From: Candidatus Nanopelagicaceae bacterium
Lineage (GTDB): Bacteria > Actinomycetota > Actinomycetes > Nanopelagicales > Nanopelagicaceae
NCBI GenBank assembly: GCA_009694285.1
Contig: SHVK01000001.1
Span: 1-64,000 of the forward strand
Reading direction: 5' to 3'
DNA length: 64,000 nucleotides
Of the stretch, positions 1 through 64,000 are shown piece by piece. Numbering within the stretch: position 1 is the first letter of the stretch; each line of letters begins with the position of its first letter. The position numbers were made by a program, and so were the translations under genes. The notes beneath the pieces are model-generated. The model saw only the letters and a list, made by a program, of their open reading frames with translations, did no database searches and was not told the DNA's origin.

Positions 1-1
1 A

Positions 2-73
2 GCCTCTGTTAAGGGCCATCGTGGTCGTGCGCCAGAGTGGCATCATAAAGATGGATCATTCGCCGAATGGTAA
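2..73 (+). CDS. C-terminal end of a galactonate-dehydratase-like enzyme (partial)
   Basis: The window opens inside this gene. Reading frame 2 gives 23 codons ending PEWHHKDGSFAEW and a TAA stop at 71-73. That tail matches the last residues of the next gene (PEWIQKDGSYAEW) and the usual end of DgoD-type enolase-superfamily dehydratases. It is therefore most likely a tandem paralogue of the gene at 88, separated by only 14 bases, probably in the same operon. Catalytic residues lie outside the window, so substrate cannot be judged. Confidence 0.75.
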   Translation, partial: ASVKGHRGRAPEWHHKDGSFAEW

Positions 74-87
74 AAGTGATTAATTAA

Positions 88-1266
88 ATGAAAGTAACTG
101 GTTATGAATTATTTAATGTCAAGCCACGTTCGGTATTTTTGAAGATTGAAACAGATGAGGGCATAACTGGTTGGGGTGAACCTGGACTGGAATATAAGCC
201 AGCAACTTCAATAGCAGCTGTTGATGAGATGATGGATCATGTAATGGGTCGCGATCCAATGCAGATTGAGCGACATTGGCAACGAATGATGAAAGGTGGT
301 TTTTACCGCGGGGGAGCTGTTCTTAACTCTGCAGTTTCCGGAATTGATCAAGCGCTATGGGATATCACCGGAAAGAAATTAGGAGTTCCGGTTTATCAAC
401 TTTTAGGTGGTCCGGTACGGGATCGAATTAAAGTTTATGGACATGTTGGTGGCTCTGGAGAACGAAATAAGTTTGGTAAGTATCCGGTAAAAGCAGATAT
501 TTCGGAAATATTAGATCGAGTTCGTCAACAGATGGCGGCCGGATTGCAAGTGATTAAATTTTGCCCGGCAGATGCTTTGGCTCATATTGATACCCCAACG
601 GAGTTAAAGAATATTGTAAGTAGGGTTGAAGCAGTCCGCAATGAAGTTGGCGACGACATTGGAATTGCGCTTGATTTTCATGGACGGTTTAGCTTGGCGA
701 TGTCACGTAAAGTCTTCCCACTTTTAGAAGAGTTTAATCTGCTATTTATTGAAGAACCGGTACTTCCTGAATATACATCTCATTTTGGATTAGTGGCGCG
801 CTCCACTTCAACTCCAATTGCCACTGGGGAAAGATTGTTTTCAAGAGGAGATTACAAAGATTTATTACGTTCTGGAATTGCCGTGGCTCAACCTGATGTA
901 AGTCACGCAGGTGGTATTTCAGAAATGCGCAGAATTGCATCCATGGCTGAAACTTATGATGTAGCCATGGCTCCACATTGTGCAATTGGGCCAATTGCTC
1001 TTGCTGCGTGCTTGCAAGTTGATTTTGCCACGCCAAACTTTTTAGTACAGGAACAAATTATCGGGGTAGGGGATCCCGGTGAAGTTCTGGCAGATTTAGT
1101 TAATTACTCTGACCTAAAACCAAAAGATGGCTATATTGAGTTGATGAAAAAACCTGGACTTGGAATTGAAGTTGATGAAAAAGCAATGCGTGCGGCTGCT
1201 GTTAAATTCAATGACGCCAGACAGCCTGAGTGGATTCAGAAAGATGGCTCATACGCCGAGTGGTAA
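88..1266 (+). CDS. dgoD: D-galactonate dehydratase family protein (enolase superfamily)
   Basis: The 392-residue protein belongs to the mandelate racemase / muconate lactonizing branch of the enolase superfamily and resembles D-galactonate dehydratase, which converts galactonate to 2-keto-3-deoxygalactonate. The N-terminal capping domain is followed by the barrel with DFH near residues 196-198 (metal ligand and base), FIEEP and GER (further metal ligands), and a late APHC histidine. The QPDVSHAGGI segment and the DGSYAEW tail are typical of DgoD. It follows a partial paralogue by 14 bases and converges on ndgR with 3 bases between stop codons. No strong ribosome-binding site is visible, which fits translational coupling. 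A related sugar acid such as L-rhamnonate or L-fuconate remains possible as substrate. Confidence 0.85.
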   Translation: MKVTGYELFNVKPRSVFLKIETDEGITGWGEPGLEYKPATSIAAVDEMMDHVMGRDPMQIERHWQRMMKGGFYRGGAVLNSAVSGIDQALWDITGKKLGVPVYQLLGGPVRDRIKVYGHVGGSGERNKFGKYPVKADISEILDRVRQQMAAGLQVIKFCPADALAHIDTPTELKNIVSRVEAVRNEVGDDIGIALDFHGRFSLAMSRKVFPLLEEFNLLFIEEPVLPEYTSHFGLVARSTSTPIATGERLFSRGDYKDLLRSGIAVAQPDVSHAGGISEMRRIASMAETYDVAMAPHCAIGPIALAACLQVDFATPNFLVQEQIIGVGDPGEVLADLVNYSDLKPKDGYIELMKKPGLGIEVDEKAMRAAAVKFNDARQPEWIQKDGSYAEW

Positions 1267-1269
1267 AAA

Positions 1270-1992
1270 TTAACCTTTTGCTAAGTACTCAGTAATTCGC
1301 GCAGCGGTTGCGACAACTGCGGCGGCATGAATCCGGCCCGGTTGTCTGCTTAATCTTTCAATTGGTCCACTAATACTTACTGCGGCAATTACTCGATTGT
1401 GTGGTCCACGAATTGGTGCCGAGACACTGGCAACTCCTGCCTCTCGTTCACCGACACTTTGCGCCCAACCACGACGTCGAACTGCGGATAAAGTCGCCGC
1501 GTTAAATCTGGAGTTTTTCAGCGCCCGATGTAATCGATCTACATCCTCCCAAGCCAAAAGTATTTGTGCCGCAGAGCCGGCTTGCATTGTTAGTGCAGTT
1601 CCAACTGGAACTGAATCTCTTAATCCTGATAAACGCTCTGCAGCTGCAATGCATAAACGTGAATCACTATGTCTACGATAAATCTGGGCACTTTCACCAG
1701 TGGCATCACGCAAAGCAACTAACGCTGGGTTTGCAATTGCCATCAATCGATCTTCACCAGCAGAGGCTGCAAGTTCCTCCTCGCGGGCACCGATGGTAAA
1801 ACGTCCATGTAAATCTCTGGCGACAAAACGATGATGTTCAAGTGCTACCGCTAAACGATGGGCGGTCGGGCGGGCGATTCCAGTTGCGGCAACTAATTCA
1901 GCGAGGGAGTGCGGACCTGATTCAAGGGCATTTAATATTGCGATCGCTTTATCAAGAACTCCAACACCACTTCCACCCAGATCTTTATCCAT
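1270..1992 (-). CDS. ndgR: IclR-family regulator of leucine biosynthesis (NdgR/LtbR type)
   Basis: The 240-residue regulator has an N-terminal winged helix-turn-helix (IARPTAHRLAVAL) and an IclR effector domain carrying YRRHSDSRLCIAAAERLSGL and the GVASVSAPI segment. These match NdgR of Streptomyces and LtbR of Corynebacterium, which lie divergently from leuCD and control leucine and other amino-acid genes. The same divergent arrangement is present here. A TAGTAT hexamer lies 6 bases before the ATG and no Shine-Dalgarno is visible, so the mRNA is probably leaderless. An inverted repeat between the two genes is a likely operator. Family assignment is strong; the effector is not evident from sequence. 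Confidence 0.92.
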   Translation of the reverse strand: MDKDLGGSGVGVLDKAIAILNALESGPHSLAELVAATGIARPTAHRLAVALEHHRFVARDLHGRFTIGAREEELAASAGEDRLMAIANPALVALRDATGESAQIYRRHSDSRLCIAAAERLSGLRDSVPVGTALTMQAGSAAQILLAWEDVDRLHRALKNSRFNAATLSAVRRRGWAQSVGEREAGVASVSAPIRGPHNRVIAAVSISGPIERLSRQPGRIHAAAVVATAARITEYLAKG

Positions 1993-1993
1993 G

Positions 1994-2004
1994 ATATGAT
2001 ACTA
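1994..2004. promoter_or_regulatory. Back-to-back -10 elements for ndgR and leuC
   Basis: On the minus strand TAGTAT (2004-1999) ends 6 bases before the ndgR ATG, the spacing of a leaderless start. On the plus strand TATGAT (1994-1999) would start a leuC transcript near 2006. No convincing -35 boxes were seen. Both calls are inferred from the hexamer and spacing only. Confidence 0.45.
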
Positions 2005-2025
2005 GCATCTTGAATATTGAGATGC
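2005..2025. promoter_or_regulatory. Candidate NdgR operator (inverted repeat)
   Basis: GCATCT (2005-2010) and AGATGC (2020-2025) form a perfect 6-base inverted repeat around a 9-base AT-rich centre that contains AATATT. It lies between the two divergent start codons, just upstream of the ndgR -10 and over the predicted leuC start point. That is the position expected for a site where NdgR controls itself and leuCD. The regulator-site pairing is inference. Confidence 0.5.
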
Positions 2026-2040
2026 AATAGGAGGCTTGGA

Positions 2041-3438
2041 ATGGCGACCACATTAGCGCAAAAGGTTTGGGAAGACCATGTAGTACATCGCGCATCTGGT
2101 GAACCCGATTTAATTTATATTGATTTACATTTGATCCACGAAGTAACTAGCCCGCAAGCATTTGATGGCTTGCGAATTGCTGGACGTAAAGTGCGCCGTC
2201 CTGATTTAACTATTGCTACCGAGGATCACAACACACCTACTATTGATATTGATAAACCAATAGTCGATCCGATTTCAAAGATTCAAGTAGATACATTACG
2301 CAAAAATGCAAAAGATTTTGGTATTCGAATTCACTCACTTGGTGATGTCGAGCAGGGGATTGTGCATGTTGTAGGGCCACAATTAGGACTCACACAACCT
2401 GGAATGACAGTTGTTTGTGGAGATTCACACACCTCAACACATGGTGCATTTGGTGGATTGGCTTTTGGTATCGGAACCAGCGAAGTAGAACATGTATTGG
2501 CAACTCAAACTCTTCCATCGGCAAAACCTAAGATGATGGCGGTAAATGTTGAAGGAGTACTGCCAGCAGGAGTCACCAGCAAAGATATAATTTTGGCATT
2601 AATTGCAAAAATCGGAACTGGCGGCGGCCAAGGTTTTATTATTGAGTATCGTGGTAGCGCAATAAGAGCGCTTTCAATGGAAGCTCGGATGACAATTTGC
2701 AATATGTCTATTGAGGCGGGCGCAAGAGCCGGATTAATAGCACCGGATGAAACAACTTTTAATTATTTAAAGGGTCGCGATCATGCTCCAAAAGGTGCAG
2801 ATTGGGATGCAGCAATTGCATATTGGAAAACTTTGAAGAGTGATGATGACGCACATTTCGATCTACAAGTAGATCTTCCGGCTGATTCACTTGCTCCTTT
2901 TGTTACCTGGGGAACAAATCCAGGACAAGGTGTGGCTTTAAATGATGTTGTTCCAAACCCGGCGGATATTAAAGATGAAGCAGCTAGAAATTCTGCTGAA
3001 CGGGCGTTGGTCTACATGGATCTCAAAGCTGGAACTCCGATGAAGCAGATTAAAGTCGATACAGTTTTCTTGGGTTCTTGTACTAACGGAAGAATTGAAG
3101 ATTTACGTTCTGCCGCTCAAGTATTGAAAGGTGCAAAAGTTTCCCAAAACGTACGGATGCTAGTTGTTCCAGGTTCGGCCCGCGTTCGTCTGCAAGCAGA
3201 AGCTGAAGGTTTGCATGAAATATTCCTTGCCGCAGGTGCCGAATGGCGACAAGCAGGTTGTTCTATGTGCTTAGGAATGAATCCTGATCAATTAAAACCT
3301 GGAGAGCGTTGCGCTTCAACTAGTAATAGGAATTTTGAAGGAAGACAAGGAAAAGGTGGTCGTACACATTTAGTAAGTCCACTTGTCGCTGCGGCTACTG
3401 CAATACGTGGCACACTTTCTGCGCCGGCAGATCTTTAG
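2041..3438 (+). CDS. leuC: 3-isopropylmalate dehydratase, large subunit
   Basis: This 465-residue aconitase-family protein works with LeuD to isomerise 2-isopropylmalate to 3-isopropylmalate in leucine synthesis. The 4Fe-4S ligands are the cysteine of GSCTNGR and the CSMC pair near the C terminus. [14 protein letters not shown] and the [10 protein letters not shown] segment are family signatures. The start was placed at [13 protein letters not shown] because a perfect AGGAGG lies at 2029-2034, 6 bases upstream; a longer frame back to 2017 has no such support. leuD follows after 36 bases. Divergent ndgR and an inverted repeat upstream suggest IclR-type control. Confidence 0.97.
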
Positions 3439-3474
3439 AAATAACTCAGACCAGTGAAAGTAGGAGCGTAACGA

Positions 3475-4068
3475 ATGGAAAAATTCACCATTCATACTGG
3501 AACTGCAGTTCCGCTTCGCCGCAGCAATGTTGACACTGATCAAATAATCCCGGCTGAGTATTTAAAGCGTGTGACCAGAAGCGGATTTGAAGATGGATTA
3601 TTTGTGGCCTGGCGCAAGGACCCACAATTTGTACTTAATCAACCGCAATACAAATCAGCATCTATTTTGGTAGCGGGCGCAGATTTCGGAACTGGCTCTT
3701 CCCGCGAGCATGCGGTTTGGGCCCTGCAAAATTATGGATTCTCAGCAGTACTTTCCAGCAGATTTGCCGATATTTTCCGCGGCAACTCACTTAAAAGTGG
3801 ATTGCTAACTGTCATTTTGCCGGAAAGCGAGATTGAGGCTATTTGGGAACAGGTTGAGAAAAACCCGGCAACCATAATTTCAGTTGATTTAGTAGCGCGC
3901 CAAGTCAGATACGAGCAGAAAATCCTGCCCTTCGAAATTGATGATTACACCCGCTGGCGGCTAATGGAAGGCCTCGATGAGATCGGTTTAACTTTGCAAC
4001 ATAGTGATAAAGTTACGGATTTTGAGCGTAAAAGAGCTACTTTCAAACCGGTAACTCTTACTAACTAA
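3475..4068 (+). CDS. leuD: 3-isopropylmalate dehydratase, small subunit
   Basis: The 197-residue swivel domain of isopropylmalate isomerase completes the active site of LeuC. The [14 protein letters not shown] start, the GTGSSREHA substrate loop and the [16 protein letters not shown] segment are diagnostic. It lies 36 bases after leuC, with a GTAGGAG ribosome-binding site before the ATG, so the pair is one operon. Length is normal for the family. No clear terminator follows; a weak hairpin lies further downstream in the HU leader. Confidence 0.97.
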
Positions 4069-4144
4069 TCCAAAGTTTTCCAATCTAAGAGATTTGTCGG
4101 ATAAAATAAGGCTTTTTAGCATGTAATAACTTTGCGCGACACGC

Positions 4145-4178
4145 GAGGCCGGTGATGGACTCTCATCTCGGCGGCCTC
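4145..4178 (+). other. Stem-loop in the leader of the HU gene
   Basis: GAGGCCG (4145-4151) pairs perfectly with CGGCCTC (4172-4178), and GATG/CATC pair inside the loop. The run after the stem is only mildly T-rich (TAAGTTTTAG), so it is weak as a terminator for leuCD. It lies about 60 bases before the HU start and could instead be an mRNA-stabilising or regulatory leader element. Confidence 0.45.
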
Positions 4179-4236
4179 TAAGTTTTAGACAAGATTGAGG
4201 GTGCTCCTCGATTCGCCTATAAAAAAGGGGATTTTT

Positions 4237-4677
4237 ATGAATAAGGCACAGTTTATTGCGGTTCTAATGCCGCACTTTCATGGCAGCAAGAAAGATGCAA
4301 CTCATGCAGTTGACATTGTTTTTGACTCAGTTACTCGCGCAGTCTCAAAAGGCGACGAAGTAAATATTGCTGGGTTTGGAAAGTTTAAGAAAGTTCACAA
4401 AAAAGCCCGTACCGCTCGCAACCCTTTCACTGGTGATCCAGTAAAGGTAAAAGCAAAATCTGTTCCAAGGTTTGTTGCTGGTAAAGAGCTAAAGGAAATT
4501 GTAAATGGCGATCGTAAGCAAGATGCAGCGCCAAAGCCAGCAGTAGCAGCTCCTAAGAAAGCCGCAAAAAAGGTAGCTAAGAAAACAGCCAAGAAAGCTC
4601 CTAAGAAAGCCGCAAAAAAGGTAGCTAAGAAAGCACCTAAAAAGGCAGGGAAGAAGGCCGCTAAAAAGCGTCGCTAG
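4237..4677 (+). CDS. hup: HU-family nucleoid protein with lysine-rich tail
   Basis: The first ~90 residues are a normal HU/IHF fold (MNKAQFIAVLMPHF, GFGKF, ARTARNPFTGDPV). They are followed by a ~50-residue tail of AAKK/APKK repeats, the histone-H1-like arrangement of actinobacterial HupB/HupS that compacts DNA. The start was chosen at MNKAQF because the family begins there and AAGGGGA lies 6 bases upstream; an in-frame start at 4195 would add unrelated residues. The tail DNA contains a perfect 36-base repeat. A strong terminator follows, so the gene is probably monocistronic. Confidence 0.95.
   Translation: MNKAQFIAVLMPHFHGSKKDATHAVDIVFDSVTRAVSKGDEVNIAGFGKFKKVHKKARTARNPFTGDPVKVKAKSVPRFVAGKELKEIVNGDRKQDAAPKPAVAAPKKAAKKVAKKTAKKAPKKAAKKVAKKAPKKAGKKAAKKRR
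4549..4632 (+). repeat. 36-base direct repeat coding the HU tail
   Basis: A 36-base unit occurs identically at 4549-4584 and 4597-4632, a 48-base period (16 codons), inside the lysine-rich tail of HU. Identity at the base level, including synonymous positions, suggests recent in-frame duplication. Such tails vary in length between strains by slippage or unequal recombination. Confidence 0.9.
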
Positions 4678-4702
4678 TCGCTCTTGCTTTAAAAGAATCA
4701 GC

Positions 4703-4746
4703 AAAATCAGGGTCTGGGTGAGAAATCTCTCCGGCCCTGATTTTTT
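4703..4746 (+). terminator. Rho-independent terminator after HU
   Basis: ATCAGGG (4706-4712) pairs with CCCTGAT (4735-4741), and inner CTGG/CCGG and GAGA/TCTC pairs extend the stem. A run of six T follows at 4741-4746. This is the clearest terminator in the window and isolates the HU gene from plsC. Confidence 0.9.
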
Positions 4747-4771
4747 ATGGCTGATGAAAGGCTGATTAAAG

Positions 4772-4777
4772 TAAGGT
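4772..4777 (+). promoter_or_regulatory. -10 hexamer of plsC (leaderless)
   Basis: TAAGGT ends 6 bases before the plsC ATG and just after the HU terminator. The spacing fits transcription starting at or next to the start codon. Confidence 0.5.
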
Positions 4778-4783
4778 ACTGAC

Positions 4784-5569
4784 ATGGGTGAGATTACATA
4801 TCCACCGCCAAAGGGTTACCCACTTGGCGTAACTTCTTGGTTTAGATTTGGTGCCAGATTAGTAATCCCACTAATTAAATTAATTTCAAAGCGTGAATGG
4901 CGTGGGGCTGAAAATATTCCCAAAACAGGTGCAGCTATTGTTGTTTCAAATCACATCTCTTATTTTGACCCACTTGCCTTTGCACATTTTTTGTATGCAA
5001 ACGGACGAGCTCCAAGATTTCTCGGAAAATCAGAGTTATTTAAATTGCCAATAATCGGAACTGTTTTGCGCGGTGCCGGACAAGTGCCAGTTGAGCGCGA
5101 AAGCGAAAATGCAAAGTTCGCACTTCACCATGCAGTTGCGTTTTTGGAAGCCGGACATTTACTTGGTGTTTATCCCGAAGGCACACTTACGCGCGATCCT
5201 GGGGTTTGGCCGATGAAAGCTAAAACTGGAATTGCGCGATTGGCAATTATGACAAAGGTTCCAGTTATTCCATGTGCACAATGGGGGGCTCAAGCATTAT
5301 TGCCACCTTATTCAAAGCGTCCTCGTCTTTTTCCACGCAAACTCACTCAAGTCACCGCTGGCTCGCCACTAGATTTCTCTCCTTGGTACGGACGAGAAGA
5401 TGAGATCGAAGCATTAAATGAGGCCACCACATATGTAATGGATACGATCACCGGTATGGTGGAAACCTTGCGTGGTGAAAAAGCGCCCGCTCAGAGGTTG
5501 GATCCACGAACCACCTCTTTACCTCGAACTGGAAACTTTCGAAAGAAAAGCAAAGGATCGGATAAATGA
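4784..5569 (+). CDS. plsC: 1-acyl-glycerol-3-phosphate acyltransferase
   Basis: The 261-residue membrane-associated acyltransferase adds the second acyl chain in phosphatidic acid synthesis. The catalytic NHISYFDP (NHx4D) lies near residue 57 and the PEGTLTRD (EGT) phosphate-binding motif near 130. A HTH-like hydrophobic N-terminal region precedes them. The stop overlaps the gpsA start by ATGA, and GpsA makes the glycerol-3-phosphate that feeds this pathway, so the pair forms a phospholipid operon. The -10 hexamer six bases upstream suggests a leaderless mRNA. Substrate could also be another lysophospholipid. Confidence 0.93.
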   Translation: MGEITYPPPKGYPLGVTSWFRFGARLVIPLIKLISKREWRGAENIPKTGAAIVVSNHISYFDPLAFAHFLYANGRAPRFLGKSELFKLPIIGTVLRGAGQVPVERESENAKFALHHAVAFLEAGHLLGVYPEGTLTRDPGVWPMKAKTGIARLAIMTKVPVIPCAQWGAQALLPPYSKRPRLFPRKLTQVTAGSPLDFSPWYGREDEIEALNEATTYVMDTITGMVETLRGEKAPAQRLDPRTTSLPRTGNFRKKSKGSDK

Positions 5570-6561
5570 GAGTTGCGATATTAGGTGCTGGTTCTTGGGG
5601 TACGGCTTTCGCGCAAATTGCTGCCGATGCTGGAAATGATGTTTCGATCTGGGGTAGAACCCCGCAAACTATTAACGAAATAAACACTGATCATCACAAC
5701 TTTAAATTTCACCCTGAAAATATCCTCCCTCAATCCATTAACGCATCAACCGATGCACAAAAAGTATTGAAAGATGCCGATGTGGTGGTACTTGCAATCC
5801 CAGCACAGACGTTGCGTCAAAATTTAAGTGATTGGGGATCATCAATCCCAAGTAGTGCAAATATTTTAAGTTTGTTAAAGGGAATTGAAGTCGGGACTCT
5901 TGAAAGAATGAGCCAAGTGACTACTGAAGTATTAGGAATTAATGCTGAGCGAGTATCTGTCTTGACTGGTCCGAATTTAGCTGGCGAAATTATTAGGCGT
6001 GAACCAGCGGCTTCGGTGATTGCGTGTAGCAATGAAACAAATGCACATCACTTACAAGACATATGCGCCACTCCATACTTTCGACCATATACATCAACAG
6101 ATGTGATTGGTTGCGAATTAGCTGGTGCAATTAAAAACGTTATGGCTTTAGCAGTTGGAATGGCAGTTGGTTTAGGAATGGGTGATAACACCAAAGCCAC
6201 AGTTATTACCCGCGGATTGGCTGAAACTGCCAGACTCGGCGTCGCAATGGGCGCAGATCCATCTACTTTTGCTGGACTCGCAGGTATGGGGGATTTAGTG
6301 GCCACTTGTTCTTCACCACTTTCGCGTAATAGATCTGTTGGTCAACTTCTCGGACGCGGATCAACAATTGACCAAGCCAGATCAAAAACTAAAACAACAG
6401 CAGAAGGTGTGAGTTCAGCACCTGCGGTGCTTGCTCTTGCTAAGAAATTTCAAGTTGATATGCCAATTGTGGAAGCAGTGGTAGATGTTGTGCAAAATTC
6501 TTTACCGCCGGCTGAAGTTGTTAAACGTTTAATGAGCCGCACAACTCGTTCTGAGTATTAA
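5566..6561 (+). CDS. gpsA: NAD(P)-dependent glycerol-3-phosphate dehydrogenase
   Basis: GpsA (331 residues) reduces dihydroxyacetone phosphate to sn-glycerol-3-phosphate for phospholipids. The N-terminal Rossmann motif GAGSWGTAFA starts at residue 7. The C-terminal domain has the GCELAGAIKNVMALAVG segment with the catalytic lysine and the GLAGMGDLVATCSS motif. It overlaps plsC by four bases and is followed by ddl. Length and motifs are normal. Confidence 0.97.
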   Translation: MRVAILGAGSWGTAFAQIAADAGNDVSIWGRTPQTINEINTDHHNFKFHPENILPQSINASTDAQKVLKDADVVVLAIPAQTLRQNLSDWGSSIPSSANILSLLKGIEVGTLERMSQVTTEVLGINAERVSVLTGPNLAGEIIRREPAASVIACSNETNAHHLQDICATPYFRPYTSTDVIGCELAGAIKNVMALAVGMAVGLGMGDNTKATVITRGLAETARLGVAMGADPSTFAGLAGMGDLVATCSSPLSRNRSVGQLLGRGSTIDQARSKTKTTAEGVSSAPAVLALAKKFQVDMPIVEAVVDVVQNSLPPAEVVKRLMSRTTRSEY

Positions 6562-6564
6562 AAT
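6559..6564 (+). promoter_or_regulatory. -10 hexamer of ddl (leaderless)
   Basis: TAAAAT overlaps the gpsA stop codon and ends 7 bases before the ddl ATG. No Shine-Dalgarno is present, so ddl can be transcribed on its own as a leaderless message. Confidence 0.45.
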
Positions 6565-6571
6565 AACACCC

Positions 6572-7606
6572 ATGGGAGATGCTGCTAAGTTAAAAGTTGG
6601 AGTCATTTGTGGCGGTGCCAGCAGCGAACATTCAGTCTCCTGCTTATCAGCGGCTTCCTTGCTCAAATCTATCGATCGCGATCACTTTGAAGTAACACTA
6701 ATTGGGATTACGCAAAAGGGTAAATGGGTCCGTTTGAAAGATGACCCGTCTTTAATCTCACTTAAGGGGGACCAGCTTCCAGTCGTACCTACAGATGCAC
6801 CTGATATTTCATTAAGTGAAATTAGAGCTGAGATAGATATAGCTTTCCCAGTAGTTCACGGGACATTTGGCGAAGATGGAACTTTGCAATCAATTTTAGA
6901 TCAAGCAGGAATTGTTTATGTTGGATCTGGAGAAATCGCATCTGGAGCTGGTTTTGACAAAGCGGTTTCGCGCAAAATTTTTAGTGATGCCGGAATTCCA
7001 AGCACCAATACAAAAATTTTATTGATGAACGACTGGAAAATCCAGCAAAGCAAAATTGAAATTGAGATTAAGGCTGAGTTTGAACTTCCTTTGTTTGTGA
7101 AGCCTTCCAGATCTGGGTCAAGTCAGGGCGTTGCAAAAGTAAAGAGTTGGGACCAACTCTCGGGTGCCATCAATGATGCATTTTGCCATGACGATAAAGT
7201 TTTGATTGAAGAGATGATTTCTGGCCGTGAGGTGGAGTGCGGAGTGCTGGGTTCTAAAGCTTCAGCTGTAGGTGAAATTAAGATTCTTGGTAACCACGAA
7301 TTTTATGATTTTGAGGCAAAGTATTTGGACGATGCCACTAAATTAATAGTGCCTGCGGAAATTCCAGATGAGACTACTAATCAGATTAGGGTATTAGCAA
7401 TACAAGCATTTAATTTAATTGGGGCAGAAGGTTTAGCCAGAGTTGATTTTTTCTTGAAAGATGATGGATCTTTGATCTTAAATGAGATTAACACAATGCC
7501 TGGATTTACAGCGACTTCGATGTATCCGAGGTTATGGCAAGCAAGTGGAATTGCTTATCAAAGTTTAATCACCGAGCTTATTAAGGTTGCACAAAAAAAA
7601 GTTTAG
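6572..7606 (+). CDS. ddl: D-alanine--D-alanine ligase
   Basis: The 344-residue ATP-grasp enzyme joins two D-alanines for peptidoglycan precursors. The N-terminal domain starts with GVICGGASSEHSVSC and contains FPVVHGTFGEDGTLQ. The ATP-grasp region has VKPSRSGSSQGV, and the metal-binding NEINTMPGFT lies near the C terminus. It starts 10 bases after gpsA and converges on the Lrp-type gene with 3 bases between stop codons. Confidence 0.96.
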   Translation: MGDAAKLKVGVICGGASSEHSVSCLSAASLLKSIDRDHFEVTLIGITQKGKWVRLKDDPSLISLKGDQLPVVPTDAPDISLSEIRAEIDIAFPVVHGTFGEDGTLQSILDQAGIVYVGSGEIASGAGFDKAVSRKIFSDAGIPSTNTKILLMNDWKIQQSKIEIEIKAEFELPLFVKPSRSGSSQGVAKVKSWDQLSGAINDAFCHDDKVLIEEMISGREVECGVLGSKASAVGEIKILGNHEFYDFEAKYLDDATKLIVPAEIPDETTNQIRVLAIQAFNLIGAEGLARVDFFLKDDGSLILNEINTMPGFTATSMYPRLWQASGIAYQSLITELIKVAQKKV

Positions 7607-7609
7607 TAG

Positions 7610-7846
7610 TTACTCGTTAACTACTGGACAGGTAAGAGTGCGAGTTATCCCGGGGACTGCTTGAACTTTGGTAAGAATTAAGCGACCGAACTCCTCCATG
7701 GATGCAGATTCGGCACGCATGATTACATCGTATGGACCACCAACGCCTTGAGCCAAACTCACACCAGGGATTGCGCCAACTGCTTTAGCAACGCCAGCAG
7801 CTTTTCCGACCTCAGTTTGAATCAGAATGAACGACTGAACTGACAT
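7610..7846 (-). CDS. Stand-alone Lrp/AsnC ligand-binding (RAM) domain protein
   Basis: At 78 residues this is only the C-terminal ligand-binding domain of Lrp/AsnC regulators, with no helix-turn-helix. The FILIQTEVGKA start and the GPYDVIMRAES segment match small actinobacterial RAM proteins that often sit beside ddl and thiL. Such proteins oligomerise and bind amino acids; DNA binding is not expected. AAGGAG lies 6 bases before the ATG. The role in the cell is unknown. Confidence 0.85.
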   Translation of the reverse strand: MSVQSFILIQTEVGKAAGVAKAVGAIPGVSLAQGVGGPYDVIMRAESASMEEFGRLILTKVQAVPGITRTLTCPVVNE

Positions 7847-7934
7847 GGGCTACTCCTTCACTGGCAGGTATTTAATGTTCCGAGGGTAGCGCGGAGTAGG
7901 CTCAGGGCGATAGTCATTTAAATTTTCCGACTTT

Positions 7935-7967
7935 TTACAGCGAAATTACAGCACAGTTACAGCGAAG
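7935..7967. repeat. Three 11-base tandem repeats upstream of thiL
   Basis: TTACAGCGAAA (7935-7945), TTACAGCACAG (7946-7956) and TTACAGCGAAG (7957-7967) are three near-identical units with an 11-base period, one DNA turn each. The last unit ends 11 bases before the TTG start. They could be phased binding sites for a regulator or a chance tandem duplication. Confidence 0.6.
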
Positions 7968-7978
7968 AAAGGATCACT

Positions 7979-8959
7979 TTGGGCCTGCAGATAGCACAGA
8001 TTGGCGAGGGAGCGCTCATTGCCGCCCTGGGTGAAATCTTTAGCCAAGGCCAAAATCTCAATAATCAAAGAAATTTACTCTTTGGCATTGGCGACGATGG
8101 GGCGGTTTTAGCGCCAAGTGCATTAGCAACTGTGGCAACTATGGATTTAGCTGTTGAAGATGTTCACTTTAAAACTGATTGGTCTACAGCGAAGCAGATT
8201 GGAGCAAAGGTAGCGGTTGCCAATATTGCTGATATTTACGCAATGGGCGGAGAGCCGCACTTTTTGTTAGTTGGAATTTCATTAACTGGTCAAGAGGAAG
8301 TGGAGTGGGTACTAGATCTTGCTCGCGGGATTGCAGAAGAAGCTAAGAAAGTTGGGGCGCAAGTAATTGGTGGGGACACTGTGCGGGGCGAGAAGATAAC
8401 AATTGCAATTACCGCACTCGGCAATACAGGTGAACCTATTTATCGAAGTGGTGCAAAAGTTGGCGACCAGGTAGTTATCTCTGGACTTCCTGGTGCATCT
8501 GCTGCAGGCCTAGCTTTATTGAAAGCCGATAAAAGGGAATTATTTCCGGAGATTGTGAAAGCACATCTGCAACCTTCAGTAGACGGCAAGAAAGCCCATG
8601 CGTTAATTTCTGCAGGTGCAACAGCTATGTGTGACCTAAGTGATGGATTATTAGTTGATGTAACGCGCATCAGTGAAGCAAGTGGCGTTGGCATAAAAAT
8701 TGATCTTGATCATTTGGATTTATCTTCACTTATCGAAGCAGGCACTGCTCTGGCAGTTGATCCGATGAGTTGGGTTTTAACAAGTGGAGAAGAACATCTT
8801 TTTATCGCGACTTTGCCGGCAAGTGCGGAACTTTCAAAGGGCACACTTCAGATTGGCAAAGTAGTAAATGGATCGGGCGTCGAAGTGCTCGGAGAATTTT
8901 CAGATGCTCGAACAAGAATTGGAAGTACTTCGAAAGATTGGCAACATTTTGAAAAATAA
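7979..8959 (+). CDS. thiL: Thiamine-monophosphate kinase
   Basis: ThiL (326 residues) phosphorylates thiamine monophosphate to the cofactor thiamine diphosphate. The N-terminal GIGDDGAVLAP, the TMDLAVEDVHF metal-binding segment, ANIADIYAMGGEP and GGDTVRG are family signatures. Translation appears to start at TTG 7979, with GAAAGGA six bases upstream; no ATG in frame keeps the conserved N terminus. It is divergent from the RAM-domain gene. Elsewhere in the window a TPP-riboswitch-controlled transporter and kinase may supply its substrate. A 50-base gap separates it from the rhamnosidase. Confidence 0.95.
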   Translation: MGLQIAQIGEGALIAALGEIFSQGQNLNNQRNLLFGIGDDGAVLAPSALATVATMDLAVEDVHFKTDWSTAKQIGAKVAVANIADIYAMGGEPHFLLVGISLTGQEEVEWVLDLARGIAEEAKKVGAQVIGGDTVRGEKITIAITALGNTGEPIYRSGAKVGDQVVISGLPGASAAGLALLKADKRELFPEIVKAHLQPSVDGKKAHALISAGATAMCDLSDGLLVDVTRISEASGVGIKIDLDHLDLSSLIEAGTALAVDPMSWVLTSGEEHLFIATLPASAELSKGTLQIGKVVNGSGVEVLGEFSDARTRIGSTSKDWQHFEK

Positions 8960-9009
8960 GCAAAATAGTGCTCTTATCTTTGTAGATTTTGAATCAAATA
9001 GGGGGAAAT

Positions 9010-11658
9010 ATGACCGGTAATTCTTTAATAGTCGAAGCGGTAAGAATAGGTCGAGAGAATAAACATTTAGTGAGTGGCGAAAGTCGACCTAGTATTTCGT
9101 GGAAGATAAGGACTAGCAAAACAGATATTTTGCAAACTGCCTATGAAATTGAGATCGCGAGTGATAAAGATTTTAAAAATATTTTAGCAACATCAGGAAT
9201 AGTTAAATCCAGTTCAGTAATCCAAGCCCCGTGGTTTGGTACCTCACTTAAAAGCCGTGAAAAAAGATACGTAAGAGTCCGAATTGAAACATCGGGTGAA
9301 TGGAGTGAGTGGAGCGCACGTGCTCAGATTGAAGCCGGGTTGCTTTCAAATTTAGATTGGAAAGCTCGCCCAATCACTATCGAAAACGATCCTGGGATCT
9401 CTGGACTTGCTGCACCACTAATATTTCGGAAAGAGTTTAAAATTACAGGGGATGTTGCAAAAGCCCGCATCTATGTAACTTCTTACGGAATTTTCGATCT
9501 GACGATTAATGGAAAAAAAGTTAGTGAAGAGTTACTTAACCCTGGGTGGACTTCTTACAATAAGCGATTGCCTTATGCCACTTATGATGTTGCCTCATTT
9601 CTACAGAATGGCGTAAATGTAATTACCGCATCTGTTGCAGATGGTTGGTATCGCGGCCAGATGACATGGGAGTTATTTAGGAATTTTTATGGCCGTGAAA
9701 TCGCGTTAATTAGTCAACTTGAAATCTCTTTGATTGACGGGACGCACGTTCAGGTTAACAGCGATCGGAACTGGAGAGTCTCGACCGGGAAAGTACAATC
9801 GGCCGATCTTTATGAAGGATGCGTAATTGATTTTCGAAAAGAGCACGCAGGCTGGACTGAAGTTGGCTTTGATGATTCAAAATGGGAAAAAGCCAAAGAA
9901 TTACGAGTAGTAATTTCCAAGTTATACCCAATTTCAACTCCACCCATTCGAGTAATTGAGCAGATTACTCCAGTGGCTAGCAGTAAAAGCTCTAATGGAT
10001 CTGTTATTTACGATTTCGGACAAAATTTAACTGGATATCTAGAACTGAAGGTAAAAGGAAAAAGCGGTGATCGCATCTTTGTCACTCATGCAGAGGTCTT
10101 GAAAAATGGGAATCTACATCGTGGAATCTTGCGTCACGCTAAAGCTGAAGATGAGTATTTTCTCTCCGATAGTACTGAGAAAATTTTAACTCCAGAGTTT
10201 ACTTTTCACGGCTTTAGATTCGCACAATTAGATTTGGATCCAGGCGTTGAAGTCTCATCAGTGAAAGCTTTGGTAATTCACTCAGACATCACTGCGATCG
10301 GTACCTTCGAATGTTCACACGCAGGATTAAATAAGTTGCATTTAAATATCTCGTGGAGTCAACGTGGAAATTACATCAGCGTTCCAACGGATTGCCCGCA
10401 AAGAGATGAACGTTTGGGTTGGACCGGAGATGCGCAAGCATTTGCCCCCGCGGCTTCCACATTGTTTGATAGCGAATCTTTTTTGGCAAATTGGTTAGTT
10501 GATTTGGCATTAGATCAATTTCCAGATGGAGCGGTCTCTCATATCGCTCCAGATATTTTACCGGTAATGGGGGCAGCTCATTCAAATGTACAAGATGAGA
10601 ATTGGGAGAGCCCAGGCCTTGATCGGGCTGCCGGGCGCGCCGGATGGTCTGATGCAGCAACAATTGTTCCCTGGTCCCTTTATGAAGCGTATGGAGATCT
10701 GGAAACTTTAAATATTCAATACGCCAGCATGTATCGCCACGTAGAATATTTAGAATCTCGATCACATACCGATAATTTATTAGCTGGAGGGGAGTTTCAA
10801 TTTGGTGATTGGTTGGATCCGGATGCACCGGTTGAAAAACCATGGGCTGCAAAATGTGATTCACTATTTATCGCAAATGCTTTCTATTCTTATAGTGCAA
10901 AACTCCTTGCACGAACTGCAACAAAATTAGATAAGAAACAGGATTCAATTAGATTTGCGGCCTTAGGTGAGGAAGTTGCTAAAGCAACTTGGAATAAGTG
11001 GCAAGCAGATCTATTAACTACTGCAACAGGTTGTGCTGTGGCAATCGAACTGGAAGTAGCTCCACCAAATGAAGTTATGAGAATCGGAAATGCTTTGGCG
11101 CAACTTGTAGAAAAAGCAGAAGGAAAAATTTCCACTGGTTTTTTGGGCACACCTCTTGTAATGCCGGCCTTGTCACATAGTGAACATCATGACGTGGCTT
11201 ACTTATTGTTATTAAACGAGCAGATGCCAGGTTGGTTGTATCAAATCAAGATGGGTGCAACAACAATGTGGGAAAGATGGAATGGAATTAATCCAGATGG
11301 CTCGATGCCTGATGGATCACTAGCTGATGTCGATGAAAGTATGCTTTCCTTTAATCATTATGCCTATGGTGCAGTTGCTGCATGGATGTACCGAACTCTT
11401 GCTGGCATTTCACCAACTATAGAAAAGCCAGGGTATGAAGAGATCAATTTTGCACCAAAACCTTCAAAACAAATAAAGTGGGCAAAAGCCAGTGTGCAAA
11501 CTCGATTTGGCTATGCAGCGATCGACTGGCATGAAATTAAAAATGATGAGTATGAAATCAACATAGTTGTTCCGCCGGGAAGTATAGGTTGGTTTATATC
11601 GCCTAAGGATGAAGGTAAAATGAGATTAGGATCAGGTTCTCACAATATAAAAATCTAA
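9010..11658 (+). CDS. Alpha-L-rhamnosidase, glycoside hydrolase family 78
   Basis: The 882-residue protein releases terminal L-rhamnose from plant or algal glycans. A fibronectin-like N-terminal domain, Bac_rhamnosid-N (FRKEFKITG through NPGWTSYNKRLPYATYDV) and an (alpha/alpha)6 barrel follow in order. The catalytic-core signature DCPQRDERLGWTGDAQ lies near residue 461, and GATTMWERWNG further on. No signal peptide is visible, so it likely acts in the cytoplasm on imported oligosaccharides. GGGGGAAA before ATG 9010 fixes the start; an upstream TTG at 8989 lacks support. The stop abuts the rpmB stop exactly. Confidence 0.92.
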   Translation: MTGNSLIVEAVRIGRENKHLVSGESRPSISWKIRTSKTDILQTAYEIEIASDKDFKNILATSGIVKSSSVIQAPWFGTSLKSREKRYVRVRIETSGEWSEWSARAQIEAGLLSNLDWKARPITIENDPGISGLAAPLIFRKEFKITGDVAKARIYVTSYGIFDLTINGKKVSEELLNPGWTSYNKRLPYATYDVASFLQNGVNVITASVADGWYRGQMTWELFRNFYGREIALISQLEISLIDGTHVQVNSDRNWRVSTGKVQSADLYEGCVIDFRKEHAGWTEVGFDDSKWEKAKELRVVISKLYPISTPPIRVIEQITPVASSKSSNGSVIYDFGQNLTGYLELKVKGKSGDRIFVTHAEVLKNGNLHRGILRHAKAEDEYFLSDSTEKILTPEFTFHGFRFAQLDLDPGVEVSSVKALVIHSDITAIGTFECSHAGLNKLHLNISWSQRGNYISVPTDCPQRDERLGWTGDAQAFAPAASTLFDSESFLANWLVDLALDQFPDGAVSHIAPDILPVMGAAHSNVQDENWESPGLDRAAGRAGWSDAATIVPWSLYEAYGDLETLNIQYASMYRHVEYLESRSHTDNLLAGGEFQFGDWLDPDAPVEKPWAAKCDSLFIANAFYSYSAKLLARTATKLDKKQDSIRFAALGEEVAKATWNKWQADLLTTATGCAVAIELEVAPPNEVMRIGNALAQLVEKAEGKISTGFLGTPLVMPALSHSEHHDVAYLLLLNEQMPGWLYQIKMGATTMWERWNGINPDGSMPDGSLADVDESMLSFNHYAYGAVAAWMYRTLAGISPTIEKPGYEEINFAPKPSKQIKWAKASVQTRFGYAAIDWHEIKNDEYEINIVVPPGSIGWFISPKDEGKMRLGSGSHNIKI

Positions 11659-11847
11659 TTAACGGGTAACTTTTCCGGCTTTCAGACAAGCAGCGCAAAC
11701 ATTTAAACGTTTTGGGGTTACACCATTGATCATGGTGCGAACGCGCTGGATATTTGGATTCCAACGACGACGGGTGCGACGATGTGAGTGAGAGATTGAA
11801 TTTCCCCAGATTGGCCCTTTATTACAGATGTCGCACTTGGCAGCCAT
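11659..11847 (-). CDS. rpmB: 50S ribosomal protein L28
   Basis: L28 (62 residues) begins [12 protein letters not shown] and contains the [16 protein letters not shown] core and a second cysteine pair (CAAC), making the zinc-binding form. Two ATG codons are adjacent; AGGAGG lies 5 bases before the second and only 2 before the first, so the second is the start. It is convergent with the rhamnosidase with no intergenic base, and divergent from the DAK2 gene. Confidence 0.95.
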
Positions 11848-11950
11848 CATCGCCTCCTAAATTTCAACTGATTTCATACTCTGCTCAGAACTTCTGCAGC
11901 GGCGTAAGGGTAGCCGGTAAGAGGGGCTTCGAGCCAATTGAGGGGTAAAT

Positions 11951-11964
11951 CCAGAGTAATCTGG
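11951..11964. promoter_or_regulatory. Inverted repeat over the -10 of the DAK2 gene
   Basis: CCAGA (11951-11955) and TCTGG (11960-11964) flank GTAA. The -10 hexamer TAATCT (11957-11962), 7 bases before ATG 11970, sits inside the repeat. A protein bound there would block the promoter, but the repeat may also be chance. Confidence 0.4.
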
Positions 11965-11969
11965 TCATG

Positions 11970-13544
11970 ATGAGCGAGTTAGATACTCCCAGGTTCCGCG
12001 CTTGGCTCGAACGAGCCTGGAGCGAAGTTTCACAATCACGCGCTCAATTAAATGCTGAAAACCTCTACCCAGTTGCCGATTCAGATACTGGCTCAAATCT
12101 CGAAGCAACTTTAGAAGCAGCGGTCACCGCGATGCGAGCAGAGGATTCGCAAGAAATCGGCGATGTTGCCGACGCGGCAGCGCGCGGAGCACTCGGTGGA
12201 GCACAAGGAAATTCCGGAGTTATCTTGAGTCAGATCTTTCGTGGATTTGCGGATGGAATTCGCGAAGGCTTACCGCAAGCATTTGCGCGCGCTCATGAAG
12301 CCGCTCAAAAAGCTGTTACACATCCAAAAGAGGGAACGATTTTATCTGCAGCACGTGCAGCAAGAGATGCAGTTGCATTAAGAGCTGGTGAAATCGGCCG
12401 TGACGGCGCAGTTGCACTTGATGCTTGGCGTGCAGCTCGCGCCTCAACGTTGGATTCAGCAAACAATCCACCACATCAAGATGCGATGGGAACTATTGAT
12501 GCTGGAGCACATGGAGTTGAATTAATTTACGGAGCACTTGCATCCATGTTGGATCCAGAGTTGGTCATCTCGCAAATTCCAAGTAGCGCAAATGTAAAAG
12601 AGCGTGCACATGCATCAAATGCTAATCATGCAAGTGATGGCGATTTTGAAGTTATGTTTTCGATGAAAGATTTGAATGAAAAACAAATTTCTAGATTGCA
12701 GAGCGAACTCACAAACTTAGGTAAGAGTCTTTTGGTAGTGGGAGATAGTCAACTTTGCAAAGTTCATATTCATACAGATTTTCCAGGAGAGATAATTGAA
12801 GTCTCAACACATTTTGGAAAAGCCTCTGAAATTAAGATTACACATCTTGCTTCGACCCTAGGGATTGGTGAGAAAAGTTCTGAAACAGGCACTCGAAAAT
12901 TAATCACTGTTGCAAATGGTCCAGGGTTAAGTGAATTAATGCGGGAATCCGGAGTTCGAGTAATCGATGCATTTAACTCGCGTCGAGTACTTGCTCAAGA
13001 GTGGGTAGATGCAAGTGAAAGCGCGCGTGAAGTTGTTTTAATTCCAATTGATGAACAAAGTCGGAAATCGGCCCACGAAGCAATTTCGGTAATTCGCCGA
13101 GAAGGTGTACGAATTGCGGTTCTATCTTCGCGTTCACCACTTCAGGCTTTATCTGCGATATCAACTCATAATGAAGATGCTGATTACGATGATGAAATTG
13201 TTGAGATGGCAACAGCTGCCAGGCAAACTCGATCAGCAACAATCGCACTTGCCCCACGGGATATGAGCACTGCTATTGGTGGGGTGCGAGCTGGCGATGT
13301 GTTGGCGCTCGTAGATGGAGAAGTAATAGTTACCGGAACGGATTTAATTAAAGTTTGCGTTCAGTGTGTGGACCGGATGTTAAACGGCGGCGGAGAGTTA
13401 ATTACTTTAGTCATGGGCGAGAGCGCACCAAAAGAACTTGCCGAGCAAGTCCAAAAACATCTGGCAAAAAATCATGGCAGCGTTGAAGTGACAACATATA
13501 TAGGTGGTCAAGCTTGGTATCCACTTTTGATCGGCGTTGAGTAG
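11970..13544 (+). CDS. DAK2 / FakA-like kinase-domain protein
   Basis: The 524-residue protein has an N-terminal DhaL (DAK2) ATP-binding domain with NLYPVADSDTGSNLEATL and ARGALGGAQGNSGVILSQ, then the FakA middle and C-terminal domains (VHIHTDFPGEIIE; the final GGQAWYPLLIGVE). Homologues in Firmicutes phosphorylate fatty acids held by FakB/DegV proteins, for phospholipid synthesis. No FakB is in this window. The actinobacterial order rpmB-DAK2-recG is conserved. Of two adjacent ATG codons the second is preferred because TAATCT lies 7 bases before it, the leaderless spacing. The actual substrate is unproven. Confidence 0.85.
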   Translation: MSELDTPRFRAWLERAWSEVSQSRAQLNAENLYPVADSDTGSNLEATLEAAVTAMRAEDSQEIGDVADAAARGALGGAQGNSGVILSQIFRGFADGIREGLPQAFARAHEAAQKAVTHPKEGTILSAARAARDAVALRAGEIGRDGAVALDAWRAARASTLDSANNPPHQDAMGTIDAGAHGVELIYGALASMLDPELVISQIPSSANVKERAHASNANHASDGDFEVMFSMKDLNEKQISRLQSELTNLGKSLLVVGDSQLCKVHIHTDFPGEIIEVSTHFGKASEIKITHLASTLGIGEKSSETGTRKLITVANGPGLSELMRESGVRVIDAFNSRRVLAQEWVDASESAREVVLIPIDEQSRKSAHEAISVIRREGVRIAVLSSRSPLQALSAISTHNEDADYDDEIVEMATAARQTRSATIALAPRDMSTAIGGVRAGDVLALVDGEVIVTGTDLIKVCVQCVDRMLNGGGELITLVMGESAPKELAEQVQKHLAKNHGSVEVTTYIGGQAWYPLLIGVE

Positions 13545-13551
13545 AAAAAAT

Positions 13552-15744
13552 ATGGCTGGATTAAATGACCGCTTATCCAAATCTTTGGGTGATCGCACTG
13601 CAAAAGCTTTAAATACGACATTTGGTTATACAACTACTGGTGATTTACTTCGCCATTATCCAAGAAGGTATGTACTCCGTGGCGAATTAACTGATTTAAA
13701 TCAATTGAATGAGGGCGATGAAGTAACAATTTTGGCGAAGATCCATTCTGCAACGACTCGTCCAATAAGGGGACGGAAAGGATCAATTCTGGAAGTAATC
13801 GTCACCGACGGAAAAAGTCGTCTCGCATTAACTTTTTTTAATCAAGCCTGGAGAGAAAAAGATTTACGAGTTGATCGTGAGGGTTTGTTTGCTGGAAAAA
13901 TTTCAGTTTATCGAGGAGTAAGACAACTCTCACATCCAGATTACTTACTAATCCCGGATGGAGTTGAAAGTGAGGAAGCTGCTGGAGAATTTGCTGGAAA
14001 AATTCTTCCGGTTTATCCGGCAACTTCAAAATTTCCTTCATGGAAAATTGGACAGTGCATTAGGACAGTTCTAGATGTACTGGATGAAATGCCAGAGCCA
14101 CTTCCTGATGAGTTGCGTTTTGGATTGCCAACCCTTAATGACGCTCTCCACGGTATTCATCTACCTGAGAGTCAATCTGATGCAGATTTAGCACGCAAGC
14201 GATTAATATTTGATGAAGCGTTGTCGCTGCAGCTTTTGTTGGTACGTAGACGTGAACAACATAAATTATTAAAAGCCACTCCACGATTGGTGCGTAGTGG
14301 TGGATTGCTTGAGCTATTTGACGCCCAACTACCTTTTGAACTAACAAATGGACAAAAAGAGGTAGCAGCACAAATTCAAAGTGATTTAGATGCTGATCAT
14401 CCAATGCATCGCTTATTACAAGGCGAGGTTGGATCTGGAAAAACAATAGTTGCACTGCGTGCTGCACTTACTGTTGTCGATAGTGGGGGACAGGCGGCCT
14501 TGCTTGCACCCACCGAAGTTTTAGCTCAACAACATTTTCGCTCGATCTCTAAATTGATGGGAGATTTAGCAAGCGCAGGCATGCTTGGCGGAAGCGACCG
14601 AGCAACACGTATATCCAGGCTAACCGGTTCTCTTAGTAGTGCAGAGCGGAAAACTGCTCTTGCTGAAATTAGAAATGGTTCAGCAGGAATAGTAATTGGA
14701 ACACATTCGCTTCTGACAGAAGGTGTTGATTTCGCTGATCTGGGATTGGTCATAATCGATGAGCAGCATCGCTTTGGAGTTGAACAACGAGATGCACTTC
14801 GTGCGAAAGGTAATTTACCTCCGCACGTTTTGGTAATGACTGCAACGCCAATACCAAGAACTGTGGCTATGACTGTTTTTGGAGATTTGGATATTTCTAC
14901 ATTGCGCGAGTTACCAAAAGGCCGTTCCGCTATAACAACTCACATAGTTGATGAAAGTGATAAACCACATTATTTAGAACGAGCATGGGCGCGAATTGTC
15001 GAAGAAGTTAAAACAGGCGCACAGGCTTACATCGTCGCCCCTCGGATCAGCGCTCAAGCAAGCGAAGAGATATCGCAAGAAGATTTGATCACAAATGTGC
15101 TTTTAGGTGTGGTCACAGCCGAAGAAAAGCAGAGCATGTATGCGGTAGATGCACTATTTGAACAACTAACTTTAGGCCCGCTTAAATCTGTCCGAATCGC
15201 AAAATTACATGGTCAACTTACGGCAGATGAAAAAGATCTGACTATGCAAAAATTTGCAGCAGGAGAAATTGATGTCCTTGTTGCAACTACAGTTATTGAA
15301 GTTGGAGTAGATGTTGCAAATGCAACAGTGATGGTAATTATGGATGCAGATCGATTTGGCATTTCACAACTTCATCAATTACGTGGTCGTATTGGTCGTG
15401 GAGAAAAGCCAGGGTTGTGCTTACTAGTGACCAAGTGCGAACCAGACTCTGTTGCACATCAACGGCTAGATGCAATTTCGCAGACTCTTGATGGCTTCGA
15501 ACTTGCCCGCGTTGACCTCGACCAAAGGCGTGAGGGTGATGTTCTTGGCACTGCCCAATCAGGCTCAAGATCAGCTCTGCGCTTATTGCGAGTTCTTCGA
15601 GATGAACAATTGATTGACCAAGCACGCACAATTGCGATTGAGATTATTGCTAAAGATCCTAAACTTGAGAAGTTGCCAGAGTTACGAGAAGAGTTGAATG
15701 CGCTTGAAGCAGATGAACGATCAGATTTTATTGAGAAGGCATAG
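13552..15744 (+). CDS. recG: ATP-dependent DNA helicase RecG
   Basis: RecG (730 residues) remodels stalled forks and Holliday junctions. The N-terminal wedge/OB domain (GDEVTILAKIHSATT) is followed by Walker A GEVGSGKT near residue 296, the DEQH box (IIDEQHRFG), TATPIPRT, and helicase motif VI (QLRGRIGRGEKPG). The ATG at 13552 gives the usual N terminus; an in-frame TTG at 13537 would overlap the upstream gene. It starts 7 bases after the DAK2 stop and runs into rsmD. Confidence 0.96.
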   Translation: MAGLNDRLSKSLGDRTAKALNTTFGYTTTGDLLRHYPRRYVLRGELTDLNQLNEGDEVTILAKIHSATTRPIRGRKGSILEVIVTDGKSRLALTFFNQAWREKDLRVDREGLFAGKISVYRGVRQLSHPDYLLIPDGVESEEAAGEFAGKILPVYPATSKFPSWKIGQCIRTVLDVLDEMPEPLPDELRFGLPTLNDALHGIHLPESQSDADLARKRLIFDEALSLQLLLVRRREQHKLLKATPRLVRSGGLLELFDAQLPFELTNGQKEVAAQIQSDLDADHPMHRLLQGEVGSGKTIVALRAALTVVDSGGQAALLAPTEVLAQQHFRSISKLMGDLASAGMLGGSDRATRISRLTGSLSSAERKTALAEIRNGSAGIVIGTHSLLTEGVDFADLGLVIIDEQHRFGVEQRDALRAKGNLPPHVLVMTATPIPRTVAMTVFGDLDISTLRELPKGRSAITTHIVDESDKPHYLERAWARIVEEVKTGAQAYIVAPRISAQASEEISQEDLITNVLLGVVTAEEKQSMYAVDALFEQLTLGPLKSVRIAKLHGQLTADEKDLTMQKFAAGEIDVLVATTVIEVGVDVANATVMVIMDADRFGISQLHQLRGRIGRGEKPGLCLLVTKCEPDSVAHQRLDAISQTLDGFELARVDLDQRREGDVLGTAQSGSRSALRLLRVLRDEQLIDQARTIAIEIIAKDPKLEKLPELREELNALEADERSDFIEKA

Positions 15745-15760
15745 TGAAGATGATGAAAAG

Positions 15761-16333
15761 ATGAGAATCATTGCCGGTGCCGCACGAGGGCGAAATTTAT
15801 TAACGCCCGCAAATATTACAAGACCAACTTCAGATCGCGCACGAGAAGGAATTTTCTCCTCGCTAACCTCTGAACTTGGAACTTGGGATGGCGTTGCATT
15901 TCTTGATCTATTTGCCGGCACAGGTGCAGTTGGATTAGAAGCACTTTCTCGAGGTGCCGAAGTAGTTGAATCTGTTGAAAAGGATCCGCAAGCTTTGCAG
16001 ATTTGCCGTGATAATTTTGAAATTATTTCCAGAGGTTTAGTTGAACTTGGAAAATTTTGCGCCCATGGAGGTGCAGTAAACACATTTATTAGATCAGCTT
16101 CTGGAAATCCATTTAATGTGATTTTTCTGGATCCGCCTTATGAATTTACAAATGAAGATATTGAAAATATTTTAACTGCTTTGACAACCTCTTCTTTATT
16201 AGCTCCAGCAGCGATTGTGGCGGTAGAACGCCCATCAAGAAATTCTCCATTCGCTTGGCCAGCCGGATTTACCGCCTCAAAGGAGCGTAAATATGGCGAA
16301 GCACTGGTGTACTTCGCTAGCGTGTCCCTATGA
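15761..16333 (+). CDS. rsmD: 16S rRNA m2G966 methyltransferase
   Basis: The 190-residue SAM-dependent enzyme methylates G966 of 16S rRNA in assembled small subunits. It begins MRIIAGAARGR, has the SAM-binding FLDLFAGTGAVGLEA and the catalytic DPPYEF motif. The start at 15761 matches the family N terminus; a longer frame would overlap recG. Its stop overlaps the coaD start by four bases, an arrangement conserved in bacteria. Confidence 0.95.
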   Translation: MRIIAGAARGRNLLTPANITRPTSDRAREGIFSSLTSELGTWDGVAFLDLFAGTGAVGLEALSRGAEVVESVEKDPQALQICRDNFEIISRGLVELGKFCAHGGAVNTFIRSASGNPFNVIFLDPPYEFTNEDIENILTALTTSSLLAPAAIVAVERPSRNSPFAWPAGFTASKERKYGEALVYFASVSL

Positions 16334-16857
16334 AGCGCGTAGTTTGCCCTGGCTCATTTGATCCGATTACACACGGACATCTGGACATCATCGGACGCGC
16401 AAGCGAAATTTATGATGAGGTTGTAATCGCAGTCTTGGTGAATAGAGAGAAAAGCTCGTTATTCACTGTCGATGAGCGCATCGCCATGATCACTGAAACT
16501 GTAAAAGGGTTGAAAAATGTAACAGTGGATTCGTGGAGTGGATTGCTAGTTGATTATTGCCGTGCAAATTCCATCTCTGCAATTGTTAAAGGTTTGCGTG
16601 CGGTCAGCGATTTTGATTACGAATTACAGATGGCCCAGATGAATCAAGAACTAGCAGGTGTCGAAACTCTATTTATGGCAACTAGACCGCAGTACTCATT
16701 TTTGTCATCATCACTTGTTAAAGAGATCGCAACTTATGGAGGAGATGTTTCAGCGCATCTTCCTAAAACAGTTCTTGAGTTAATGTTGACTCGCTTGGCA
16801 AAAATTAAGAACAGTTCCAATAATGATTACAAAGATGATGAAAAGGCAGGTCGATAA
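16330..16857 (+). CDS. coaD: Phosphopantetheine adenylyltransferase
   Basis: CoaD (175 residues) transfers AMP from ATP to 4'-phosphopantetheine, the fourth step of coenzyme A synthesis. The nucleotidyltransferase signature CPGSFDPITHGHLDI starts at residue 5, and the later SFLSSSLVKEIA binds ATP. It overlaps rsmD (ATGA) and the next gene (TAATG). The C-terminal tail after LTRLAKI is slightly longer than in E. coli and charged. Confidence 0.97.
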   Translation: MKRVVCPGSFDPITHGHLDIIGRASEIYDEVVIAVLVNREKSSLFTVDERIAMITETVKGLKNVTVDSWSGLLVDYCRANSISAIVKGLRAVSDFDYELQMAQMNQELAGVETLFMATRPQYSFLSSSLVKEIATYGGDVSAHLPKTVLELMLTRLAKIKNSSNNDYKDDEKAGR

Positions 16858-17336
16858 TGGACTCACTTGACCGACTACAAAATGCCATAACTATGGTTGA
16901 AGAAGCTCGCGCGGTTCCATTAAGCGCATCATGCGTCTTGCATCGTGGTGAGTTGTTAGGAATTCTTGATGAAGTTCGCGGCTCACTTCCAACAGATCTA
17001 GAAGCAGCGCAACAAGTTTTACTAGACAGAGATTTACTAATCGAGCAAGGTCGCGAAAGCTCCGAAAAATTAGTAGAGATGGCTCGAGAAGAAGTTGCTC
17101 AAATGATTGAGCAAACCCAAATTGTCATAGAGGCTCGGGCTGAAGCAGAACGTGTTTTACATGAAGCTCACACTGCAGCAGATGAGAAGAGTCAAGAAGT
17201 GGATGCATATATTGACTCCAGACTTGCAACTCTTGAAGTAATTTTGACTAAAACTATGGATGCAATTGCTAAAGGGCGCGAGCGAATCGCTGGTGCAAGT
17301 GAAAACGATGTACTTTCTCAATTAGCTGAATCTTAA
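16857..17336 (+). CDS. SepIVA/DivIVA-like coiled-coil protein
   Basis: The 159-residue protein is largely predicted coiled coil (RESSEKLVEMAREEVAQMI; repeated EA/AE heptads), with an N-terminal LDRLQNAITMVEEARAVPLS segment. In mycobacteria the gene in this position, near yceD and rnc, is sepIVA, a DivIVA-domain septation and cell-envelope factor. Position and composition support that call; a catalytic motif is absent. The start overlaps the coaD stop by one base. Confidence 0.7.
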   Translation: MDSLDRLQNAITMVEEARAVPLSASCVLHRGELLGILDEVRGSLPTDLEAAQQVLLDRDLLIEQGRESSEKLVEMAREEVAQMIEQTQIVIEARAEAERVLHEAHTAADEKSQEVDAYIDSRLATLEVILTKTMDAIAKGRERIAGASENDVLSQLAES

Positions 17337-17358
17337 AGAGCTATAGCGGACAATTTAA

Positions 17359-17898
17359 ATGATCACACCTAACCCAAAATTTATAATTAGTTTAAGTGAG
17401 CTAAAGCGCCACCCTGGTGAAAAAATTGAGGTGGATTTACTTTTTCCATTAAATGAACGAATTGGAATAGACATAATTGGTGCTGAAGTTGGTTCTGAGT
17501 TTTCAATATTGGGAAGAGTCGAAGCGGTATCAACTGGAGCACTTCTAACAGTAGAAATAGAAGCAGATGCCGCTGGAGAATGTGTTAGATGTTTAGACCC
17601 AATTACTTTAGAAATTTTCACCACAGTGCAAGAGCTTTTTCATTTTGAGCCACCCGCAGATTTAGAAGAGGATGAGGACCTGCCACTTTTGGTTACTGAT
17701 GATCAGATCGATATCTTGGCTCCAATTGTTGATGCGATCTGTCTGGATTTACCCCTAGCTCCGCATTGTTCTGAGAATTGCCTTGGCCTGTGCCCAGAGT
17801 GTGGGGAGCGGTTAACCGATGGCGCCCATAGCCACGAGGCGGTTGACCCCCGCTGGAGCGCACTCGGGAATCTGCTCGATTTCCCGAAAAAGGAGTAG
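17359..17898 (+). CDS. yceD: YceD family (DUF177) 23S rRNA accumulation protein
   Basis: The 179-residue protein belongs to the YceD/DUF177 family, found directly upstream of rpmF in most bacteria and needed for 23S rRNA accumulation in E. coli and plants. A CVRCLDPI pair and the later CSENCLGLCPECGERL segment could bind zinc. An acidic stretch (DLEEDEDLP) lies between them. It belongs to the sepIVA-yceD-rpmF-rnc-mutM run. A 90-base gap with small hairpins precedes rpmF. Confidence 0.9.
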   Translation: MITPNPKFIISLSELKRHPGEKIEVDLLFPLNERIGIDIIGAEVGSEFSILGRVEAVSTGALLTVEIEADAAGECVRCLDPITLEIFTTVQELFHFEPPADLEEDEDLPLLVTDDQIDILAPIVDAICLDLPLAPHCSENCLGLCPECGERLTDGAHSHEAVDPRWSALGNLLDFPKKE

Positions 17899-17988
17899 TT
17901 AGGGGATACTTTCCCCCTGACTTCGGACCGGTTCCGGAGGGCCAGAGGCAAGTTCGATCTAGATCTTTATCTTTTAGAGGAGTTGGCA

Positions 17989-18162
17989 ATGCCAGTACCA
18001 AAGCGGAAGTTATCAAGGGCCCGCACTCGCATGCGTCGTAGTCAATGGTTTACCACGGCTGCAAATACCGTTGAATGTGAACAATGTCGCCAACCTCGTT
18101 TGCAACATATCGCATGTTCAACCTGTGGCACTTATCGGGACCGCAACGTCCTTAACGTCTAA
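17989..18162 (+). CDS. rpmF: 50S ribosomal protein L32
   Basis: This 57-codon gene encodes L32: MPVPKRKLSRARTRMRRS start, then CEQC and CSTC, the four-cysteine zinc-binding form, ending YRDRNVLNV. AGAGGAG lies 6 bases before the ATG. The 90-base gap after yceD contains a GGGGA/TCCCC hairpin and a perfect GATCTAGATC palindrome (17956-17965) but no T-run. The TAA overlaps the rnc ATG by one base. Confidence 0.96.
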   Translation: MPVPKRKLSRARTRMRRSQWFTTAANTVECEQCRQPRLQHIACSTCGTYRDRNVLNV

Positions 18163-18842
18163 TGATCGCCCAGCTTTGCGCAAAGATCGGCGCAAACATT
18201 AATTTAGATTTACTTGAAGTTGCATTGACGCACCGCTCCTTTGCTTATGAAGCAGGTGGTTTGCCAACTAATGAAAGACTTGAATTTCTTGGCGATAGCG
18301 TATTGGGATTAATTGTTACCGATGAACTTTATAAACGATTTCCTGATTTGCCGGAAAGTCGGCTAAGTCCACTTCGTTCGGGAATTGTGAATACTAAAGC
18401 GCTCGCCGATGTTGCACGTAATTTAGAACTCGGAAAATATATTCGACTTGGCAAAGGTGAGGAAGTAACTGCTGGTCGCGACAAAGCCTCAATTCTGGCA
18501 GATACACTTGAAGCACTTATTGGAGCAATCTATTTATCAGAAGGATTTGCAAAAGCTGAGCAGATAATTCTAATGTTATTAAATCCAGCAATTGACGAAG
18601 CGATAAATAAAGGTGCAGGCCTTGATGGAAAGACCGCACTCCAAGAGTTAGTTGCAGCCCGAGGCAAGAACGCTCCTGAATATTCAATTACCGAATCAGG
18701 ACCTGACCATGATAAGAGTTTTGTCGCCCAGGTTTTACTTTCTGGGAAAGTTGCTGGCGAAGGCTATGGCAAGAGTAAGAGGGAAGCCGAACAGATTGCA
18801 GCAACCAAGGCGTATGAATCTTTGTTAAGCGAGAGTGAATAA
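18162..18842 (+). CDS. rnc: Ribonuclease III
   Basis: RNase III (226 residues) cuts double-stranded RNA in rRNA and mRNA processing. The catalytic segment NERLEFLGDSVLGLIV starts near residue 38, and the second acidic cluster is DTLEALIGAIYL. A double-stranded RNA-binding domain (GKTALQELVAARG to GKSKREAEQIAATKAYESLL) ends the protein. It is translationally coupled to rpmF and followed by mutM after 8 bases. Confidence 0.97.
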   Translation: MIAQLCAKIGANINLDLLEVALTHRSFAYEAGGLPTNERLEFLGDSVLGLIVTDELYKRFPDLPESRLSPLRSGIVNTKALADVARNLELGKYIRLGKGEEVTAGRDKASILADTLEALIGAIYLSEGFAKAEQIILMLLNPAIDEAINKGAGLDGKTALQELVAARGKNAPEYSITESGPDHDKSFVAQVLLSGKVAGEGYGKSKREAEQIAATKAYESLLSESE

Positions 18843-18850
18843 CTTAAATA

Positions 18851-19693
18851 ATGCCCGAGTTACCAGAAGTTGAAACAGTTCGAAGTGGTTTAGAAAAATG
18901 GGTACTCGGTTGGAAAATTTCCAATGTAGAAATCTTACATTCGCGAGCAGTAAGAAATAACACAACTTACGATTTACGAAAAGTGCTGCCAGGGCGAAAA
19001 ATTACAAAAGTTGACCGTCGTGGAAAATATATGTGGTTGCTGCTAGACAATAATCAAGCGTTAATAATTCATTTGGGTATGAGCGGTCAAGTTTTACTAC
19101 CTAATGTCATCGATTCACCTCATAAACATTTACGAATTAGATTATCAATCGCTGAGATGGATAAAGAGATTCATTTTGTAGATCAACGCACTTTTGGTCA
19201 TATGACTTTAGATGATCTTGAAGGCGGCATTCCAAAAAGTGTTAAGAAGATTGCCCCTGATGTATTTGAATCGGAGTATCAGCAAAAAGTGGTAGTTGAA
19301 AAAATAAGAAGAAGTAATTCTGAGGTAAAAAAATTACTACTCGACCAAGGAGTTATGAGTGGAGTTGGAAATATTTACGCCGATGAAGCTTTGTGGCGCG
19401 CAAAAATTCACCCACAGCGGTTCGGCAAAGATTTAACGCCGGCACAAATCGTCAAGATAATCGATAAATGCAAAGAGGTGATGAGTCAGGCGATTGAAGC
19501 TGGCGGAACCTCCTTTGATGATTTGTATGTAAATGTAAATGGTGAAAGTGGTTATTTTGATCGCTCACTCGCCGCATATGGCCAAAACGGTGCCCCTTGC
19601 CCACGGCCAAAATGCCGCGGCTTGATCACTAAAGCCAGATTTATGGGGAGATACAGCCATTTCTGCAGTAAATGCCAACTAAAATCAGGTTAA
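18851..19693 (+). CDS. mutM: Formamidopyrimidine-DNA glycosylase
   Basis: Fpg (280 residues) removes oxidised purines such as 8-oxoguanine and nicks the abasic site. The N-terminal PELPEVET supplies the catalytic proline and glutamate, and the C-terminal zinc finger is built from CPRPKC and CSKC. The helix-two-turn-helix segment (GVGNIYADEALW) is intact. The rnc-fpg-smc-ftsY order is typical of Actinobacteria. A TAACTT hexamer lies five bases before the ATG. Confidence 0.96.
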   Translation: MPELPEVETVRSGLEKWVLGWKISNVEILHSRAVRNNTTYDLRKVLPGRKITKVDRRGKYMWLLLDNNQALIIHLGMSGQVLLPNVIDSPHKHLRIRLSIAEMDKEIHFVDQRTFGHMTLDDLEGGIPKSVKKIAPDVFESEYQQKVVVEKIRRSNSEVKKLLLDQGVMSGVGNIYADEALWRAKIHPQRFGKDLTPAQIVKIIDKCKEVMSQAIEAGGTSFDDLYVNVNGESGYFDRSLAAYGQNGAPCPRPKCRGLITKARFMGRYSHFCSKCQLKSG

Positions 19694-19814
19694 TCGCGCA
19701 ATTTACGCAAGTTGCGGTACTTGGATAAGGGCTAAGGGTAGGTTTGCCCCTGCGCAAGCAGAATTTTTGGGAGAGCCAGACAGGGGTTAGCCAGTGATAG
19801 GGAGAGGTCAGTAG
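19694..19814 (+). other. Intergenic region mutM-smc with weak hairpin
   Basis: This 121-base gap holds an 11-base palindrome (19706-19716, CGCAA-G-TTGCG) and a small hairpin CTGC-GCAA-GCAG (19750-19761) followed by TTTTT. The stem is only four pairs, so termination would be weak. GGGAGAGG lies 7 bases before the smc ATG. Confidence 0.4.
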
Positions 19815-22800
19815 ATGTATTTGAAAAGCCTGACCTTGAAAGGTTTTAAATCCTTTGCCTCTGCCACCACCTTGCAATTTGAGCGTGGCATTACCTGCGT
19901 TGTAGGCCCAAACGGTTCTGGCAAGTCCAACATTATTGATGCGCTCACCTGGGTTATGGGCGAGCAAGGCGCAAAAAGTTTGCGTGGTGGAAAGATGGAA
20001 GATGTAATTTTCGCCGGAACTACAGGACGCCCTCCACTTGGGCGTGCAGAAGTAGCCGTAACAATTGACAACACTGATGGCGCATTGCCGATTGATTTTA
20101 CTGAAGTAACTATCTCAAGAATTCTTTTTCGTAACGGCACCAGTGAGTATCAGATAAATGGTGAGAGTTCTCGCTTGCTAGATATCCAAGAATTATTAAG
20201 TGATAGTGGAATCGGCCGAGAAATGCATGTGATTGTTGGACAAGGGCAACTGGACACAATTTTGTCTGCAAACCCAGAAGAACGACGCGCATTTATTGAG
20301 GAAGCTGCGGGAATTCTTAAACATCGGAAACGTAAAGAGAAAGCAATTCGCAAATTAGATGCAATGCAGCAAAACTTTACCAGAATCCAAGATTTGTTAG
20401 CTGAATTAAGAAGGCAGTTAAAACCACTTGGACGTCAGGCGGAAGTTGCCAAACGAGCAGCGACTATTCAGGCAGATGTACGAGATGCGAAGTTGCGCGT
20501 ACTTGCGGATGATTTACTTTCGTTGCGCTCAACCCTATCTGCAGATGTAGAAGATGAAACAGTTTTACGAAGTCGACGAAGTGATGTTGAAGGCGAGTTG
20601 GATAGAACTAGAAAGCGTGAACAAGAGTTAGAAGAAATATCACTGCGTGAAGCACCTATTTTAGTGCGCGCCCAAGAAAATTTTTATCGGCTAAACAGTT
20701 TACGTGAGCGTTTCCGTGGGACAGCAAATTTAGCAACAGAACGGGCTCGGTTCCTTGCTGATTCCGAAGAGATCAGAGCGTCAGGAATCGATCCGGATGC
20801 GATGGATTTAGAAGCGAAGCAATTGCGTGCTGAAGAAGGAAAAATTCGAGATGGAATGCTTTTGCAGAAAAGTGCGCTAGAGAAAGCTTCTTTAGATCTG
20901 CAATCAGCAGAAGTCGCTCTTACTGCCCAAGAAAGTCAATTGGCTTCTGCGTTGCGACAGGCTGCAGATGCGCGCGAAGGAAGTGCCAGGCGTGAAGGCA
21001 GAGTTAATTCATTGCGCTCAAGAATTCAAGCTGGAGAAGCAGAAATTGAGAGATTAACGCGAAACCGAGATGAAGCACTCAAGCGCGTAAGTGTCGCACA
21101 ACGTGAATTTGCAACACGTGAATCTGAGATCGCCGGACTTGATGCCGGTGAAGCACATTTGGATAGCGCTTATCAAGAAGCGAAAAAAGTAGCAGATCAA
21201 GTGCTAGAAAATTTAGAAAAAGCACGGGATAACGAACGTGGCAGCGAACGATCAAGATCTTCGGTTGAAGCTCGAATTGAGGCACTTAAGTTAAGCGTTA
21301 ACTCAAGAGATGGTGGAGCCACACTTCTGAGTTCTTCTTCAGAAGTTAACGCGCTTGGGTCTGTTGCCTCACTTATTGAAATTTCTTCTGGTTGGGAAAG
21401 CGCAATAACGGCCGCACTCGGTTCGCTTTCAGATGCAGTAGTTGTTGGACGTTTATCTGATGCTATAGATGCACTAACTTTACTCAAACGCGAGCATGGT
21501 GGTCGTGCCGAGATATTAGTTATGGGCTCCATCGAGGCAATTTCAAATCAACCGAATATCTCACTTCCTTCTGGTGCGTACCGTGCAATTGATTTGATTA
21601 AAAGCGATCACTTAGTACGTTCGTTATCTCATGTCCTAGCGAATACAGTTGTTGTCGAAAATTTGCAGTTGGCTCACTCACTATTGCAAAGTAATTCTGA
21701 TTTGCGAGTAGTAACTCGCGACGGAGATATTCTTGGCCGTGATTTAGTTGTCGGTGGATCTAAGAGTGAGTCAAGTTTGATTGAGCTTCGAGCAATAATT
21801 GACGAGAGTGAGAAGTCGCTAAGGGAATTCACGCACAATGGAGAAAGACTTCGTTTTGAGATAAGCGTACTAGAAACTCAGTCTGCGGCAGTGCGCGAAA
21901 ATCTTGAAAAATGTATTGCACAATTAAATGAGTCGGACGCGCACATGGCAGCACTTGCTGAACAGATGGGGTTAGCAAATCAAAATGTTCGTGCGGCATC
22001 AGCTGAAGCTGAACGGTTAGCCACAGCAATTGCTGAGGCCCAAAAAGCGCTAGAAGAACATGGAAATCAATTGATCCATGTCGAAAACGAACCAGTTGAG
22101 CAAATACATTTTGCCGAACCTGACACTGCTGCAATTGAAACCAAACGTGAAGCAGTAGCGATTGCACGAAGTGTTGAAATGGAATCTCGTTTAGCTCTGC
22201 GAACAAGTGAAGAAAGAGCCAATTCGACAGCATCTCGCGCTGAACAACTTGAAAAATCAGCACAGGCAGAACGCGATTCAAAAGTTATTGCAATTACACG
22301 TCGCGAAAGTCGAGCCAAAGGTGCAATAACGGCTCAAGCAATCGCTGAAACTGCATATGAGGCGTTAATTCAGATTGAAGTTTCACTAACTAAAGCAATG
22401 AATGAGCGCACTGAATTAGAAAATGAAAGAGTAGCGCGCGACGGTGAATTGCTAGCAGCAAGGGCAAGAAACCGGGAATTAACAGTTGAGATGGAAGCAC
22501 TTACCGATAGCGTGCATCGCGATGAAATCGCTAGAGCTGAGCAGAAGTTACGTATTGAGCAATTAGAGGAAAAAGTTTATGAGGAGTTTGGTATTGAATC
22601 TCAGTCGCACTTGGCTGAGTACGGACCAGACCGTGAAGTTCCAACCTTTGTACTTGATGATGAAGGTCAAGTTATTGCAACAGAAATGATTCCGTACCGC
22701 CGCGACCAGCAAGAAAAACGATTGGCGGCAGCAGAACGCTCATTGGCGGTGCTAGGAAAGATCAATCCATTAGCCCTTGAGGAGTTCACTGCTCTGGAAG

Positions 22801-23360
22801 AGCGCTCAAAGTATTTGACAGATCAACTAGAGGATTTGAAAGCAACTAGACGTGATTTGTTGGAAATTGTGCGTGAAGTCGATGAACGCGTGGAGATTAT
22901 TTTCCGTGAAGCCTATGAAGAGACAGCACGTCAATTTGCAGTGATTTTCCCAAGGTTATTTCCTGGGGGCGAAGGCCGGTTATTACTAACTAATCCTGAA
23001 GATTTATTAACGACCGGAATTGAAGTAGAAGCAAGACCGCCAGGAAAGCGGATAAAAAGGCTTTCGTTGCTCTCTGGTGGAGAACGCTCATTAACCGCTG
23101 TTGCGCTTTTGATAGCTATCTTTAAAGCCCGCCCAAGTCCGTTCTATGTTTTGGATGAGGTTGAAGCCTCGCTAGATGATACAAACTTGGGAAGATTACT
23201 TGAAGTTCTGGCTGAACTTCGCTCATCTTCGCAATTAATTGTTGTGACTCACCAGAAGAGAACTATGGAGATTGCCGATTCACTCTATGGAGTTTCAATG
23301 CGTGGTGATGGCGTCACTCAAGTAATTTCACAGCGAATTCGTGAAATCGAGAACGCTTAA
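19815..23360 (+). CDS. smc: Chromosome segregation protein SMC
   Basis: SMC (1181 residues) is the ATPase of bacterial condensin. The N-terminal head has GPNGSGKSNIID near residue 32. Long coiled coils flank a hinge around residues 500-640 (GSLSDAVVVGRLSDA). The C-terminal head has the ABC signature LSGGERSLTAVALL and Walker B FYVLDEVEASLDD. The partner genes scpA and scpB are not in this window. ftsY follows after three bases. Length is normal. Confidence 0.97.
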   Translation: MYLKSLTLKGFKSFASATTLQFERGITCVVGPNGSGKSNIIDALTWVMGEQGAKSLRGGKMEDVIFAGTTGRPPLGRAEVAVTIDNTDGALPIDFTEVTISRILFRNGTSEYQINGESSRLLDIQELLSDSGIGREMHVIVGQGQLDTILSANPEERRAFIEEAAGILKHRKRKEKAIRKLDAMQQNFTRIQDLLAELRRQLKPLGRQAEVAKRAATIQADVRDAKLRVLADDLLSLRSTLSADVEDETVLRSRRSDVEGELDRTRKREQELEEISLREAPILVRAQENFYRLNSLRERFRGTANLATERARFLADSEEIRASGIDPDAMDLEAKQLRAEEGKIRDGMLLQKSALEKASLDLQSAEVALTAQESQLASALRQAADAREGSARREGRVNSLRSRIQAGEAEIERLTRNRDEALKRVSVAQREFATRESEIAGLDAGEAHLDSAYQEAKKVADQVLENLEKARDNERGSERSRSSVEARIEALKLSVNSRDGGATLLSSSSEVNALGSVASLIEISSGWESAITAALGSLSDAVVVGRLSDAIDALTLLKREHGGRAEILVMGSIEAISNQPNISLPSGAYRAIDLIKSDHLVRSLSHVLANTVVVENLQLAHSLLQSNSDLRVVTRDGDILGRDLVVGGSKSESSLIELRAIIDESEKSLREFTHNGERLRFEISVLETQSAAVRENLEKCIAQLNESDAHMAALAEQMGLANQNVRAASAEAERLATAIAEAQKALEEHGNQLIHVENEPVEQIHFAEPDTAAIETKREAVAIARSVEMESRLALRTSEERANSTASRAEQLEKSAQAERDSKVIAITRRESRAKGAITAQAIAETAYEALIQIEVSLTKAMNERTELENERVARDGELLAARARNRELTVEMEALTDSVHRDEIARAEQKLRIEQLEEKVYEEFGIESQSHLAEYGPDREVPTFVLDDEGQVIATEMIPYRRDQQEKRLAAAERSLAVLGKINPLALEEFTALEERSKYLTDQLEDLKATRRDLLEIVREVDERVEIIFREAYEETARQFAVIFPRLFPGGEGRLLLTNPEDLLTTGIEVEARPPGKRIKRLSLLSGGERSLTAVALLIAIFKARPSPFYVLDEVEASLDDTNLGRLLEVLAELRSSSQLIVVTHQKRTMEIADSLYGVSMRGDGVTQVISQRIREIENA

Positions 23361-23363
23361 ATT

Positions 23364-24218
23364 ATGGCTCTGTTTTCGTTTTCAGGAATAACATCTTTAA
23401 TTTCAAAGTTACGCCGCGAACCTGAAGCAAATGCTAATGTCGACTGGAATGAAATTGAGCAGCAACTAATAAACAGTGATCTTGGACCAAAGTTGAGTGT
23501 TGAACTAGTTGAATTATTGAAGAAAAATTCAAATGCGTCTCTTGAAGAGAGCTTACTTGAATTGTTGGGCAAAGACAGAGATCGAGATTTAGTAAAAAAT
23601 CAAAATCCAAATCCAAATGTAATTTTAATTGTTGGAGTTAATGGAGTTGGGAAAACAACCACTGTTGGAAAGTTGGCACATTATTTAGTTGCAGCTGGCA
23701 ATAAGGTAGTAATCGGAGCAGCAGATACTTTTCGCGCAGCAGCTACTGGGCAAGTTAGTACTTGGGCAATAAATGCTGGAGCAACATTAGTTTCTGGAAA
23801 AGACGGCGCAGATCCAGCAGCAATCGCATTTGATGCAGTGGCTAAAGGATTTGAAATTGGCGCAGATTTTGTTTTGATTGACACCGCAGGACGTTTGCAC
23901 ACCAAAGCCGGATTAATGGATGAGTTATCCAAAATCCGCCGGGTGATCGAAAAACGCACCTCAGTTGGAGAAGTTTTATTAGTTATTGATGGAACTACCG
24001 GACAAAATGGGTTAGCCCAAGCGCAGATTTTTGCGCAGACCGTAGGAGTTACCGGGGTGGTGGTCACTAAGTTGGATGGTTCGGCAAAAGGTGGCATCGC
24101 TTTTGCAATCGAGCGTGATTTTGGTGCTCCAATCAAATTTGTGGGCACGGGTGAGGCGATTTCCGATTTGGCGCCTTTCGAGGCGGCCGCTTTTGTTGCA
24201 GCTCTCATAAGTAGTTAG
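23364..24218 (+). CDS. ftsY: Signal recognition particle receptor FtsY
   Basis: FtsY (284 residues) docks the signal recognition particle at the membrane. The NG domain shows GVNGVGKTTTVGKLA (G1), DTFRAAA, DTAGRLHTK and TKLDGSAKGG. The protein has almost no N-terminal acidic A domain: only ~20 residues (ALFSFSGITSLISKLRR) precede the N domain, and may form the membrane-binding helix. Its partner ffh lies at 28347, after the nitrogen genes. Expected to be co-transcribed with smc. Confidence 0.96.
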   Translation: MALFSFSGITSLISKLRREPEANANVDWNEIEQQLINSDLGPKLSVELVELLKKNSNASLEESLLELLGKDRDRDLVKNQNPNPNVILIVGVNGVGKTTTVGKLAHYLVAAGNKVVIGAADTFRAAATGQVSTWAINAGATLVSGKDGADPAAIAFDAVAKGFEIGADFVLIDTAGRLHTKAGLMDELSKIRRVIEKRTSVGEVLLVIDGTTGQNGLAQAQIFAQTVGVTGVVVTKLDGSAKGGIAFAIERDFGAPIKFVGTGEAISDLAPFEAAAFVAALISS

Positions 24219-24392
24219 TTATCTGCTTAACCTGCCGGTAACACAACAGCCGAAATTGTGATCTTTCGGAAACCTTTACTGCTCATATCTGGAAACACTG
24301 CAATCAGATACTTACCCTACTCAACGGCGAGTGCCAGTTCCGAGGCTTAATTCGGATTTGCATTTAATCCCACCTGAACGTGAGGAAAAATT
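24219..24392 (+). other. Upstream region of the amt operon
   Basis: This 174-base gap carries the promoter region of amt-glnK-glnD. Two GGAAAC copies (24268-24273 and near 24291) and one GTAAC (24238-24242) are present, reminiscent of GlnR-type sites. No clear terminator for smc-ftsY was found. Confidence 0.5.
24258..24273 (+). promoter_or_regulatory. Possible GlnR box upstream of amt
   Basis: GTGAT (24258-24262) and GAAAC (24269-24273) are spaced six bases apart, matching the actinobacterial GlnR pattern GTnAC-n6-GAAAC with one mismatch. The following half-sites of a full tandem box are poor. Control by GlnR of an ammonium-transport operon is expected from the family, but the glnR gene is not in the window. 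Confidence 0.35.
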
Positions 24393-26032
<1,640 letters not shown>

Positions 26033-26054
26033 TAATTAGTGAGAGTCTAGCCAG

Positions 26055-28334
26055 ATGGGCACACGCGAGCGTAGGGCACGTTCATACTCTGCGGATGCCC
26101 GTCTGGCTTCGCTATTTAATGGAGCACTTTTACTTATTCCAAACCGCGATTCATTAGGACTTGCTGCAATCGGTGGATATGGACGGGGCGAATTATCACC
26201 TGGATCAGATTTAGATTTACTTTTTTTACATAATGGAAATATTCGTGAAACTGAATTGACTAAAGCGGTTGAGAAAATTCTTTACCCACTTTGGGATAGT
26301 GGTTTTTCAGTCGATCATTCAGTGCGCACTAGAAGTGAAGTTAAAGAGATTGCTGATATTGATGGACGTGTCGCGTTAGGTTTATTAGATATTCGTTGGG
26401 TAGCTGGAAACCGCGACTTAGTTGATACCGTTGAAAGCGTCGCGCTAATTGATTGGCGTAAAAATGGTGGTCGATGGATTAGTGAATTAAGAAAATACTC
26501 ACAAGAGCGTGCCCAAAGATCTGGTGAACTTGCCTATCTGCTCGAACCAGATTTAAAAGAGTCGCGCGGAGGATTGCGGGATATCACTGCCCTACGTGGA
26601 ATTGCGAAGACCGATTTAGTGACAGTGGAATTAGATCGAATCGCTAGAGCAGAATCAACATTGAACAATGCTCGAGAAGCATTGCATTTAATCACTGGAA
26701 AGAGTAGTGACCGATTAAGTTTTTTTGAGCAAGACAAAGTTGCTGAGATGCTTGGCTATAAAGATGCTGATGAATTAATGTTAAATATTGCGCAATCTGC
26801 GAGAAGTGTTGATTATTTATCTGAAACAGTTTTTCACCGTTTTGATCAATACCGCCCTGTTGCAAAACTTTTTTCATTCAAGGCAAGAGAGCCGAAAGCC
26901 GAAAAATCAACAGAGATTGCAAAAGGTGTTGGCATTTATCAAGGTGAAGTCATAATAACCGGGGATTTAGAATTAGATCCATCAGTTCTGCTTCGCGCAG
27001 CCGCATCTGCGGCGCAACGAGGTATCCCACTTTCAATTGATAGTTGCAAATTGGCTAAAGATGAATTGATTTCTTTCCCACAACCTTGGCCACGTGAAGC
27101 ACGTGAGGATTTTGTAGCTCTTCTCGGAGCTGGAAATGCAATGGTGCAAGTTTGGGAGGCGCTTGATCAAGCAGAACTCACTCAAATTTTGATTCCAGAG
27201 TGGAATCGAATCAGATCATTACCACAGCGAAATGCTTTACATAGACACACAGTTGATCGACATATGGTTGAAACTGCATTACATGCAAGTGATTTAACTA
27301 GACAGGTGCATCGTCCAGATCTGTTATTAGTCTCAGCTCTCTTGCATGACATGGGAAAAGGCTTGCCAGGGGATCACAGCATTACTGGAGCCGAGATAGT
27401 TAAACCAATTTTGCAACGTATGGGATTCCCAGAAAACGACGTATCTGTTGTTGAAACTTTAGTAATGCACCACTTATTGCTATCGACGGTGGCTACTCGT
27501 CGAGATTTAGATGATCCAACCACAATTAATTCTGTATGTGAACTAATAAGTGATCCACTGACCATTGAACTTTTGCACGCACTTAGTATCTCTGACGGCC
27601 AAGCAACTGGAAGCACCGCATGGAGTAGTTGGAAAGCCTCATTGGTAGCAGACCTAGTTAACCGTGTTAAAAAGCAGATTTCAGGAGTTGGACTTCCACC
27701 ACAACCAGAGTTTTCAGAAAGTGAAAAAGATTTGGCTAAATCTGGCCAGATACATCTTTCGATAATTAAACGAGATGAGATAACTGAACTTTTGATAATC
27801 GCTCCGGATAGACCGGGATTATTGTCACTTGTTGCGGGATTCTTAACAATTAATAGATTAAATGTTAGATCTGCACGCACGCGTACATTTGCGAATTCTG
27901 CAGTTATGCGATGGTTAGTACTACCTGATGTTTATGCACCTGATATTTCAGAAAGTGCACTAAAGCAATCTTTAACTCAAGCTCTTAACGGCGAATTGGA
28001 TATTGCTGAAAAAATTAAAGAGCGTGTGGCAAGTTATCGGTCTACTTCCCCAATACCAGTCCCTCCGCCGATTGTGGAAGTTATTCACGACGGCGCTACC
28101 GAAGCAACTGTTTTGGATGTGCGATCACATGATCAAATGGGATTGCTTTATCTCGTAGGAAAAGCAGTTACTGAAACTGGGGTTGATGTTCGGGCGGCAA
28201 TAGTTTCCACCCTAGGAGCAGAAGCTTGCGATTCACTTTATATTACTGAAATAGATGGTCGTCCGTTGGATCCCAAACGAGCTGCAGCAGTTGCGCAAAG
28301 TATTGAGCAGCAGTTGCGCGCTAATAGAATCTAA
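26055..28334 (+). CDS. glnD: PII uridylyl/adenylyltransferase
   Basis: GlnD (759 residues) modifies and de-modifies PII according to glutamine level; in Actinobacteria the modification is usually adenylylation. The nucleotidyltransferase motif GGYGRGELSPGSDLDLLF lies at residues 40-57. The HD hydrolase domain has HRHTVDRHMVETALHA and LLHDMGKG near residue 430. Two ACT domains end the protein (LLIIAPDRPGLLSLV; TVLDVRSHDQMGLLYLV) and should bind glutamine. It lies 22 bases after glnK. Confidence 0.95.
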   Translation: MGTRERRARSYSADARLASLFNGALLLIPNRDSLGLAAIGGYGRGELSPGSDLDLLFLHNGNIRETELTKAVEKILYPLWDSGFSVDHSVRTRSEVKEIADIDGRVALGLLDIRWVAGNRDLVDTVESVALIDWRKNGGRWISELRKYSQERAQRSGELAYLLEPDLKESRGGLRDITALRGIAKTDLVTVELDRIARAESTLNNAREALHLITGKSSDRLSFFEQDKVAEMLGYKDADELMLNIAQSARSVDYLSETVFHRFDQYRPVAKLFSFKAREPKAEKSTEIAKGVGIYQGEVIITGDLELDPSVLLRAAASAAQRGIPLSIDSCKLAKDELISFPQPWPREAREDFVALLGAGNAMVQVWEALDQAELTQILIPEWNRIRSLPQRNALHRHTVDRHMVETALHASDLTRQVHRPDLLLVSALLHDMGKGLPGDHSITGAEIVKPILQRMGFPENDVSVVETLVMHHLLLSTVATRRDLDDPTTINSVCELISDPLTIELLHALSISDGQATGSTAWSSWKASLVADLVNRVKKQISGVGLPPQPEFSESEKDLAKSGQIHLSIIKRDEITELLIIAPDRPGLLSLVAGFLTINRLNVRSARTRTFANSAVMRWLVLPDVYAPDISESALKQSLTQALNGELDIAEKIKERVASYRSTSPIPVPPPIVEVIHDGATEATVLDVRSHDQMGLLYLVGKAVTETGVDVRAAIVSTLGAEACDSLYITEIDGRPLDPKRAAAVAQSIEQQLRANRI

Positions 28335-28340
28335 TAGGAT
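28335..28340 (+). promoter_or_regulatory. -10 hexamer of ffh (leaderless)
   Basis: TAGGAT starts immediately after the glnD stop and ends 6 bases before the ffh ATG. It may also act as a weak ribosome-binding site (AGGA), so the promoter call is moderate. Confidence 0.4.
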
Positions 28341-28346
28341 CTGACC

Positions 28347-29801
28347 ATGTTTGATTCGCTCAGCTCTCGGCTTACCAAGACCTTTACGGGGCTTCGTAGT
28401 CGCGGTCGGATTAACCCGGTAGATATTGAAGAAACTTGCGAAGAGATCCGCATTGCACTTCTGGAAGCTGATGTCGCTGACTCTGTTGTGACTTTATTAG
28501 TTGAAAAGGTGCGAACTCGATCACTTGAGCAAATCTCGCTAGACAAAAAAGGCATTAATCCGGGTCAACAAATTATTTCGATCGTTCACGAAGAACTTGT
28601 TGCGATTCTTGGCGGAAGTGCACGCAGGTTGCGCTTTGCAAAAACAGCCCCAACAGTAATTATGCTTGCCGGGTTGCAAGGCTCGGGAAAAACAACTTTG
28701 GCGGGAAAGCTAGCCGCATATTTAAAGAGTGAAGGAAACACTCCGTTACTTGTGGCCTGTGATTTACAAAGACCGAACGCTGTTGATCAATTGCAAGTTG
28801 TGGGAAGTTCGGTAGGAGTTCCGATCTTTGCTCCAGAGCCCGGTAATGGTGTTGGTGATCCAGTAAAAGTTGCAAAAGCTGGAATTGAATTTGCGAAACA
28901 AAAAGTTCACAACTTTGTAATTGTAGATACCGCCGGTCGACTTGGCGTTGATAAAGAGTTGATGGAACAAGCCAAGAATATTAGAGATGCAATTTCTCCC
29001 AATGAAGTACTTTTTGTGGTAGATGCAATGATCGGTCAAGATGCTGTGAATACAGCACAAGCATTTCTTGACGGCGTAGGTTTCGATGGAATTGTGCTCA
29101 CCAAGATGGATGGAGATGCTAGAGGTGGTGCCGCACTTTCAATTGCATCTGTAACAAATAGACCGGTGATGTTTTTATCTACAGGTGAAAAAAGTAATGA
29201 GTTTGAACCTTTTCACCCAGATCGAATGGCAAATCGAATTTTGGGCATGGGTGATGTTGCAACCCTCGCCGAACAAGCCAAGAAAGCACTAGATGGAGAC
29301 AGCGCGCAAAAGCTCGAAGAGAAATTTATTTCTGGTGAAAAATTTACCTTTGATGATTTCCTAGAGCAATTGCAAGCGATGAAAAAAATGGGCTCGATGT
29401 CTAAAATTTTGGGAATGTTGCCGGGAGCTCAAAGCGCTGCCATGAAAAAACAAATTGCCGCAATAGATGAAAATGAATTAATTCGCGCGGAAGCAATAAT
29501 TCATTCCATGACACCAAATGAACGACAAGAGCCAAAGATTATTAATGGATCAAGACGGGCCCGAATAGCCCGAGGCAGTGGGACTGAAGTTTTCCACGTC
29601 AATAATGTCTTAGATAGATTTTCTGCCGCCCAAAAAGCGATGAAGCAGATGCGTAATCAGCCAGGTTTAGGCGGAGCGGCAAATCTGCCCGGCATGCCGC
29701 CTGTCTCCGGAATCTCTGGAATGCCGGCTGCAAAGGTTGCCCCACCGCCTAAACGTTCAAAATCAGGCAATCCCGCTAAAAGAGCCCTTGAAGGCAGATA
29801 A
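28347..29801 (+). CDS. ffh: Signal recognition particle protein Ffh
   Basis: Ffh (484 residues) binds signal sequences and SRP RNA and hydrolyses GTP with FtsY. The NG domain shows GLQGSGKTTLAGKLA, CDLQRPNAVDQL, DTAGRLGVD and TKMDGDARGGAAL. The methionine-rich M domain (FLEQLQAMKKMGSMSKILGMLPG) follows from about residue 325, with the RNA-binding SRRARIARGSGT. A basic, proline-rich tail ends the protein. The gene starts 12 bases after glnD. A 157-base gap precedes rpsP. Confidence 0.97.
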   Translation: MFDSLSSRLTKTFTGLRSRGRINPVDIEETCEEIRIALLEADVADSVVTLLVEKVRTRSLEQISLDKKGINPGQQIISIVHEELVAILGGSARRLRFAKTAPTVIMLAGLQGSGKTTLAGKLAAYLKSEGNTPLLVACDLQRPNAVDQLQVVGSSVGVPIFAPEPGNGVGDPVKVAKAGIEFAKQKVHNFVIVDTAGRLGVDKELMEQAKNIRDAISPNEVLFVVDAMIGQDAVNTAQAFLDGVGFDGIVLTKMDGDARGGAALSIASVTNRPVMFLSTGEKSNEFEPFHPDRMANRILGMGDVATLAEQAKKALDGDSAQKLEEKFISGEKFTFDDFLEQLQAMKKMGSMSKILGMLPGAQSAAMKKQIAAIDENELIRAEAIIHSMTPNERQEPKIINGSRRARIARGSGTEVFHVNNVLDRFSAAQKAMKQMRNQPGLGGAANLPGMPPVSGISGMPAAKVAPPPKRSKSGNPAKRALEGR

Positions 29802-29958
29802 ATCTAATTCTTAGGCTCAGATATCTGCGCAGATGTCACTCGTTTTCGCTTCTGGGCGTTGAGATGGCAAGATATGCCCCAAGTCAGGTGGGCTGGTTTC
29901 ACCTGCTGGTACCGCTCGAACCAGATACCAATCTAGTTCCCAAATTTCAGGAGTGTTA
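29802..29958 (+). other. Structured leader upstream of rpsP
   Basis: The gap contains a perfect 12-base palindrome ATCTGCGCAGAT (29823-29834) and mutually exclusive pairings: CAGGTG (29885-29890) with CACCTG (29900-29905), CTGGT (29906-29910) with ACCAG (29920-29924), or the loop CTGGTT (29893-29898) with AACCAG (29919-29924). Such switching is common in ribosomal-protein autoregulatory leaders, but no known family was recognised. No terminator for ffh is obvious. Confidence 0.45.
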
Positions 29959-30516
29959 GTGGCTGCAAAGATTCGTTTGGCGCGTATGGGAAAAATCCGT
30001 ACCCCTCACTACCGTATTGTCGTTGCCGATTCACGCGTTGCACGCAACTCTCGTGCAATCGAAGAGATCGGTCGCTACTCACCAGGACAAGAACCATCTT
30101 TTATTAAAGTTGACTCATCACGCGCCTTGTATTGGCTAAGTGTTGGCGCAAAGCCAACTGCAGCAGTTGAAGCGCTATTGAAAATTACAGGTGACTGGCA
30201 AAAGCATTACGACCTTCCTGGAAAAGAAGGAACACTTCGCGTCGCACCTCCTAAAGAGAGCAAGTTGATTCGCTTTGAAACCGCTGTTAGAGAAGCAATG
30301 AATGAGCCAAAAGATGGCGCAACCACATTAAAGAAAAAAGCCACAGAGCGTCTTGCTGCAAAGAAAGAGCCAGTAGTCCAAGCAGAAGAAGTAGCTGCAC
30401 CAGTACATGTTGAGGCAGCAGCAGAAGCAGTGGTTGAAGAAGCCGCACATGTTGAAATTGCAGCACCAGTAACTGAAGAAGTTTCAGCGCCTGCTGCCGA
30501 AACTCCAGCCCAATAA
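29959..30516 (+). CDS. rpsP: 30S ribosomal protein S16
   Basis: S16 (185 residues) has the normal ~85-residue core ([35 protein letters not shown]) and a long Ala/Glu-rich C-terminal extension, as in other Actinobacteria. The GTG at 29959 is chosen because CAGGAG lies five bases upstream; a GTG six bases earlier overlaps that site. It heads the rpsP-khpA-rimM-trmD-rplS-lepB-rnhB run. Confidence 0.95.
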
Positions 30517-30518
30517 TC

Positions 30519-30752
30519 ATGATCGATGAGGCGTTAGAACATCTCATCAAAGGGATTGTTGATAATCCTACTGAAGTTGCTGTGGCTGAAAAAAATGGTC
30601 GACGTGGATTAACTTACGAAGTGCGCGTGCACCCAGAAGATATTGGCAAAGTCATCGGGCGCAATGGACGCACTGCAAAAGCTCTTCGCACCGTTGCAAG
30701 TGCACTTGCTCGTCGCCCAATCCGGGTAGATCTGCTCGAAGCAGACGAATAA
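30519..30752 (+). CDS. khpA: KH-domain RNA-binding protein KhpA
   Basis: The 77-residue single KH-domain protein has the GxxG loop in IGKVIGRNGRTAKALRTV. Its family (YlqC/KhpA) partners with KhpB/Jag in sRNA binding and cell-shape control in Firmicutes. It lies two bases after rpsP and two before rimM, the usual place for this gene. Confidence 0.95.
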   Translation: MIDEALEHLIKGIVDNPTEVAVAEKNGRRGLTYEVRVHPEDIGKVIGRNGRTAKALRTVASALARRPIRVDLLEADE

Positions 30753-30754
30753 AA

Positions 30755-31258
30755 ATGCTCCTGATCGTGGGCCGCATCGGTCGCGTTCACGGAGTGCGTG
30801 GCGAAGTTACCGTCGAAGTACGCACTGATTCACCAGAAGATCGTTTTCAAGTTGGCACAAAGATTGCTACCGATCCTTTCAAATTTGGCCCTTTAACAAT
30901 TACTGGACAACGTTGGCACAATGGAATTTTACTCTTAACTTTTGATGGCGTATCTGATCGCGGAGCTGCAGAGAAGATAAAAAATGTATTACTTATGGCT
31001 GATGTTGATATTGCCGAAAGTAATGCTGATGAATTTCACGTTCAGCTTTTAATTGGCTGTACTATTGAATTAATTGATGGAACAGTTCTTGGAACTATCG
31101 ATGATGTACTAACTACTAAAGGGCAGAATTTACTTTCCTTCATGCGCGGTGGGAAACAAGTACTAATTCCATTTGTAAAAGCAATCGTTCCAACAGTTGA
31201 TATAGCAGGACGCAAAGTTGTGGTTACACCACCAGAGGGGTTACTTGATGAAAATTGA
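30755..31258 (+). CDS. rimM: 16S rRNA processing protein RimM
   Basis: RimM (167 residues) assists assembly of the 30S head and binds S19. It begins LLIVGRIGRVHGVRGEVTVEV and has the C-terminal PRC-barrel (GTIDDVLTTKGQNLLSF, LIPFVKAIVPTVD). The 3' end overlaps trmD by 11 bases, consistent with translational coupling. Confidence 0.96.
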   Translation: MLLIVGRIGRVHGVRGEVTVEVRTDSPEDRFQVGTKIATDPFKFGPLTITGQRWHNGILLLTFDGVSDRGAAEKIKNVLLMADVDIAESNADEFHVQLLIGCTIELIDGTVLGTIDDVLTTKGQNLLSFMRGGKQVLIPFVKAIVPTVDIAGRKVVVTPPEGLLDEN

Positions 31259-31958
31259 TTTAATCTCGATTTTCCCTGAGTACTTTGCTCCCTTGAAACT
31301 TTCATTAATTGGCAAAGCAGAAGAAGAGGGTTTGCTAAACATTGAAGTTCATGATCTACGAGATTTCACATCTGACATACATCGCACTGTTGATGACACT
31401 CCATATGGTGGGGGGGCCGGAATGGTTATGAAAGCTCAACCTTGGGGAGATGCCACAGATGTAATTATTGAAAATGATCCGCAGGTGATTGTGATTGTCC
31501 CGACGCCATCAGGTCAGGTACTCACGCAAGAGATAGCCGAACAACTTTCAACTGCAGATCATTTACTTTTTCTATGTGGAAGATATGAAGGCATAGATGC
31601 TCGAGTAATGACCGACTTAAGTGCGCGGGTTGATCTGCGCGAGATTTCAATTGGGGATTATGTTTTAGCCGGCGGTGAAGTTGCCGCCTTAGTAATGATT
31701 GAAGCAATCACTAGGTTGATTCCCGGCGTACTCGGAAATGCCGCGTCCTTGATCGAAGAGTCCCACTCTCTGATGCAAGATGGCCAAGCCTTAGTTGAGT
31801 ACCCAAATTTCACTAAGCCGCCGGTGTGGCGCGGCCTTCAGGTGCCCGATGTCCTTACCTCAGGCAATCATGCGGAGATCGCTAAATGGCGGGCTGCTCA
31901 AGCGGTGGCACGTACCGAGAAGATTAAGCGGATAAAGCCTCCCGAGGGCGACCGCTAG
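31248..31958 (+). CDS. trmD: tRNA (guanine-N1)-methyltransferase
   Basis: TrmD (236 residues) methylates G37 of tRNAs to prevent frameshifting. The N terminus MKIDLISIFPEYF fixes the start at 31248; a longer frame from 31218 lies inside rimM. The trefoil-knot SAM site is LFLCGRYEGIDARV and ISIGDYVLAGGEVAALVMIEAI. A further PNFTKPPVWRG near the C terminus is typical. A 212-base structured gap follows before rplS. Confidence 0.97.
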   Translation: MKIDLISIFPEYFAPLKLSLIGKAEEEGLLNIEVHDLRDFTSDIHRTVDDTPYGGGAGMVMKAQPWGDATDVIIENDPQVIVIVPTPSGQVLTQEIAEQLSTADHLLFLCGRYEGIDARVMTDLSARVDLREISIGDYVLAGGEVAALVMIEAITRLIPGVLGNAASLIEESHSLMQDGQALVEYPNFTKPPVWRGLQVPDVLTSGNHAEIAKWRAAQAVARTEKIKRIKPPEGDR

Positions 31959-32170
31959 AGCGCTAGAACTTCGGTGAAAAGGGTGGTTTTGGGGATTGCG
32001 CACAGTTGAGGCAGAATAGGGCCCGTTGTAGTTGTGGTTGAAGTACCCCTCGATCGAGTCGCCCCGCCGCAGGGGGTAGCGAATCTCGATAGTTGATCGA
32101 GCTAGTTCAAGTAAGGCGCTCGTCCCGCGGCGATCTCCTTCCAGATCTTTTAAGAATGCAGGTATTAGAA
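31959..32170 (+). other. Structured leader upstream of rplS
   Basis: Within this 212-base gap TACCCC (32044-32049) pairs with GGGGTA (32073-32078), enclosing the palindrome CTCGATCGAG (32049-32058). A second hairpin CTCGAT-AGTTG-ATCGAG lies at 32085-32101. The two share the CTCGAT/ATCGAG arms, so they can swap partners. No T-run follows. A ribosomal-protein leader is plausible, though no known family was recognised. Confidence 0.5.
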
Positions 32171-32629
32171 ATGAATATTCTTGACTCCTTAGATGCTGCC
32201 TCACTTCGCAGCGATATCCCAACTTTCCGCTCTGGCGATGAACTTAAAGTTCACGTACGCGTTATTGAAGGAAGCAAAAGTCGTATCCAGGTTTTCCAAG
32301 GTTTAGTAATTAGTCGCAGCGGCAGTGGAGTTCGTGAAACTTTCACTATCCGCAAAATTTCATATGGTGTTGGAGTTGAACGTACCTTCCCAGTCCACAC
32401 CCCTGTAATTGAGAAGATTGAAGTTGTTCGACGCGGAGATGTGCGTCGTGCCAAGCTTTATTATCTTCGCGAGTTGCGCGGAAAAGCTGCCAAAATTCGT
32501 GAGCGTCGTGGCGAAGTTCCTTCAACTGGTACCCCAGTAAGCGCAGTTACCTCGGCTCCTGTTTCTGAAGTGACTGAAGCAACTGAAGTGGCAGAAGTTG
32601 TAGAAGCAGCAGCTACCGAAGAGAGTTAA
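32171..32629 (+). CDS. rplS: 50S ribosomal protein L19
   Basis: L19 (152 residues) begins [23 protein letters not shown] and has the core [19 protein letters not shown] and [29 protein letters not shown] 30-residue Ala/Glu/Val-rich tail is added. The start follows the family; an in-frame ATG 15 bases upstream is possible. lepB starts five bases after the stop. Confidence 0.94.
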
Positions 32630-32634
32630 TCCCA

Positions 32635-33327
32635 GTGAAATTCCCTGCGAAGGGCTCACTCCTTCGTGAAATTCCGCTGCTTGTCGCTGTTTCTTTAATA
32701 ATCTCAATTTTTATTAAAGCATTTTTGATACAAGCATTTTATATTCCGTCCGGGTCGATGGAACAAACTCTGAAGATTAATGATCGAGTTGTAGTGAACA
32801 AATTTAGTAATTTTTTTACTGATGTAAAACGTGGAGATGTATTAGTTTTCCGCGACCCTGGAGGATGGCTACCTGAAAATTTGCCAGAAAACCGCGGAAC
32901 AGCTATCCGAATACTTCGAAGTGGTTTGGTTTATGTGGGATTGCTTCCAGATCCAGCAAAGCAACATCTTATTAAACGTGTGATCGGCGTAGCTGGAGAT
33001 GAAGTTGTTTGCTGTACTGATAAAAAGTTAAGCATTAACGGTGTGGTAATTAAAGAGAATTATCTGTACCCAGGTAATAATCCAAGTGAACTAGAGTTTC
33101 GAGTTACCGTGCCTAAAGGTTTTGTTTGGGCGATGGGAGATCACCGCGCTGCAAGTGAAGATTCGAGGTACCACCAAGAAGATCCACGCAAAGGCATGGT
33201 TCCACTTTCAGCAGTTGTCGGACGAGCAGTGGCGATTGTTTGGCCACCAAGTAATGCTAGTTTCCTTCCAGAGCCAGATGTACTTAAAAATATTCCAGTG
33301 CGCGCGCCTAAATCTGCAACAAAATAA
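32635..33327 (+). CDS. lepB: Signal peptidase I
   Basis: LepB (230 residues) cleaves signal peptides outside the membrane. One N-terminal transmembrane helix (about residues 13-36) precedes the catalytic serine in PSGSMEQTL (Ser41). The general base is the lysine of IKRVIGVAGDEV (Lys114). GDHRAASEDSRYH is box E. It starts with GTG and follows rplS by five bases. It is the only signal peptidase seen in the window. Confidence 0.96.
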   Translation: MKFPAKGSLLREIPLLVAVSLIISIFIKAFLIQAFYIPSGSMEQTLKINDRVVVNKFSNFFTDVKRGDVLVFRDPGGWLPENLPENRGTAIRILRSGLVYVGLLPDPAKQHLIKRVIGVAGDEVVCCTDKKLSINGVVIKENYLYPGNNPSELEFRVTVPKGFVWAMGDHRAASEDSRYHQEDPRKGMVPLSAVVGRAVAIVWPPSNASFLPEPDVLKNIPVRAPKSATK

Positions 33328-33339
33328 GAAATTACTAAA

Positions 33340-33957
33340 GTGAGCAAAAGTAAAAGCTCAACGGTAGAAGAAACTCTTTGGGCAAATGGATTTGCGCGAA
33401 TTGTTGGAGTAGATGAGGCCGGGCGTGGTGCATACGCTGGACCATTAGTAGTTGCCGCGGTAATTCTTGATCCAGAGAATCCACTTTCTAAAGTTGGAGA
33501 TTCAAAAAAATTCACTCCGAAAATTAGAGCTGCGATAGCTTTAGAGATTAAAGCGCGCGCGCTGGCGATTTCAGTCATTGAAATATCCCCAGCTGAGATA
33601 GATGCCAACGGGGTTCACAAAGCAAATTTAGCCGGGATGCGTCGGGCAATTGTTGAAATTGGAAATTGCGATTATGCACTTACAGATGGCTATGCGATTG
33701 AAGGAGTAGTGGTACCAACATTGGCAATCTGGAAAGGTGATCAGATTAGTGAAACTGTTGGGGCTGCTTCAATTATCGCTAAGACCCATCGTGATCAAAT
33801 AATGATTGAGTGTGATCAACAATTTCCAGGGTATGGATTTGCTGACCACAAAGGATATGGAACTGCAACACATACCTTGGCGTTGAAAAGTAAAGGTGTT
33901 ACTTCAATTCATCGACGAAGTTTTGCTCCAATCGCAGAGTTACTTTTAAACAGTTGA
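33340..33957 (+). CDS. rnhB: Ribonuclease HII
   Basis: RNase HII (205 residues) removes ribonucleotides from DNA. The active-site strand VDEAGRGAYAGPLVVAAVIL has the first two acidic residues, and a third is in YALTDGYAI. GAASIIAKTHRD is also diagnostic. The first motif reads GRGAYAGP rather than the usual GRGPLAGP, a small variation. It starts with GTG, 12 bases after lepB. Confidence 0.95.
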   Translation: MSKSKSSTVEETLWANGFARIVGVDEAGRGAYAGPLVVAAVILDPENPLSKVGDSKKFTPKIRAAIALEIKARALAISVIEISPAEIDANGVHKANLAGMRRAIVEIGNCDYALTDGYAIEGVVVPTLAIWKGDQISETVGAASIIAKTHRDQIMIECDQQFPGYGFADHKGYGTATHTLALKSKGVTSIHRRSFAPIAELLLNS

Positions 33958-34008
33958 GTTTCTTACACAGTTAAGATTTAAAGATGCCAACCATTGGGAA
34001 AGCTAATT

Positions 34009-34014
34009 TACCCT
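34009..34014 (+). promoter_or_regulatory. -10 hexamer of yraN-comM-dprA (leaderless)
   Basis: TACCCT ends 7 bases before the yraN ATG, the same hexamer and spacing as upstream of metF. It lies in a 64-base gap after rnhB and probably starts a separate transcription unit. Confidence 0.5.
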
Positions 34015-34021
34015 GCTGAAC

Positions 34022-34396
34022 ATGCAAAACAGGAAGCAAATATTAGGTACCAGTGGTGAAGACATTGCAGTTGATTACTTAATTTCACAAGGATACGTCG
34101 TTTTTGATCGCAATTGGCGTTCTAAAACAGGTGAGATAGATATTGTGGCAAGTGAACCACTTAATGCAAGTACTGAACTAATTTTTGTCGAAGTAAAAAC
34201 CAGATCCAGTCGAGATTTTGGCGATCCAATTGAAGCAATCTCCGCTACTAAGTACTTAAGAATGTATCGCTTGGCACTTGAATGGCTCAGCGAAAATAGT
34301 GCTAATCGTGAACCATGGAGATTAGATATTATTTCAATTGTAATTTCCAAAGAGCATGAAATTGAGATTGACCATTTAAAAAGAGTTTGTGCATGA
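34022..34396 (+). CDS. yraN: YraN family (UPF0102) nuclease-like protein
   Basis: The 124-residue protein has the restriction-endonuclease-like fold of the UPF0102 family. GEDIAVDYLISQGYVVFDRNWR and GEIDIVAS, then FVEVKTRSS, supply the D-ExK-type putative active site. Function is not established. Its stop overlaps comM by four bases, the conserved yraN-comM-dprA order. Confidence 0.93.
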   Translation: MQNRKQILGTSGEDIAVDYLISQGYVVFDRNWRSKTGEIDIVASEPLNASTELIFVEVKTRSSRDFGDPIEAISATKYLRMYRLALEWLSENSANREPWRLDIISIVISKEHEIEIDHLKRVCA

Positions 34397-35910
34397 GCCT
34401 TGCGATCGCAAAATGTATTTCACTAATTGGATTAAATGGTTCTGTTATTGATGTAGAAGCAGATATTGGCATTGGGCTTCCCGGATATACATTATTAGGT
34501 CTTCCAGATGCCGCACTCTCTGAATCTCGAGATCGAGTTCGTGCTGCCTTAATAAACTCTGGAGAGATCTGGCCAAATAAGCGAGTTACTATCTCACTAT
34601 CTCCCGCCTGGCTTCCAAAACGCGGATCAGGATTTGATTTGGCAATTGCTGCCGCTTTGTTAGCAGCATCTGAAGTAGAACCAATCGATAGGTTGAGCAA
34701 CGTAATAATTTTAGGGGAGTTAACTCTTGAAGGAAAAATAAAAGGAATTCTTGGCATCTTGCCGGCGTTAATGGCAGCTAAAAAAGCTGGCTTCGATAAA
34801 GCAATAGTTCCAGTTGTTAATGCGCAAGAGGCCAGACTGGTTAACGATTTAGAAATTATAGCTATGAGCACATTAAAGGAGTGTGCGATTTGGATCCGAA
34901 CTGGTGAATCACCGACCCACTCGATTGCTGAAAGTTATGTGGAAAATAAAGATAGTGAAGAGTTAGATTTAAGTGAGGTTGGGGGTCAACTTCAAGCGCG
35001 CAAAGCGTTAGAAATTTCAGCGATTGGTGGTCATCACCTACTGATGATCGGACCGCCAGGAGCTGGCAAGACAATGCTTGCGGCAAGATTGCCATCAATA
35101 CTTCCTGCACTGGATCGAGAAGGTGCTTTAGAAGTTACTGCATTACATTCTTTAGCAGGGAAAGTGAGTAATGACTCCCCATTAATTACCCAACCTCCAT
35201 TTGTGGCTCCGCATCACAGTGCTACGCGTGCAGCACTTGTAGGTGGCGGGGGAGTGAATATCAAACCAGGTGCATGCTCACTTGCACATAATGGAGTTTT
35301 ATTTTTGGATGAAGCCCCGGAAATGAGCTCTGGGGTTTTGGATGCATTGCGCCAGCCACTTGAATCTGGCTCGATCACAATCTCACGTAGTGGGGCTAGT
35401 GCGAATTTTCCATCTCGCTTCACTTTAGTTTTGGCAGCAAATCCATGTCCTTGTGGTCGTTTTACTGGCACTGGACGCAACTGCTCTTGTACGCCGCAAT
35501 CGGTACGTCGTTATCTCAATAAACTTTCCGGACCACTTTTGGATCGCATAGATTTGCAAGTCGAAGTAGGCGCAACCGGTCGTGCTGGACTGTCACAAAT
35601 TGGCGAAAGTAGTCAGGTGGTCCGCGCCAGAGTTATGGATGCCAGAAAAATTGCTGCTACTCGGTTTTCAAGTTACTACTGGAAAAGTAATTCATTAATT
35701 CCAGCCAAGTACCTAAGAAACGAGTTTGCACCAGAATCTGCAGGATTGCTTTTTTTAAATCGTGCACTTGACCGCGAATTGATTACTGCTCGCGCATTTC
35801 ATCGGATCATTCGAGTTAGTTGGTCGATTGCAGATATGCACCAACATTTAATTCCTACTCTTTTAGATATTGAAGAAGCAACATCATTGCATGAAAGGAG
35901 TTTTGTGTGA
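34393..35910 (+). CDS. comM: ComM/YifB family Mg-chelatase-like ATPase
   Basis: The 505-residue AAA+ protein has the N-terminal ChlI domain (DIGLPGYTLLGLPDAALSES), Walker A GPPGAGKTMLAARLP near residue 220, Walker B FLDEAPEM, and a C-terminal Mg_chelatase_C domain. In Vibrio and other bacteria ComM is a branch-migration helicase in natural transformation. A CPCG...CSC cluster in the middle is typical. Start is the ATG overlapping yraN (ATGA), and the stop overlaps dprA (GTGA). Confidence 0.95.
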   Translation: MSLAIAKCISLIGLNGSVIDVEADIGIGLPGYTLLGLPDAALSESRDRVRAALINSGEIWPNKRVTISLSPAWLPKRGSGFDLAIAAALLAASEVEPIDRLSNVIILGELTLEGKIKGILGILPALMAAKKAGFDKAIVPVVNAQEARLVNDLEIIAMSTLKECAIWIRTGESPTHSIAESYVENKDSEELDLSEVGGQLQARKALEISAIGGHHLLMIGPPGAGKTMLAARLPSILPALDREGALEVTALHSLAGKVSNDSPLITQPPFVAPHHSATRAALVGGGGVNIKPGACSLAHNGVLFLDEAPEMSSGVLDALRQPLESGSITISRSGASANFPSRFTLVLAANPCPCGRFTGTGRNCSCTPQSVRRYLNKLSGPLLDRIDLQVEVGATGRAGLSQIGESSQVVRARVMDARKIAATRFSSYYWKSNSLIPAKYLRNEFAPESAGLLFLNRALDRELITARAFHRIIRVSWSIADMHQHLIPTLLDIEEATSLHERSFV

Positions 35911-36665
35911 GAAGAATTCTTGCAAGTGATCAAGAGTGGCCACAACAATTAAATCTACTAGAGGTTCCACCAGCGCAATTATTTATCGAATCTAGCGAAC
36001 CTGATTTGTCGGTGCTAACTGCCAACTCAATTGCAATTGTCGGTTCGCGAAATGCGACTCCCTACGGTTTGCGTGTTGCCGCAGACTTTGCTGCCGCACT
36101 TGCCGAATCTGGTTACACCATCATTAGTGGTGGAGCTTTTGGAATTGATGCCGCAGCACATCGCGGAGCACTTTCGGTCGGTGGCAAAACGGTAGTCGTG
36201 CTTGCAGGGGGAGTTGATTGCCCTTATCCGATAGCACATAGCAATTTGTTTGCAGATGCCAGCAGGAATGGTGCACTTGTTTCTGAGCATCCAGCCGGTA
36301 CGCCTTCTCGCAAACATAATTTTTTAGAACGTAATCGAATAATTGCTGGTTTGGCTGTTGGAACTTTAATAGTTGAAGCCGCATATAAAAGTGGAGCAAT
36401 TAGGACCGCATTAGATACGGTGAAATTATTTCGTCCAGTTATGGCTATTCCTGGGCCAATCTCATCACCACTTAGCGCTGGCGTAAACCGCTTGATCGCC
36501 GAGCGGGTCGCAGAGTTAGTTGTTTCACCGTGGCAAATAGCGGAGATAGTTGGGCCGTACGGCCAGGATGGTCAGTTGATGCTCGACTCTGATGGGATGA
36601 TTAAGCCGTGCCAAACTCAGAGCAATCAACCCCAGATTTTCGGTCAGGGTTTGTCACTCTTGTAG
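35907..36665 (+). CDS. dprA: DNA-processing protein DprA (minimal form)
   Basis: DprA loads RecA onto incoming single-stranded DNA. This 252-residue protein has the Rossmann-fold core: IVGSRNATPYG, SGGAFGIDAAAHRGAL, VLAGGVDCPYP, FLERNRIIAG, EAAYKSGAIRTA and AIPG. The usual N-terminal helical domain is reduced to ~40 residues and no C-terminal winged helix is seen after residue ~225. It starts with GTG after AAAGGAG. Its 3' end overlaps era by 58 bases. Confidence 0.93.
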   Translation: MRRILASDQEWPQQLNLLEVPPAQLFIESSEPDLSVLTANSIAIVGSRNATPYGLRVAADFAAALAESGYTIISGGAFGIDAAAHRGALSVGGKTVVVLAGGVDCPYPIAHSNLFADASRNGALVSEHPAGTPSRKHNFLERNRIIAGLAVGTLIVEAAYKSGAIRTALDTVKLFRPVMAIPGPISSPLSAGVNRLIAERVAELVVSPWQIAEIVGPYGQDGQLMLDSDGMIKPCQTQSNQPQIFGQGLSLL

Positions 36666-37504
36666 GTCGGCCAAACACCGGCAAATCAACTTTAATAAAT
36701 GCACTGGTCGGTGAAAAAATAGCTATTACTTCAACCAGGCCACAAACAACAAGGCGGATTATTCGCGGAGTTATTTCCCGCCCACAGGGTCAATTGATAT
36801 TGGTGGATACACCTGGTTTACATCGTCCGCGTACATTGCTAGGTGAGCGATTAAATGCAATTGTGGCCGAGGCCTACTCAGATGTTGATTTGATCGCATG
36901 TTGCCTGCCGGCAAATGAAAGTAGCGGTTCCGGTGATGAACGAATCATTAGTGAAATTTCTGGGAAAATTCCATTAATTGCAATTGTGACCAAAAGTGAT
37001 TCGGTTCCAAAAGATGCGCTTCCCAAAAGATTATTAGAAGTTTCAAAATTGGCTTCATGGAAAGAGATTATTCCAGTATCGGCACGCAAGGGTGATCAGA
37101 TTGAGAAGTTAAGAGAACTGTTAATCTCTTATCTTCCAACTGGTCCAGCTCTATATCCAGATAACCAAGTTAATGAAGATGATGATTACATGGTATTTGC
37201 AGAATTGATCCGAGAAGCAGCCCTTGAAGAGGTTTCAGATGAGCTTCCTCATTCAATAGTTGTCGTGATTGATGAAATCCAAGAGAAAAATATCAAAACT
37301 ATTTTTGCAACACTCTTCCTTGAGCGCCCAAGTCAGCGCATAATTGTCCTCGGGCCTGGTGGGGAGCGACTAAAGAAGATTGGCACCAAGGCAAGGCGAG
37401 AAATTGAATTAGTTACCGGTAAGCAGGTTTTTCTTAATCTTCATATTTCAATTGAGAAAGAGTGGCAACGAAATCCGCGGTCGCTCGAAAAGTTTGGATT
37501 TTAA
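36608..37504 (+). CDS. era: GTPase Era
   Basis: Era (298 residues) binds the 3' end of 16S rRNA and couples 30S assembly to growth. GRPNTGKS (residues 20-27), DTPG and TKSD are the G motifs; the last has Thr instead of Asn. A C-terminal KH domain ends the protein (ERPSQRIIVLGPGGERLKKIG). The start is a GTG at 36608; no later start codon lies before GRPNTGKS, so the 58-base overlap with dprA appears real. Confidence 0.94.
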   Translation: MPNSEQSTPDFRSGFVTLVGRPNTGKSTLINALVGEKIAITSTRPQTTRRIIRGVISRPQGQLILVDTPGLHRPRTLLGERLNAIVAEAYSDVDLIACCLPANESSGSGDERIISEISGKIPLIAIVTKSDSVPKDALPKRLLEVSKLASWKEIIPVSARKGDQIEKLRELLISYLPTGPALYPDNQVNEDDDYMVFAELIREAALEEVSDELPHSIVVVIDEIQEKNIKTIFATLFLERPSQRIIVLGPGGERLKKIGTKARREIELVTGKQVFLNLHISIEKEWQRNPRSLEKFGF

Positions 37505-37515
37505 GGAGTACAAAA

Positions 37516-39027
37516 GTGAAACGAATTGCAATCGCGGGAATATTAACCGAATGCAATGATTTCACTAGTGCTTTAATTACAGAAGCCGATTTTGAACGGG
37601 TTGAGCTACTTCGTGGCGATCAGATGTTCGAGCGAACTGATGGCGTAGTTGGCGGCACATTAAGTGAACTTGCTAAACATGCAGAATTTATTCCAGTCCC
37701 CTTACTTTTTACTTCAACTATTCCTGGTGGAGCATTGACAGATCAATGCTATAAAACTTTTCATGATGAAATTATCGAACGCTTAAAAGCTGCTGGAACT
37801 CTTGATGGGGTCTTGCTTTTACTGCACGGAGCTGCAGTGTCAGTTAGCGTCGCAGATATCGAAGGGGAATTGCTGGAGTCAGTTCGAAAAGCTGTTGGCT
37901 CAGAGATTCCGATAATGGTGACTCTTGATCTACATGCTCACATCACTGAAAAAATGGTTGCGCTATCAACAGCGTTGTTCGGCTGGGAAACCTATCCACA
38001 CATGGATTCATTCACGACAGGTGCTCGTGCTGCAGATTTAATGGTGCGCACCCTAAATAAACAGGTCAATCCAGTTCAAGTTATGGCTCGGGTTCCGGTA
38101 TTAACAAGTGCGATCAACGCATCTACGGAAAGACCTGGACCTTTTTTCGATCTCATGAAAAAAGCCAAAAAGTGGGAACATGAAGGTAAATGTTTATCAA
38201 GCAGTGTTTTCTTGGTACACCCATACATTGATCGCCCAGAAATGGGAAGTGGCGCGCTGATAGTCACTGATAATGATCCGCAAAGTGCGGCCAAAATGGC
38301 ACGCGAGATTGCACAAGAGTATTGGGAGCGACGCCAAGAGTTTGAACCTAAAGTTTGGAAAGCTGAAGCTGCTATTCATGACGCAATTGAAAATCAGACC
38401 GGTAGATCTGTTTTAACTGAAGTTGCAGATACTTGCGGTGGAGGATCTGCTGGTGATTGTGTTGCAGTCCTTCGAGCATTACTTGATATTGATGTAAAAA
38501 TAAAAGCGATCTATCCAGTGGTTTCACCTAATGCCGTTGGAATTGCCATTAAATCTGGCATTGGCTCAGAAGTTAATTTACAAATTGGAGCCGAGATCGA
38601 TAAAAAGTGGGGAGCCCCAGTAAATATCAAAGGAACGGTTCTTAAAGTAAGTGATGGAAAATTTATGTATCAAGGTGGAGTCTGGGATGGAGCCAGCGGG
38701 CGTATGGGAGCCACTGCGGTAGTTAGGGTCGGTGGAATAGACATAGTTATAGCTACTTTCCCAACCTATGAATGGCGAGACGAGCAATACCTTTCAATGG
38801 GCTTGAATCCATCTGATTATCAATTAATAGTTGTTAAGAATCCGATGAATTACTTCATGACTTATAGCCCGATAGCCAATAACTTCTATGTAATCGACTC
38901 ACCTGGGCCAACTCCGGCGACCTGCAAAGCGCTAACTTATGTGCAAAGAGAAAGACCTTTTTTCCCATTTGATGCTGACATTCCCGGAGATACCGTAAAA
39001 CTGTATGGAGCTGTCAACCAAAATTGA
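37516..39027 (+). CDS. M81 family (MlrC-like) metallopeptidase
   Basis: The 503-residue protein has the DUF1485 metallopeptidase domain (TECNDF near the start, LLLHGAA, TLDLHAH, YPHMD) and the MlrC C-terminal domain. In Sphingomonas MlrC cuts the linear tetrapeptide from the cyanotoxin microcystin, but most homologues have unknown substrates. GTG 37516 is chosen because AAGGAG lies just upstream, after the era stop. The stop overlaps the glpK TTG start by four bases. A second member lies at 59071. No MlrA or MlrB is present. Confidence 0.85.
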   Translation: MKRIAIAGILTECNDFTSALITEADFERVELLRGDQMFERTDGVVGGTLSELAKHAEFIPVPLLFTSTIPGGALTDQCYKTFHDEIIERLKAAGTLDGVLLLLHGAAVSVSVADIEGELLESVRKAVGSEIPIMVTLDLHAHITEKMVALSTALFGWETYPHMDSFTTGARAADLMVRTLNKQVNPVQVMARVPVLTSAINASTERPGPFFDLMKKAKKWEHEGKCLSSSVFLVHPYIDRPEMGSGALIVTDNDPQSAAKMAREIAQEYWERRQEFEPKVWKAEAAIHDAIENQTGRSVLTEVADTCGGGSAGDCVAVLRALLDIDVKIKAIYPVVSPNAVGIAIKSGIGSEVNLQIGAEIDKKWGAPVNIKGTVLKVSDGKFMYQGGVWDGASGRMGATAVVRVGGIDIVIATFPTYEWRDEQYLSMGLNPSDYQLIVVKNPMNYFMTYSPIANNFYVIDSPGPTPATCKALTYVQRERPFFPFDADIPGDTVKLYGAVNQN

Positions 39028-40523
39028 AGTGTATCGGCGCGCTAGATCAAGGGACATCAAGTACTAGATTCATCATTTTCAATCACGATGGACAGATTGT
39101 CGCGATGGATCAGATGGAGCATAAGCAAATACTTTTAGCCGACGGCTGGGTTGAACATGATGGATTGGAAATTTGGCATAACTCCAACAAGGTGATTGAG
39201 GGTGCACTTAAAAAAGCCGGAATTACTGGATCGGATTTAACTGCCATCGGCATCACTAATCAAAGAGAGACTGTTTTAGCTTGGAACAAGAAAACTGGTT
39301 TACCACTTGCCAATGCGATAGTTTGGCAAGATATCCGAACCAAAAATGAACTAGAAAAACTCTCCGAATCGCAAAAGCTAAGGATCCAGTTTCTAAGCGG
39401 ATTACCGGCCTCTCCATATTTTTCAGCAAGCAAAATGAAGTGGCTAATTGAAAATTCACTTGCAGTGCGCGATGCAAAGGCGGATGGTTCATTAGTTTTT
39501 GGAACTATGGACACGTGGCTACTGTGGAACTTAACTGGTGGGGCAAATGGTGGAGTTTTTGCAACAGATGTGACAAATGCTAGTCGCACGTTATTAATGG
39601 ATATCGAAAATCTCGCGTGGAGCGAGGAATTACTAGAGATTTTTAATATCCCAAAATTAACTTTACCAACCATTAAATCCTCTTCTGAAATTTATGGGCA
39701 TACAAAAAAAGATGGTGTTTTTGGATCTGAAATTTCAATTGCTGGAATTCTTGGAGACCAACAAGCAGCGATGGTTGGTCAGGGATGTTTTGAAGTAGGG
39801 GATTCAAAATGCACTTACGGAACTGGTAACTTTGCATTAGTAAACACTGGGACGCAAATAGTAAGAAGTGAAAATGGCTTATTAACAACTGTCTGCTATA
39901 AATTTGGAGCAGAGAAAACTAAATATGCATTAGAGGGATCAGTTGCCGTCACCGGAGCCGCTGTGCAGTGGTTGCGGGACCAATTGGAGGTAATTAAAAG
40001 TGCCGATGAGATAGAGGAATTAGCTAAGACGGTTCCAGATAATGGAGGAGTTTATTTTGTGCCCGCATTCTCAGGGTTATTTGCTCCACATTGGCGAAGT
40101 GATGCTCGTGGGGTAATAGTGGGATTAACCAGAAGTGTAACGAAAGCCCATCTAGGACGTGCTGCATTGGAGGCCATTTGCTATCAGAGCCGTGAGGTTT
40201 TGGTGGCTTTAGCGGCCGAGAGCGGAGTTCAACTTAATCAGTTACGTGTTGATGGCGGAATTACAAATAATAATTTATGTATGCAATTGCAAGCAGATAT
40301 TTTGCAGATTGAGATTGTTCGCCCACAAATAGTTGAGACAACAGCGCTGGGAGCGGCTTATGCTGCAGGATTAGCCGTAGGGTATTGGGAGAGCACTGAA
40401 GAGATTAAAGCAAAAAGCGTAATTGCTAGTAAATGGAGTCCAGATAAAGATAGCGAATTAGCAACAAAAGGATTTGAGCAGTGGGAAAAAGCGGTCTCTA
40501 AAACTCTTAATTGGATTGATTAA
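39024..40523 (+). CDS. glpK: Glycerol kinase
   Basis: GlpK (499 residues) is an FGGY-family kinase converting glycerol to glycerol-3-phosphate. GALDQGTSSTRFIIF is the phosphate-binding start, followed by TNQRET, WQDIRT, GDQQAAMVGQGCF and VDGGITNNNL. It starts with TTG overlapping the M81 stop, so translation of the two is coupled. No glycerol facilitator or GlpD is adjacent. The last 17 bases overlap a convergent transporter gene. Confidence 0.92.
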   Translation: MKCIGALDQGTSSTRFIIFNHDGQIVAMDQMEHKQILLADGWVEHDGLEIWHNSNKVIEGALKKAGITGSDLTAIGITNQRETVLAWNKKTGLPLANAIVWQDIRTKNELEKLSESQKLRIQFLSGLPASPYFSASKMKWLIENSLAVRDAKADGSLVFGTMDTWLLWNLTGGANGGVFATDVTNASRTLLMDIENLAWSEELLEIFNIPKLTLPTIKSSSEIYGHTKKDGVFGSEISIAGILGDQQAAMVGQGCFEVGDSKCTYGTGNFALVNTGTQIVRSENGLLTTVCYKFGAEKTKYALEGSVAVTGAAVQWLRDQLEVIKSADEIEELAKTVPDNGGVYFVPAFSGLFAPHWRSDARGVIVGLTRSVTKAHLGRAALEAICYQSREVLVALAAESGVQLNQLRVDGGITNNNLCMQLQADILQIEIVRPQIVETTALGAAYAAGLAVGYWESTEEIKAKSVIASKWSPDKDSELATKGFEQWEKAVSKTLNWID

Positions 40524-41391
40524 TTAAAGGTAAGTTTTTACGGCTGGCTAAATAGGAACCGATTAGGACTAATGGGAATCCGATAAAGATTCCCAGAGTT
40601 AGTGGTTCGTCAATTAAAATGACCCCCAGGCCGATCGCTACTGCGGTATTTATGTAAGTGACTACCGATGCTCGAGCCGATCCAACTTGGGCAAGTAATT
40701 TAAAGAAGTAGTAGAAAGCTGCGGCGGTGCAGATCGCGCCTAATCCAATAAGAGAAGAGGTTGCCTTTAGTGAAGGAGTTTCAGTTGGGAAGGTCAATGC
40801 GGCAGGCACAGCGAAAATAACCGCTGTTATCGCCATTGAGATTCCACTTACTGCAATTCCCGGGACTTCTGGTGCTTTTGTTGAAATCATGTTGGTTGCA
40901 AAAGCATAGAGAAAAGCCGATAGCAAAACCATTAATACTCCAGCAAGATCTGTTGTACCACGCAGTGAATCAACCCCAACAAGTGCAAAGACTCCGATAA
41001 AACCAATAACTAAACCAAAAAGCCGTTTTGAATGCCACACAGTGGTATCTCCTGATGCAGAAGCCAGCAATGTTGCCCAGATCGGAACTGTGGCGATAAG
41101 TAATCCTGCCAATCCGGATGAAATGCTTTTTTCTGCTGTGGTGATTAAATACCAAGGGCCAACCATCTCAAGAATGGCGTAGACAAGAATCAATTTCCAA
41201 TATTTCTTAGCTGGTGCGATTGCACCTTGCTTAATAGCGATTGGGAGCAAAATAAGTGAACCAATCAAAACCCGTGAAAAAACCACCATTGGAGTCGAAA
41301 ATTCAGCAACTGCAATCTTAATAAAAAGATAAGGAACACCCCAAAGGATGCCCACCAAAAGGAATAGGCCAAGTGACTTACGGGAGTTCAT
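40507..41391 (-). CDS. EamA family (DMT) transporter
   Basis: The 294-residue protein has ten hydrophobic segments in two EamA repeats, typical of drug/metabolite transporters. It starts with LGLFLLVGILWGVPYLFIKIA. The substrate cannot be read from sequence. A TAGGAT hexamer lies six bases before the ATG. It converges on glpK and overlaps it by 17 bases. Confidence 0.9.
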   Translation of the reverse strand: MNSRKSLGLFLLVGILWGVPYLFIKIAVAEFSTPMVVFSRVLIGSLILLPIAIKQGAIAPAKKYWKLILVYAILEMVGPWYLITTAEKSISSGLAGLLIATVPIWATLLASASGDTTVWHSKRLFGLVIGFIGVFALVGVDSLRGTTDLAGVLMVLLSAFLYAFATNMISTKAPEVPGIAVSGISMAITAVIFAVPAALTFPTETPSLKATSSLIGLGAICTAAAFYYFFKLLAQVGSARASVVTYINTAVAIGLGVILIDEPLTLGIFIGFPLVLIGSYLASRKNLPLINQSN

Positions 41392-41397
41392 TTATTG

Positions 41398-41403
41398 ATC
41401 CTA
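41398..41403 (-). promoter_or_regulatory. -10 hexamer of the EamA gene (leaderless)
   Basis: On the minus strand TAGGAT (41403-41398) ends 6 bases before the ATG. It lies in the 20-base gap after the hydrolase gene. Confidence 0.45.
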
Positions 41404-41411
41404 CTAGGAAT

Positions 41412-42347
41412 CTATGAACCTAGAATCTTATTGATCTCCTCTGAAATCTCTTCACGCAAGCGCAAACTATCTGAGACAAAGGCTCCGTGACTAAAGAATC
41501 CGTGGATCATTCCAGAGTACTCGCGCATAGAAACAGATACTTCTTCATCGGTTAAACGTTGCGCATACTTCTTCCCATCAGAGTAAAGCACATCGCATTG
41601 CGCCAAAATCACAATTGCTGGTGCTAAACCTTTTAGTGTTGTTGCACTTTGCGGAACGGCATAAGAATTTTTGTCATCGTTATTACCATTTAGATATTGA
41701 TCCCAGAGGTAAGCCATCCGATCGCGAGTTAGGCCATAACCTTCTGCGTAATCATTCATCGATTCAGTATCTGTATCTCTTTGATTGCAAGGATAAAGTA
41801 GTAGTTGGTATGCAAGTTGAATATTTTGATCCCTAGCTTTCAGTGCAACCGCAGAAGCTAGATTTCCGCCAGCACTATCTCCAGAAACTGCAATCTTTTT
41901 AGGATCTATATTTAAAGTTTTTGCATTTTCAATTACCCACTCAACACTTGCCCAACAATCATCAAATGGAATTGGGAATTTGTGCTCGGGGGCTTTTTGA
42001 TAATTAACCGCTATTACTACTGATTTTGTTCTATTAGATATTGCACTCAGTGGTGCTTGGTACATCTCAATGAAATTAAAAACCCATCCACCGCCATGGA
42101 AAAACAGTAGTACTGGAAAAGGGCCTGAGCCTTCAGGAGTGATTACTAGTGCTGAAATATCTGCTGTTGGGGTCGGAATTGTTTTTAATTGGGTATCAGC
42201 AACGCTTTCACTGGGTCCGCCATCATTAATGAAGAGATGGGTATTTTTACGTAAAGTTGAGATAGGCACTTCACCAGCAACTGGTAGGCCTAATGCAGCA
42301 CGATCTGCCAGAAATTTTGCAGCTTGTGGGTGTAAAGGTGCTGGCAT
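41412..42347 (-). CDS. Alpha/beta hydrolase, hormone-sensitive-lipase family
   Basis: The 311-residue esterase/lipase has the oxyanion HGGGW, the nucleophile motif GDSAGG and a late GMIHGF with the catalytic histidine. It would hydrolyse small carboxylic esters; the natural substrate is not evident. The start is the ATG at 42347 because GGAG lies five bases upstream; an ATG six codons earlier (42365) has no ribosome-binding site. It is divergent from pfp. Confidence 0.9.
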   Translation of the reverse strand: MPAPLHPQAAKFLADRAALGLPVAGEVPISTLRKNTHLFINDGGPSESVADTQLKTIPTPTADISALVITPEGSGPFPVLLFFHGGGWVFNFIEMYQAPLSAISNRTKSVVIAVNYQKAPEHKFPIPFDDCWASVEWVIENAKTLNIDPKKIAVSGDSAGGNLASAVALKARDQNIQLAYQLLLYPCNQRDTDTESMNDYAEGYGLTRDRMAYLWDQYLNGNNDDKNSYAVPQSATTLKGLAPAIVILAQCDVLYSDGKKYAQRLTDEEVSVSMREYSGMIHGFFSHGAFVSDSLRLREEISEEINKILGS

Positions 42348-42461
42348 TTTCGCTCCAATTTTCATTCTTATTGAGTGATTACCTGTAGTTTATTGAAGTT
42401 TATTAAATATTCCCCGCGAACGGTACAATTTGAGGAGATTTCCAGTAATTAGGAGCGAGAA
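42348..42461. promoter_or_regulatory. Divergent promoter region, hydrolase / pfp
   Basis: The 114-base gap separates divergent genes. Both have Shine-Dalgarno sequences (GGAG on the minus strand; AGGAG 7 bases before pfp). A long AT-rich stretch is present, but no confident -35/-10 pair was assigned. Confidence 0.4.
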
Positions 42462-43487
42462 ATGCGAGTAGGTGTATTAACCGGAGGCGGGGATTGTCCT
42501 GGGTTAAATGCGGTTATTCGAGCTGCGGTACGAAAAGGTGTTAAAGAGTATGGCTATGAATTTATTGGTTTTAAAGATGGCTGGAAAGGCCCACTTGAAG
42601 GTTTAACAATTCCGTTAGATGTATCAACTACTCGAGGAATACTTCCACGCGGTGGAACAATTTTGGGATCTTCACGTACTAATCCTTTCAAGATCGAGGG
42701 TGGTGTTGAAAAGATTAAAGCAAATTTAGCCGCGCAAGGTGTGGATGCACTTATTGCTATTGGCGGGGAAGACACTTTAGGAGTTGCGGCAAAGCTGCAT
42801 TCACTTGGAGTAAATGTTGTTGGCGTTCCAAAAACTATTGATAATGATTTAAATAATACGGATTACACATTTGGTTTTGATACGGCAGTAAATATTGCTG
42901 TGGAAGCGATTGATCGTCTACACACAACAGCTGAATCTCACCATCGCACCTTGATTGTTGAAGTTATGGGTAGGCATGCAGGTTGGATCGCATTGCACGC
43001 TGGTTTAGCAGGTGGAGCCGCTTGCATCCTGATTCCAGAGATTCCTTTTTCAATCGATAAAGTTTGTGAGTATGTTGAATCTCGTTACCAAACAAAGTAC
43101 GCACCAATTATTGTTATCGCCGAAGGTGCAGTACCTCAAGACGGCGACATGATTACTAAAGATGGAACCTTAGATTCTTTTGGACATGTGAAACTCTCAG
43201 GAATTGGTGAGTGGCTCGCGCAAGAGATTGAAAGACGCACTGGCAAGGAAGCGCGCACCTCGGTATTGGGATATATTCAACGTGGGGGCACACCAACCGC
43301 ATTTGATCGAGTTCTAGCCACTCGTTTTGGTTTACATGCAATTACCGCTGTTCATGAGGGAGATTTTGGCAAAATGGTCGCTCTGCATGGGACGCAGATC
43401 GAACGGGTCTTGCTCTCAACGGCAACTGAAAAACTAAAAGTTGTGGACCCAGCTCTCTACGCCGAAGCGGAAATCTTCTTCGGATAG
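42462..43487 (+). CDS. pfp: Pyrophosphate-dependent phosphofructokinase
   Basis: This 341-residue 6-phosphofructokinase has TGGGDCPGLNAVIRA and PKTIDNDLNNTD. Residue 104 is Asp (GGEDT) and residue 124 is Lys (PKTIDND), the pair that marks PPi-dependent rather than ATP-dependent enzymes, as in Amycolatopsis. Gly at 104 would point to ATP. The reaction is then reversible between glycolysis and gluconeogenesis. AGGAG lies 7 bases before the ATG. The gene is followed by DAHP synthase after 47 bases. Confidence 0.93.
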   Translation: MRVGVLTGGGDCPGLNAVIRAAVRKGVKEYGYEFIGFKDGWKGPLEGLTIPLDVSTTRGILPRGGTILGSSRTNPFKIEGGVEKIKANLAAQGVDALIAIGGEDTLGVAAKLHSLGVNVVGVPKTIDNDLNNTDYTFGFDTAVNIAVEAIDRLHTTAESHHRTLIVEVMGRHAGWIALHAGLAGGAACILIPEIPFSIDKVCEYVESRYQTKYAPIIVIAEGAVPQDGDMITKDGTLDSFGHVKLSGIGEWLAQEIERRTGKEARTSVLGYIQRGGTPTAFDRVLATRFGLHAITAVHEGDFGKMVALHGTQIERVLLSTATEKLKVVDPALYAEAEIFFG

Positions 43488-43534
43488 ATCAGATTTAATT
43501 ACCCCGCCCCCAACAGCAAAGGATCTCTAGGCTT

Positions 43535-44896
43535 ATGAGCGTGAACCCGAATTCCACTCAATCATCTCTTATCGATGCGCTATTTACTCCTGGGCTAGTG
43601 GCTGCCCAGCAACCAAATTGGCCAGATAAAGTGGCGTTAGCAAAAGCGGTTGAACAGTTACGCACTTTCCCCCCACTTGTATTTGCTGGAGAGTGTGACA
43701 CGCTAAAAGAGAAGATTGCCGAAGCTGCAGAGGGTCGAGCATTTTGGTTGCAAGGTGGGGATTGTGCTGAAACATTTGCTGGCGCAACTGCTGATTCAAT
43801 TCGAAACCGGATGAAAACTATTTTGCAAATGGCTGCAGTTTTACAATACGGAGCTAGTTTGCCAGTTTTAAAAGTTGGCCGCATGGCTGGACAGTTTGCC
43901 AAGCCGCGCAGTAACGACAATGAAACACGTGGAGATGTAACTCTTCCGGCTTATCGTGGAGATGCGGTAAATGATTTGGAGTTCACGCTTGAATCTCGCA
44001 CTCCTGATCCACAAAGATTAGTGCGCGTTTACCAAACTTCGGTTTCCACCCTCAACTTAGTCCGCGCTTTTACTCATGGCGGCTTTGCTGATCTGCGCCG
44101 AGTGCATGAGTGGAACAAGGGATTTATCCGTGACTCAGCAGTAGGTGAACGTTATGAGCAGATGGCAAATGAAATCGGCAGAGCGCTAGCATTTATGCAT
44201 TCAGCTGGCGTTGATCCAGATGCATTTAGAAGTGTTGATCTTTATTCCAGCCATGAGGCGTTAATTCTTGAGTATGAACGTGCGCTAACTCGGATCGATT
44301 CACGCACTCAAGAGCCATATGATGTTTCGGCTCACTTTGTTTGGATCGGGGAACGTACTCGTAAAATTGATGGAGCACATGTTGATTTCTGTTCCAAAAT
44401 TCGCAATCCAATTGGCGTAAAACTTGGACCTAAAACCCAAGTTGATGAGGTATTGGCCTTAATTGAGAAGTTAGATCCAAGTCGCGAGCCTGGTAGGTTG
44501 ACCTTCATTACTCGGATGGGTGCCGGGGTTGTTCGCGAAGCACTTCCTAAATTAGTTGAAGGTGTTACAAAATCTGGTGCTAAAGTTTTATGGGTTTGCG
44601 ACCCTATGCATGGCAATACTTATGAGGCTCCAAGTGGTTACAAGACTAGAAAATTCGATGATGTATTAGATGAGGTCCGTGGATTTTTTGAAGTACATAA
44701 GAAATTAGAAACTCATCCTGGTGGCATTCATATTGAGTTAACTGGGGATGACGTAACTGAATGCGTCGGTGGGGGAGAGCAAATCTCACATGATGATCTT
44801 TCTTCTCGATATGAGACCGCTTGTGACCCACGTTTGAACCACACTCAATCACTTGAGCTTGCTTTCCTCGTTGCCGAAATGCTGCGTGATCGCTAG
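43535..44896 (+). CDS. aroG: DAHP synthase, class II (plant type)
   Basis: The 453-residue enzyme condenses phosphoenolpyruvate and erythrose-4-phosphate, the first step of aromatic amino-acid synthesis. LQGGDCAETFA, KVGRMAGQFAKPRS, YRGD, WIGERTRKIDGAHVDF and ELTGDDVTECVGG are class II signatures. The ATG at 43535 has AAAGGA upstream. A GTG at 43541 has TAGGCT 7 bases before it, so a leaderless start two codons later is possible. Confidence 0.96.
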   Translation: MSVNPNSTQSSLIDALFTPGLVAAQQPNWPDKVALAKAVEQLRTFPPLVFAGECDTLKEKIAEAAEGRAFWLQGGDCAETFAGATADSIRNRMKTILQMAAVLQYGASLPVLKVGRMAGQFAKPRSNDNETRGDVTLPAYRGDAVNDLEFTLESRTPDPQRLVRVYQTSVSTLNLVRAFTHGGFADLRRVHEWNKGFIRDSAVGERYEQMANEIGRALAFMHSAGVDPDAFRSVDLYSSHEALILEYERALTRIDSRTQEPYDVSAHFVWIGERTRKIDGAHVDFCSKIRNPIGVKLGPKTQVDEVLALIEKLDPSREPGRLTFITRMGAGVVREALPKLVEGVTKSGAKVLWVCDPMHGNTYEAPSGYKTRKFDDVLDEVRGFFEVHKKLETHPGGIHIELTGDDVTECVGGGEQISHDDLSSRYETACDPRLNHTQSLELAFLVAEMLRDR

Positions 44897-44899
44897 CCT
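44894..44899 (+). promoter_or_regulatory. -10 hexamer of ogt (leaderless)
   Basis: TAGCCT overlaps the DAHP synthase stop codon and ends 6 bases before the ogt GTG start. Confidence 0.4.
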
Positions 44900-44905
44900 T
44901 TTGGA

Positions 44906-45397
44906 GTGTTATCAACTTCCTCGATTAAGACACCAATAGGTTCACTGATCTGGATTGCAGATAGTGATCTTGTTTTAGCTGCAGGATTTACTACTGTAGA
45001 AGAACTGTCCTTGAAATTATCAAATGAGGAACAAGAAAGAGAAATTAAGAGCAGTAAAGCAGTTGGCAAAATTGCAGATTTAATTAGCGCCTATTTTGAT
45101 GGCGAATTAGATGCGTTAAACGCAATAGAGGTGCGTCAGCCGGGATCTCATTTTTCACAAGCTGCGTGGAAAGCAATGCGGAAAATTAAAAGTGGAAAAG
45201 TAATCTCTTATGCAGATTTAGCCCAACGTGCTGGGTCGCCAGCGGCCGTTCGTGCAGCGGGTATGGCATGCAGTCGTAATGCGATTGCACCAATTATTCC
45301 GTGTCATCGTATTGTCAAAACTGGTGGCGCACTTGGAAATTATGGCTATGGAGTGTCGAAGAAAGAATGGTTATTGAAACACGAAGGTGCCATTTAA
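44906..45397 (+). CDS. ogt: O6-methylguanine-DNA methyltransferase
   Basis: Ogt (163 residues) transfers methyl groups from O6-methylguanine to its own cysteine in IIPCHRIVKTGG. The DNA-binding wing is AVRAAGMACSRN. The N-terminal domain (SIKTPIGSLIWIA) is shorter than in Ada. It starts with GTG; TAGCCT six bases upstream suggests a leaderless mRNA. It is a suicide repair enzyme. Confidence 0.95.
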   Translation: MLSTSSIKTPIGSLIWIADSDLVLAAGFTTVEELSLKLSNEEQEREIKSSKAVGKIADLISAYFDGELDALNAIEVRQPGSHFSQAAWKAMRKIKSGKVISYADLAQRAGSPAAVRAAGMACSRNAIAPIIPCHRIVKTGGALGNYGYGVSKKEWLLKHEGAI

Positions 45398-45430
45398 CTT
45401 GCTCATTAGTGTTGCTCTGAATACTGTTTA

Positions 45431-46320
45431 ATGGTGAATTCCAAGATCTTTCTCACTGCTAAACGTGGCCCGGCAATAGCATTTGCACTTTTAAGCACTG
45501 CAATTTTGATTTTCCTGCCAATTGTAAGTGGCTTCTATCTTGCCGTAGGTAAATCTAATCCAGCACCTAAAATTGCTCATTCCCTTTTAGCAAAGAGTGA
45601 GTTTGAGATGCTGCTGCAAATAAATTGATTGAAAGTATTTCAAAAGATGCAAAAGGAGCAGAAGCACTACTTTTCAAAGCTAAGGCGAAAGAAATCAGAG
45701 TAGCTCTTTCTGATGCAATGTGAACAAAAGCTTTTGAAGATGAGGTAGTTGGAATAACCCAGACGTCTTACGACTTTTATGTAGAAGGCGATAGTCAATC
45801 TACAACAATAGATATCCGCCCCATCGCCTCGATGGCATTAAAAGCTTTTTCTAAAGTTGCGTCACTTTTCTCACTAGCGGAAGACCAAATAAAAGATATT
45901 GATCTAATTTCGCTTAATAGTGTGAAATCTGATGTCGATTTAAAACAAATTAAAGGCGGATTTATGTGGCTTGTCTTTCTCTTATGGATTGGGTTTATTT
46001 TGTTTTCTGCTCTTTATTGGAAATTTGCTAGTAATTTGCACAACGTGTTGAAATTCTCCGGAATTCAAAGTGCAGTATTTGTGGTAATTTCTATTTTGAT
46101 TTACCTGATTGGATCCGCGGCTGGTGGAAGCATCGGGGGAAATTCGGCTGATCAGTTACCGCAAATTGCTATACCAATAGTTGTGCAATCGGTGATCTCA
46201 CCATTTTTAACTCTTGCATTTTTGGGTTTCATTGTGAGTTCAATGCTGGTTGGGTATCTCTTTAAAATGGTTCGAAAGCAGCTCAAACCCACTAATTATC
46301 CAGAATTAGCTAGCGCCTAA
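45431..46320 (+). pseudogene. Broken gene for a four-helix membrane protein
   Basis: An N-terminal frame (45431-45628) with a TM segment stops at TGA, but a -1 shift near 45610 continues in the frame that reaches 46320. That frame is then interrupted by TGA at 45721-45723 (after SDAM). Past it the reading frame continues to an ATG at 45832 and through three more TM helices (IGFILFSALYW; FVVISILIYLIG; FLTLAFLGFIVSSMLV). A one-base deletion and one nonsense change are the simplest explanation; assembly error is the alternative. I do not recognise the family. The 3' end overlaps a convergent gene by 15 bases. Confidence 0.75.
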
Positions 46321-47208
46321 GCGGTACCAACTGTTTGCGGTTTTCCACATAACATCCTCACGAGTGGTTAAAGCATGACGAGCAAGAGTGTTTTCAAAGT
46401 TGGTCGCTAATTTCTCCAACGAAACAAACTGGCGATCGACTGGGAAATTGCTGCCCCACATCACGCGATCTGGGGTAAATAATTCCAGTGCCGTATCAAC
46501 CAAAGTATCCATTGCATCGCTCGGCCAGTTTCGGTGATACATGTACAGACCACTCAATTTAATCGCAATATTTTCATGTGCGGCTAATTTTACTAACTCC
46601 GCTTTCCAATCAGCAATTCCGGCATAGTCCCACTTAAGTGGCATGATGAAATGGTTAATTACCATCTTGGTTTGCGGAAACTCTTGCGCCAATCTTGCAG
46701 CCCCTGCTGATTGATCTGGGAAAATTTGGAGGTCAAAGATCATCCCTTGGTCACCAAGGTGAGCAAAGTTTTTACGCCAGGTTTTGTCGCGCATAATCTC
46801 AGGAGAATCAGTGAAGGTGTACTTGGGATCTACGTGGTAATTTAGAATCTGTCTAACGCCAACAACTCGATCACTGGCTTGGCGATGTGCCGCTAGTAAC
46901 TCCGGGAAATCCGCTTTGAGCAAATTACCACCAGCGACAATTGCGTATGGAGTCTCAAAATCGGCCAAAGTTTTTGCTAGCCATTTACTTTCGCCAACTG
47001 GGTTAGTTGGATCCCACGCGGCTTCAACATGGACTAAGCCAGCAAGTTCGATAGTGGCAGTGTCTTTTCGATATTCGGGCAAAAGATAATCAATTGCTAA
47101 ATTTTTTAAATTGCCAAAAGCTGCTTCGCGATCTTCCGGATCAGTCAACCATGGATATGTCCCTACTTTTAAATCCCATAGATGCATATGTGAGTCGATG
47201 CATTTCAT
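46306..47208 (-). CDS. Amidohydrolase-family sugar lactonase
   Basis: The 300-residue TIM-barrel protein has the metal-binding DSHMHLWD start, MVINHF and the terminal MWGSNFPVDRQF. It resembles L-fuconolactonase and 2-pyrone-4,6-dicarboxylate lactonase. GAGAGG lies eight bases before the ATG. It forms an operon with the SDR upstream and a SnoaL-like gene, an arrangement seen for sugar oxidation to lactone and then acid. The exact sugar is not determined. Confidence 0.85.
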   Translation of the reverse strand: MKCIDSHMHLWDLKVGTYPWLTDPEDREAAFGNLKNLAIDYLLPEYRKDTATIELAGLVHVEAAWDPTNPVGESKWLAKTLADFETPYAIVAGGNLLKADFPELLAAHRQASDRVVGVRQILNYHVDPKYTFTDSPEIMRDKTWRKNFAHLGDQGMIFDLQIFPDQSAGAARLAQEFPQTKMVINHFIMPLKWDYAGIADWKAELVKLAAHENIAIKLSGLYMYHRNWPSDAMDTLVDTALELFTPDRVMWGSNFPVDRQFVSLEKLATNFENTLARHALTTREDVMWKTANSWYRLGAS

Positions 47209-47212
47209 GTAA

Positions 47213-47995
47213 TTAACCTCTCTGTAAGTCGAGGGTATCTGTGGCTTCTGGGCTCAAAGCCAAGTAACCACCATCTACAGCTAAATCTGCTCCGGTCACA
47301 AAACTTGCGTCAGGGCTAGATAGCCAGGCAACCGCTGCAGCAACTTCATCAGGTTCACCACAACGATTCATCATCGAGTAAAGCCCCCAGACAGGTTCCC
47401 ATTTTTTGCGGTCTCCTTCTGCTGCTTCATCAAGAGTTTCAGTCCAAATCCATCCGGGACTTACTGAGTTAACGCGGATACGATCTTTGGCAAGATCTAA
47501 TGCTTGGCATTTAGTTAATTCAAGAAGTGCGCCTTTCATGGCGTTGTAAGTCCATCGACCAGTTTGAGCACGATGTGCAGAGATGCTGGTGATATTTACG
47601 ATCGCCGGATTAGCACTCTTGCGAAGTTGGCTTAGTGATTGGGTCACTAAATTGGCCCCTGCCAAAAGGTTCACTTCAAAAGTCTTTTGCCATTGTTCAC
47701 GAGTGGCATCAATACCAGAAAGCAAAAAGACCGCAGCATTATTTATTAAAATATCTAGCGAACCACCTTCACTCACTGCTAAATCAATCGCTTTACCGCG
47801 AATGGTTTCATCGCAAACATCGCCTGCGACAATATGCAAATTAGGATTATTTAAATCGACCTGCATTTGTTTTAGTAATTTTTCATTTAAATCAAGTGCG
47901 ACTACAGAGATACCATCTTTTAAAAACCTACGTACACAAGCTGCACCAATTCCAGATGCTCCTCCAGTTACGATCGCTGTTCTTTTTCCACTCAT
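47213..47995 (-). CDS. SDR-family dehydrogenase, probable sugar dehydrogenase
   Basis: The 260-residue short-chain dehydrogenase has TGGASGIG near the N terminus, NNAA, and the catalytic YNAMK. VTGADLAVDGGYLA ends it. It would oxidise a sugar or alcohol with NAD(P). The start MSGKRTAIV is preferred because AAGGAG lies nine bases upstream; a longer frame to 48025 overlaps the SnoaL gene. The lactonase follows after four bases, so this enzyme may produce its lactone. Confidence 0.88.
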   Translation of the reverse strand: MSGKRTAIVTGGASGIGAACVRRFLKDGISVVALDLNEKLLKQMQVDLNNPNLHIVAGDVCDETIRGKAIDLAVSEGGSLDILINNAAVFLLSGIDATREQWQKTFEVNLLAGANLVTQSLSQLRKSANPAIVNITSISAHRAQTGRWTYNAMKGALLELTKCQALDLAKDRIRVNSVSPGWIWTETLDEAAEGDRKKWEPVWGLYSMMNRCGEPDEVAAAVAWLSSPDASFVTGADLAVDGGYLALSPEATDTLDLQRG

Positions 47996-48014
47996 GATTG
48001 GGATCTCCTTTAGA

Positions 48015-48374
48015 TTAAAAAGCACCTAGATTAAAATATGCAGTTAGGTGGGTAAATTTATTTTTCTTTCTTTTCATTATGTTTACTCCACTTAGATCCA
48101 GGACTCGCCCATCTGGTGCAATTAATTTAGCGCACCATTCCACTGTTCCTTCATACTTATCACCGTATGATCGCATTACTTCAACACTCAATCCTGGATA
48201 AGCGGCTGCGCTATTTTCATAAAAGGTTCGAATTTGATCATGTCCGACAAGTGTTACTCCATCTGGGCCAGTCCACCTTGCATCTGCTGAGAAGAAGGAA
48301 AGAATTGAATTAATATCCCGACTTTCCTCAGCTGTCCAATACTCCCTAGCAAGCTTGGTTAATTTGTTTTTCAT
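48015..48374 (-). CDS. SnoaL-like (NTF2 fold) protein
   Basis: The 119-residue protein has the cone-shaped NTF2 fold of SnoaL-like isomerases and hydrolases (LAREYWTAEESRDINSILSFFSADARW, YENSAAAYPGLSVEV). AGGAG lies seven bases before the ATG. It is in one run with the SDR and lactonase. Catalytic function is unknown; isomerisation of a pathway intermediate is one possibility. Confidence 0.8.
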   Translation of the reverse strand: MKNKLTKLAREYWTAEESRDINSILSFFSADARWTGPDGVTLVGHDQIRTFYENSAAAYPGLSVEVMRSYGDKYEGTVEWCAKLIAPDGRVLDLSGVNIMKRKKNKFTHLTAYFNLGAF

Positions 48375-48394
48375 AGATAAACTCCTGTTTTGAT

Positions 48395-49273
48395 TTATTT
48401 ACGAGTAAAAGTAGAAAGATAATACTTCGGGTTAACCTGCATGGCAATCATTGCGAAGACAATGAGAGATCCTCCAACGAGTGTTCTAGCGGTAAGTATT
48501 TCCTGGCCAGCAATCACGGCCACAAGAGCGGCAAAAACCACTTCAAGAGTCAAAATTACCGCAACTGTTGTTGCATCCATATGAGCTTGGGCCCAAGTCT
48601 GAATCAGGAAACCGGCAGAGGTTGCAAAGAGTGCGGTTATTAATATTGCTTTCCATACTTCACCATCCGGGGGAGTTACGTATCCATTTGAAAAGCCAGC
48701 AATACCAGTAAAAACTGTAACGGTGGCAAGTTGCACAACCGTCAATGGGTAAGTCGAAAAACGTGAAGACCATTCTCCGAGTCCGATGATATGAAGGGCA
48801 AAAAAGAGAGCACAAAGCAATGTCAGGAACTCCCCGAACCCTATTGCCCATCCACGAAGTGAAAGCAATCCAAGCCCAATAGTGGCCAGTAAGACCGCAG
48901 CCCATTCAATTTTGGTAATTACTTTCTTTAGAAAAATTGCACTTAGCAGCGGCGTGAAAATCACATATAAACCAGTTACAAAGCCAGTAATTGCGGCAGT
49001 TGAATGAGTAAGTCCTGTTGACTGCGTGATGTAACCAAGAGTAAGCAGTAATCCAAGTGGAACTGCAACACTTAACATTTTTAAGTCAATCTCTTTTAGT
49101 ACTTTAGGTCGAATTGCAATTAAAATTAAAGTTGCAATTGCAAATCTAGTACCAAGAAAATCATTTACCGGCTGACGTTCAAGTGCATCTTTCATCAGTA
49201 CAAATGCGGCACCCCAGACCGCAGTTACTGCGATCAAACCAATTACTGCCCAAAGTCTTTTTCGATTACTCAC
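48395..49273 (-). CDS. EamA family (DMT) transporter
   Basis: The 292-residue transporter has ten hydrophobic helices in two EamA repeats (VTAVWGAAFVLMKDAL; FATSAGFLIQTWAQ). It is the second DMT transporter in the window and is only distantly like the one at 40507. It starts with GTG overlapping the nfo stop by four bases. Co-transcription with nfo and the downstream SnoaL gene is likely. Substrate unknown. Confidence 0.9.
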   Translation of the reverse strand: MSNRKRLWAVIGLIAVTAVWGAAFVLMKDALERQPVNDFLGTRFAIATLILIAIRPKVLKEIDLKMLSVAVPLGLLLTLGYITQSTGLTHSTAAITGFVTGLYVIFTPLLSAIFLKKVITKIEWAAVLLATIGLGLLSLRGWAIGFGEFLTLLCALFFALHIIGLGEWSSRFSTYPLTVVQLATVTVFTGIAGFSNGYVTPPDGEVWKAILITALFATSAGFLIQTWAQAHMDATTVAVILTLEVVFAALVAVIAGQEILTARTLVGGSLIVFAMIAMQVNPKYYLSTFTRK

Positions 49274-50166
49274 TTTTTAGCACGTAACTTTTTTAAGATT
49301 TGCACCTCTGCGCCATGTTCTGGCTCAGCACCTGGAGTTTCAAGAATTAATGGAACGTTTTTCATAGCCGGATGATGCATTAACTCGCGAAAAGGCTCAG
49401 TCCCGATATGACCTTGACCAATAGATTGATGGCGATCTTTAAGAGCGCCACAAACATCCATTGAATCATTTGCATGAACTAATTTAATTCGATCAGCGGT
49501 TGCTACTGAAATTAACAAATCAAGAGTTTCGTTCATCCCACCTTTTTTAGAGATGTCATGACCGGCAGCAAAAACATGGCAGGTATCAAGGCAAATTCCA
49601 ACCTTTGGGTGATACTCAAGTGCAACTAAATATTTTTCTACTTCATTTATCTTTTTGACAAGTGATTGTCCTTGTCCTGCAGTAGGTTCCAAAAGTAGAA
49701 AAGGTGAATCATCTGAAAGATTTTCCAAAATTGGCAGCATTCCATCGTGAATTTGTTTCCATGATTTTTCCACATAATCTTCATTTACTGCAGAACCGGT
49801 GTGAATCACCACGCCAAGTGCACCAAGATCGCCACCGCGTTTTAATGAATATTCAGTTGCGGCTAACGAGTTTTCATATGTAGCAACAGTGGGAGAGCCA
49901 AGGTTAATTAAAAATGAGGCATGGATATATGTGGTGATATCCATATCGGCGGCACCATTACGAAAAGCTAAATCTGCTACAGGATCTGGAGTCGGCATCG
50001 CCCAAGCGCGAGGACTTGAGGCGAAGATCTGAATACTTTCAGCCTCAATAGTTTTGGCGTAGCCAAGGGCGCGTTTTGCCAGACCACCAGAGGTAGGTAC
50101 ATGTGCACCAATGCGCGGGCCGATTCCGGAAGATTTCCGCGCATTAGGTGTTTTAGAAGTGGCCAT
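49270..50166 (-). CDS. nfo: Endonuclease IV
   Basis: Nfo (298 residues) cuts DNA at abasic sites in base excision repair. Metal-binding motifs are IGAHVPTSGG, GVVIHTGS, CLDTCHVFAAGHDI and VHANDS, with IGQGHIG. The ATG at 50166 is preferred because TAGGCT lies seven bases before it, the leaderless spacing. A frame open to 50208 would overlap the kinase gene. Length is near the family norm. Confidence 0.95.
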   Translation of the reverse strand: MATSKTPNARKSSGIGPRIGAHVPTSGGLAKRALGYAKTIEAESIQIFASSPRAWAMPTPDPVADLAFRNGAADMDITTYIHASFLINLGSPTVATYENSLAATEYSLKRGGDLGALGVVIHTGSAVNEDYVEKSWKQIHDGMLPILENLSDDSPFLLLEPTAGQGQSLVKKINEVEKYLVALEYHPKVGICLDTCHVFAAGHDISKKGGMNETLDLLISVATADRIKLVHANDSMDVCGALKDRHQSIGQGHIGTEPFRELMHHPAMKNVPLILETPGAEPEHGAEVQILKKLRAKK

Positions 50167-50173
50167 AACAGTA

Positions 50174-50179
50174 AGCCTA
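50174..50179 (-). promoter_or_regulatory. -10 hexamer of nfo (leaderless)
   Basis: On the minus strand TAGGCT (50179-50174) ends 7 bases before the nfo ATG and lies in the short gap after the PASTA kinase stop. Confidence 0.5.
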
Positions 50180-50194
50180 GGCGGTTGGCCCGGA

Positions 50195-52117
50195 TTATTT
50201 GAGGTCAATTAATACAGTTGAACCGCGTTTAGCCTTACTTCCTTGTAGTGGTGTAACTCGGAACACCTTGGGGACCTTTCCAGTGATCTTTTTACTTGGC
50301 ACCACCGCTTTAACGACAAATCCAGCATTCTCCAATTTCTTAGTGGCTGATTGCTGGTCAGTTTTCAATAAGCCAGTAGGTACGAGGACATACTCTGGCC
50401 CTTTGGAAACAGTCAGAGTAATTTTTGACCCACGAGCCATTTTTAATTCCTGTGGGTCACGCGAGATCACATTTCCGGCTTTAACGGTTTCACTAAATTT
50501 TTCTTTAACAGTGACATCAAATCCAGCATCATTTAATTCAGTTAAGGCTTGATCTGAGCTCTTTCCGGCATAAGCACCTACATCTATTAGATCAGAACCC
50601 TTGCTGATCAAAAGATTTACTGGTGAATTCTTCTTAAGTATCTCTCCGAAGGTAGGGGAGGAGCCAATAATTAAATCTTTCTCAATTTTTTCATTAAAAA
50701 CGTAATTTGTACTTCCAATCACAAGTTTTGATTTGGTCAGCAAAGCACCAGCGTCAGCAAGAGATAATCCTGAGAGTTTAGGTACCAGATATCGTTCGGG
50801 ACCTTTAGAGATAGTTACGTTAATTAATCCATCCGCTGCAATCTTTTCTCCTGCTGATGGGTTCATCTCAATAACTCGGCCTTTGCCAATTTCTTCGCTG
50901 AAAATCTCTTTGGTGATTTTCAAATTTAAATTTGCTTGCGTCAAAGTGTTTTTGGCTTCACTACTTTTCATGCCCACAATAGAAGGGATTGATACTTTAG
51001 CGCCCGGACCAAAATAGTTATACCAAGTCGCACCTGCACTTAGCAGAAATGCAAAAAATAGGACGATAGCAATAATCCGATTTCGTCTTACGCGTTTTGA
51101 TGTTTGCCTGCGAATTTCACCTGTATCTGAATATTTGTTTTGGATAACAGGAACAGTATCCATTTTTTTGGAAATCTCTTTTATCTTTTTAACTTTTGAC
51201 CGCGGCTCTTTTTTGATTGGCACAGGCAGCGGTGGAAGTCCAAGTGGCAACGAGAGCTGTCTATTTGCTGGATCAATCGCAATCTGTGCAAGACGGACTA
51301 ACTCCGATAATTCTTGGGCATTCGCCGGTCGTAAATCTGGATCTGGAGAAGTTGCTCTGACCACTAACTCATCGACCTCTTTAGGCAAATTTGTAACTAT
51401 TGTTGAAGGGGCAGGAATGCGCTCATTAACATGTTGATATGCAATATGTATTGGGGATTCGCCTTCATAAGGTTTTTTACCGGTTAAAGCTTCAAAAGTC
51501 ACAACACCTAGTGAGTAGACATCGCTTCGCGCATCAGCGATGCCTCGTTGAACTTGCTCAGGGGCTAAATATGCAACAGTTCCAAGTAAGACACTTGCAT
51601 CAGCAGTTAAAGTTTGCCCTGCTGACATCGCTCTAGCTAAACCAAAATCTCCAACCTTAATTTTTCCTTCTGTAGAGATCATAATATTTTCAGGTTTTAA
51701 ATCGCGGTGCACAATTCCTGCTTTGTGAGCAACCGCAAGAGCACTTAATACCTCGCTTAAAATTGGCAGTACTTCCCCAGGAGCCAATCGACCTTTTTGA
51801 TTTATGAGATCACGCAAAGTGCTTCCACTTACAAGTTCCATAACTAAAAAGACGGCCGGGGTTCCGCCGGTGTTCCATCCTTGGTCATGGACTGAAATCA
51901 AATTAGGGTGTGAAATCGCCGCAGCAGCTTTCGCCTCTCGAATAAACCGGGCAACAAAATCTTCATCTTGAGCAAGATGGGCGTGCATGATTTTTACAGC
52001 GACCGGGCGATCTAGTCTGGTGTCAATTGCCGAGTAAACGGTGGCCATGCCACCGCTGGCGATTACCGCTCCAATTTGGTAGCGGCCATCTATTAGTTCA
52101 CCACGCAAATCGGACAC
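50195..52117 (-). CDS. pknB: PASTA-domain Ser/Thr protein kinase (PknB family)
   Basis: The 640-residue membrane kinase has a eukaryotic-type domain (ASGGMATVY P-loop near 20; AVKIM with Lys42; HRDLKPENIM; VGDFGLA), a juxtamembrane linker, one TM helix near 348-367 and four PASTA repeats to the C terminus. PASTA domains sense muropeptides or lipid II, linking growth to cell-wall state. It starts with GTG; TACACT lies six bases upstream. It is not in the usual dcw/pstP cluster. No phosphatase is near. Confidence 0.94.
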   Translation of the reverse strand: MSDLRGELIDGRYQIGAVIASGGMATVYSAIDTRLDRPVAVKIMHAHLAQDEDFVARFIREAKAAAAISHPNLISVHDQGWNTGGTPAVFLVMELVSGSTLRDLINQKGRLAPGEVLPILSEVLSALAVAHKAGIVHRDLKPENIMISTEGKIKVGDFGLARAMSAGQTLTADASVLLGTVAYLAPEQVQRGIADARSDVYSLGVVTFEALTGKKPYEGESPIHIAYQHVNERIPAPSTIVTNLPKEVDELVVRATSPDPDLRPANAQELSELVRLAQIAIDPANRQLSLPLGLPPLPVPIKKEPRSKVKKIKEISKKMDTVPVIQNKYSDTGEIRRQTSKRVRRNRIIAIVLFFAFLLSAGATWYNYFGPGAKVSIPSIVGMKSSEAKNTLTQANLNLKITKEIFSEEIGKGRVIEMNPSAGEKIAADGLINVTISKGPERYLVPKLSGLSLADAGALLTKSKLVIGSTNYVFNEKIEKDLIIGSSPTFGEILKKNSPVNLLISKGSDLIDVGAYAGKSSDQALTELNDAGFDVTVKEKFSETVKAGNVISRDPQELKMARGSKITLTVSKGPEYVLVPTGLLKTDQQSATKKLENAGFVVKAVVPSKKITGKVPKVFRVTPLQGSKAKRGSTVLIDLK

Positions 52118-52123
52118 ATCGTG

Positions 52124-52129
52124 AGTGTA
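52124..52129 (-). promoter_or_regulatory. -10 hexamer of pknB (leaderless)
   Basis: On the minus strand TACACT (52129-52124) ends 6 bases before the GTG start of the PASTA kinase. Confidence 0.45.
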
Positions 52130-52163
52130 AACAACTTGAGTGGTTTAACTTCGGAGCCTTGCC

Positions 52164-52742
52164 CTACATAATTTGAGTATTGCTACCATCAACAAAAATC
52201 TGACAATTTTCTTTAGTCTGATCCTGTAGGAAATGTGCTCTTTCGCGCTCCTGCCACTTCAACATATAGGGCAATATCTGGGCACCATCTCGATTCAAGA
52301 CTCTGGCTAACCCTATTTGCGGGCCAACTTCAATCCAGATGGTCAGATCTGCTTGTTGGCGAATCATCGTCTGAGCAGCACCAACGCCTTCTAAAATTAA
52401 AATTTCAATATCTCTGACTTCAACCGATGGCCCGTACTCGTTGCTAGCCCAATTAAATTTCTGATACTTAACGCCTTGATGCTCTTTTAGTGGATAGGTA
52501 ATCCATTCTTCCAAATGTTTAGTCAGAGTGGCTGTAAGGGCATCCTCCCAACCGTTGTACAGATCATCCATATGAATTGTTGTAACAGAGTTCAATTTAT
52601 TGGAAAGCTGATTTGCTAAAGAAGTTTTTCCAGAACCCGCGGGGCCGTCGATTGCAATTAAAATTAGTCCTTCTTTACGCAAGGAAATTTCTACGATCGC
52701 AGAAACAATTGGTTCAACTTCATGCTCTGGAAAATTAAACAA
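52164..52742 (-). CDS. P-loop kinase coupled to the thiamine transporter
   Basis: The 192-residue protein is a uridine-kinase-like P-loop phosphotransferase: IDGPAGSGKTSLA Walker A near residue 32, then TIHMDDLYNGW and the ILEGVGAA segment. The frame is open further upstream but would overlap the transporter; a TTG at 52742 begins one base after the transporter stop, giving tight coupling. It belongs to the TPP-riboswitch unit. I infer a thiamine-salvage kinase; a true uridine or nicotinamide-riboside kinase is the alternative. Confidence 0.75.
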   Translation of the reverse strand: MFNFPEHEVEPIVSAIVEISLRKEGLILIAIDGPAGSGKTSLANQLSNKLNSVTTIHMDDLYNGWEDALTATLTKHLEEWITYPLKEHQGVKYQKFNWASNEYGPSVEVRDIEILILEGVGAAQTMIRQQADLTIWIEVGPQIGLARVLNRDGAQILPYMLKWQERERAHFLQDQTKENCQIFVDGSNTQIM

Positions 52743-52743
52743 T

Positions 52744-53331
52744 TTATAAATTTCCCTTAGATTGCTTATGCTTTTTAAACCAACGTGTCCAGCCAAGAAT
52801 TGCCATTGCAGTAAATACTGCATAAACCAATGAGGTGAAGTAATAGCCTCCGCGGGCGTATTGAACTGTTAGGACGACATCAACTGCAAACCACAACACC
52901 CAACTTTCCCACTTCTGGCGGACCATCAAAATTTGCGCAGCACCACTTCCAAGTAAGCCAAAAGTGTCGCTCCAAATTGCAACAGCGCCTATAGATTTTA
53001 AATATGGGGCAAAGCCAATCCAGATCGCACTAAAGATTCCTAGCGAGATCCACTTACTTCGTAGTGACATATTGGAAGGTTGGGCACCTTTTTTACCCCA
53101 ACCAAACCAGCCCCAAATTCCGAATCCAATAAAAATGAATTGAGTTGCAAAACTTGCGTAGTACTTGGCTTGATAAAACCAGATTGCATACAGAATAGAA
53201 CTGGTCACCCACCATGGCCAAGTTATCTGTTTCCCAGTTGTTCCAAGATAGACGGCAATTAATGAAACTATCGCAGCCGTGAATTCAAGAAGTGATACGT
53301 CATATCCCCAAGCAGTGAATAAAGTAAACAT
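52744..53331 (-). CDS. pnuT: PnuC-family transporter, probable thiamine uptake (PnuT)
   Basis: The 195-residue membrane protein of the PnuC family has about seven helices, with conserved WPWWVTSSILYAIWFYQAKYY and a WESWVLWFAVDV segment. PnuC members carry nicotinamide riboside, riboflavin, deoxynucleosides or thiamine. The TPP riboswitch directly upstream points to thiamine. GGAGG lies four bases before the ATG. A kinase that could trap the vitamin follows one base after the stop. Confidence 0.9.
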   Translation of the reverse strand: MFTLFTAWGYDVSLLEFTAAIVSLIAVYLGTTGKQITWPWWVTSSILYAIWFYQAKYYASFATQFIFIGFGIWGWFGWGKKGAQPSNMSLRSKWISLGIFSAIWIGFAPYLKSIGAVAIWSDTFGLLGSGAAQILMVRQKWESWVLWFAVDVVLTVQYARGGYYFTSLVYAVFTAMAILGWTRWFKKHKQSKGNL

Positions 53332-53338
53332 TTATCCT

Positions 53339-53416
53339 CCTTCCAATCCGCATTACCGGACTGGTTCGACGGTCGGTGAGATTTTCACCCTCTCAGCCTT
53401 GGCGGCTCCCGTGTGT
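53339..53416 (-). promoter_or_regulatory. TPP riboswitch (THI element)
   Basis: Read on the minus strand, ACGGGAGCC is followed by GGCTGAGAGGG (core CTGAGA at 53396-53391), then ACCGACCGTCGAACCAG and TCCGGTAATGCGGA. These are the conserved pyrimidine- and pyrophosphate-helix elements of the THI-box. The 3' end runs into the GGAGG of pnuT, which fits control of translation start by TPP. Confidence 0.92.
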
Positions 53417-53467
53417 TGTAAACCTTATCAGTGGCGTAAGCGATTGTGATCTGCGAAAATCCTATAT

Positions 53468-53800
53468 GTGAACCATCTTTCCTATATTGCCATGTTGGCC
53501 TTTACCGTTGCCGGATCTTTCTGGCTGGAGATTGCATTAAAAGTCCGAGTACTAAGGCGGATCAGAAGAGCGATTCTGGCAATCGCTCCGGTAGCACTAT
53601 CTTTCCTGCTTTGGGATGCGTACGCAATTGCAAATAAACATTGGTATTTTGATAAGCAACAAATAATTGGCTTATTTGGTCCACTAAATATCCCGCTGGA
53701 AGAGTACTTATTTTTTATAGTGATTCCTCTTGCAGCGATCATGACTATTGAAGCGGTACGAAATGTTAAAAAGAATTGGATCATCGGTGATGAACAATGA
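53468..53800 (+). CDS. crtYc: Lycopene cyclase subunit, CrtYc type
   Basis: The 110-residue protein has three TM helices and the PLEEYLFF motif of the heterodimeric lycopene cyclases of Actinobacteria and archaea. Together with CrtYd it closes the beta- or epsilon-ring of lycopene. It starts with GTG, divergent from the riboswitch, and its stop overlaps crtYd by four bases. No SD is visible. Confidence 0.9.
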   Translation: MNHLSYIAMLAFTVAGSFWLEIALKVRVLRRIRRAILAIAPVALSFLLWDAYAIANKHWYFDKQQIIGLFGPLNIPLEEYLFFIVIPLAAIMTIEAVRNVKKNWIIGDEQ

Positions 53801-54105
53801 GCTATACCCAAATTTCGATATTCGCTGTCATTGTTGCTGTGATTCTAGATCTTTTCATAATTAAAACGACGCTCTTGAAGAGGGCTGCCTTTTGGACCTC
53901 TTACGCAATAATTTTGCCTTTTCAATTTCTTACTAATTGGTGGTTAACATCACAAAATATTGTTATGTATGATCCTGAGATGATTATCGGCACACGGTTT
54001 TTTTCAGCACCCGCAGAAGATGTTTTCTTTGGGTTTGCATTAATTTTATCAGTTTTATCTCTTTGGATTAATTTAGGAAAACGTTCGAGCGCAAACCGCG
54101 CGTAA
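53797..54105 (+). CDS. crtYd: Lycopene cyclase subunit, CrtYd type
   Basis: The 102-residue partner of CrtYc has three hydrophobic helices and the APAEDVFFGFAL motif (PxED), the second half-site of the cyclase. The ATG overlaps the crtYc stop (ATGA). Its 3' end overlaps the convergent crtB gene by 33 bases, so the two carotenoid operons share their ends. Confidence 0.9.
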   Translation: MSYTQISIFAVIVAVILDLFIIKTTLLKRAAFWTSYAIILPFQFLTNWWLTSQNIVMYDPEMIIGTRFFSAPAEDVFFGFALILSVLSLWINLGKRSSANRA

Positions 54106-54981
54106 CCATGCCGGAAAAGCAACTTTAATTCTGCGCCAAGTAGAAGTTTTAGCTCGCTTCGTAAAAATTTGGTAATTCATTGCTTCAACTTCATCAACTA
54201 TTCCACAGTACAACTCACTTGCGGCTTCGATACATGCCCTGCTGCTTTTATCCAACATTTCAATACCTGGAGCGGCTTCGCGCTGTAATTTACGCACTCG
54301 TTCGATATTGAATTTCAAGGCGTTGATGATCTCTGGGGTAAGGATTCGTTTTTCTAAATCTGATCGAGCGACTCCGAATGATGCCAATTCATCAAGGGGG
54401 AGATAAACCCTTCCTCGATCCAGATCTTCACCAACATCTCGAATAAAATTAGCCAACTGGAAAGCGATTCCCAGCTTTTCAGCACAGTCATAAGCGCCAG
54501 GGGATAGCGGCCCAAGAATCGGAACCATCTGTAAACCAATTACGGCTGCAGATCCATAAACGTACTCCATCAAATCTTCATAATTTTTATACTCCGTTAC
54601 AGATAAATCCATCTTCATCGAGTGTAAAAATGCTTCAAAGTATTTTACCGAAATATCAAATCGAGTCACCGTATCTATGAGCGCAGCCCCAATTAGATCG
54701 GCGCTTTTACCACTAACTAAATCCCTTAATATCTGATCACTCCACTTTTGCAAGGCTTCTGCTTTTTCTACTTCGCTAAGCGTCGAATTCAGATCATCAA
54801 CAATCTCATCGGCATACCGAGCGAATCCATAAAGAGCATGAACAAAGGGACGTTTTGCTTTTGGAAGAAGTAAAGTTGCTAAATAATAAGTTTTTCCATG
54901 GAGGGAGTTCAGTCTTTTACACTCTGCGTAGGATTCACGTAAATCTTGGCGATGAATTCCGGCAGCCGTTAGTTCATCCAC
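54073..54981 (-). CDS. crtB: Phytoene synthase
   Basis: CrtB (302 residues) joins two geranylgeranyl diphosphates to phytoene. The two Mg-binding motifs are ADEIVDDL near residue 59 and NFIRDVGEDLDRGRVYLP near 165. It starts with GTG overlapping the crtI TAG by one base. The operon is crtE-crtI-crtB on the minus strand. Confidence 0.96.
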   Translation of the reverse strand: MDELTAAGIHRQDLRESYAECKRLNSLHGKTYYLATLLLPKAKRPFVHALYGFARYADEIVDDLNSTLSEVEKAEALQKWSDQILRDLVSGKSADLIGAALIDTVTRFDISVKYFEAFLHSMKMDLSVTEYKNYEDLMEYVYGSAAVIGLQMVPILGPLSPGAYDCAEKLGIAFQLANFIRDVGEDLDRGRVYLPLDELASFGVARSDLEKRILTPEIINALKFNIERVRKLQREAAPGIEMLDKSSRACIEAASELYCGIVDEVEAMNYQIFTKRAKTSTWRRIKVAFPAWLRAVCARTFS

Positions 54982-56459
54982 TATTTTTTCCCAAGGATCC
55001 GCTCAGCGGCTAACCTTCCAGAGATTAAAACCATTGGCACGCCAACTCCAGGTTGAGTTCCTGATCCAGCAAAAACTATATTTTCAAAACCGGCAGCTAA
55101 ATTTCTTGGTCTGAAAGGACCAGTTTGGAAAAAAGTATGTGCACTTGCAAATGGTGCACCTCGCTCCATTCCTTGAGCTTCCCAATCTAGCGGAGTAGTC
55201 AGGTGTTCGACTTCAATTGAATCACCAAAATCTGTGTAGCCCCTCTGCTCCAGTGTTTTTACCATCTGGTCTCTGTACTTCGGTCCGGTAACTTTCCAAT
55301 CAATATCGGCATCAAGATTGGGAGTTGGGAATAGCACATAGTAAGACTCTTTTCCAGGAGGCGTTAAGGATTTATCATCAAGGGAAGGAACTGTTACCAA
55401 AATAGATGGATCAGTCATTAAAATCTTTTTATTGATTAGCTCATCGAAAACCCCATCCCATGAACGTCCAAAATGAATATTGTGATGTGCAATATGGTCA
55501 TAAGATTTTTTTGATCCAACCAACATAGTTACACAAGAAGGGGAGTAATTTAAGCGCTTTATAGACCAAGGCTCTTTCCCAATCAATTCCTTCCAAGCAA
55601 CTGGCAAATCTGGATTTAAAATAAGTGCATCACATGGAATTCGTTCGCCTTCTGTGGTTATTACAGCCGTAGCACGACCATTGTTTTTTTCAATAGTGGC
55701 CGCTGTTGTTGAATACTTAAATTTGACTCCATGTTTTTCAGCAGCTGCGGCTAAAGCTCGAGGGACCGCATGCATTCCACCACGAGGGAAGAAGACTCCA
55801 TTTACCGAATCCATGTAGGCGATAACTGCATAAATTGCTAAGGCTTGCTGAGGGCTTACGCCGGCATACATGGCCTGAAAGGAGTAAACCTTTTGGGTGC
55901 GCGGGTCTTTGAGAAATTGCGAAACTTTAGGAGATAGTTTACGAAACCCACCAATAGCGATCAATCTAGCTAAATTTGGTGTCAACAACCCAAACGGAGA
56001 ATCAATATTACGATCGATAAAATCATTAATTTCATATTTATATAACTTAGTAACAAAATCTACATAGTTGCGATAGCCGATTGCTTCTTCAGGGCCAATG
56101 ACCTTTGCAATCTCTGCTTCCATTTCTTTAGTGTCTGGGTATACGTCAAGTTGTGACCCATCGTGGTAAAAAGCGCGGTAAAGCGGGCGGAGTGGAATTA
56201 AATCCAACCAATCTTTCATTTGTTCACCAACGCTATTAAATGCGTCTTCGATCAACGAAGGCATGGTCAAAACTGTTGGGCCAGTATCAAAGTTATATCC
56301 ATCTTTTTGTAGCAATCCACTTCGACCACCCGGTACTTCCTCACGTTCAATAACGGTTACTGATCTTCCAGCTCCCGCAAGTCGTAATGCCGCACTTAAA
56401 CCAGCAAGTCCAGCACCAACTATTACTACATTTTCGGTCGCTCCTTTAACGGTACGCAT
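54981..56459 (-). CDS. crtI: Phytoene desaturase
   Basis: CrtI (492 residues) desaturates phytoene to lycopene with FAD. The N-terminal dinucleotide motif VIVGAGLAGLSAA and PGGRSGLLQKDGYNFDTGPTVL are followed by the C-terminal PGVGVPMVLISGRLAAERI. The ATG at 56459 is preferred because GAGGAG lies nine bases upstream; an ATG three codons earlier abuts that site. It lies 18 bases after crtE. Confidence 0.95.
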   Translation of the reverse strand: MRTVKGATENVVIVGAGLAGLSAALRLAGAGRSVTVIEREEVPGGRSGLLQKDGYNFDTGPTVLTMPSLIEDAFNSVGEQMKDWLDLIPLRPLYRAFYHDGSQLDVYPDTKEMEAEIAKVIGPEEAIGYRNYVDFVTKLYKYEINDFIDRNIDSPFGLLTPNLARLIAIGGFRKLSPKVSQFLKDPRTQKVYSFQAMYAGVSPQQALAIYAVIAYMDSVNGVFFPRGGMHAVPRALAAAAEKHGVKFKYSTTAATIEKNNGRATAVITTEGERIPCDALILNPDLPVAWKELIGKEPWSIKRLNYSPSCVTMLVGSKKSYDHIAHHNIHFGRSWDGVFDELINKKILMTDPSILVTVPSLDDKSLTPPGKESYYVLFPTPNLDADIDWKVTGPKYRDQMVKTLEQRGYTDFGDSIEVEHLTTPLDWEAQGMERGAPFASAHTFFQTGPFRPRNLAAGFENIVFAGSGTQPGVGVPMVLISGRLAAERILGKK

Positions 56460-56477
56460 TACTTGCATCTCCTCATG

Positions 56478-57539
56478 TTAGATCTTACGTTTCGTAGCCA
56501 TTAGGGCTAATTCATTTAAATATGGTTTGGAATTTTCGGCGATGTGTTCAGATTTAAGTTCTTGCAATGCGCTAGTCGTTAAATCTTCAATCAGTGCTTC
56601 AACTTTTTCTGGTGCACCAACTTCGGTAATTAAATTTCGAAGTTGTGAGATCTGATCAGGAGTTATATTCAAATCGCCAAAATTTGTATTAAAAGTGTGT
56701 GTTTGGAAGGTGGAAAAATTTTCTATAGCTAAAGCAGTAAGTACTGTGCGCTTTCCTTCCCGCAGGTCATCCCCAGCCGGCTTCCCAGTTGTCTCCGGAT
56801 CTCCAAAAACCCCAAGTAGGTCATCGCGCAATTGGAATGCCTCACCTAATGGAATGCCAAATTTAGAAAGTGCAGAGATAGTTTCAGGAGAGGAGCCTGC
56901 AATTAGTGCACCGAAATGTAACGGCCGCTCGATTGTGTATTTTCCAGATTTGTAACGCGCCACTTTTAATGCTCGCTCTACGCTAGCGGTGGTGGCCGCA
57001 CTTTCCCGAACATCTAAGTATTGCCCTGCAATTAACTCAATTCGCATTAGGTCATTGAGTGGAAGCAACCTGCGCAACTGTTCATCAGATAAGCCAGATT
57101 CATTTATTAATTTGTCAGCCCAGATCAATGCAAAATCGCCAAGCAAGATCGCCGCAGATAAACCAAACTGCGCTTTGTCACCACGCATGGAATTTTCGAG
57201 GTGGTAATTTTCAAAGTAGCGATGGACGGCAGGTGCGCCACGCCGCATGTCGGAACCATCCATGAGGTCATCATGAATAAGGGCACAAGCTTGTAATAGC
57301 TCGAGAGATGTTGCCGCCTTCAACATATTTTTTAATTGCGCACCATCATTTTGACCACCAGCGGCCAGGTATCCGGCATGTGCAAAGAGCGGGCGAAACC
57401 TTTTTCCGGTGGCTAGAAAGCTAGTGATTTCGGAGCTAACTGGGGTTAGTTCTGCGGAAATCTCGGACAAGTCGAGGGTTATACGCTCGAGAAAATCTTT
57501 TAAGGTGGTTTCAATTTCTAAACGGGGGGCAGAGAACAC
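56478..57539 (-). CDS. crtE: Geranylgeranyl diphosphate synthase
   Basis: The 353-residue polyprenyl synthase makes the C20 precursor for carotenoids. The first aspartate-rich motif is DDLMDGSDMRRG near residue 93 and the second DDLLGVFGD near 228. It starts with GTG only 23 bases from the divergent metF start; TAGCGT lies six bases before it. It heads crtE-crtI-crtB. Confidence 0.95.
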   Translation of the reverse strand: MFSAPRLEIETTLKDFLERITLDLSEISAELTPVSSEITSFLATGKRFRPLFAHAGYLAAGGQNDGAQLKNMLKAATSLELLQACALIHDDLMDGSDMRRGAPAVHRYFENYHLENSMRGDKAQFGLSAAILLGDFALIWADKLINESGLSDEQLRRLLPLNDLMRIELIAGQYLDVRESAATTASVERALKVARYKSGKYTIERPLHFGALIAGSSPETISALSKFGIPLGEAFQLRDDLLGVFGDPETTGKPAGDDLREGKRTVLTALAIENFSTFQTHTFNTNFGDLNITPDQISQLRNLITEVGAPEKVEALIEDLTTSALQELKSEHIAENSKPYLNELALMATKRKI

Positions 57540-57545
57540 ATGGCA

Positions 57546-57551
57546 ACGCTA
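57546..57551 (-). promoter_or_regulatory. -10 hexamer of crtE (leaderless)
   Basis: On the minus strand TAGCGT (57551-57546) ends 6 bases before the crtE GTG. It shares two bases with the metF hexamer on the other strand. Confidence 0.5.
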
Positions 57552-57555
57552 CCCT
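57550..57555 (+). promoter_or_regulatory. -10 hexamer of metF (leaderless)
   Basis: TACCCT ends 7 bases before the metF GTG. The same hexamer and spacing precede yraN. Confidence 0.5.
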
Positions 57556-57562
57556 GCACCTC

Positions 57563-58429
57563 GTGGATAACGCTCATCGGAACCTCTTGACCGAACTCTC
57601 TTTTGAATTTTTTCCGCCTAAGGACCAGGCAGGTGAAGAGCGATTATGGCAAGAGTTAACTCAGTTGCGATCGCTATCTCCCAAATTTGTTTCGGTTACT
57701 TATGGGGCAGGCGGCTCGACCCGCGAACGGACTATTCGAGTCACTGAAGAAATTGGCCAGCGAACTGGATTAGATACCGTCGCCCATTTAACTTGTGTCG
57801 GCTCATCTCAATCCGAGCTTTCAGAGGTGCTGGATTCCTATAAGAGAGCGGGCATTAAAGAGGTATTGGCATTGCGTGGAGACCCAGTTGGGGGACCACT
57901 GGCGACATGGGTAGCAACTACCGGAGGGTTTGATCATGCCGACCAACTTGTAAAACTAACCATAGAGAAAGGGTTAGGGGTTGGAGTGGCCGCATTCCCA
58001 GATCTTCATCCTGCATCAAACGGAAATGTTGAATTAGATCTAGAAACACTGCTTCGCAAAGAACAATTTGGTGCAACTTTTGCGATCTCACAATTCTTTT
58101 TTGAAATATCTTCTTGGGAAAGATTGATGAATCATTTAGAAAAAGCCGGATCAAAATTAAAATTAATTCCAGGAGTTATGCCAGTTACTAATGTTAAGCA
58201 ACTTGTAAAGTTTGCCCAATTATCAGGAACTCAAATTCCTGATAAAACGCGAGCAAGGTTTGAAGCAGTAGCAGAGGATGAAAAAGCCGTGCGGGAACTT
58301 GGTGTTGAAATTGCAGCTGAACTATGCACGCAACTATTGGCACTCGGTTGTAAATCATTGCATTTTTATACAATGAATACTGCAGAGGCAACAGTAAAAG
58401 TTTGCCAGAGTTTAGATTTAGGTAAATAG
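57563..58429 (+). CDS. metF: Methylenetetrahydrofolate reductase
   Basis: MetF (288 residues) reduces 5,10-methylene-THF to 5-methyl-THF for methionine synthesis, with FAD. ELSFEFFPPKD with the catalytic Glu and VTYGAGGSTRE lie near the N terminus; LALRGDP and FFEISSW follow. It starts with GTG, probably on a leaderless mRNA. The next gene starts three bases after its stop. Confidence 0.95.
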   Translation: MDNAHRNLLTELSFEFFPPKDQAGEERLWQELTQLRSLSPKFVSVTYGAGGSTRERTIRVTEEIGQRTGLDTVAHLTCVGSSQSELSEVLDSYKRAGIKEVLALRGDPVGGPLATWVATTGGFDHADQLVKLTIEKGLGVGVAAFPDLHPASNGNVELDLETLLRKEQFGATFAISQFFFEISSWERLMNHLEKAGSKLKLIPGVMPVTNVKQLVKFAQLSGTQIPDKTRARFEAVAEDEKAVRELGVEIAAELCTQLLALGCKSLHFYTMNTAEATVKVCQSLDLGK

Positions 58430-58432
58430 AAA

Positions 58433-59071
58433 ATGAATCACAGAGAATACTTAGAGCGTTGGTCTTCTCTTCATGGTTATCAAGAGGGAAAAGGGCCCAC
58501 CGGAATTGCCCGCGGTTATTTGCTTATTAACTTTTATCTAGCAAAACCCTTCGTGGTTCTGCGAATTCCAGCAGATGTAGTTTCATTATTGGGGCTCTTG
58601 CTTGCCTGCTTAGCTCTACTTGAAAGAAATACATTATGGGCTCCAATTTTCATTTTACTTTCAGTGATCAGCGATGGATTAGATGGGGCTGTTGCAATTG
58701 CAAGGGATCGCGCCACAAAGTGGGGTGCACTTTGGGATTCAACTTTAGATCGCATAGTAGAAGCGTTGTGGGTGTTGACGGCCTACTTTGCTGGAGTGCC
58801 AACTTGGGCTCTATTGATTGCATGGTGTGCTGCTGCCACACAGGAGTATGCCAGAGCCCGGCTTTCATCTCTTGTTGATAATGAGATTGGAGTTGTGAGT
58901 ATTTGTGAAAGACCGGTGCGAGCAATATTTATTGCCATTGCATTGGCACTCGGAATATATAATTTAGATTTGCAAAATATCAGTATTTTTTTATGGATGG
59001 TATTTCAATTAGCAGCATTAGCCCAGGTAATTAAGTATTCATATCAGAGATTACAAAAGTCGATGATGTAA
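58433..59071 (+). CDS. CDP-alcohol phosphatidyltransferase family protein
   Basis: The 212-residue membrane enzyme would join a CDP-linked lipid to an alcohol. The catalytic motif reads DGLDGAVAIARDRATKWGALWDSTLD: all four aspartates and the glycines are in place, but the arginine expected three residues after DG is Ile, with AR following. A cytosolic N-terminal segment (YLERWSSLHG) and several TM helices are seen. The substrate is unknown. The stop overlaps the next ATG by one base. Confidence 0.85.
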   Translation: MNHREYLERWSSLHGYQEGKGPTGIARGYLLINFYLAKPFVVLRIPADVVSLLGLLLACLALLERNTLWAPIFILLSVISDGLDGAVAIARDRATKWGALWDSTLDRIVEALWVLTAYFAGVPTWALLIAWCAAATQEYARARLSSLVDNEIGVVSICERPVRAIFIAIALALGIYNLDLQNISIFLWMVFQLAALAQVIKYSYQRLQKSMM

Positions 59072-60552
59072 TGAGTATTACAATCGCAGTTTTAAGTTTA
59101 ATTCAAGAGACTAATACGTTTTCAGCAAAAAATGCCACTTATGAAGATTTTAAGATGCAAGGAATTTGGTATGGCCAAGAGGCAGATTTAAAATCTAGTG
59201 GCTCGAATACAGAGATTGCGGGTGCTATTTCATACCTTAGATCTCAATCATGTGAAGTTATTCCGATCATGCGCGCCTGGGCGATGTCCGGGGGAGTCTT
59301 GGGCGATGAAGATTTTAGGGCGCTATTACAACCAGCATTGGAAATGATTGTTGCCCTTCCAGTACTTGATGGGGTTATTTTAAATTTACATGGCGCCCTG
59401 ATAACCCAAACTCATGATTACGCTGATGCCGAAATCGTGGCAAGAGTGCGCGCTTTAATTGGGGAAGAGATTCCAATCGCAGTAACTCATGACCTGCATG
59501 CAAATGTAACTAGCGAGATTATGGAGCAAACTGACATATTAATCGGATACCAAACTTATCCACATATAGATCAAGCAGAAACCGGTGCAAAGGCTGCCCA
59601 ACTATTACTGGATTTGCTTACGGGGGGCGCTCCGATTCAAAGTGTAATCTCGAAGATTCCATTATTGATTCCGGCGGAGGTGCAGATTATTAAATCTGAA
59701 CCGATGTTGCAAATCCGAGATTTAGCTGACTCCTATTTATCTGATCGAGTAATGGATATTTCTTTATTTCCAGTTCAGCCTTGGATAGATGTACCAAAGT
59801 TAGGTTTCGCTGTAACGGTTACCGGTACTCTGGCAAAACCGGAACTGCTGAAAATTGCCACAGAGATCAGCGACAAAATCTGGGAAATTAAAGAACAGTT
59901 TGAGGTGGATTTGGTAAAACCTGCTGACGCTATAACAAGGATCAGAAAAGGCAATGAAGCAGGCCGAAGTAAGTTTTCAATTTTATTGCAATCAAGTGAT
60001 GCACCACCAGGCGGGGCTGCCGGTGATAATGCCGCTTTGATTGGAGAACTAATAAAAGCTGGGCCAGATTTCAATGTTTACACAAACGTTGTCGATGTAA
60101 ACGCAGTTGCGGATGCTAATGATGCGGGCGTTGGCGGCGAAGTGAAACTGTCGATTGGTGCCGCGATTGACCCAAGATGGTCCGATGGAGTGCTAATTTT
60201 TGGAAAAGTTTTAAAGTTGGGATCCACCCCAATACTTCTTAAGGGAATTGTCATGAATGGACAAGAGGTCTCAATTGGTAACTGGGCAACAATAGATTGT
60301 GGGCGTGGTTTGATAATTTTAGTTAGCACTGAGCCCGCACCATCATTTGATCCAGCTACATATGAAAGCGTTGGATTGGCGGTTGAAAAGGCAGATGCGG
60401 TACACGTTCGGTCATGCGCACTTTTCAGAGCCAGCTATGTTGATCTATTTGATGAAGTTTTAATTTTAGATATTCCTGGGCCGACATCGCCTGCATTAGC
60501 CAAGCTTGATTATCAGCGAGCCCAAAGACCGTTATTTCCTTTAGATCGTTGA
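59071..60552 (+). CDS. M81 family (MlrC-like) metallopeptidase, second copy
   Basis: The 493-residue protein has the same plan as the gene at 37516: QETNTFSAKN near the start, LNLHGALIT, THDLHANV and YPHIDQ metal-binding segments, and the MlrC C-terminal domain (DAPPGGAAGDN). The two are clear paralogues but diverged. It is coupled to the CDP-alcohol phosphatidyltransferase by a one-base overlap. Substrate unknown; MlrC of Sphingomonas degrades linear microcystin. Its end overlaps a convergent gene by 40 bases. Confidence 0.85.
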   Translation: MSITIAVLSLIQETNTFSAKNATYEDFKMQGIWYGQEADLKSSGSNTEIAGAISYLRSQSCEVIPIMRAWAMSGGVLGDEDFRALLQPALEMIVALPVLDGVILNLHGALITQTHDYADAEIVARVRALIGEEIPIAVTHDLHANVTSEIMEQTDILIGYQTYPHIDQAETGAKAAQLLLDLLTGGAPIQSVISKIPLLIPAEVQIIKSEPMLQIRDLADSYLSDRVMDISLFPVQPWIDVPKLGFAVTVTGTLAKPELLKIATEISDKIWEIKEQFEVDLVKPADAITRIRKGNEAGRSKFSILLQSSDAPPGGAAGDNAALIGELIKAGPDFNVYTNVVDVNAVADANDAGVGGEVKLSIGAAIDPRWSDGVLIFGKVLKLGSTPILLKGIVMNGQEVSIGNWATIDCGRGLIILVSTEPAPSFDPATYESVGLAVEKADAVHVRSCALFRASYVDLFDEVLILDIPGPTSPALAKLDYQRAQRPLFPLDR

Positions 60553-62054
60553 GAAATAATTCCCGCAACGATTTCTCCACTTAAGCCAACAAGTGGTAAC
60601 CCGCCACCTGGGTGTGCGGAACCTCCCACTAAATAAAGTCCGTCAATCGGAGATCGATTTTTTGCTCTCCCAAAAGCTGCACGAGCACCATTACTTGATC
60701 GGCCGTAAATCGAACCACCAGGTGCAAGGTGGTTATTTTCAATCTGTAGCGGTGAACCGTATTCAAAAACTTCAATTCGTTCGCGTTCTACAAAACCTTT
60801 GCTAACTAGAAGATCTACAAGGCGGTCTGCGTATTCTTTTGCAACACCTGGAGTACTCCAATCAAAACCTTTGCCATCTTTACTGTGTCTTGGAGCATTT
60901 ACCAGTACAAATAAACTTTCATGGTTTGCCAAATCTTGGTTGGGTACCATTTGTTCATCTACAGGGGAGCAGATGTAAAGTGTTGGATCTGCAACTGGTT
61001 GAAAATCTTTGAAGACTGCATCAAATTCAGCATCATAATTTTCTGGGAAAGAAATCGTGTGATGATTCAGATTTGATCGCTTGCCTTTCAGCCCAATTGT
61101 TAAATAAAAACCTGATAACGATGGTTCACTTTTCATAATCTTTCGTTTTTCTTTGCGTGCTACTGCTAGATCACCAAGTAAAGTTCCATATGTTACTTCA
61201 GAGTCTGCATTACTTATTACGGTCTGTGTATCTATTATCCGACCGTCATTTAATTTAACTCCAGTCACTTTCCCATCACTAGTTAATATTTGAGATACTG
61301 GACAATTGTATTCAATTAGCGCACCACAATTTTCAGCACGTTCAGCAAGTGCTTGACCTAACTTGCCAATTCCGCCGCCAATATGCCAAGCCCCAAAAAC
61401 CATTTCGACATATGGAATTGTTAAAAGTACTGCTGGGGCTTTGCGAGGGTCAGAGCCAGTATAAGTTGCATAACGATCAATCAAGGTGCGCAAATGGGGA
61501 TCGCGAATTTTTCGATTAACTAATGATCGCAATGAACGCCATGGAGCGATAGTAAAAAGATCGGAAAATATTTTTGGTCTGACAATTAATGAAGTAATAC
61601 TTCCTAGTTCTGATTCAACAAATGGTTCTCTAGAGACGGCCCACATTCTTTCGGCACGTTTCATTAAATTTTCCCATTCAGCGGCAGCTTTCAACCCAAA
61701 TGATTTTTCGATAGCAGCAGATGTTCCAGCTCTAGATGAGGATGGCAAAGTTAGTCTGGTTCCATCCGGAAAGAAATAATCGAAGGCTGGTTCTACCGGA
61801 GTTACTTTGAGGACTTGACCTAAATGCTTTCCACTTTTCAAAAATAGGTCACGGTATACAGCAGGCAGAGTTAACAAAGATGGGCCAGTATCAAAAGAGT
61901 AGCCATTAATATTTATGGTTCGACATTTTCCGCCTGGTTGTGAGCTGGATTCAAAAACTTTAACTTTAAAACCAGCTTTAGCAAGGCGGGTAGCGGCAGC
62001 AAGACCACCAATGCCAGCACCTATAACAACAATCTCACCACCTTGCTTAATCAT
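60513..62054 (-). CDS. CrtI-like carotenoid desaturase/oxidoreductase, second copy
   Basis: The 513-residue FAD protein has VVIGAGIGGLAAATRLA, PGGKCRTININGYSFDTGPSLLTLP and the C-terminal SAHPGGGLPLVGLSGEIVA. It is a CrtI-family enzyme distinct from the crtI at 54981. Grouped with a glycosyltransferase and CruF, it is most likely a CrtD-type 3,4-desaturase acting on a hydroxylated carotenoid. The ATG overlaps the glycosyltransferase stop (ATGA). A 40-base convergent overlap with the M81 gene is seen. Confidence 0.85.
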   Translation of the reverse strand: MIKQGGEIVVIGAGIGGLAAATRLAKAGFKVKVFESSSQPGGKCRTININGYSFDTGPSLLTLPAVYRDLFLKSGKHLGQVLKVTPVEPAFDYFFPDGTRLTLPSSSRAGTSAAIEKSFGLKAAAEWENLMKRAERMWAVSREPFVESELGSITSLIVRPKIFSDLFTIAPWRSLRSLVNRKIRDPHLRTLIDRYATYTGSDPRKAPAVLLTIPYVEMVFGAWHIGGGIGKLGQALAERAENCGALIEYNCPVSQILTSDGKVTGVKLNDGRIIDTQTVISNADSEVTYGTLLGDLAVARKEKRKIMKSEPSLSGFYLTIGLKGKRSNLNHHTISFPENYDAEFDAVFKDFQPVADPTLYICSPVDEQMVPNQDLANHESLFVLVNAPRHSKDGKGFDWSTPGVAKEYADRLVDLLVSKGFVERERIEVFEYGSPLQIENNHLAPGGSIYGRSSNGARAAFGRAKNRSPIDGLYLVGGSAHPGGGLPLVGLSGEIVAGIISQRSKGNNGLWAR

Positions 62055-63145
62055 ATTTTTCTACCTTTCCAGGAAAGGTTTCCACGTGAGTGTTTAATCC
62101 ATGATGTTGTAAGTATGTATATGAGAAATAATATTGAGATTGGGTGCAAGAATGAAGAAAGTAAATTTCCGCGGGATAGTTTGGCGGCAAAGATTCGGGA
62201 TAAAACAATCAAAAGATAAGAAATTAAACCAATTAAAGAACCCTTTAGCATTTCAAAAAATGGATAAACAAAAAATAAAATGAGTAGCAGCGATAAACCA
62301 ATAGCATTTGGAATCGAGTTGAAAGCCCGCCAAAGTGATTTTTGATAACCATTACGAAGTTGAGGCCAATTTTGATACATACGGCAGTAAGCAATATTTG
62401 ACCCATTGCTTACTCCTCCTTTAAAGCCGGCACGCTTCAATGACTTTGCTAACTCCATGTCATCGATCACTTCGCCTTTTATTGCTTTGTGACCACCACT
62501 AGCTATGTATGCCGCAGTTTGCACCACAAAAAACTGACCATTTGCAGCTGTTAAAGAAGGTCTGCTCGATTTTTGCGCCAACTTAATTGGCAGCGTACTT
62601 AGCCAACTCCATTGCAATAATGGTTGAATTAAATGTTCACTCCAACTTTTAGCAATCTGTCGGGGATAAGGTGAGATGAATTCCAAATTCTTGATTTGTA
62701 GTTCAGAAATAGCGCTAGCAATAGCATCATTACTTACCCTGATATCTGCATCTAGAAAAACTAAATATCTTGCATTTGATTTTGCAACAGCTAATTGGTG
62801 GCAGGCATAATTTTTCCCAAGCCATTCAGATGGAAGTGGTTTGCCCTCCAGAATTTCTATTTTTTCGTATTGATTAACATAAGACCGCACTGCTTCCGCA
62901 GTTAAATCTGTTGAATTATCATCGAGAACTGTGACCGTGTAATCGCTCAATAAACTCTGTTCGCTTAGATCAGAGAGCAAATTTTTAATGTTATTTTCTT
63001 CATCCCTTGCTGGTATTAAAATGGCAATCTTCGAATCCACAAGCCCAGGTTTAGAAGGCCGTAAGTAAAAAAAATTGTAAATGCTGTTTAGTAACAGCAA
63101 CGCTGAAAAAATTAGAATAAATAAGTTCAAGGACGTGCAAACCAT
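62051..63145 (-). CDS. Glycosyltransferase family 2, carotenoid type
   Basis: The 364-residue membrane glycosyltransferase has one N-terminal TM helix, ILIPARDEENNI, VLDDNST, the LDADIR metal-binding motif, EVIDDMELAKSLKRAG, and three C-terminal helices. In the CruF-linked position it resembles CruG/CrtQ enzymes that glycosylate hydroxylated carotenoids. It overlaps cruF by 19 bases; a TTG five codons later would reduce this to four. Substrate not proven. Confidence 0.82.
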   Translation of the reverse strand: MVCTSLNLFILIFSALLLLNSIYNFFYLRPSKPGLVDSKIAILIPARDEENNIKNLLSDLSEQSLLSDYTVTVLDDNSTDLTAEAVRSYVNQYEKIEILEGKPLPSEWLGKNYACHQLAVAKSNARYLVFLDADIRVSNDAIASAISELQIKNLEFISPYPRQIAKSWSEHLIQPLLQWSWLSTLPIKLAQKSSRPSLTAANGQFFVVQTAAYIASGGHKAIKGEVIDDMELAKSLKRAGFKGGVSNGSNIAYCRMYQNWPQLRNGYQKSLWRAFNSIPNAIGLSLLLILFFVYPFFEMLKGSLIGLISYLLIVLSRIFAAKLSRGNLLSSFLHPISILFLIYILTTSWIKHSRGNLSWKGRKI

Positions 63146-63930
63146 TGTGAAATAAAATATGGAACGACAATTATTCCAAGTGCTACTCCGCCAATAAAAG
63201 CAATCCCTGGGCGAGAAAAGAAAAATAGGTTAGCTATAATTCCAGAAATCCAAGTCCAAACTAAGAAAATATCAGCGACTGTAGTTTCAGATCCAGCACG
63301 CCTGCGTTGATGTGGAAGCACCAAGTGCAGCAATGACATAAGCACGATGCCAGATAGGAACCAGCCAAGAGCATTTGAGGCTGGGATTTCCGGCATAAAA
63401 GGAATGTATGGATCTGGATTTGCCCAACTCCATCTGCCATCGCGAACCATTTGTGGATCCAAGAATAAATCCCAAGCCATTAGACCAAATCCACCGATCA
63501 CTGCGCTCCAGCGTGGATTAATTCGACGAGCGGCGATTAACAACGGGTGAGCAAGCATCGTCCAAGCAAATGGAACTATGAGTGGGACTCCAGCGATAGC
63601 CCAACCAAGTGATTGGTCATATTTGTAATAACCAAATGGCCAACCTGAATGCAGCCCTATTTGTTCAATGGTAAAAGCGAAAGTGAGAGTAATTAATAAA
63701 TAATTAATGGTGTATTTGCGACCATACGTTAAAAGTGCGTGCAGAGCCATCGCCAAACTTGAAGAAAGAACTGTGGTGAAAGTTATAACCCTAAGGGCAT
63801 TTCCATTTAGTAATGGATAAGAAATTTGGATTAATATCGCAACAGCAAGCGCCGACCAGACCAGAATAGATTGGAAGGTGGTTGGCCCGCTTCTACTGCG
63901 CGGTGGTTGAATGTAATTTCTGATTGCCAC
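63127..63930 (-). CDS. cruF: Carotenoid 1,2-hydratase, CruF family
   Basis: The 267-residue protein has about seven TM helices (DUF422, carotenoid biosynthesis family), with HSGWPFGYYKYDQSLGWAIAGVPLIVPFAW and MAWDLFLDPQMVRDG. CruF adds water to the acyclic end of gamma-carotene or related carotenoids, forming the tertiary alcohol later glycosylated. It starts with GTG and heads cruF-GT2-CrtI-like. Only 70 bases of upstream sequence are in the window; CAGAAT lies six bases before the GTG. Confidence 0.88.
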   Translation of the reverse strand: MAIRNYIQPPRSRSGPTTFQSILVWSALAVAILIQISYPLLNGNALRVITFTTVLSSSLAMALHALLTYGRKYTINYLLITLTFAFTIEQIGLHSGWPFGYYKYDQSLGWAIAGVPLIVPFAWTMLAHPLLIAARRINPRWSAVIGGFGLMAWDLFLDPQMVRDGRWSWANPDPYIPFMPEIPASNALGWFLSGIVLMSLLHLVLPHQRRRAGSETTVADIFLVWTWISGIIANLFFFSRPGIAFIGGVALGIIVVPYFISQWFARP

Positions 63931-64000
63931 CTGCGTATTCTGCCTTAAAGCGCCTTCATTTTAATTAGCAAAATCGACCCCATTTAGCGTGCCAGAGATC

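Follow-up and report, generated by a model that had tools for sequence, protein, structure and literature searches.

An intact member of the protein family studied here is carried by Actinobacteria bacterium IMCC26077 (CP015606.1), and it is similar in length and layout to the gene that concerns us, being 27% identical over the protein to a sister copy of that gene, but it lies among other genomic neighbours. We take the IMCC26077 group to be the freshwater acI/Nanopelagicales lineage. The named records of the other family members are uncultured actinobacterial MAGs, and a literature search by terms other than the names of the gene or of its neighbours returned no report on this gene; in PMC5301498 the word "pseudogene" occurs once, as a criterion for the choice of reference genomes. 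Closer relatives are found in the genus to which the window belongs, the window being the whole 64,000-nucleotide stretch of a Candidatus Nanopelagicaceae bacterium contig (SHVK01000001.1) that was analysed. When the C-terminal piece of the window gene was used as a query against 60 genomes, the window genome included, three of the four other genomes of the genus matched strongly, at 74-79% identity, and three further genomes of the bacterial family matched weakly; searched at the DNA level, all five genomes of the genus, counting that of the window, gave a match. The three strongly matching sisters, Kiruna3_bin-1268 (CAIUXE010000107.1), WBA_3_178 (RGZI01000006.1) and UFOp-RH-15aug16-288 (WLKK01000032.1), each hold a single ORF that is open across 288 codons and is flanked upstream by a methylguanine-DNA methyltransferase-like gene and downstream by an amidohydrolase gene that faces it, the same neighbours on both sides as in the window, where the corresponding copy carries three lesions. 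The fourth sister, which the C-terminal query had missed, is open for its first 118 codons, at which point its contig ends. Comparison with intact homologues in sister genomes, which the preliminary description of the locus had proposed as a check, thus rests on three intact and syntenic copies and a fourth that is open as far as it extends.

The features of the locus are collected in Table 1. That description had read two frames of the window as parts of one protein, and this holds, with both frames matching the single 288-aa sister protein and together covering 99% of it as query: the first part of the protein matches one frame, and residues 59-288 match the other at 77-79% identity and with one stop. 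The family profile detects the two halves in the window genome at E 3.1e-110 and 3.7e-25, so the one-gene reading is not a matter of chance. The 65-aa and 162-aa ORFs stand in frames offset by -1; homology in the 5' remnant ceases at 45604, the remainder to 45628 being out of frame, and the second frame is free of stops along its length except for the TGA. A GTG at 45434, aligned with the ATG of the sisters, is probably the orthologous start.

Table 1. Features at and around the interrupted gene, in window coordinates
Feature	Position	Strand	Remarks
Methylguanine-DNA methyltransferase-like gene, Pfam PF01035, intact	44906..45397	+	Upstream; same position in sisters
5' remnant ORF, 65 aa	45431..45628	+	N-terminal transmembrane helix and beginning of extracytoplasmic part
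Loss of one base at codon 58 of the intact gene, shifting the frame by -1	between 45604 and 45605	+	DNA alignment with three sisters
3' remnant, second frame: residues 59-288 of intact protein plus 8-residue run-on	45607..46320	+	
In-frame TGA at codon 97; glycine codon in 3/3 full-length sister copies	45721..45723	+	
Longest start-to-stop ORF within 3' remnant, 162 aa	45832-46320	+	From ATG 45832; carries all three C-terminal helices
5-base insertion, abolishes normal stop codon	46299..46303	+	DNA alignment with three sisters
Amidohydrolase-family gene, Pfam PF04909, intact	46306..47208	-	Downstream, facing; same position in sisters

The -1 shift and the in-frame TGA had been placed near 45610 and at 45721, respectively, and both were recovered where expected, the original coordinates being accurate to a few bases, and alignment with the sisters adds a third lesion that had escaped notice, namely the insertion at the 3' end. 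Since this insertion takes out the normal stop codon, the frame is extended as far as 46320, and 15 bases of it are shared with the 3' end of the facing gene. Within ~0.9 kb, one gene contains lesions of three kinds: the loss of a single base, a nonsense mutation, and an insertion that destroys the stop codon.

We conclude that 45431-46320 is very probably a genuine unitary pseudogene, of recent origin, derived from the gene for an uncharacterised membrane protein. Close relatives hold an intact orthologue in the same place, the lesions are disabling, and a profile search of the 50 contigs of the genome (86% complete) for a second copy matched only the two halves described above. Under this reading the ancestor of the genus would have encoded an intact 288-aa protein, the gene would have turned dispensable in the lineage of the window, and the three lesions would then have been acquired, in whatever order. 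Either the deletion or the TGA alone would end the product short of the second transmembrane helix, and no full protein could be made; we infer that living cells, and not the assembly alone, carry the lesions, and that the protein is not produced.

The preliminary description had left the choice between recent decay and an assembly problem, and the second of these, in which misassembly, strain mixing or a sequencing error has given a wrong consensus for a gene that the organism carries intact, is the alternative that survives best, although we consider it improbable. The genome is a draft, in 50 contigs and at 86% completeness, and strong purifying selection was kept on the window branch, as it would be for a misassembled intact gene; both points count against the pseudogene. 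The artefact would, however, need three errors of different kinds within ~0.9 kb, among them a 5-base insertion and a substitution. The window was compared with 113 ORFs, each 100 aa or longer, from five stretches of sister contigs; it has 36 ORFs that do not overlap one another and have an orthologue in a sister, amounting to 32.5 kb and lying at 30.7-64 kb, the part of the window that the comparison covered; opposite-strand shadow ORFs of longer genes, which were flagged with stops, were excluded from this count. Only one of the 36, the gene at 45431-46320, is clearly broken, the other 35 being whole or altered only near the C-terminus. The ORF at 52744-53331 has its stop a few codons before that of one sister, the ORF at 32093-32629 was considered as a second altered gene and rejected, its frame being intact and its tail variable, and the remaining compared genes match their sisters without an internal stop. 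With three lesions in this gene and none clear in the 35 other comparable genes (~32 kb), decay is favoured: if three random errors were distributed over these genes, the second and third would join the first in this gene in ~0.07% of cases by our own arithmetic, and random error is unlikely to have brought three different lesions together in one gene. In the same part of the window the GC skew changes sign at ~46 kb, from ~+0.1 to ~-0.05, up to ~58 kb (window 46000-58000), a change that roughly tracks the point from which most genes lie on the minus strand.

Selection was measured both pairwise and by branch. Nei-Gojobori dN/dS is 0.14-0.22 between the window and its sisters and 0.10-0.175 between sisters, and a codon model written for this analysis gives a window-branch omega of 0.226 against 0.118 elsewhere (p 0.035), with omega=1 on the window branch rejected at p 8e-7; selection therefore acted over most of the branch. 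On this branch omega is also raised for the intact neighbours, the methylguanine-DNA methyltransferase-like gene having an omega of 0.196 against 0.081 (p 0.084) and the amidohydrolase gene 0.125 against 0.037 (p 0.004), the latter perhaps as a lineage-wide effect, and the raised omega of the broken gene was for this reason rejected as proof of decay. The best topology for the broken gene is not that of its neighbours. Purifying selection on the window branch fits recent loss and an assembly artefact equally.

It is less probable still that the gene has been split, in the sense that the 162-aa C-terminal piece is made from its own ATG and functions as a three-helix membrane protein. The open frame does hold all three C-terminal helices and the window-branch omega is below 1, but the stretch between the TGA and this ATG would go untranslated although it retains an in-frame match to the sisters, the normal stop has been lost too, and a two-piece arrangement is not seen among the 31 genomes of the bacterial family that match the family profile, the broken copies apart. 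Recoding, in which a programmed -1 frameshift and readthrough of the TGA would yield the full protein from two frames that both still match the family, can be practically dismissed even with one other member (in genome G214) also interrupted by a TGA, since all three full-length sister copies are single-frame and need no recoding, no slippery heptamer is visible by eye in the frame overlap, slipping by -1 exactly where the homology breaks off leads into a TGA, RNA folding around the break does not exceed that of shuffles (z 0.42), an Rfam search of 45000-47000 matched no family, TGA is an ordinary stop that terminates 13 of 61 selected ORFs, and the G214 TGA lies at another codon. A search of the window for tRNA and tmRNA genes found none.

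The intact protein is an uncharacterised membrane protein, with no function readable from searches with its predicted structure. The architecture suggested in the preliminary description, an N-terminal helix followed by a soluble part and three further helices, agrees with the sister comparison, and the protein would cross the membrane with a single helix at its N-terminus and with three at its C-terminus, an extracytoplasmic domain of ~130 residues, largely helical, lying between them. An AlphaFold2 model built from five sequences, which is of low confidence (mean pLDDT 65.8, pTM 0.58), likewise begins with one long helix and ends with three, the part between being mostly helical with two short strands; Foldseek matched this model to no PDB entry at E <= 0.001, and a PDB sequence search for a solved relative gave nothing below E 0.1. 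Searches of the sister copies against Pfam returned only weak sub-threshold matches, with nothing above the curated cut-off, and NCBIfam likewise gave nothing above its curated cut-off and one match at E 0.11. Five Pfam families each had a match to a single one of 22 wider-family members (E 0.0026-0.0076), and these matches were treated as noise.

The distribution of the family is patchy. Of 251 genomes of the bacterial family, 31 contain a match to a four-member profile; they fall in 8 of 17 genera and include 5 of 5 genomes of the window's genus. A 22-member profile applied across the phylum matched 6 of 296 genomes, the window's own counted. The four-member profile found no match in the other 220 of the 251 genomes, and absence of the gene is therefore tolerated. 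CAMAPN010000024.1 (L017), titled as a Bifidobacterium breve MAG, carries a member of the family, the members otherwise occurring mainly within the bacterial family of the window; its organism label is probably wrong, because its protein has the same score as that of G071, a genome of the window's bacterial family. In-frame stops interrupt the match in two of the 31 genomes, that of the window and G214, whose copy (L033:1468-2325, minus strand) is likewise broken by an in-frame TGA but differs in the codon affected, in having a single lesion and in belonging to another genus; this TGA represents either an independent decay event or an error. It is possible, if rather doubtful, that a clade-restricted membrane protein lacking a described domain has been lost repeatedly and independently in streamlined freshwater actinobacteria, the present locus then standing at an early stage, with three lesions acquired and the DNA not yet deleted. 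The decay itself is of an ordinary kind, local in its effect and with nothing new to say on mechanism. Its value is that of a small, checkable case of gene loss in progress in the reduced genome of a freshwater bacterium, in which an uncharacterised membrane protein that is kept in sister species can be lost.

Follow-up and report, generated by a model that had tools for sequence, protein, structure and literature searches.

The window, which is the whole stretch of 64,000 nucleotides analysed here from a Candidatus Nanopelagicaceae bacterium, contains a cluster on the minus strand, spanning 53417 to 52164, in which an RNA element is followed by a transporter gene and a gene for a P-loop kinase. 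The same contig also carries thiL. The features considered are as follows:

53332 to 53417, minus strand: riboswitch aptamer ahead of pnuT, a variant of the THI (TPP) type (RF00059, our own model R1, compensatory changes)
53391 to 53396, minus strand: CUGAGA, the J3/2 pyrimidine-recognition motif, intact (invariant in alignment A1)
53343 to 53364, minus strand: P4 and P5 merged into a single 8-bp helix capped by GUAAUG, with J4/5 absent on both strands (cmscan gaps, locus comparison, fold)
53336 to 53344, minus strand: ribosome-binding site GGAAGGAGG, which overlaps P4 on its 3' strand (sequence)
52744 to 53331, minus strand: pnuT, PnuC family, 195 aa, predicted thiamine importer (PF04973, TIGR01528, published acI PnuT)
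52164 to 52742, minus strand: predicted thiamine kinase, P-loop, 192 aa, TTG start at 52742 and stop at 52164
8057 to 8950, plus strand: thiL, thiamine-phosphate kinase (HMM match span; TIGR01379, 232 bits, above cut-off)

An initial annotation had described a PnuC-family gene with a P-loop kinase one base past its stop, and this arrangement is confirmed by the family matches (PF04973, PF00485) and by the sequence, in which the TTG start of the kinase lies one base past the TAA of pnuT. It had also reported ThiL, which is indeed present, although the gene had been noted at 7979 and the HMM match covers 8057-8950 (+). The window belongs, by gene content and relatives, to the acI/Nanopelagicales order; named Nanopelagicales as well as freshwater actinobacterial MAGs have a matching locus. 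Two adjoining lycopene cyclase domain genes of the CarR type (53468-54105, plus strand) are divergent from pnuT and adjoin phytoene synthase and desaturase genes.

A relaxed cmscan scan of the short stretch returned an RF00059 match at 53323-53422 on the minus strand (36.7 bits, E 4.9e-6). This is the genome's top match to the model, but it falls below the Rfam gathering score of 54.3 bits, so that it does not qualify as a member and a default Rfam scan of the window gave no hit. Our own model, R1, the training alignment of which includes the window's own element (L004), gives it 78 bits. Compensatory changes occur in 7 of 18 pairs in an alignment of 41 elements, and the CUGAGA motif with ACC, our test for pyrimidine sensing by J3/2, is invariant in the 41 sequences (alignment A1); a role of J3-2 residues in pyrimidine recognition is on record (PMC3764141). 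What had been called a clear THI element is, accordingly, an RF00059-related and covarying RNA, as the proposed Infernal search bears out with its sub-threshold match, but it is a structural variant rather than a regular member.

The pnuT-linked variant shares with the RF00059 TPP riboswitch the CUGAGA, ACC and GUAAUG motifs (the GUAAUG loop being unchanged in pnuT-linked elements) and the P2/P3/P3a layout, and differs from it in lacking J4/5 on both strands and any P1 helix above chance, P1 in pnuT-linked aptamers not rising above the shuffled background. In the window's element, the AU and CG of the P4-P5 internal loop are missing from the cmscan alignment. Throughout the 68 pnuT-linked loci, which comprise 28 distinct P4/P5 sequences, J4/5 is deleted or down to 1-2 bases (68/68), leaving a helix of ~8 pairs with no interruption or almost none, which is most often perfect or has a single bulged base on its 3' side. 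The comparison set, 16 other THI elements of the same order, retains a two-sided J4/5 with three to four pairs on its inner side; in the thiC-linked element L106, the 5' side of J4/5 is reduced and the 3' side GCG is retained. In known structures, residues G60, C77 and G78 of J4/5 hold the pyrophosphate together with its metal ions, G78 contacting the pyrophosphate directly (PMC3764141), and pnuT-linked elements fail this test for pyrophosphate sensing. All kinase-linked RF00059 copies in the order score below the Rfam gathering score because J4/5 has been lost, whereas most other copies score above it. Finally, the position of the ribosome-binding site over the end of P4 suggests control of translation, which remains an inference.

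The assignment of the transporter to the PnuC family is firm (PF04973, E 4.9e-35, 52744-53331; TIGR01528, 72.5 bits), and, being a PnuC-family protein under a THI element, it satisfies the definition of PnuT, while thiamine transport itself is inferred. According to passages of Kang et al. (2017, PMC5301498), pnuC is preceded by THI elements in four complete acI genomes and was proposed to encode PnuT, and acI bacteria miss nearly all enzymes of thiamine de novo synthesis and salvage. The window's gene shares with that acI PnuT its lineage, a PnuC-type gene with a THI element, and the proposal of thiamine import. The reading of THI-pnuC as a thiamine importer in the initial annotation is consistent with these data but, as the same passages indicate, had already been published for acI in 2017; a downstream kinase or an altered aptamer is not discussed in the passages found of that paper. 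PnuT reportedly works by facilitated diffusion (title of Jaehme et al. 2018, cited in PMC7749635), in which case coupling to a kinase would also serve to retain the vitamin. In Bacteroidetes, the usual partner of PnuT is TPK (tnr3), and the pnuT-tnr3 operon resembles the present cluster in that a TPP-riboswitch-controlled PnuT is cotranscribed with a thiamine-activating enzyme; it differs in that Tnr3/TPK yields TPP directly, whereas here a P-loop kinase and ThiL would be required (PMC5613172).

The kinase is a member of the PRK/uridine kinase superfamily (PF00485, E 8.4e-9, 36 bits against a cut-off of 22), and no named NCBIfam equivalog was found for it. The nearest NCBIfam model, NF005115 (PRK06547, hypothetical protein), gives 111 bits, short of the cut-off of 173, so that membership is not met, and the test for Udk uridine kinase fails with 42 bits each for TIGR00235 and NF004018 against cut-offs of 220 and 180. 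Nor is the protein a ThiN/TPK, no PF04263 being detected in it, or a ThiK, as the test for TIGR02721 (cut-off 299 bits) is not met and the kinase locus is not among the matches listed. ThiK has a fold of the aminoglycoside phosphotransferase type. The kinase is thus unrelated to ThiK or ThiN, as had been claimed from the outset; with E. coli ThiK (YcfN) it would share only the proposed reaction, thiamine to thiamine phosphate ahead of ThiL, and not the fold.

The AlphaFold2 model of the kinase has a mean pLDDT of 95, and its best solved relatives in Foldseek are uridine kinases and a possible uridine kinase, 1rz3, with nicotinamide riboside kinase 1 a weaker structural match. Invariant in the kinase alignment (A2) are the GxxGxGK P-loop (G33..G36.G38K39), D59 and Y62 of a DxxY motif, E118, and R147, R151 and D152 of the lid region. 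The fold and catalytic residues are common to the uridine and nicotinamide riboside kinases of PF00485; the present kinase family is set apart by two specific tryptophans, Trp65 and Trp98, that are invariant in A2, by the absence of a long insert, and by its thiamine gene context. In a profile alignment to uridine kinases, W98 aligns with the Phe of the acceptor-site YDF motif, and the long insert that follows DxxY in those enzymes is missing from the kinase. By inference, W65 and W98 may hold the rings of thiamine.

Of 151 genomes sampled from the order, 145 have the kinase. In 98 of these 145, the kinase is preceded on its own strand by an RF00059 match 518-649 bases away, a distance equal to the length of pnuT; a further 36 kinase genomes have no RF00059 call, and inspection by eye of 20 of them revealed the element in 19, the remaining locus stopping at a contig edge. 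Furthermore, a Nanopelagicales MAG (L171) carries element, pnuT and kinase at an unrelated locus beside odhA, so that the linkage is not only that of an inherited neighbourhood, while L166 has the kinase at the second locus without pnuT. At this second locus (L171:5313-11059, L166:5998-11011), the kinase is two genes away from odhA/kgd, which encodes a TPP-dependent enzyme. The acI THI-pnuT-kinase-pknB locus was also encountered in L172, a contig titled as a Bifidobacterium breve MAG, which is most likely mis-binned.

In a quick tree without bootstrap, in which one branch (L121) is very long, the order's kinases cluster together, separate from the homologues of other actinomycetes (99% SH-aLRT). 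Those homologues, from Streptomyces-sized genomes and others, have no evident thiamine neighbours, as judged from short loci with poor ORF calling in GC-rich DNA; hence, the family as a whole need not consist of thiamine kinases. No thiamine context was seen at the four kinase-linked loci outside the order (L173-L176). Two genomes (G113 and G081) possess a second, distant P-loop kinase (L131 and L132, respectively) that groups with the homologues of other actinomycetes.

A survey of pathway genes in 42 genomes yielded no TPK/ThiN (PF04263, 0/42 at E 0.01, with positive controls) and no ThiK above the TIGR02721 cut-off (0/42). ThiL was present in all 42, 40 of them over cut-off, while ThiC was detected in two and ThiE over cut-off in six; neither ThiC nor ThiE was detected in the window's genome. 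ThiL accepts thiamine phosphate only and, to our knowledge, the sole route to thiamine phosphate without ThiE is phosphorylation of imported thiamine. The near-universal ThiL in the near-absence of ThiE and ThiC implies that some other source of thiamine phosphate is needed. The checks suggested at the outset, namely for thi genes in the genome and for co-occurrence of the kinase with THI elements and ThiL in the absence of ThiN, therefore come out in favour of the proposal. A distant, ThiK-like protein of the aminoglycoside phosphotransferase family, scoring 57-78 bits against TIGR02721 (cut-off 299), is encoded in about half of the 42 genomes, namely the kinase-less G035 and G110 and about 18 others (for example, G113:C54:8405-9076), and could share a thiamine-kinase role where present.

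When all 296 genomes surveyed in the order are considered, the kinase is present in 275 and ThiE exceeds its cut-off in seven. Among the 108 high-quality genomes, all 103 without ThiE have the kinase (103/103), and the only three that lack it all possess ThiE and belong to one genus. ThiE also occurs in two more kinase-less genomes, a fourth member of genus g9 and one less complete genome of g15, which makes four genomes of g9 and one of g15 with ThiE in place of the kinase; the remaining kinase-less genomes are incomplete assemblies. Since absence of the kinase represents one or two evolutionary events, significance should not be inferred from genome counts. ThiE and kinase are found together in two genomes, both with a riboswitch-controlled thiamine or HMP importer.

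The position of the kinase gene is informative in this regard, as it lies between carotenoid genes and pknB in the inspected kinase-containing genomes of the family. In the kinase-less G035, G110 and G134, this very slot is filled by thiE, a canonical TPP riboswitch with thiO, and thiG. Two of these genomes, G035 and G110, have another riboswitch, which governs a CytX-type HMP permease. Cells of this type would import HMP, make their own thiazole and obtain thiamine phosphate through ThiE, and so would not need a thiamine kinase. Elsewhere, the transporter is exchanged: the riboswitch precedes ThiB, with an ABC permease gene adjoining, in G007, G059, G076, G081, G089, G108, G113, G123 and G129 (ThiB-type identity being checked by HMM in four), and YkoE in G044. 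In these ten genomes the kinase keeps its slot, with neither a THI element nor a TPP-linked pnuT there, and no PnuC of any kind was found in G007, G044, G059, G076, G081 and G129. Mapped on the kinase tree, the transporter undergoes eight state changes, or seven without L166, the transporter of which is unknown. The kinase persists through these exchanges of thiamine transporters, as would be expected of a thiamine kinase and not of a nicotinamide riboside kinase.

Taken together, these data lead us to propose, with a probability of roughly 0.86, that THI-pnuT-kinase is a vitamin B1 uptake-and-trapping operon that includes a thiamine kinase, an activity that is inferred in the absence of any assay. 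PnuT would import free thiamine, the P-loop kinase would convert it to thiamine phosphate and so trap it in the cell, and ThiL, encoded elsewhere, would add the second phosphate to give TPP, while binding of a thiamine compound to the upstream RNA may switch off translation of the operon. Independent comparative findings, though no biochemistry, give good support to the suggestion that the coupled kinase is a thiamine kinase: the enzyme tracks the import of thiamine and is missing where thiamine phosphate is made by ThiE, while thiamine as its substrate and thiamine phosphate as its product are inferred. The completeness of genome G000, at 86%, is counted against the thiamine-kinase reading.

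If the kinase were instead a nicotinamide riboside or uridine/cytidine kinase that partners an ordinary PnuC, with the THI element being incidental, this would agree with its closest solved structures, uridine kinases with nicotinamide riboside kinase 1 a weaker match, and with the classical cargo of PnuC proteins, which is nicotinamide riboside. It is nevertheless unlikely, since the kinase persists without PnuC where the THI element sits on ThiB or YkoE, is missing only where ThiE makes thiamine phosphate, and gives way to thiE, thiO and thiG in the slot of the genomes that lack it. A nicotinamide riboside kinase acting with PnuC was rejected, given the presence of the kinase in genomes without any PnuC.

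We regard as very improbable that the enzyme is a thiamine pyrophosphokinase, transferring diphosphate, with ThiL retained for another reason: its fold is that of kinases that transfer a monophosphate, and ThiL is retained in all 42 surveyed genomes (40 over cut-off) when nearly all of them lack ThiE and ThiC, so that something must supply thiamine phosphate, even if its product is not known and PnuT of Bacteroidetes is usually paired with TPK (tnr3, PMC5613172). Equally hard to sustain is the view that the kinase is a bystander of unrelated role, linked to pnuT only through the conserved crt-pknB neighbourhood. The kinase does adjoin pknB in every genome of the family that was inspected, whether pnuT is present or not, but the triad recurs at the second locus in L171, absence of the kinase coincides with ThiE and thiazole genes in the same slot, and no other enzyme converting thiamine to thiamine phosphate was found across the surveyed order. 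Pure pknB synteny was rejected on the basis of the second-locus triad and the ThiE pattern.

In most lakes, acI is the most abundant group of bacteria. Its members are auxotrophs for vitamin B1, and the first descriptions of their genomes reportedly left open the step from imported thiamine to TPP. The thiamine kinase proposed here would fill this gap across the order and, if confirmed, extend the known thiamine kinases by a new protein family. Its gene also occurs in complete genomes from the lineage. No kinase of such a type tied to thiamine, no novel thiamine kinase, and no TPP riboswitch variants without the pyrophosphate loop were found in the open literature. The presence of the transporter and the THI element in acI is already known. 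Judging from the open literature, three points seem to be new, namely the assignment of the kinase, its connection with ThiE loss, and the absence of the pyrophosphate loop.

The TPP riboswitch is the commonest riboswitch class, and the present variant offers a natural experiment on ligand change, with the pyrimidine half untouched and the pyrophosphate half gone. The loss of J4/5 makes the ligand an open question, as TPP may still bind, or else thiamine, thiamine phosphate or HMP. It is possible, though we advance this only tentatively and with rather more doubt than conviction, that the order's aptamer, derived from a TPP riboswitch without a pyrophosphate pocket, senses thiamine, thiamine phosphate or another unpyrophosphorylated vitamer, alongside a third non-orthologous family of thiamine kinases. 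If so, uptake and phosphorylation would be tuned to the substrate and not to the finished cofactor. Downstream of the thiB- or ykoE-linked elements lies a CCGTG-type stretch that is complementary to P2 on its 5' strand (seen in L105, L108, L110, L112, L114, L116, L118, L120, L122 and L130), which is likely an expression platform that is absent from the pnuT-linked elements.
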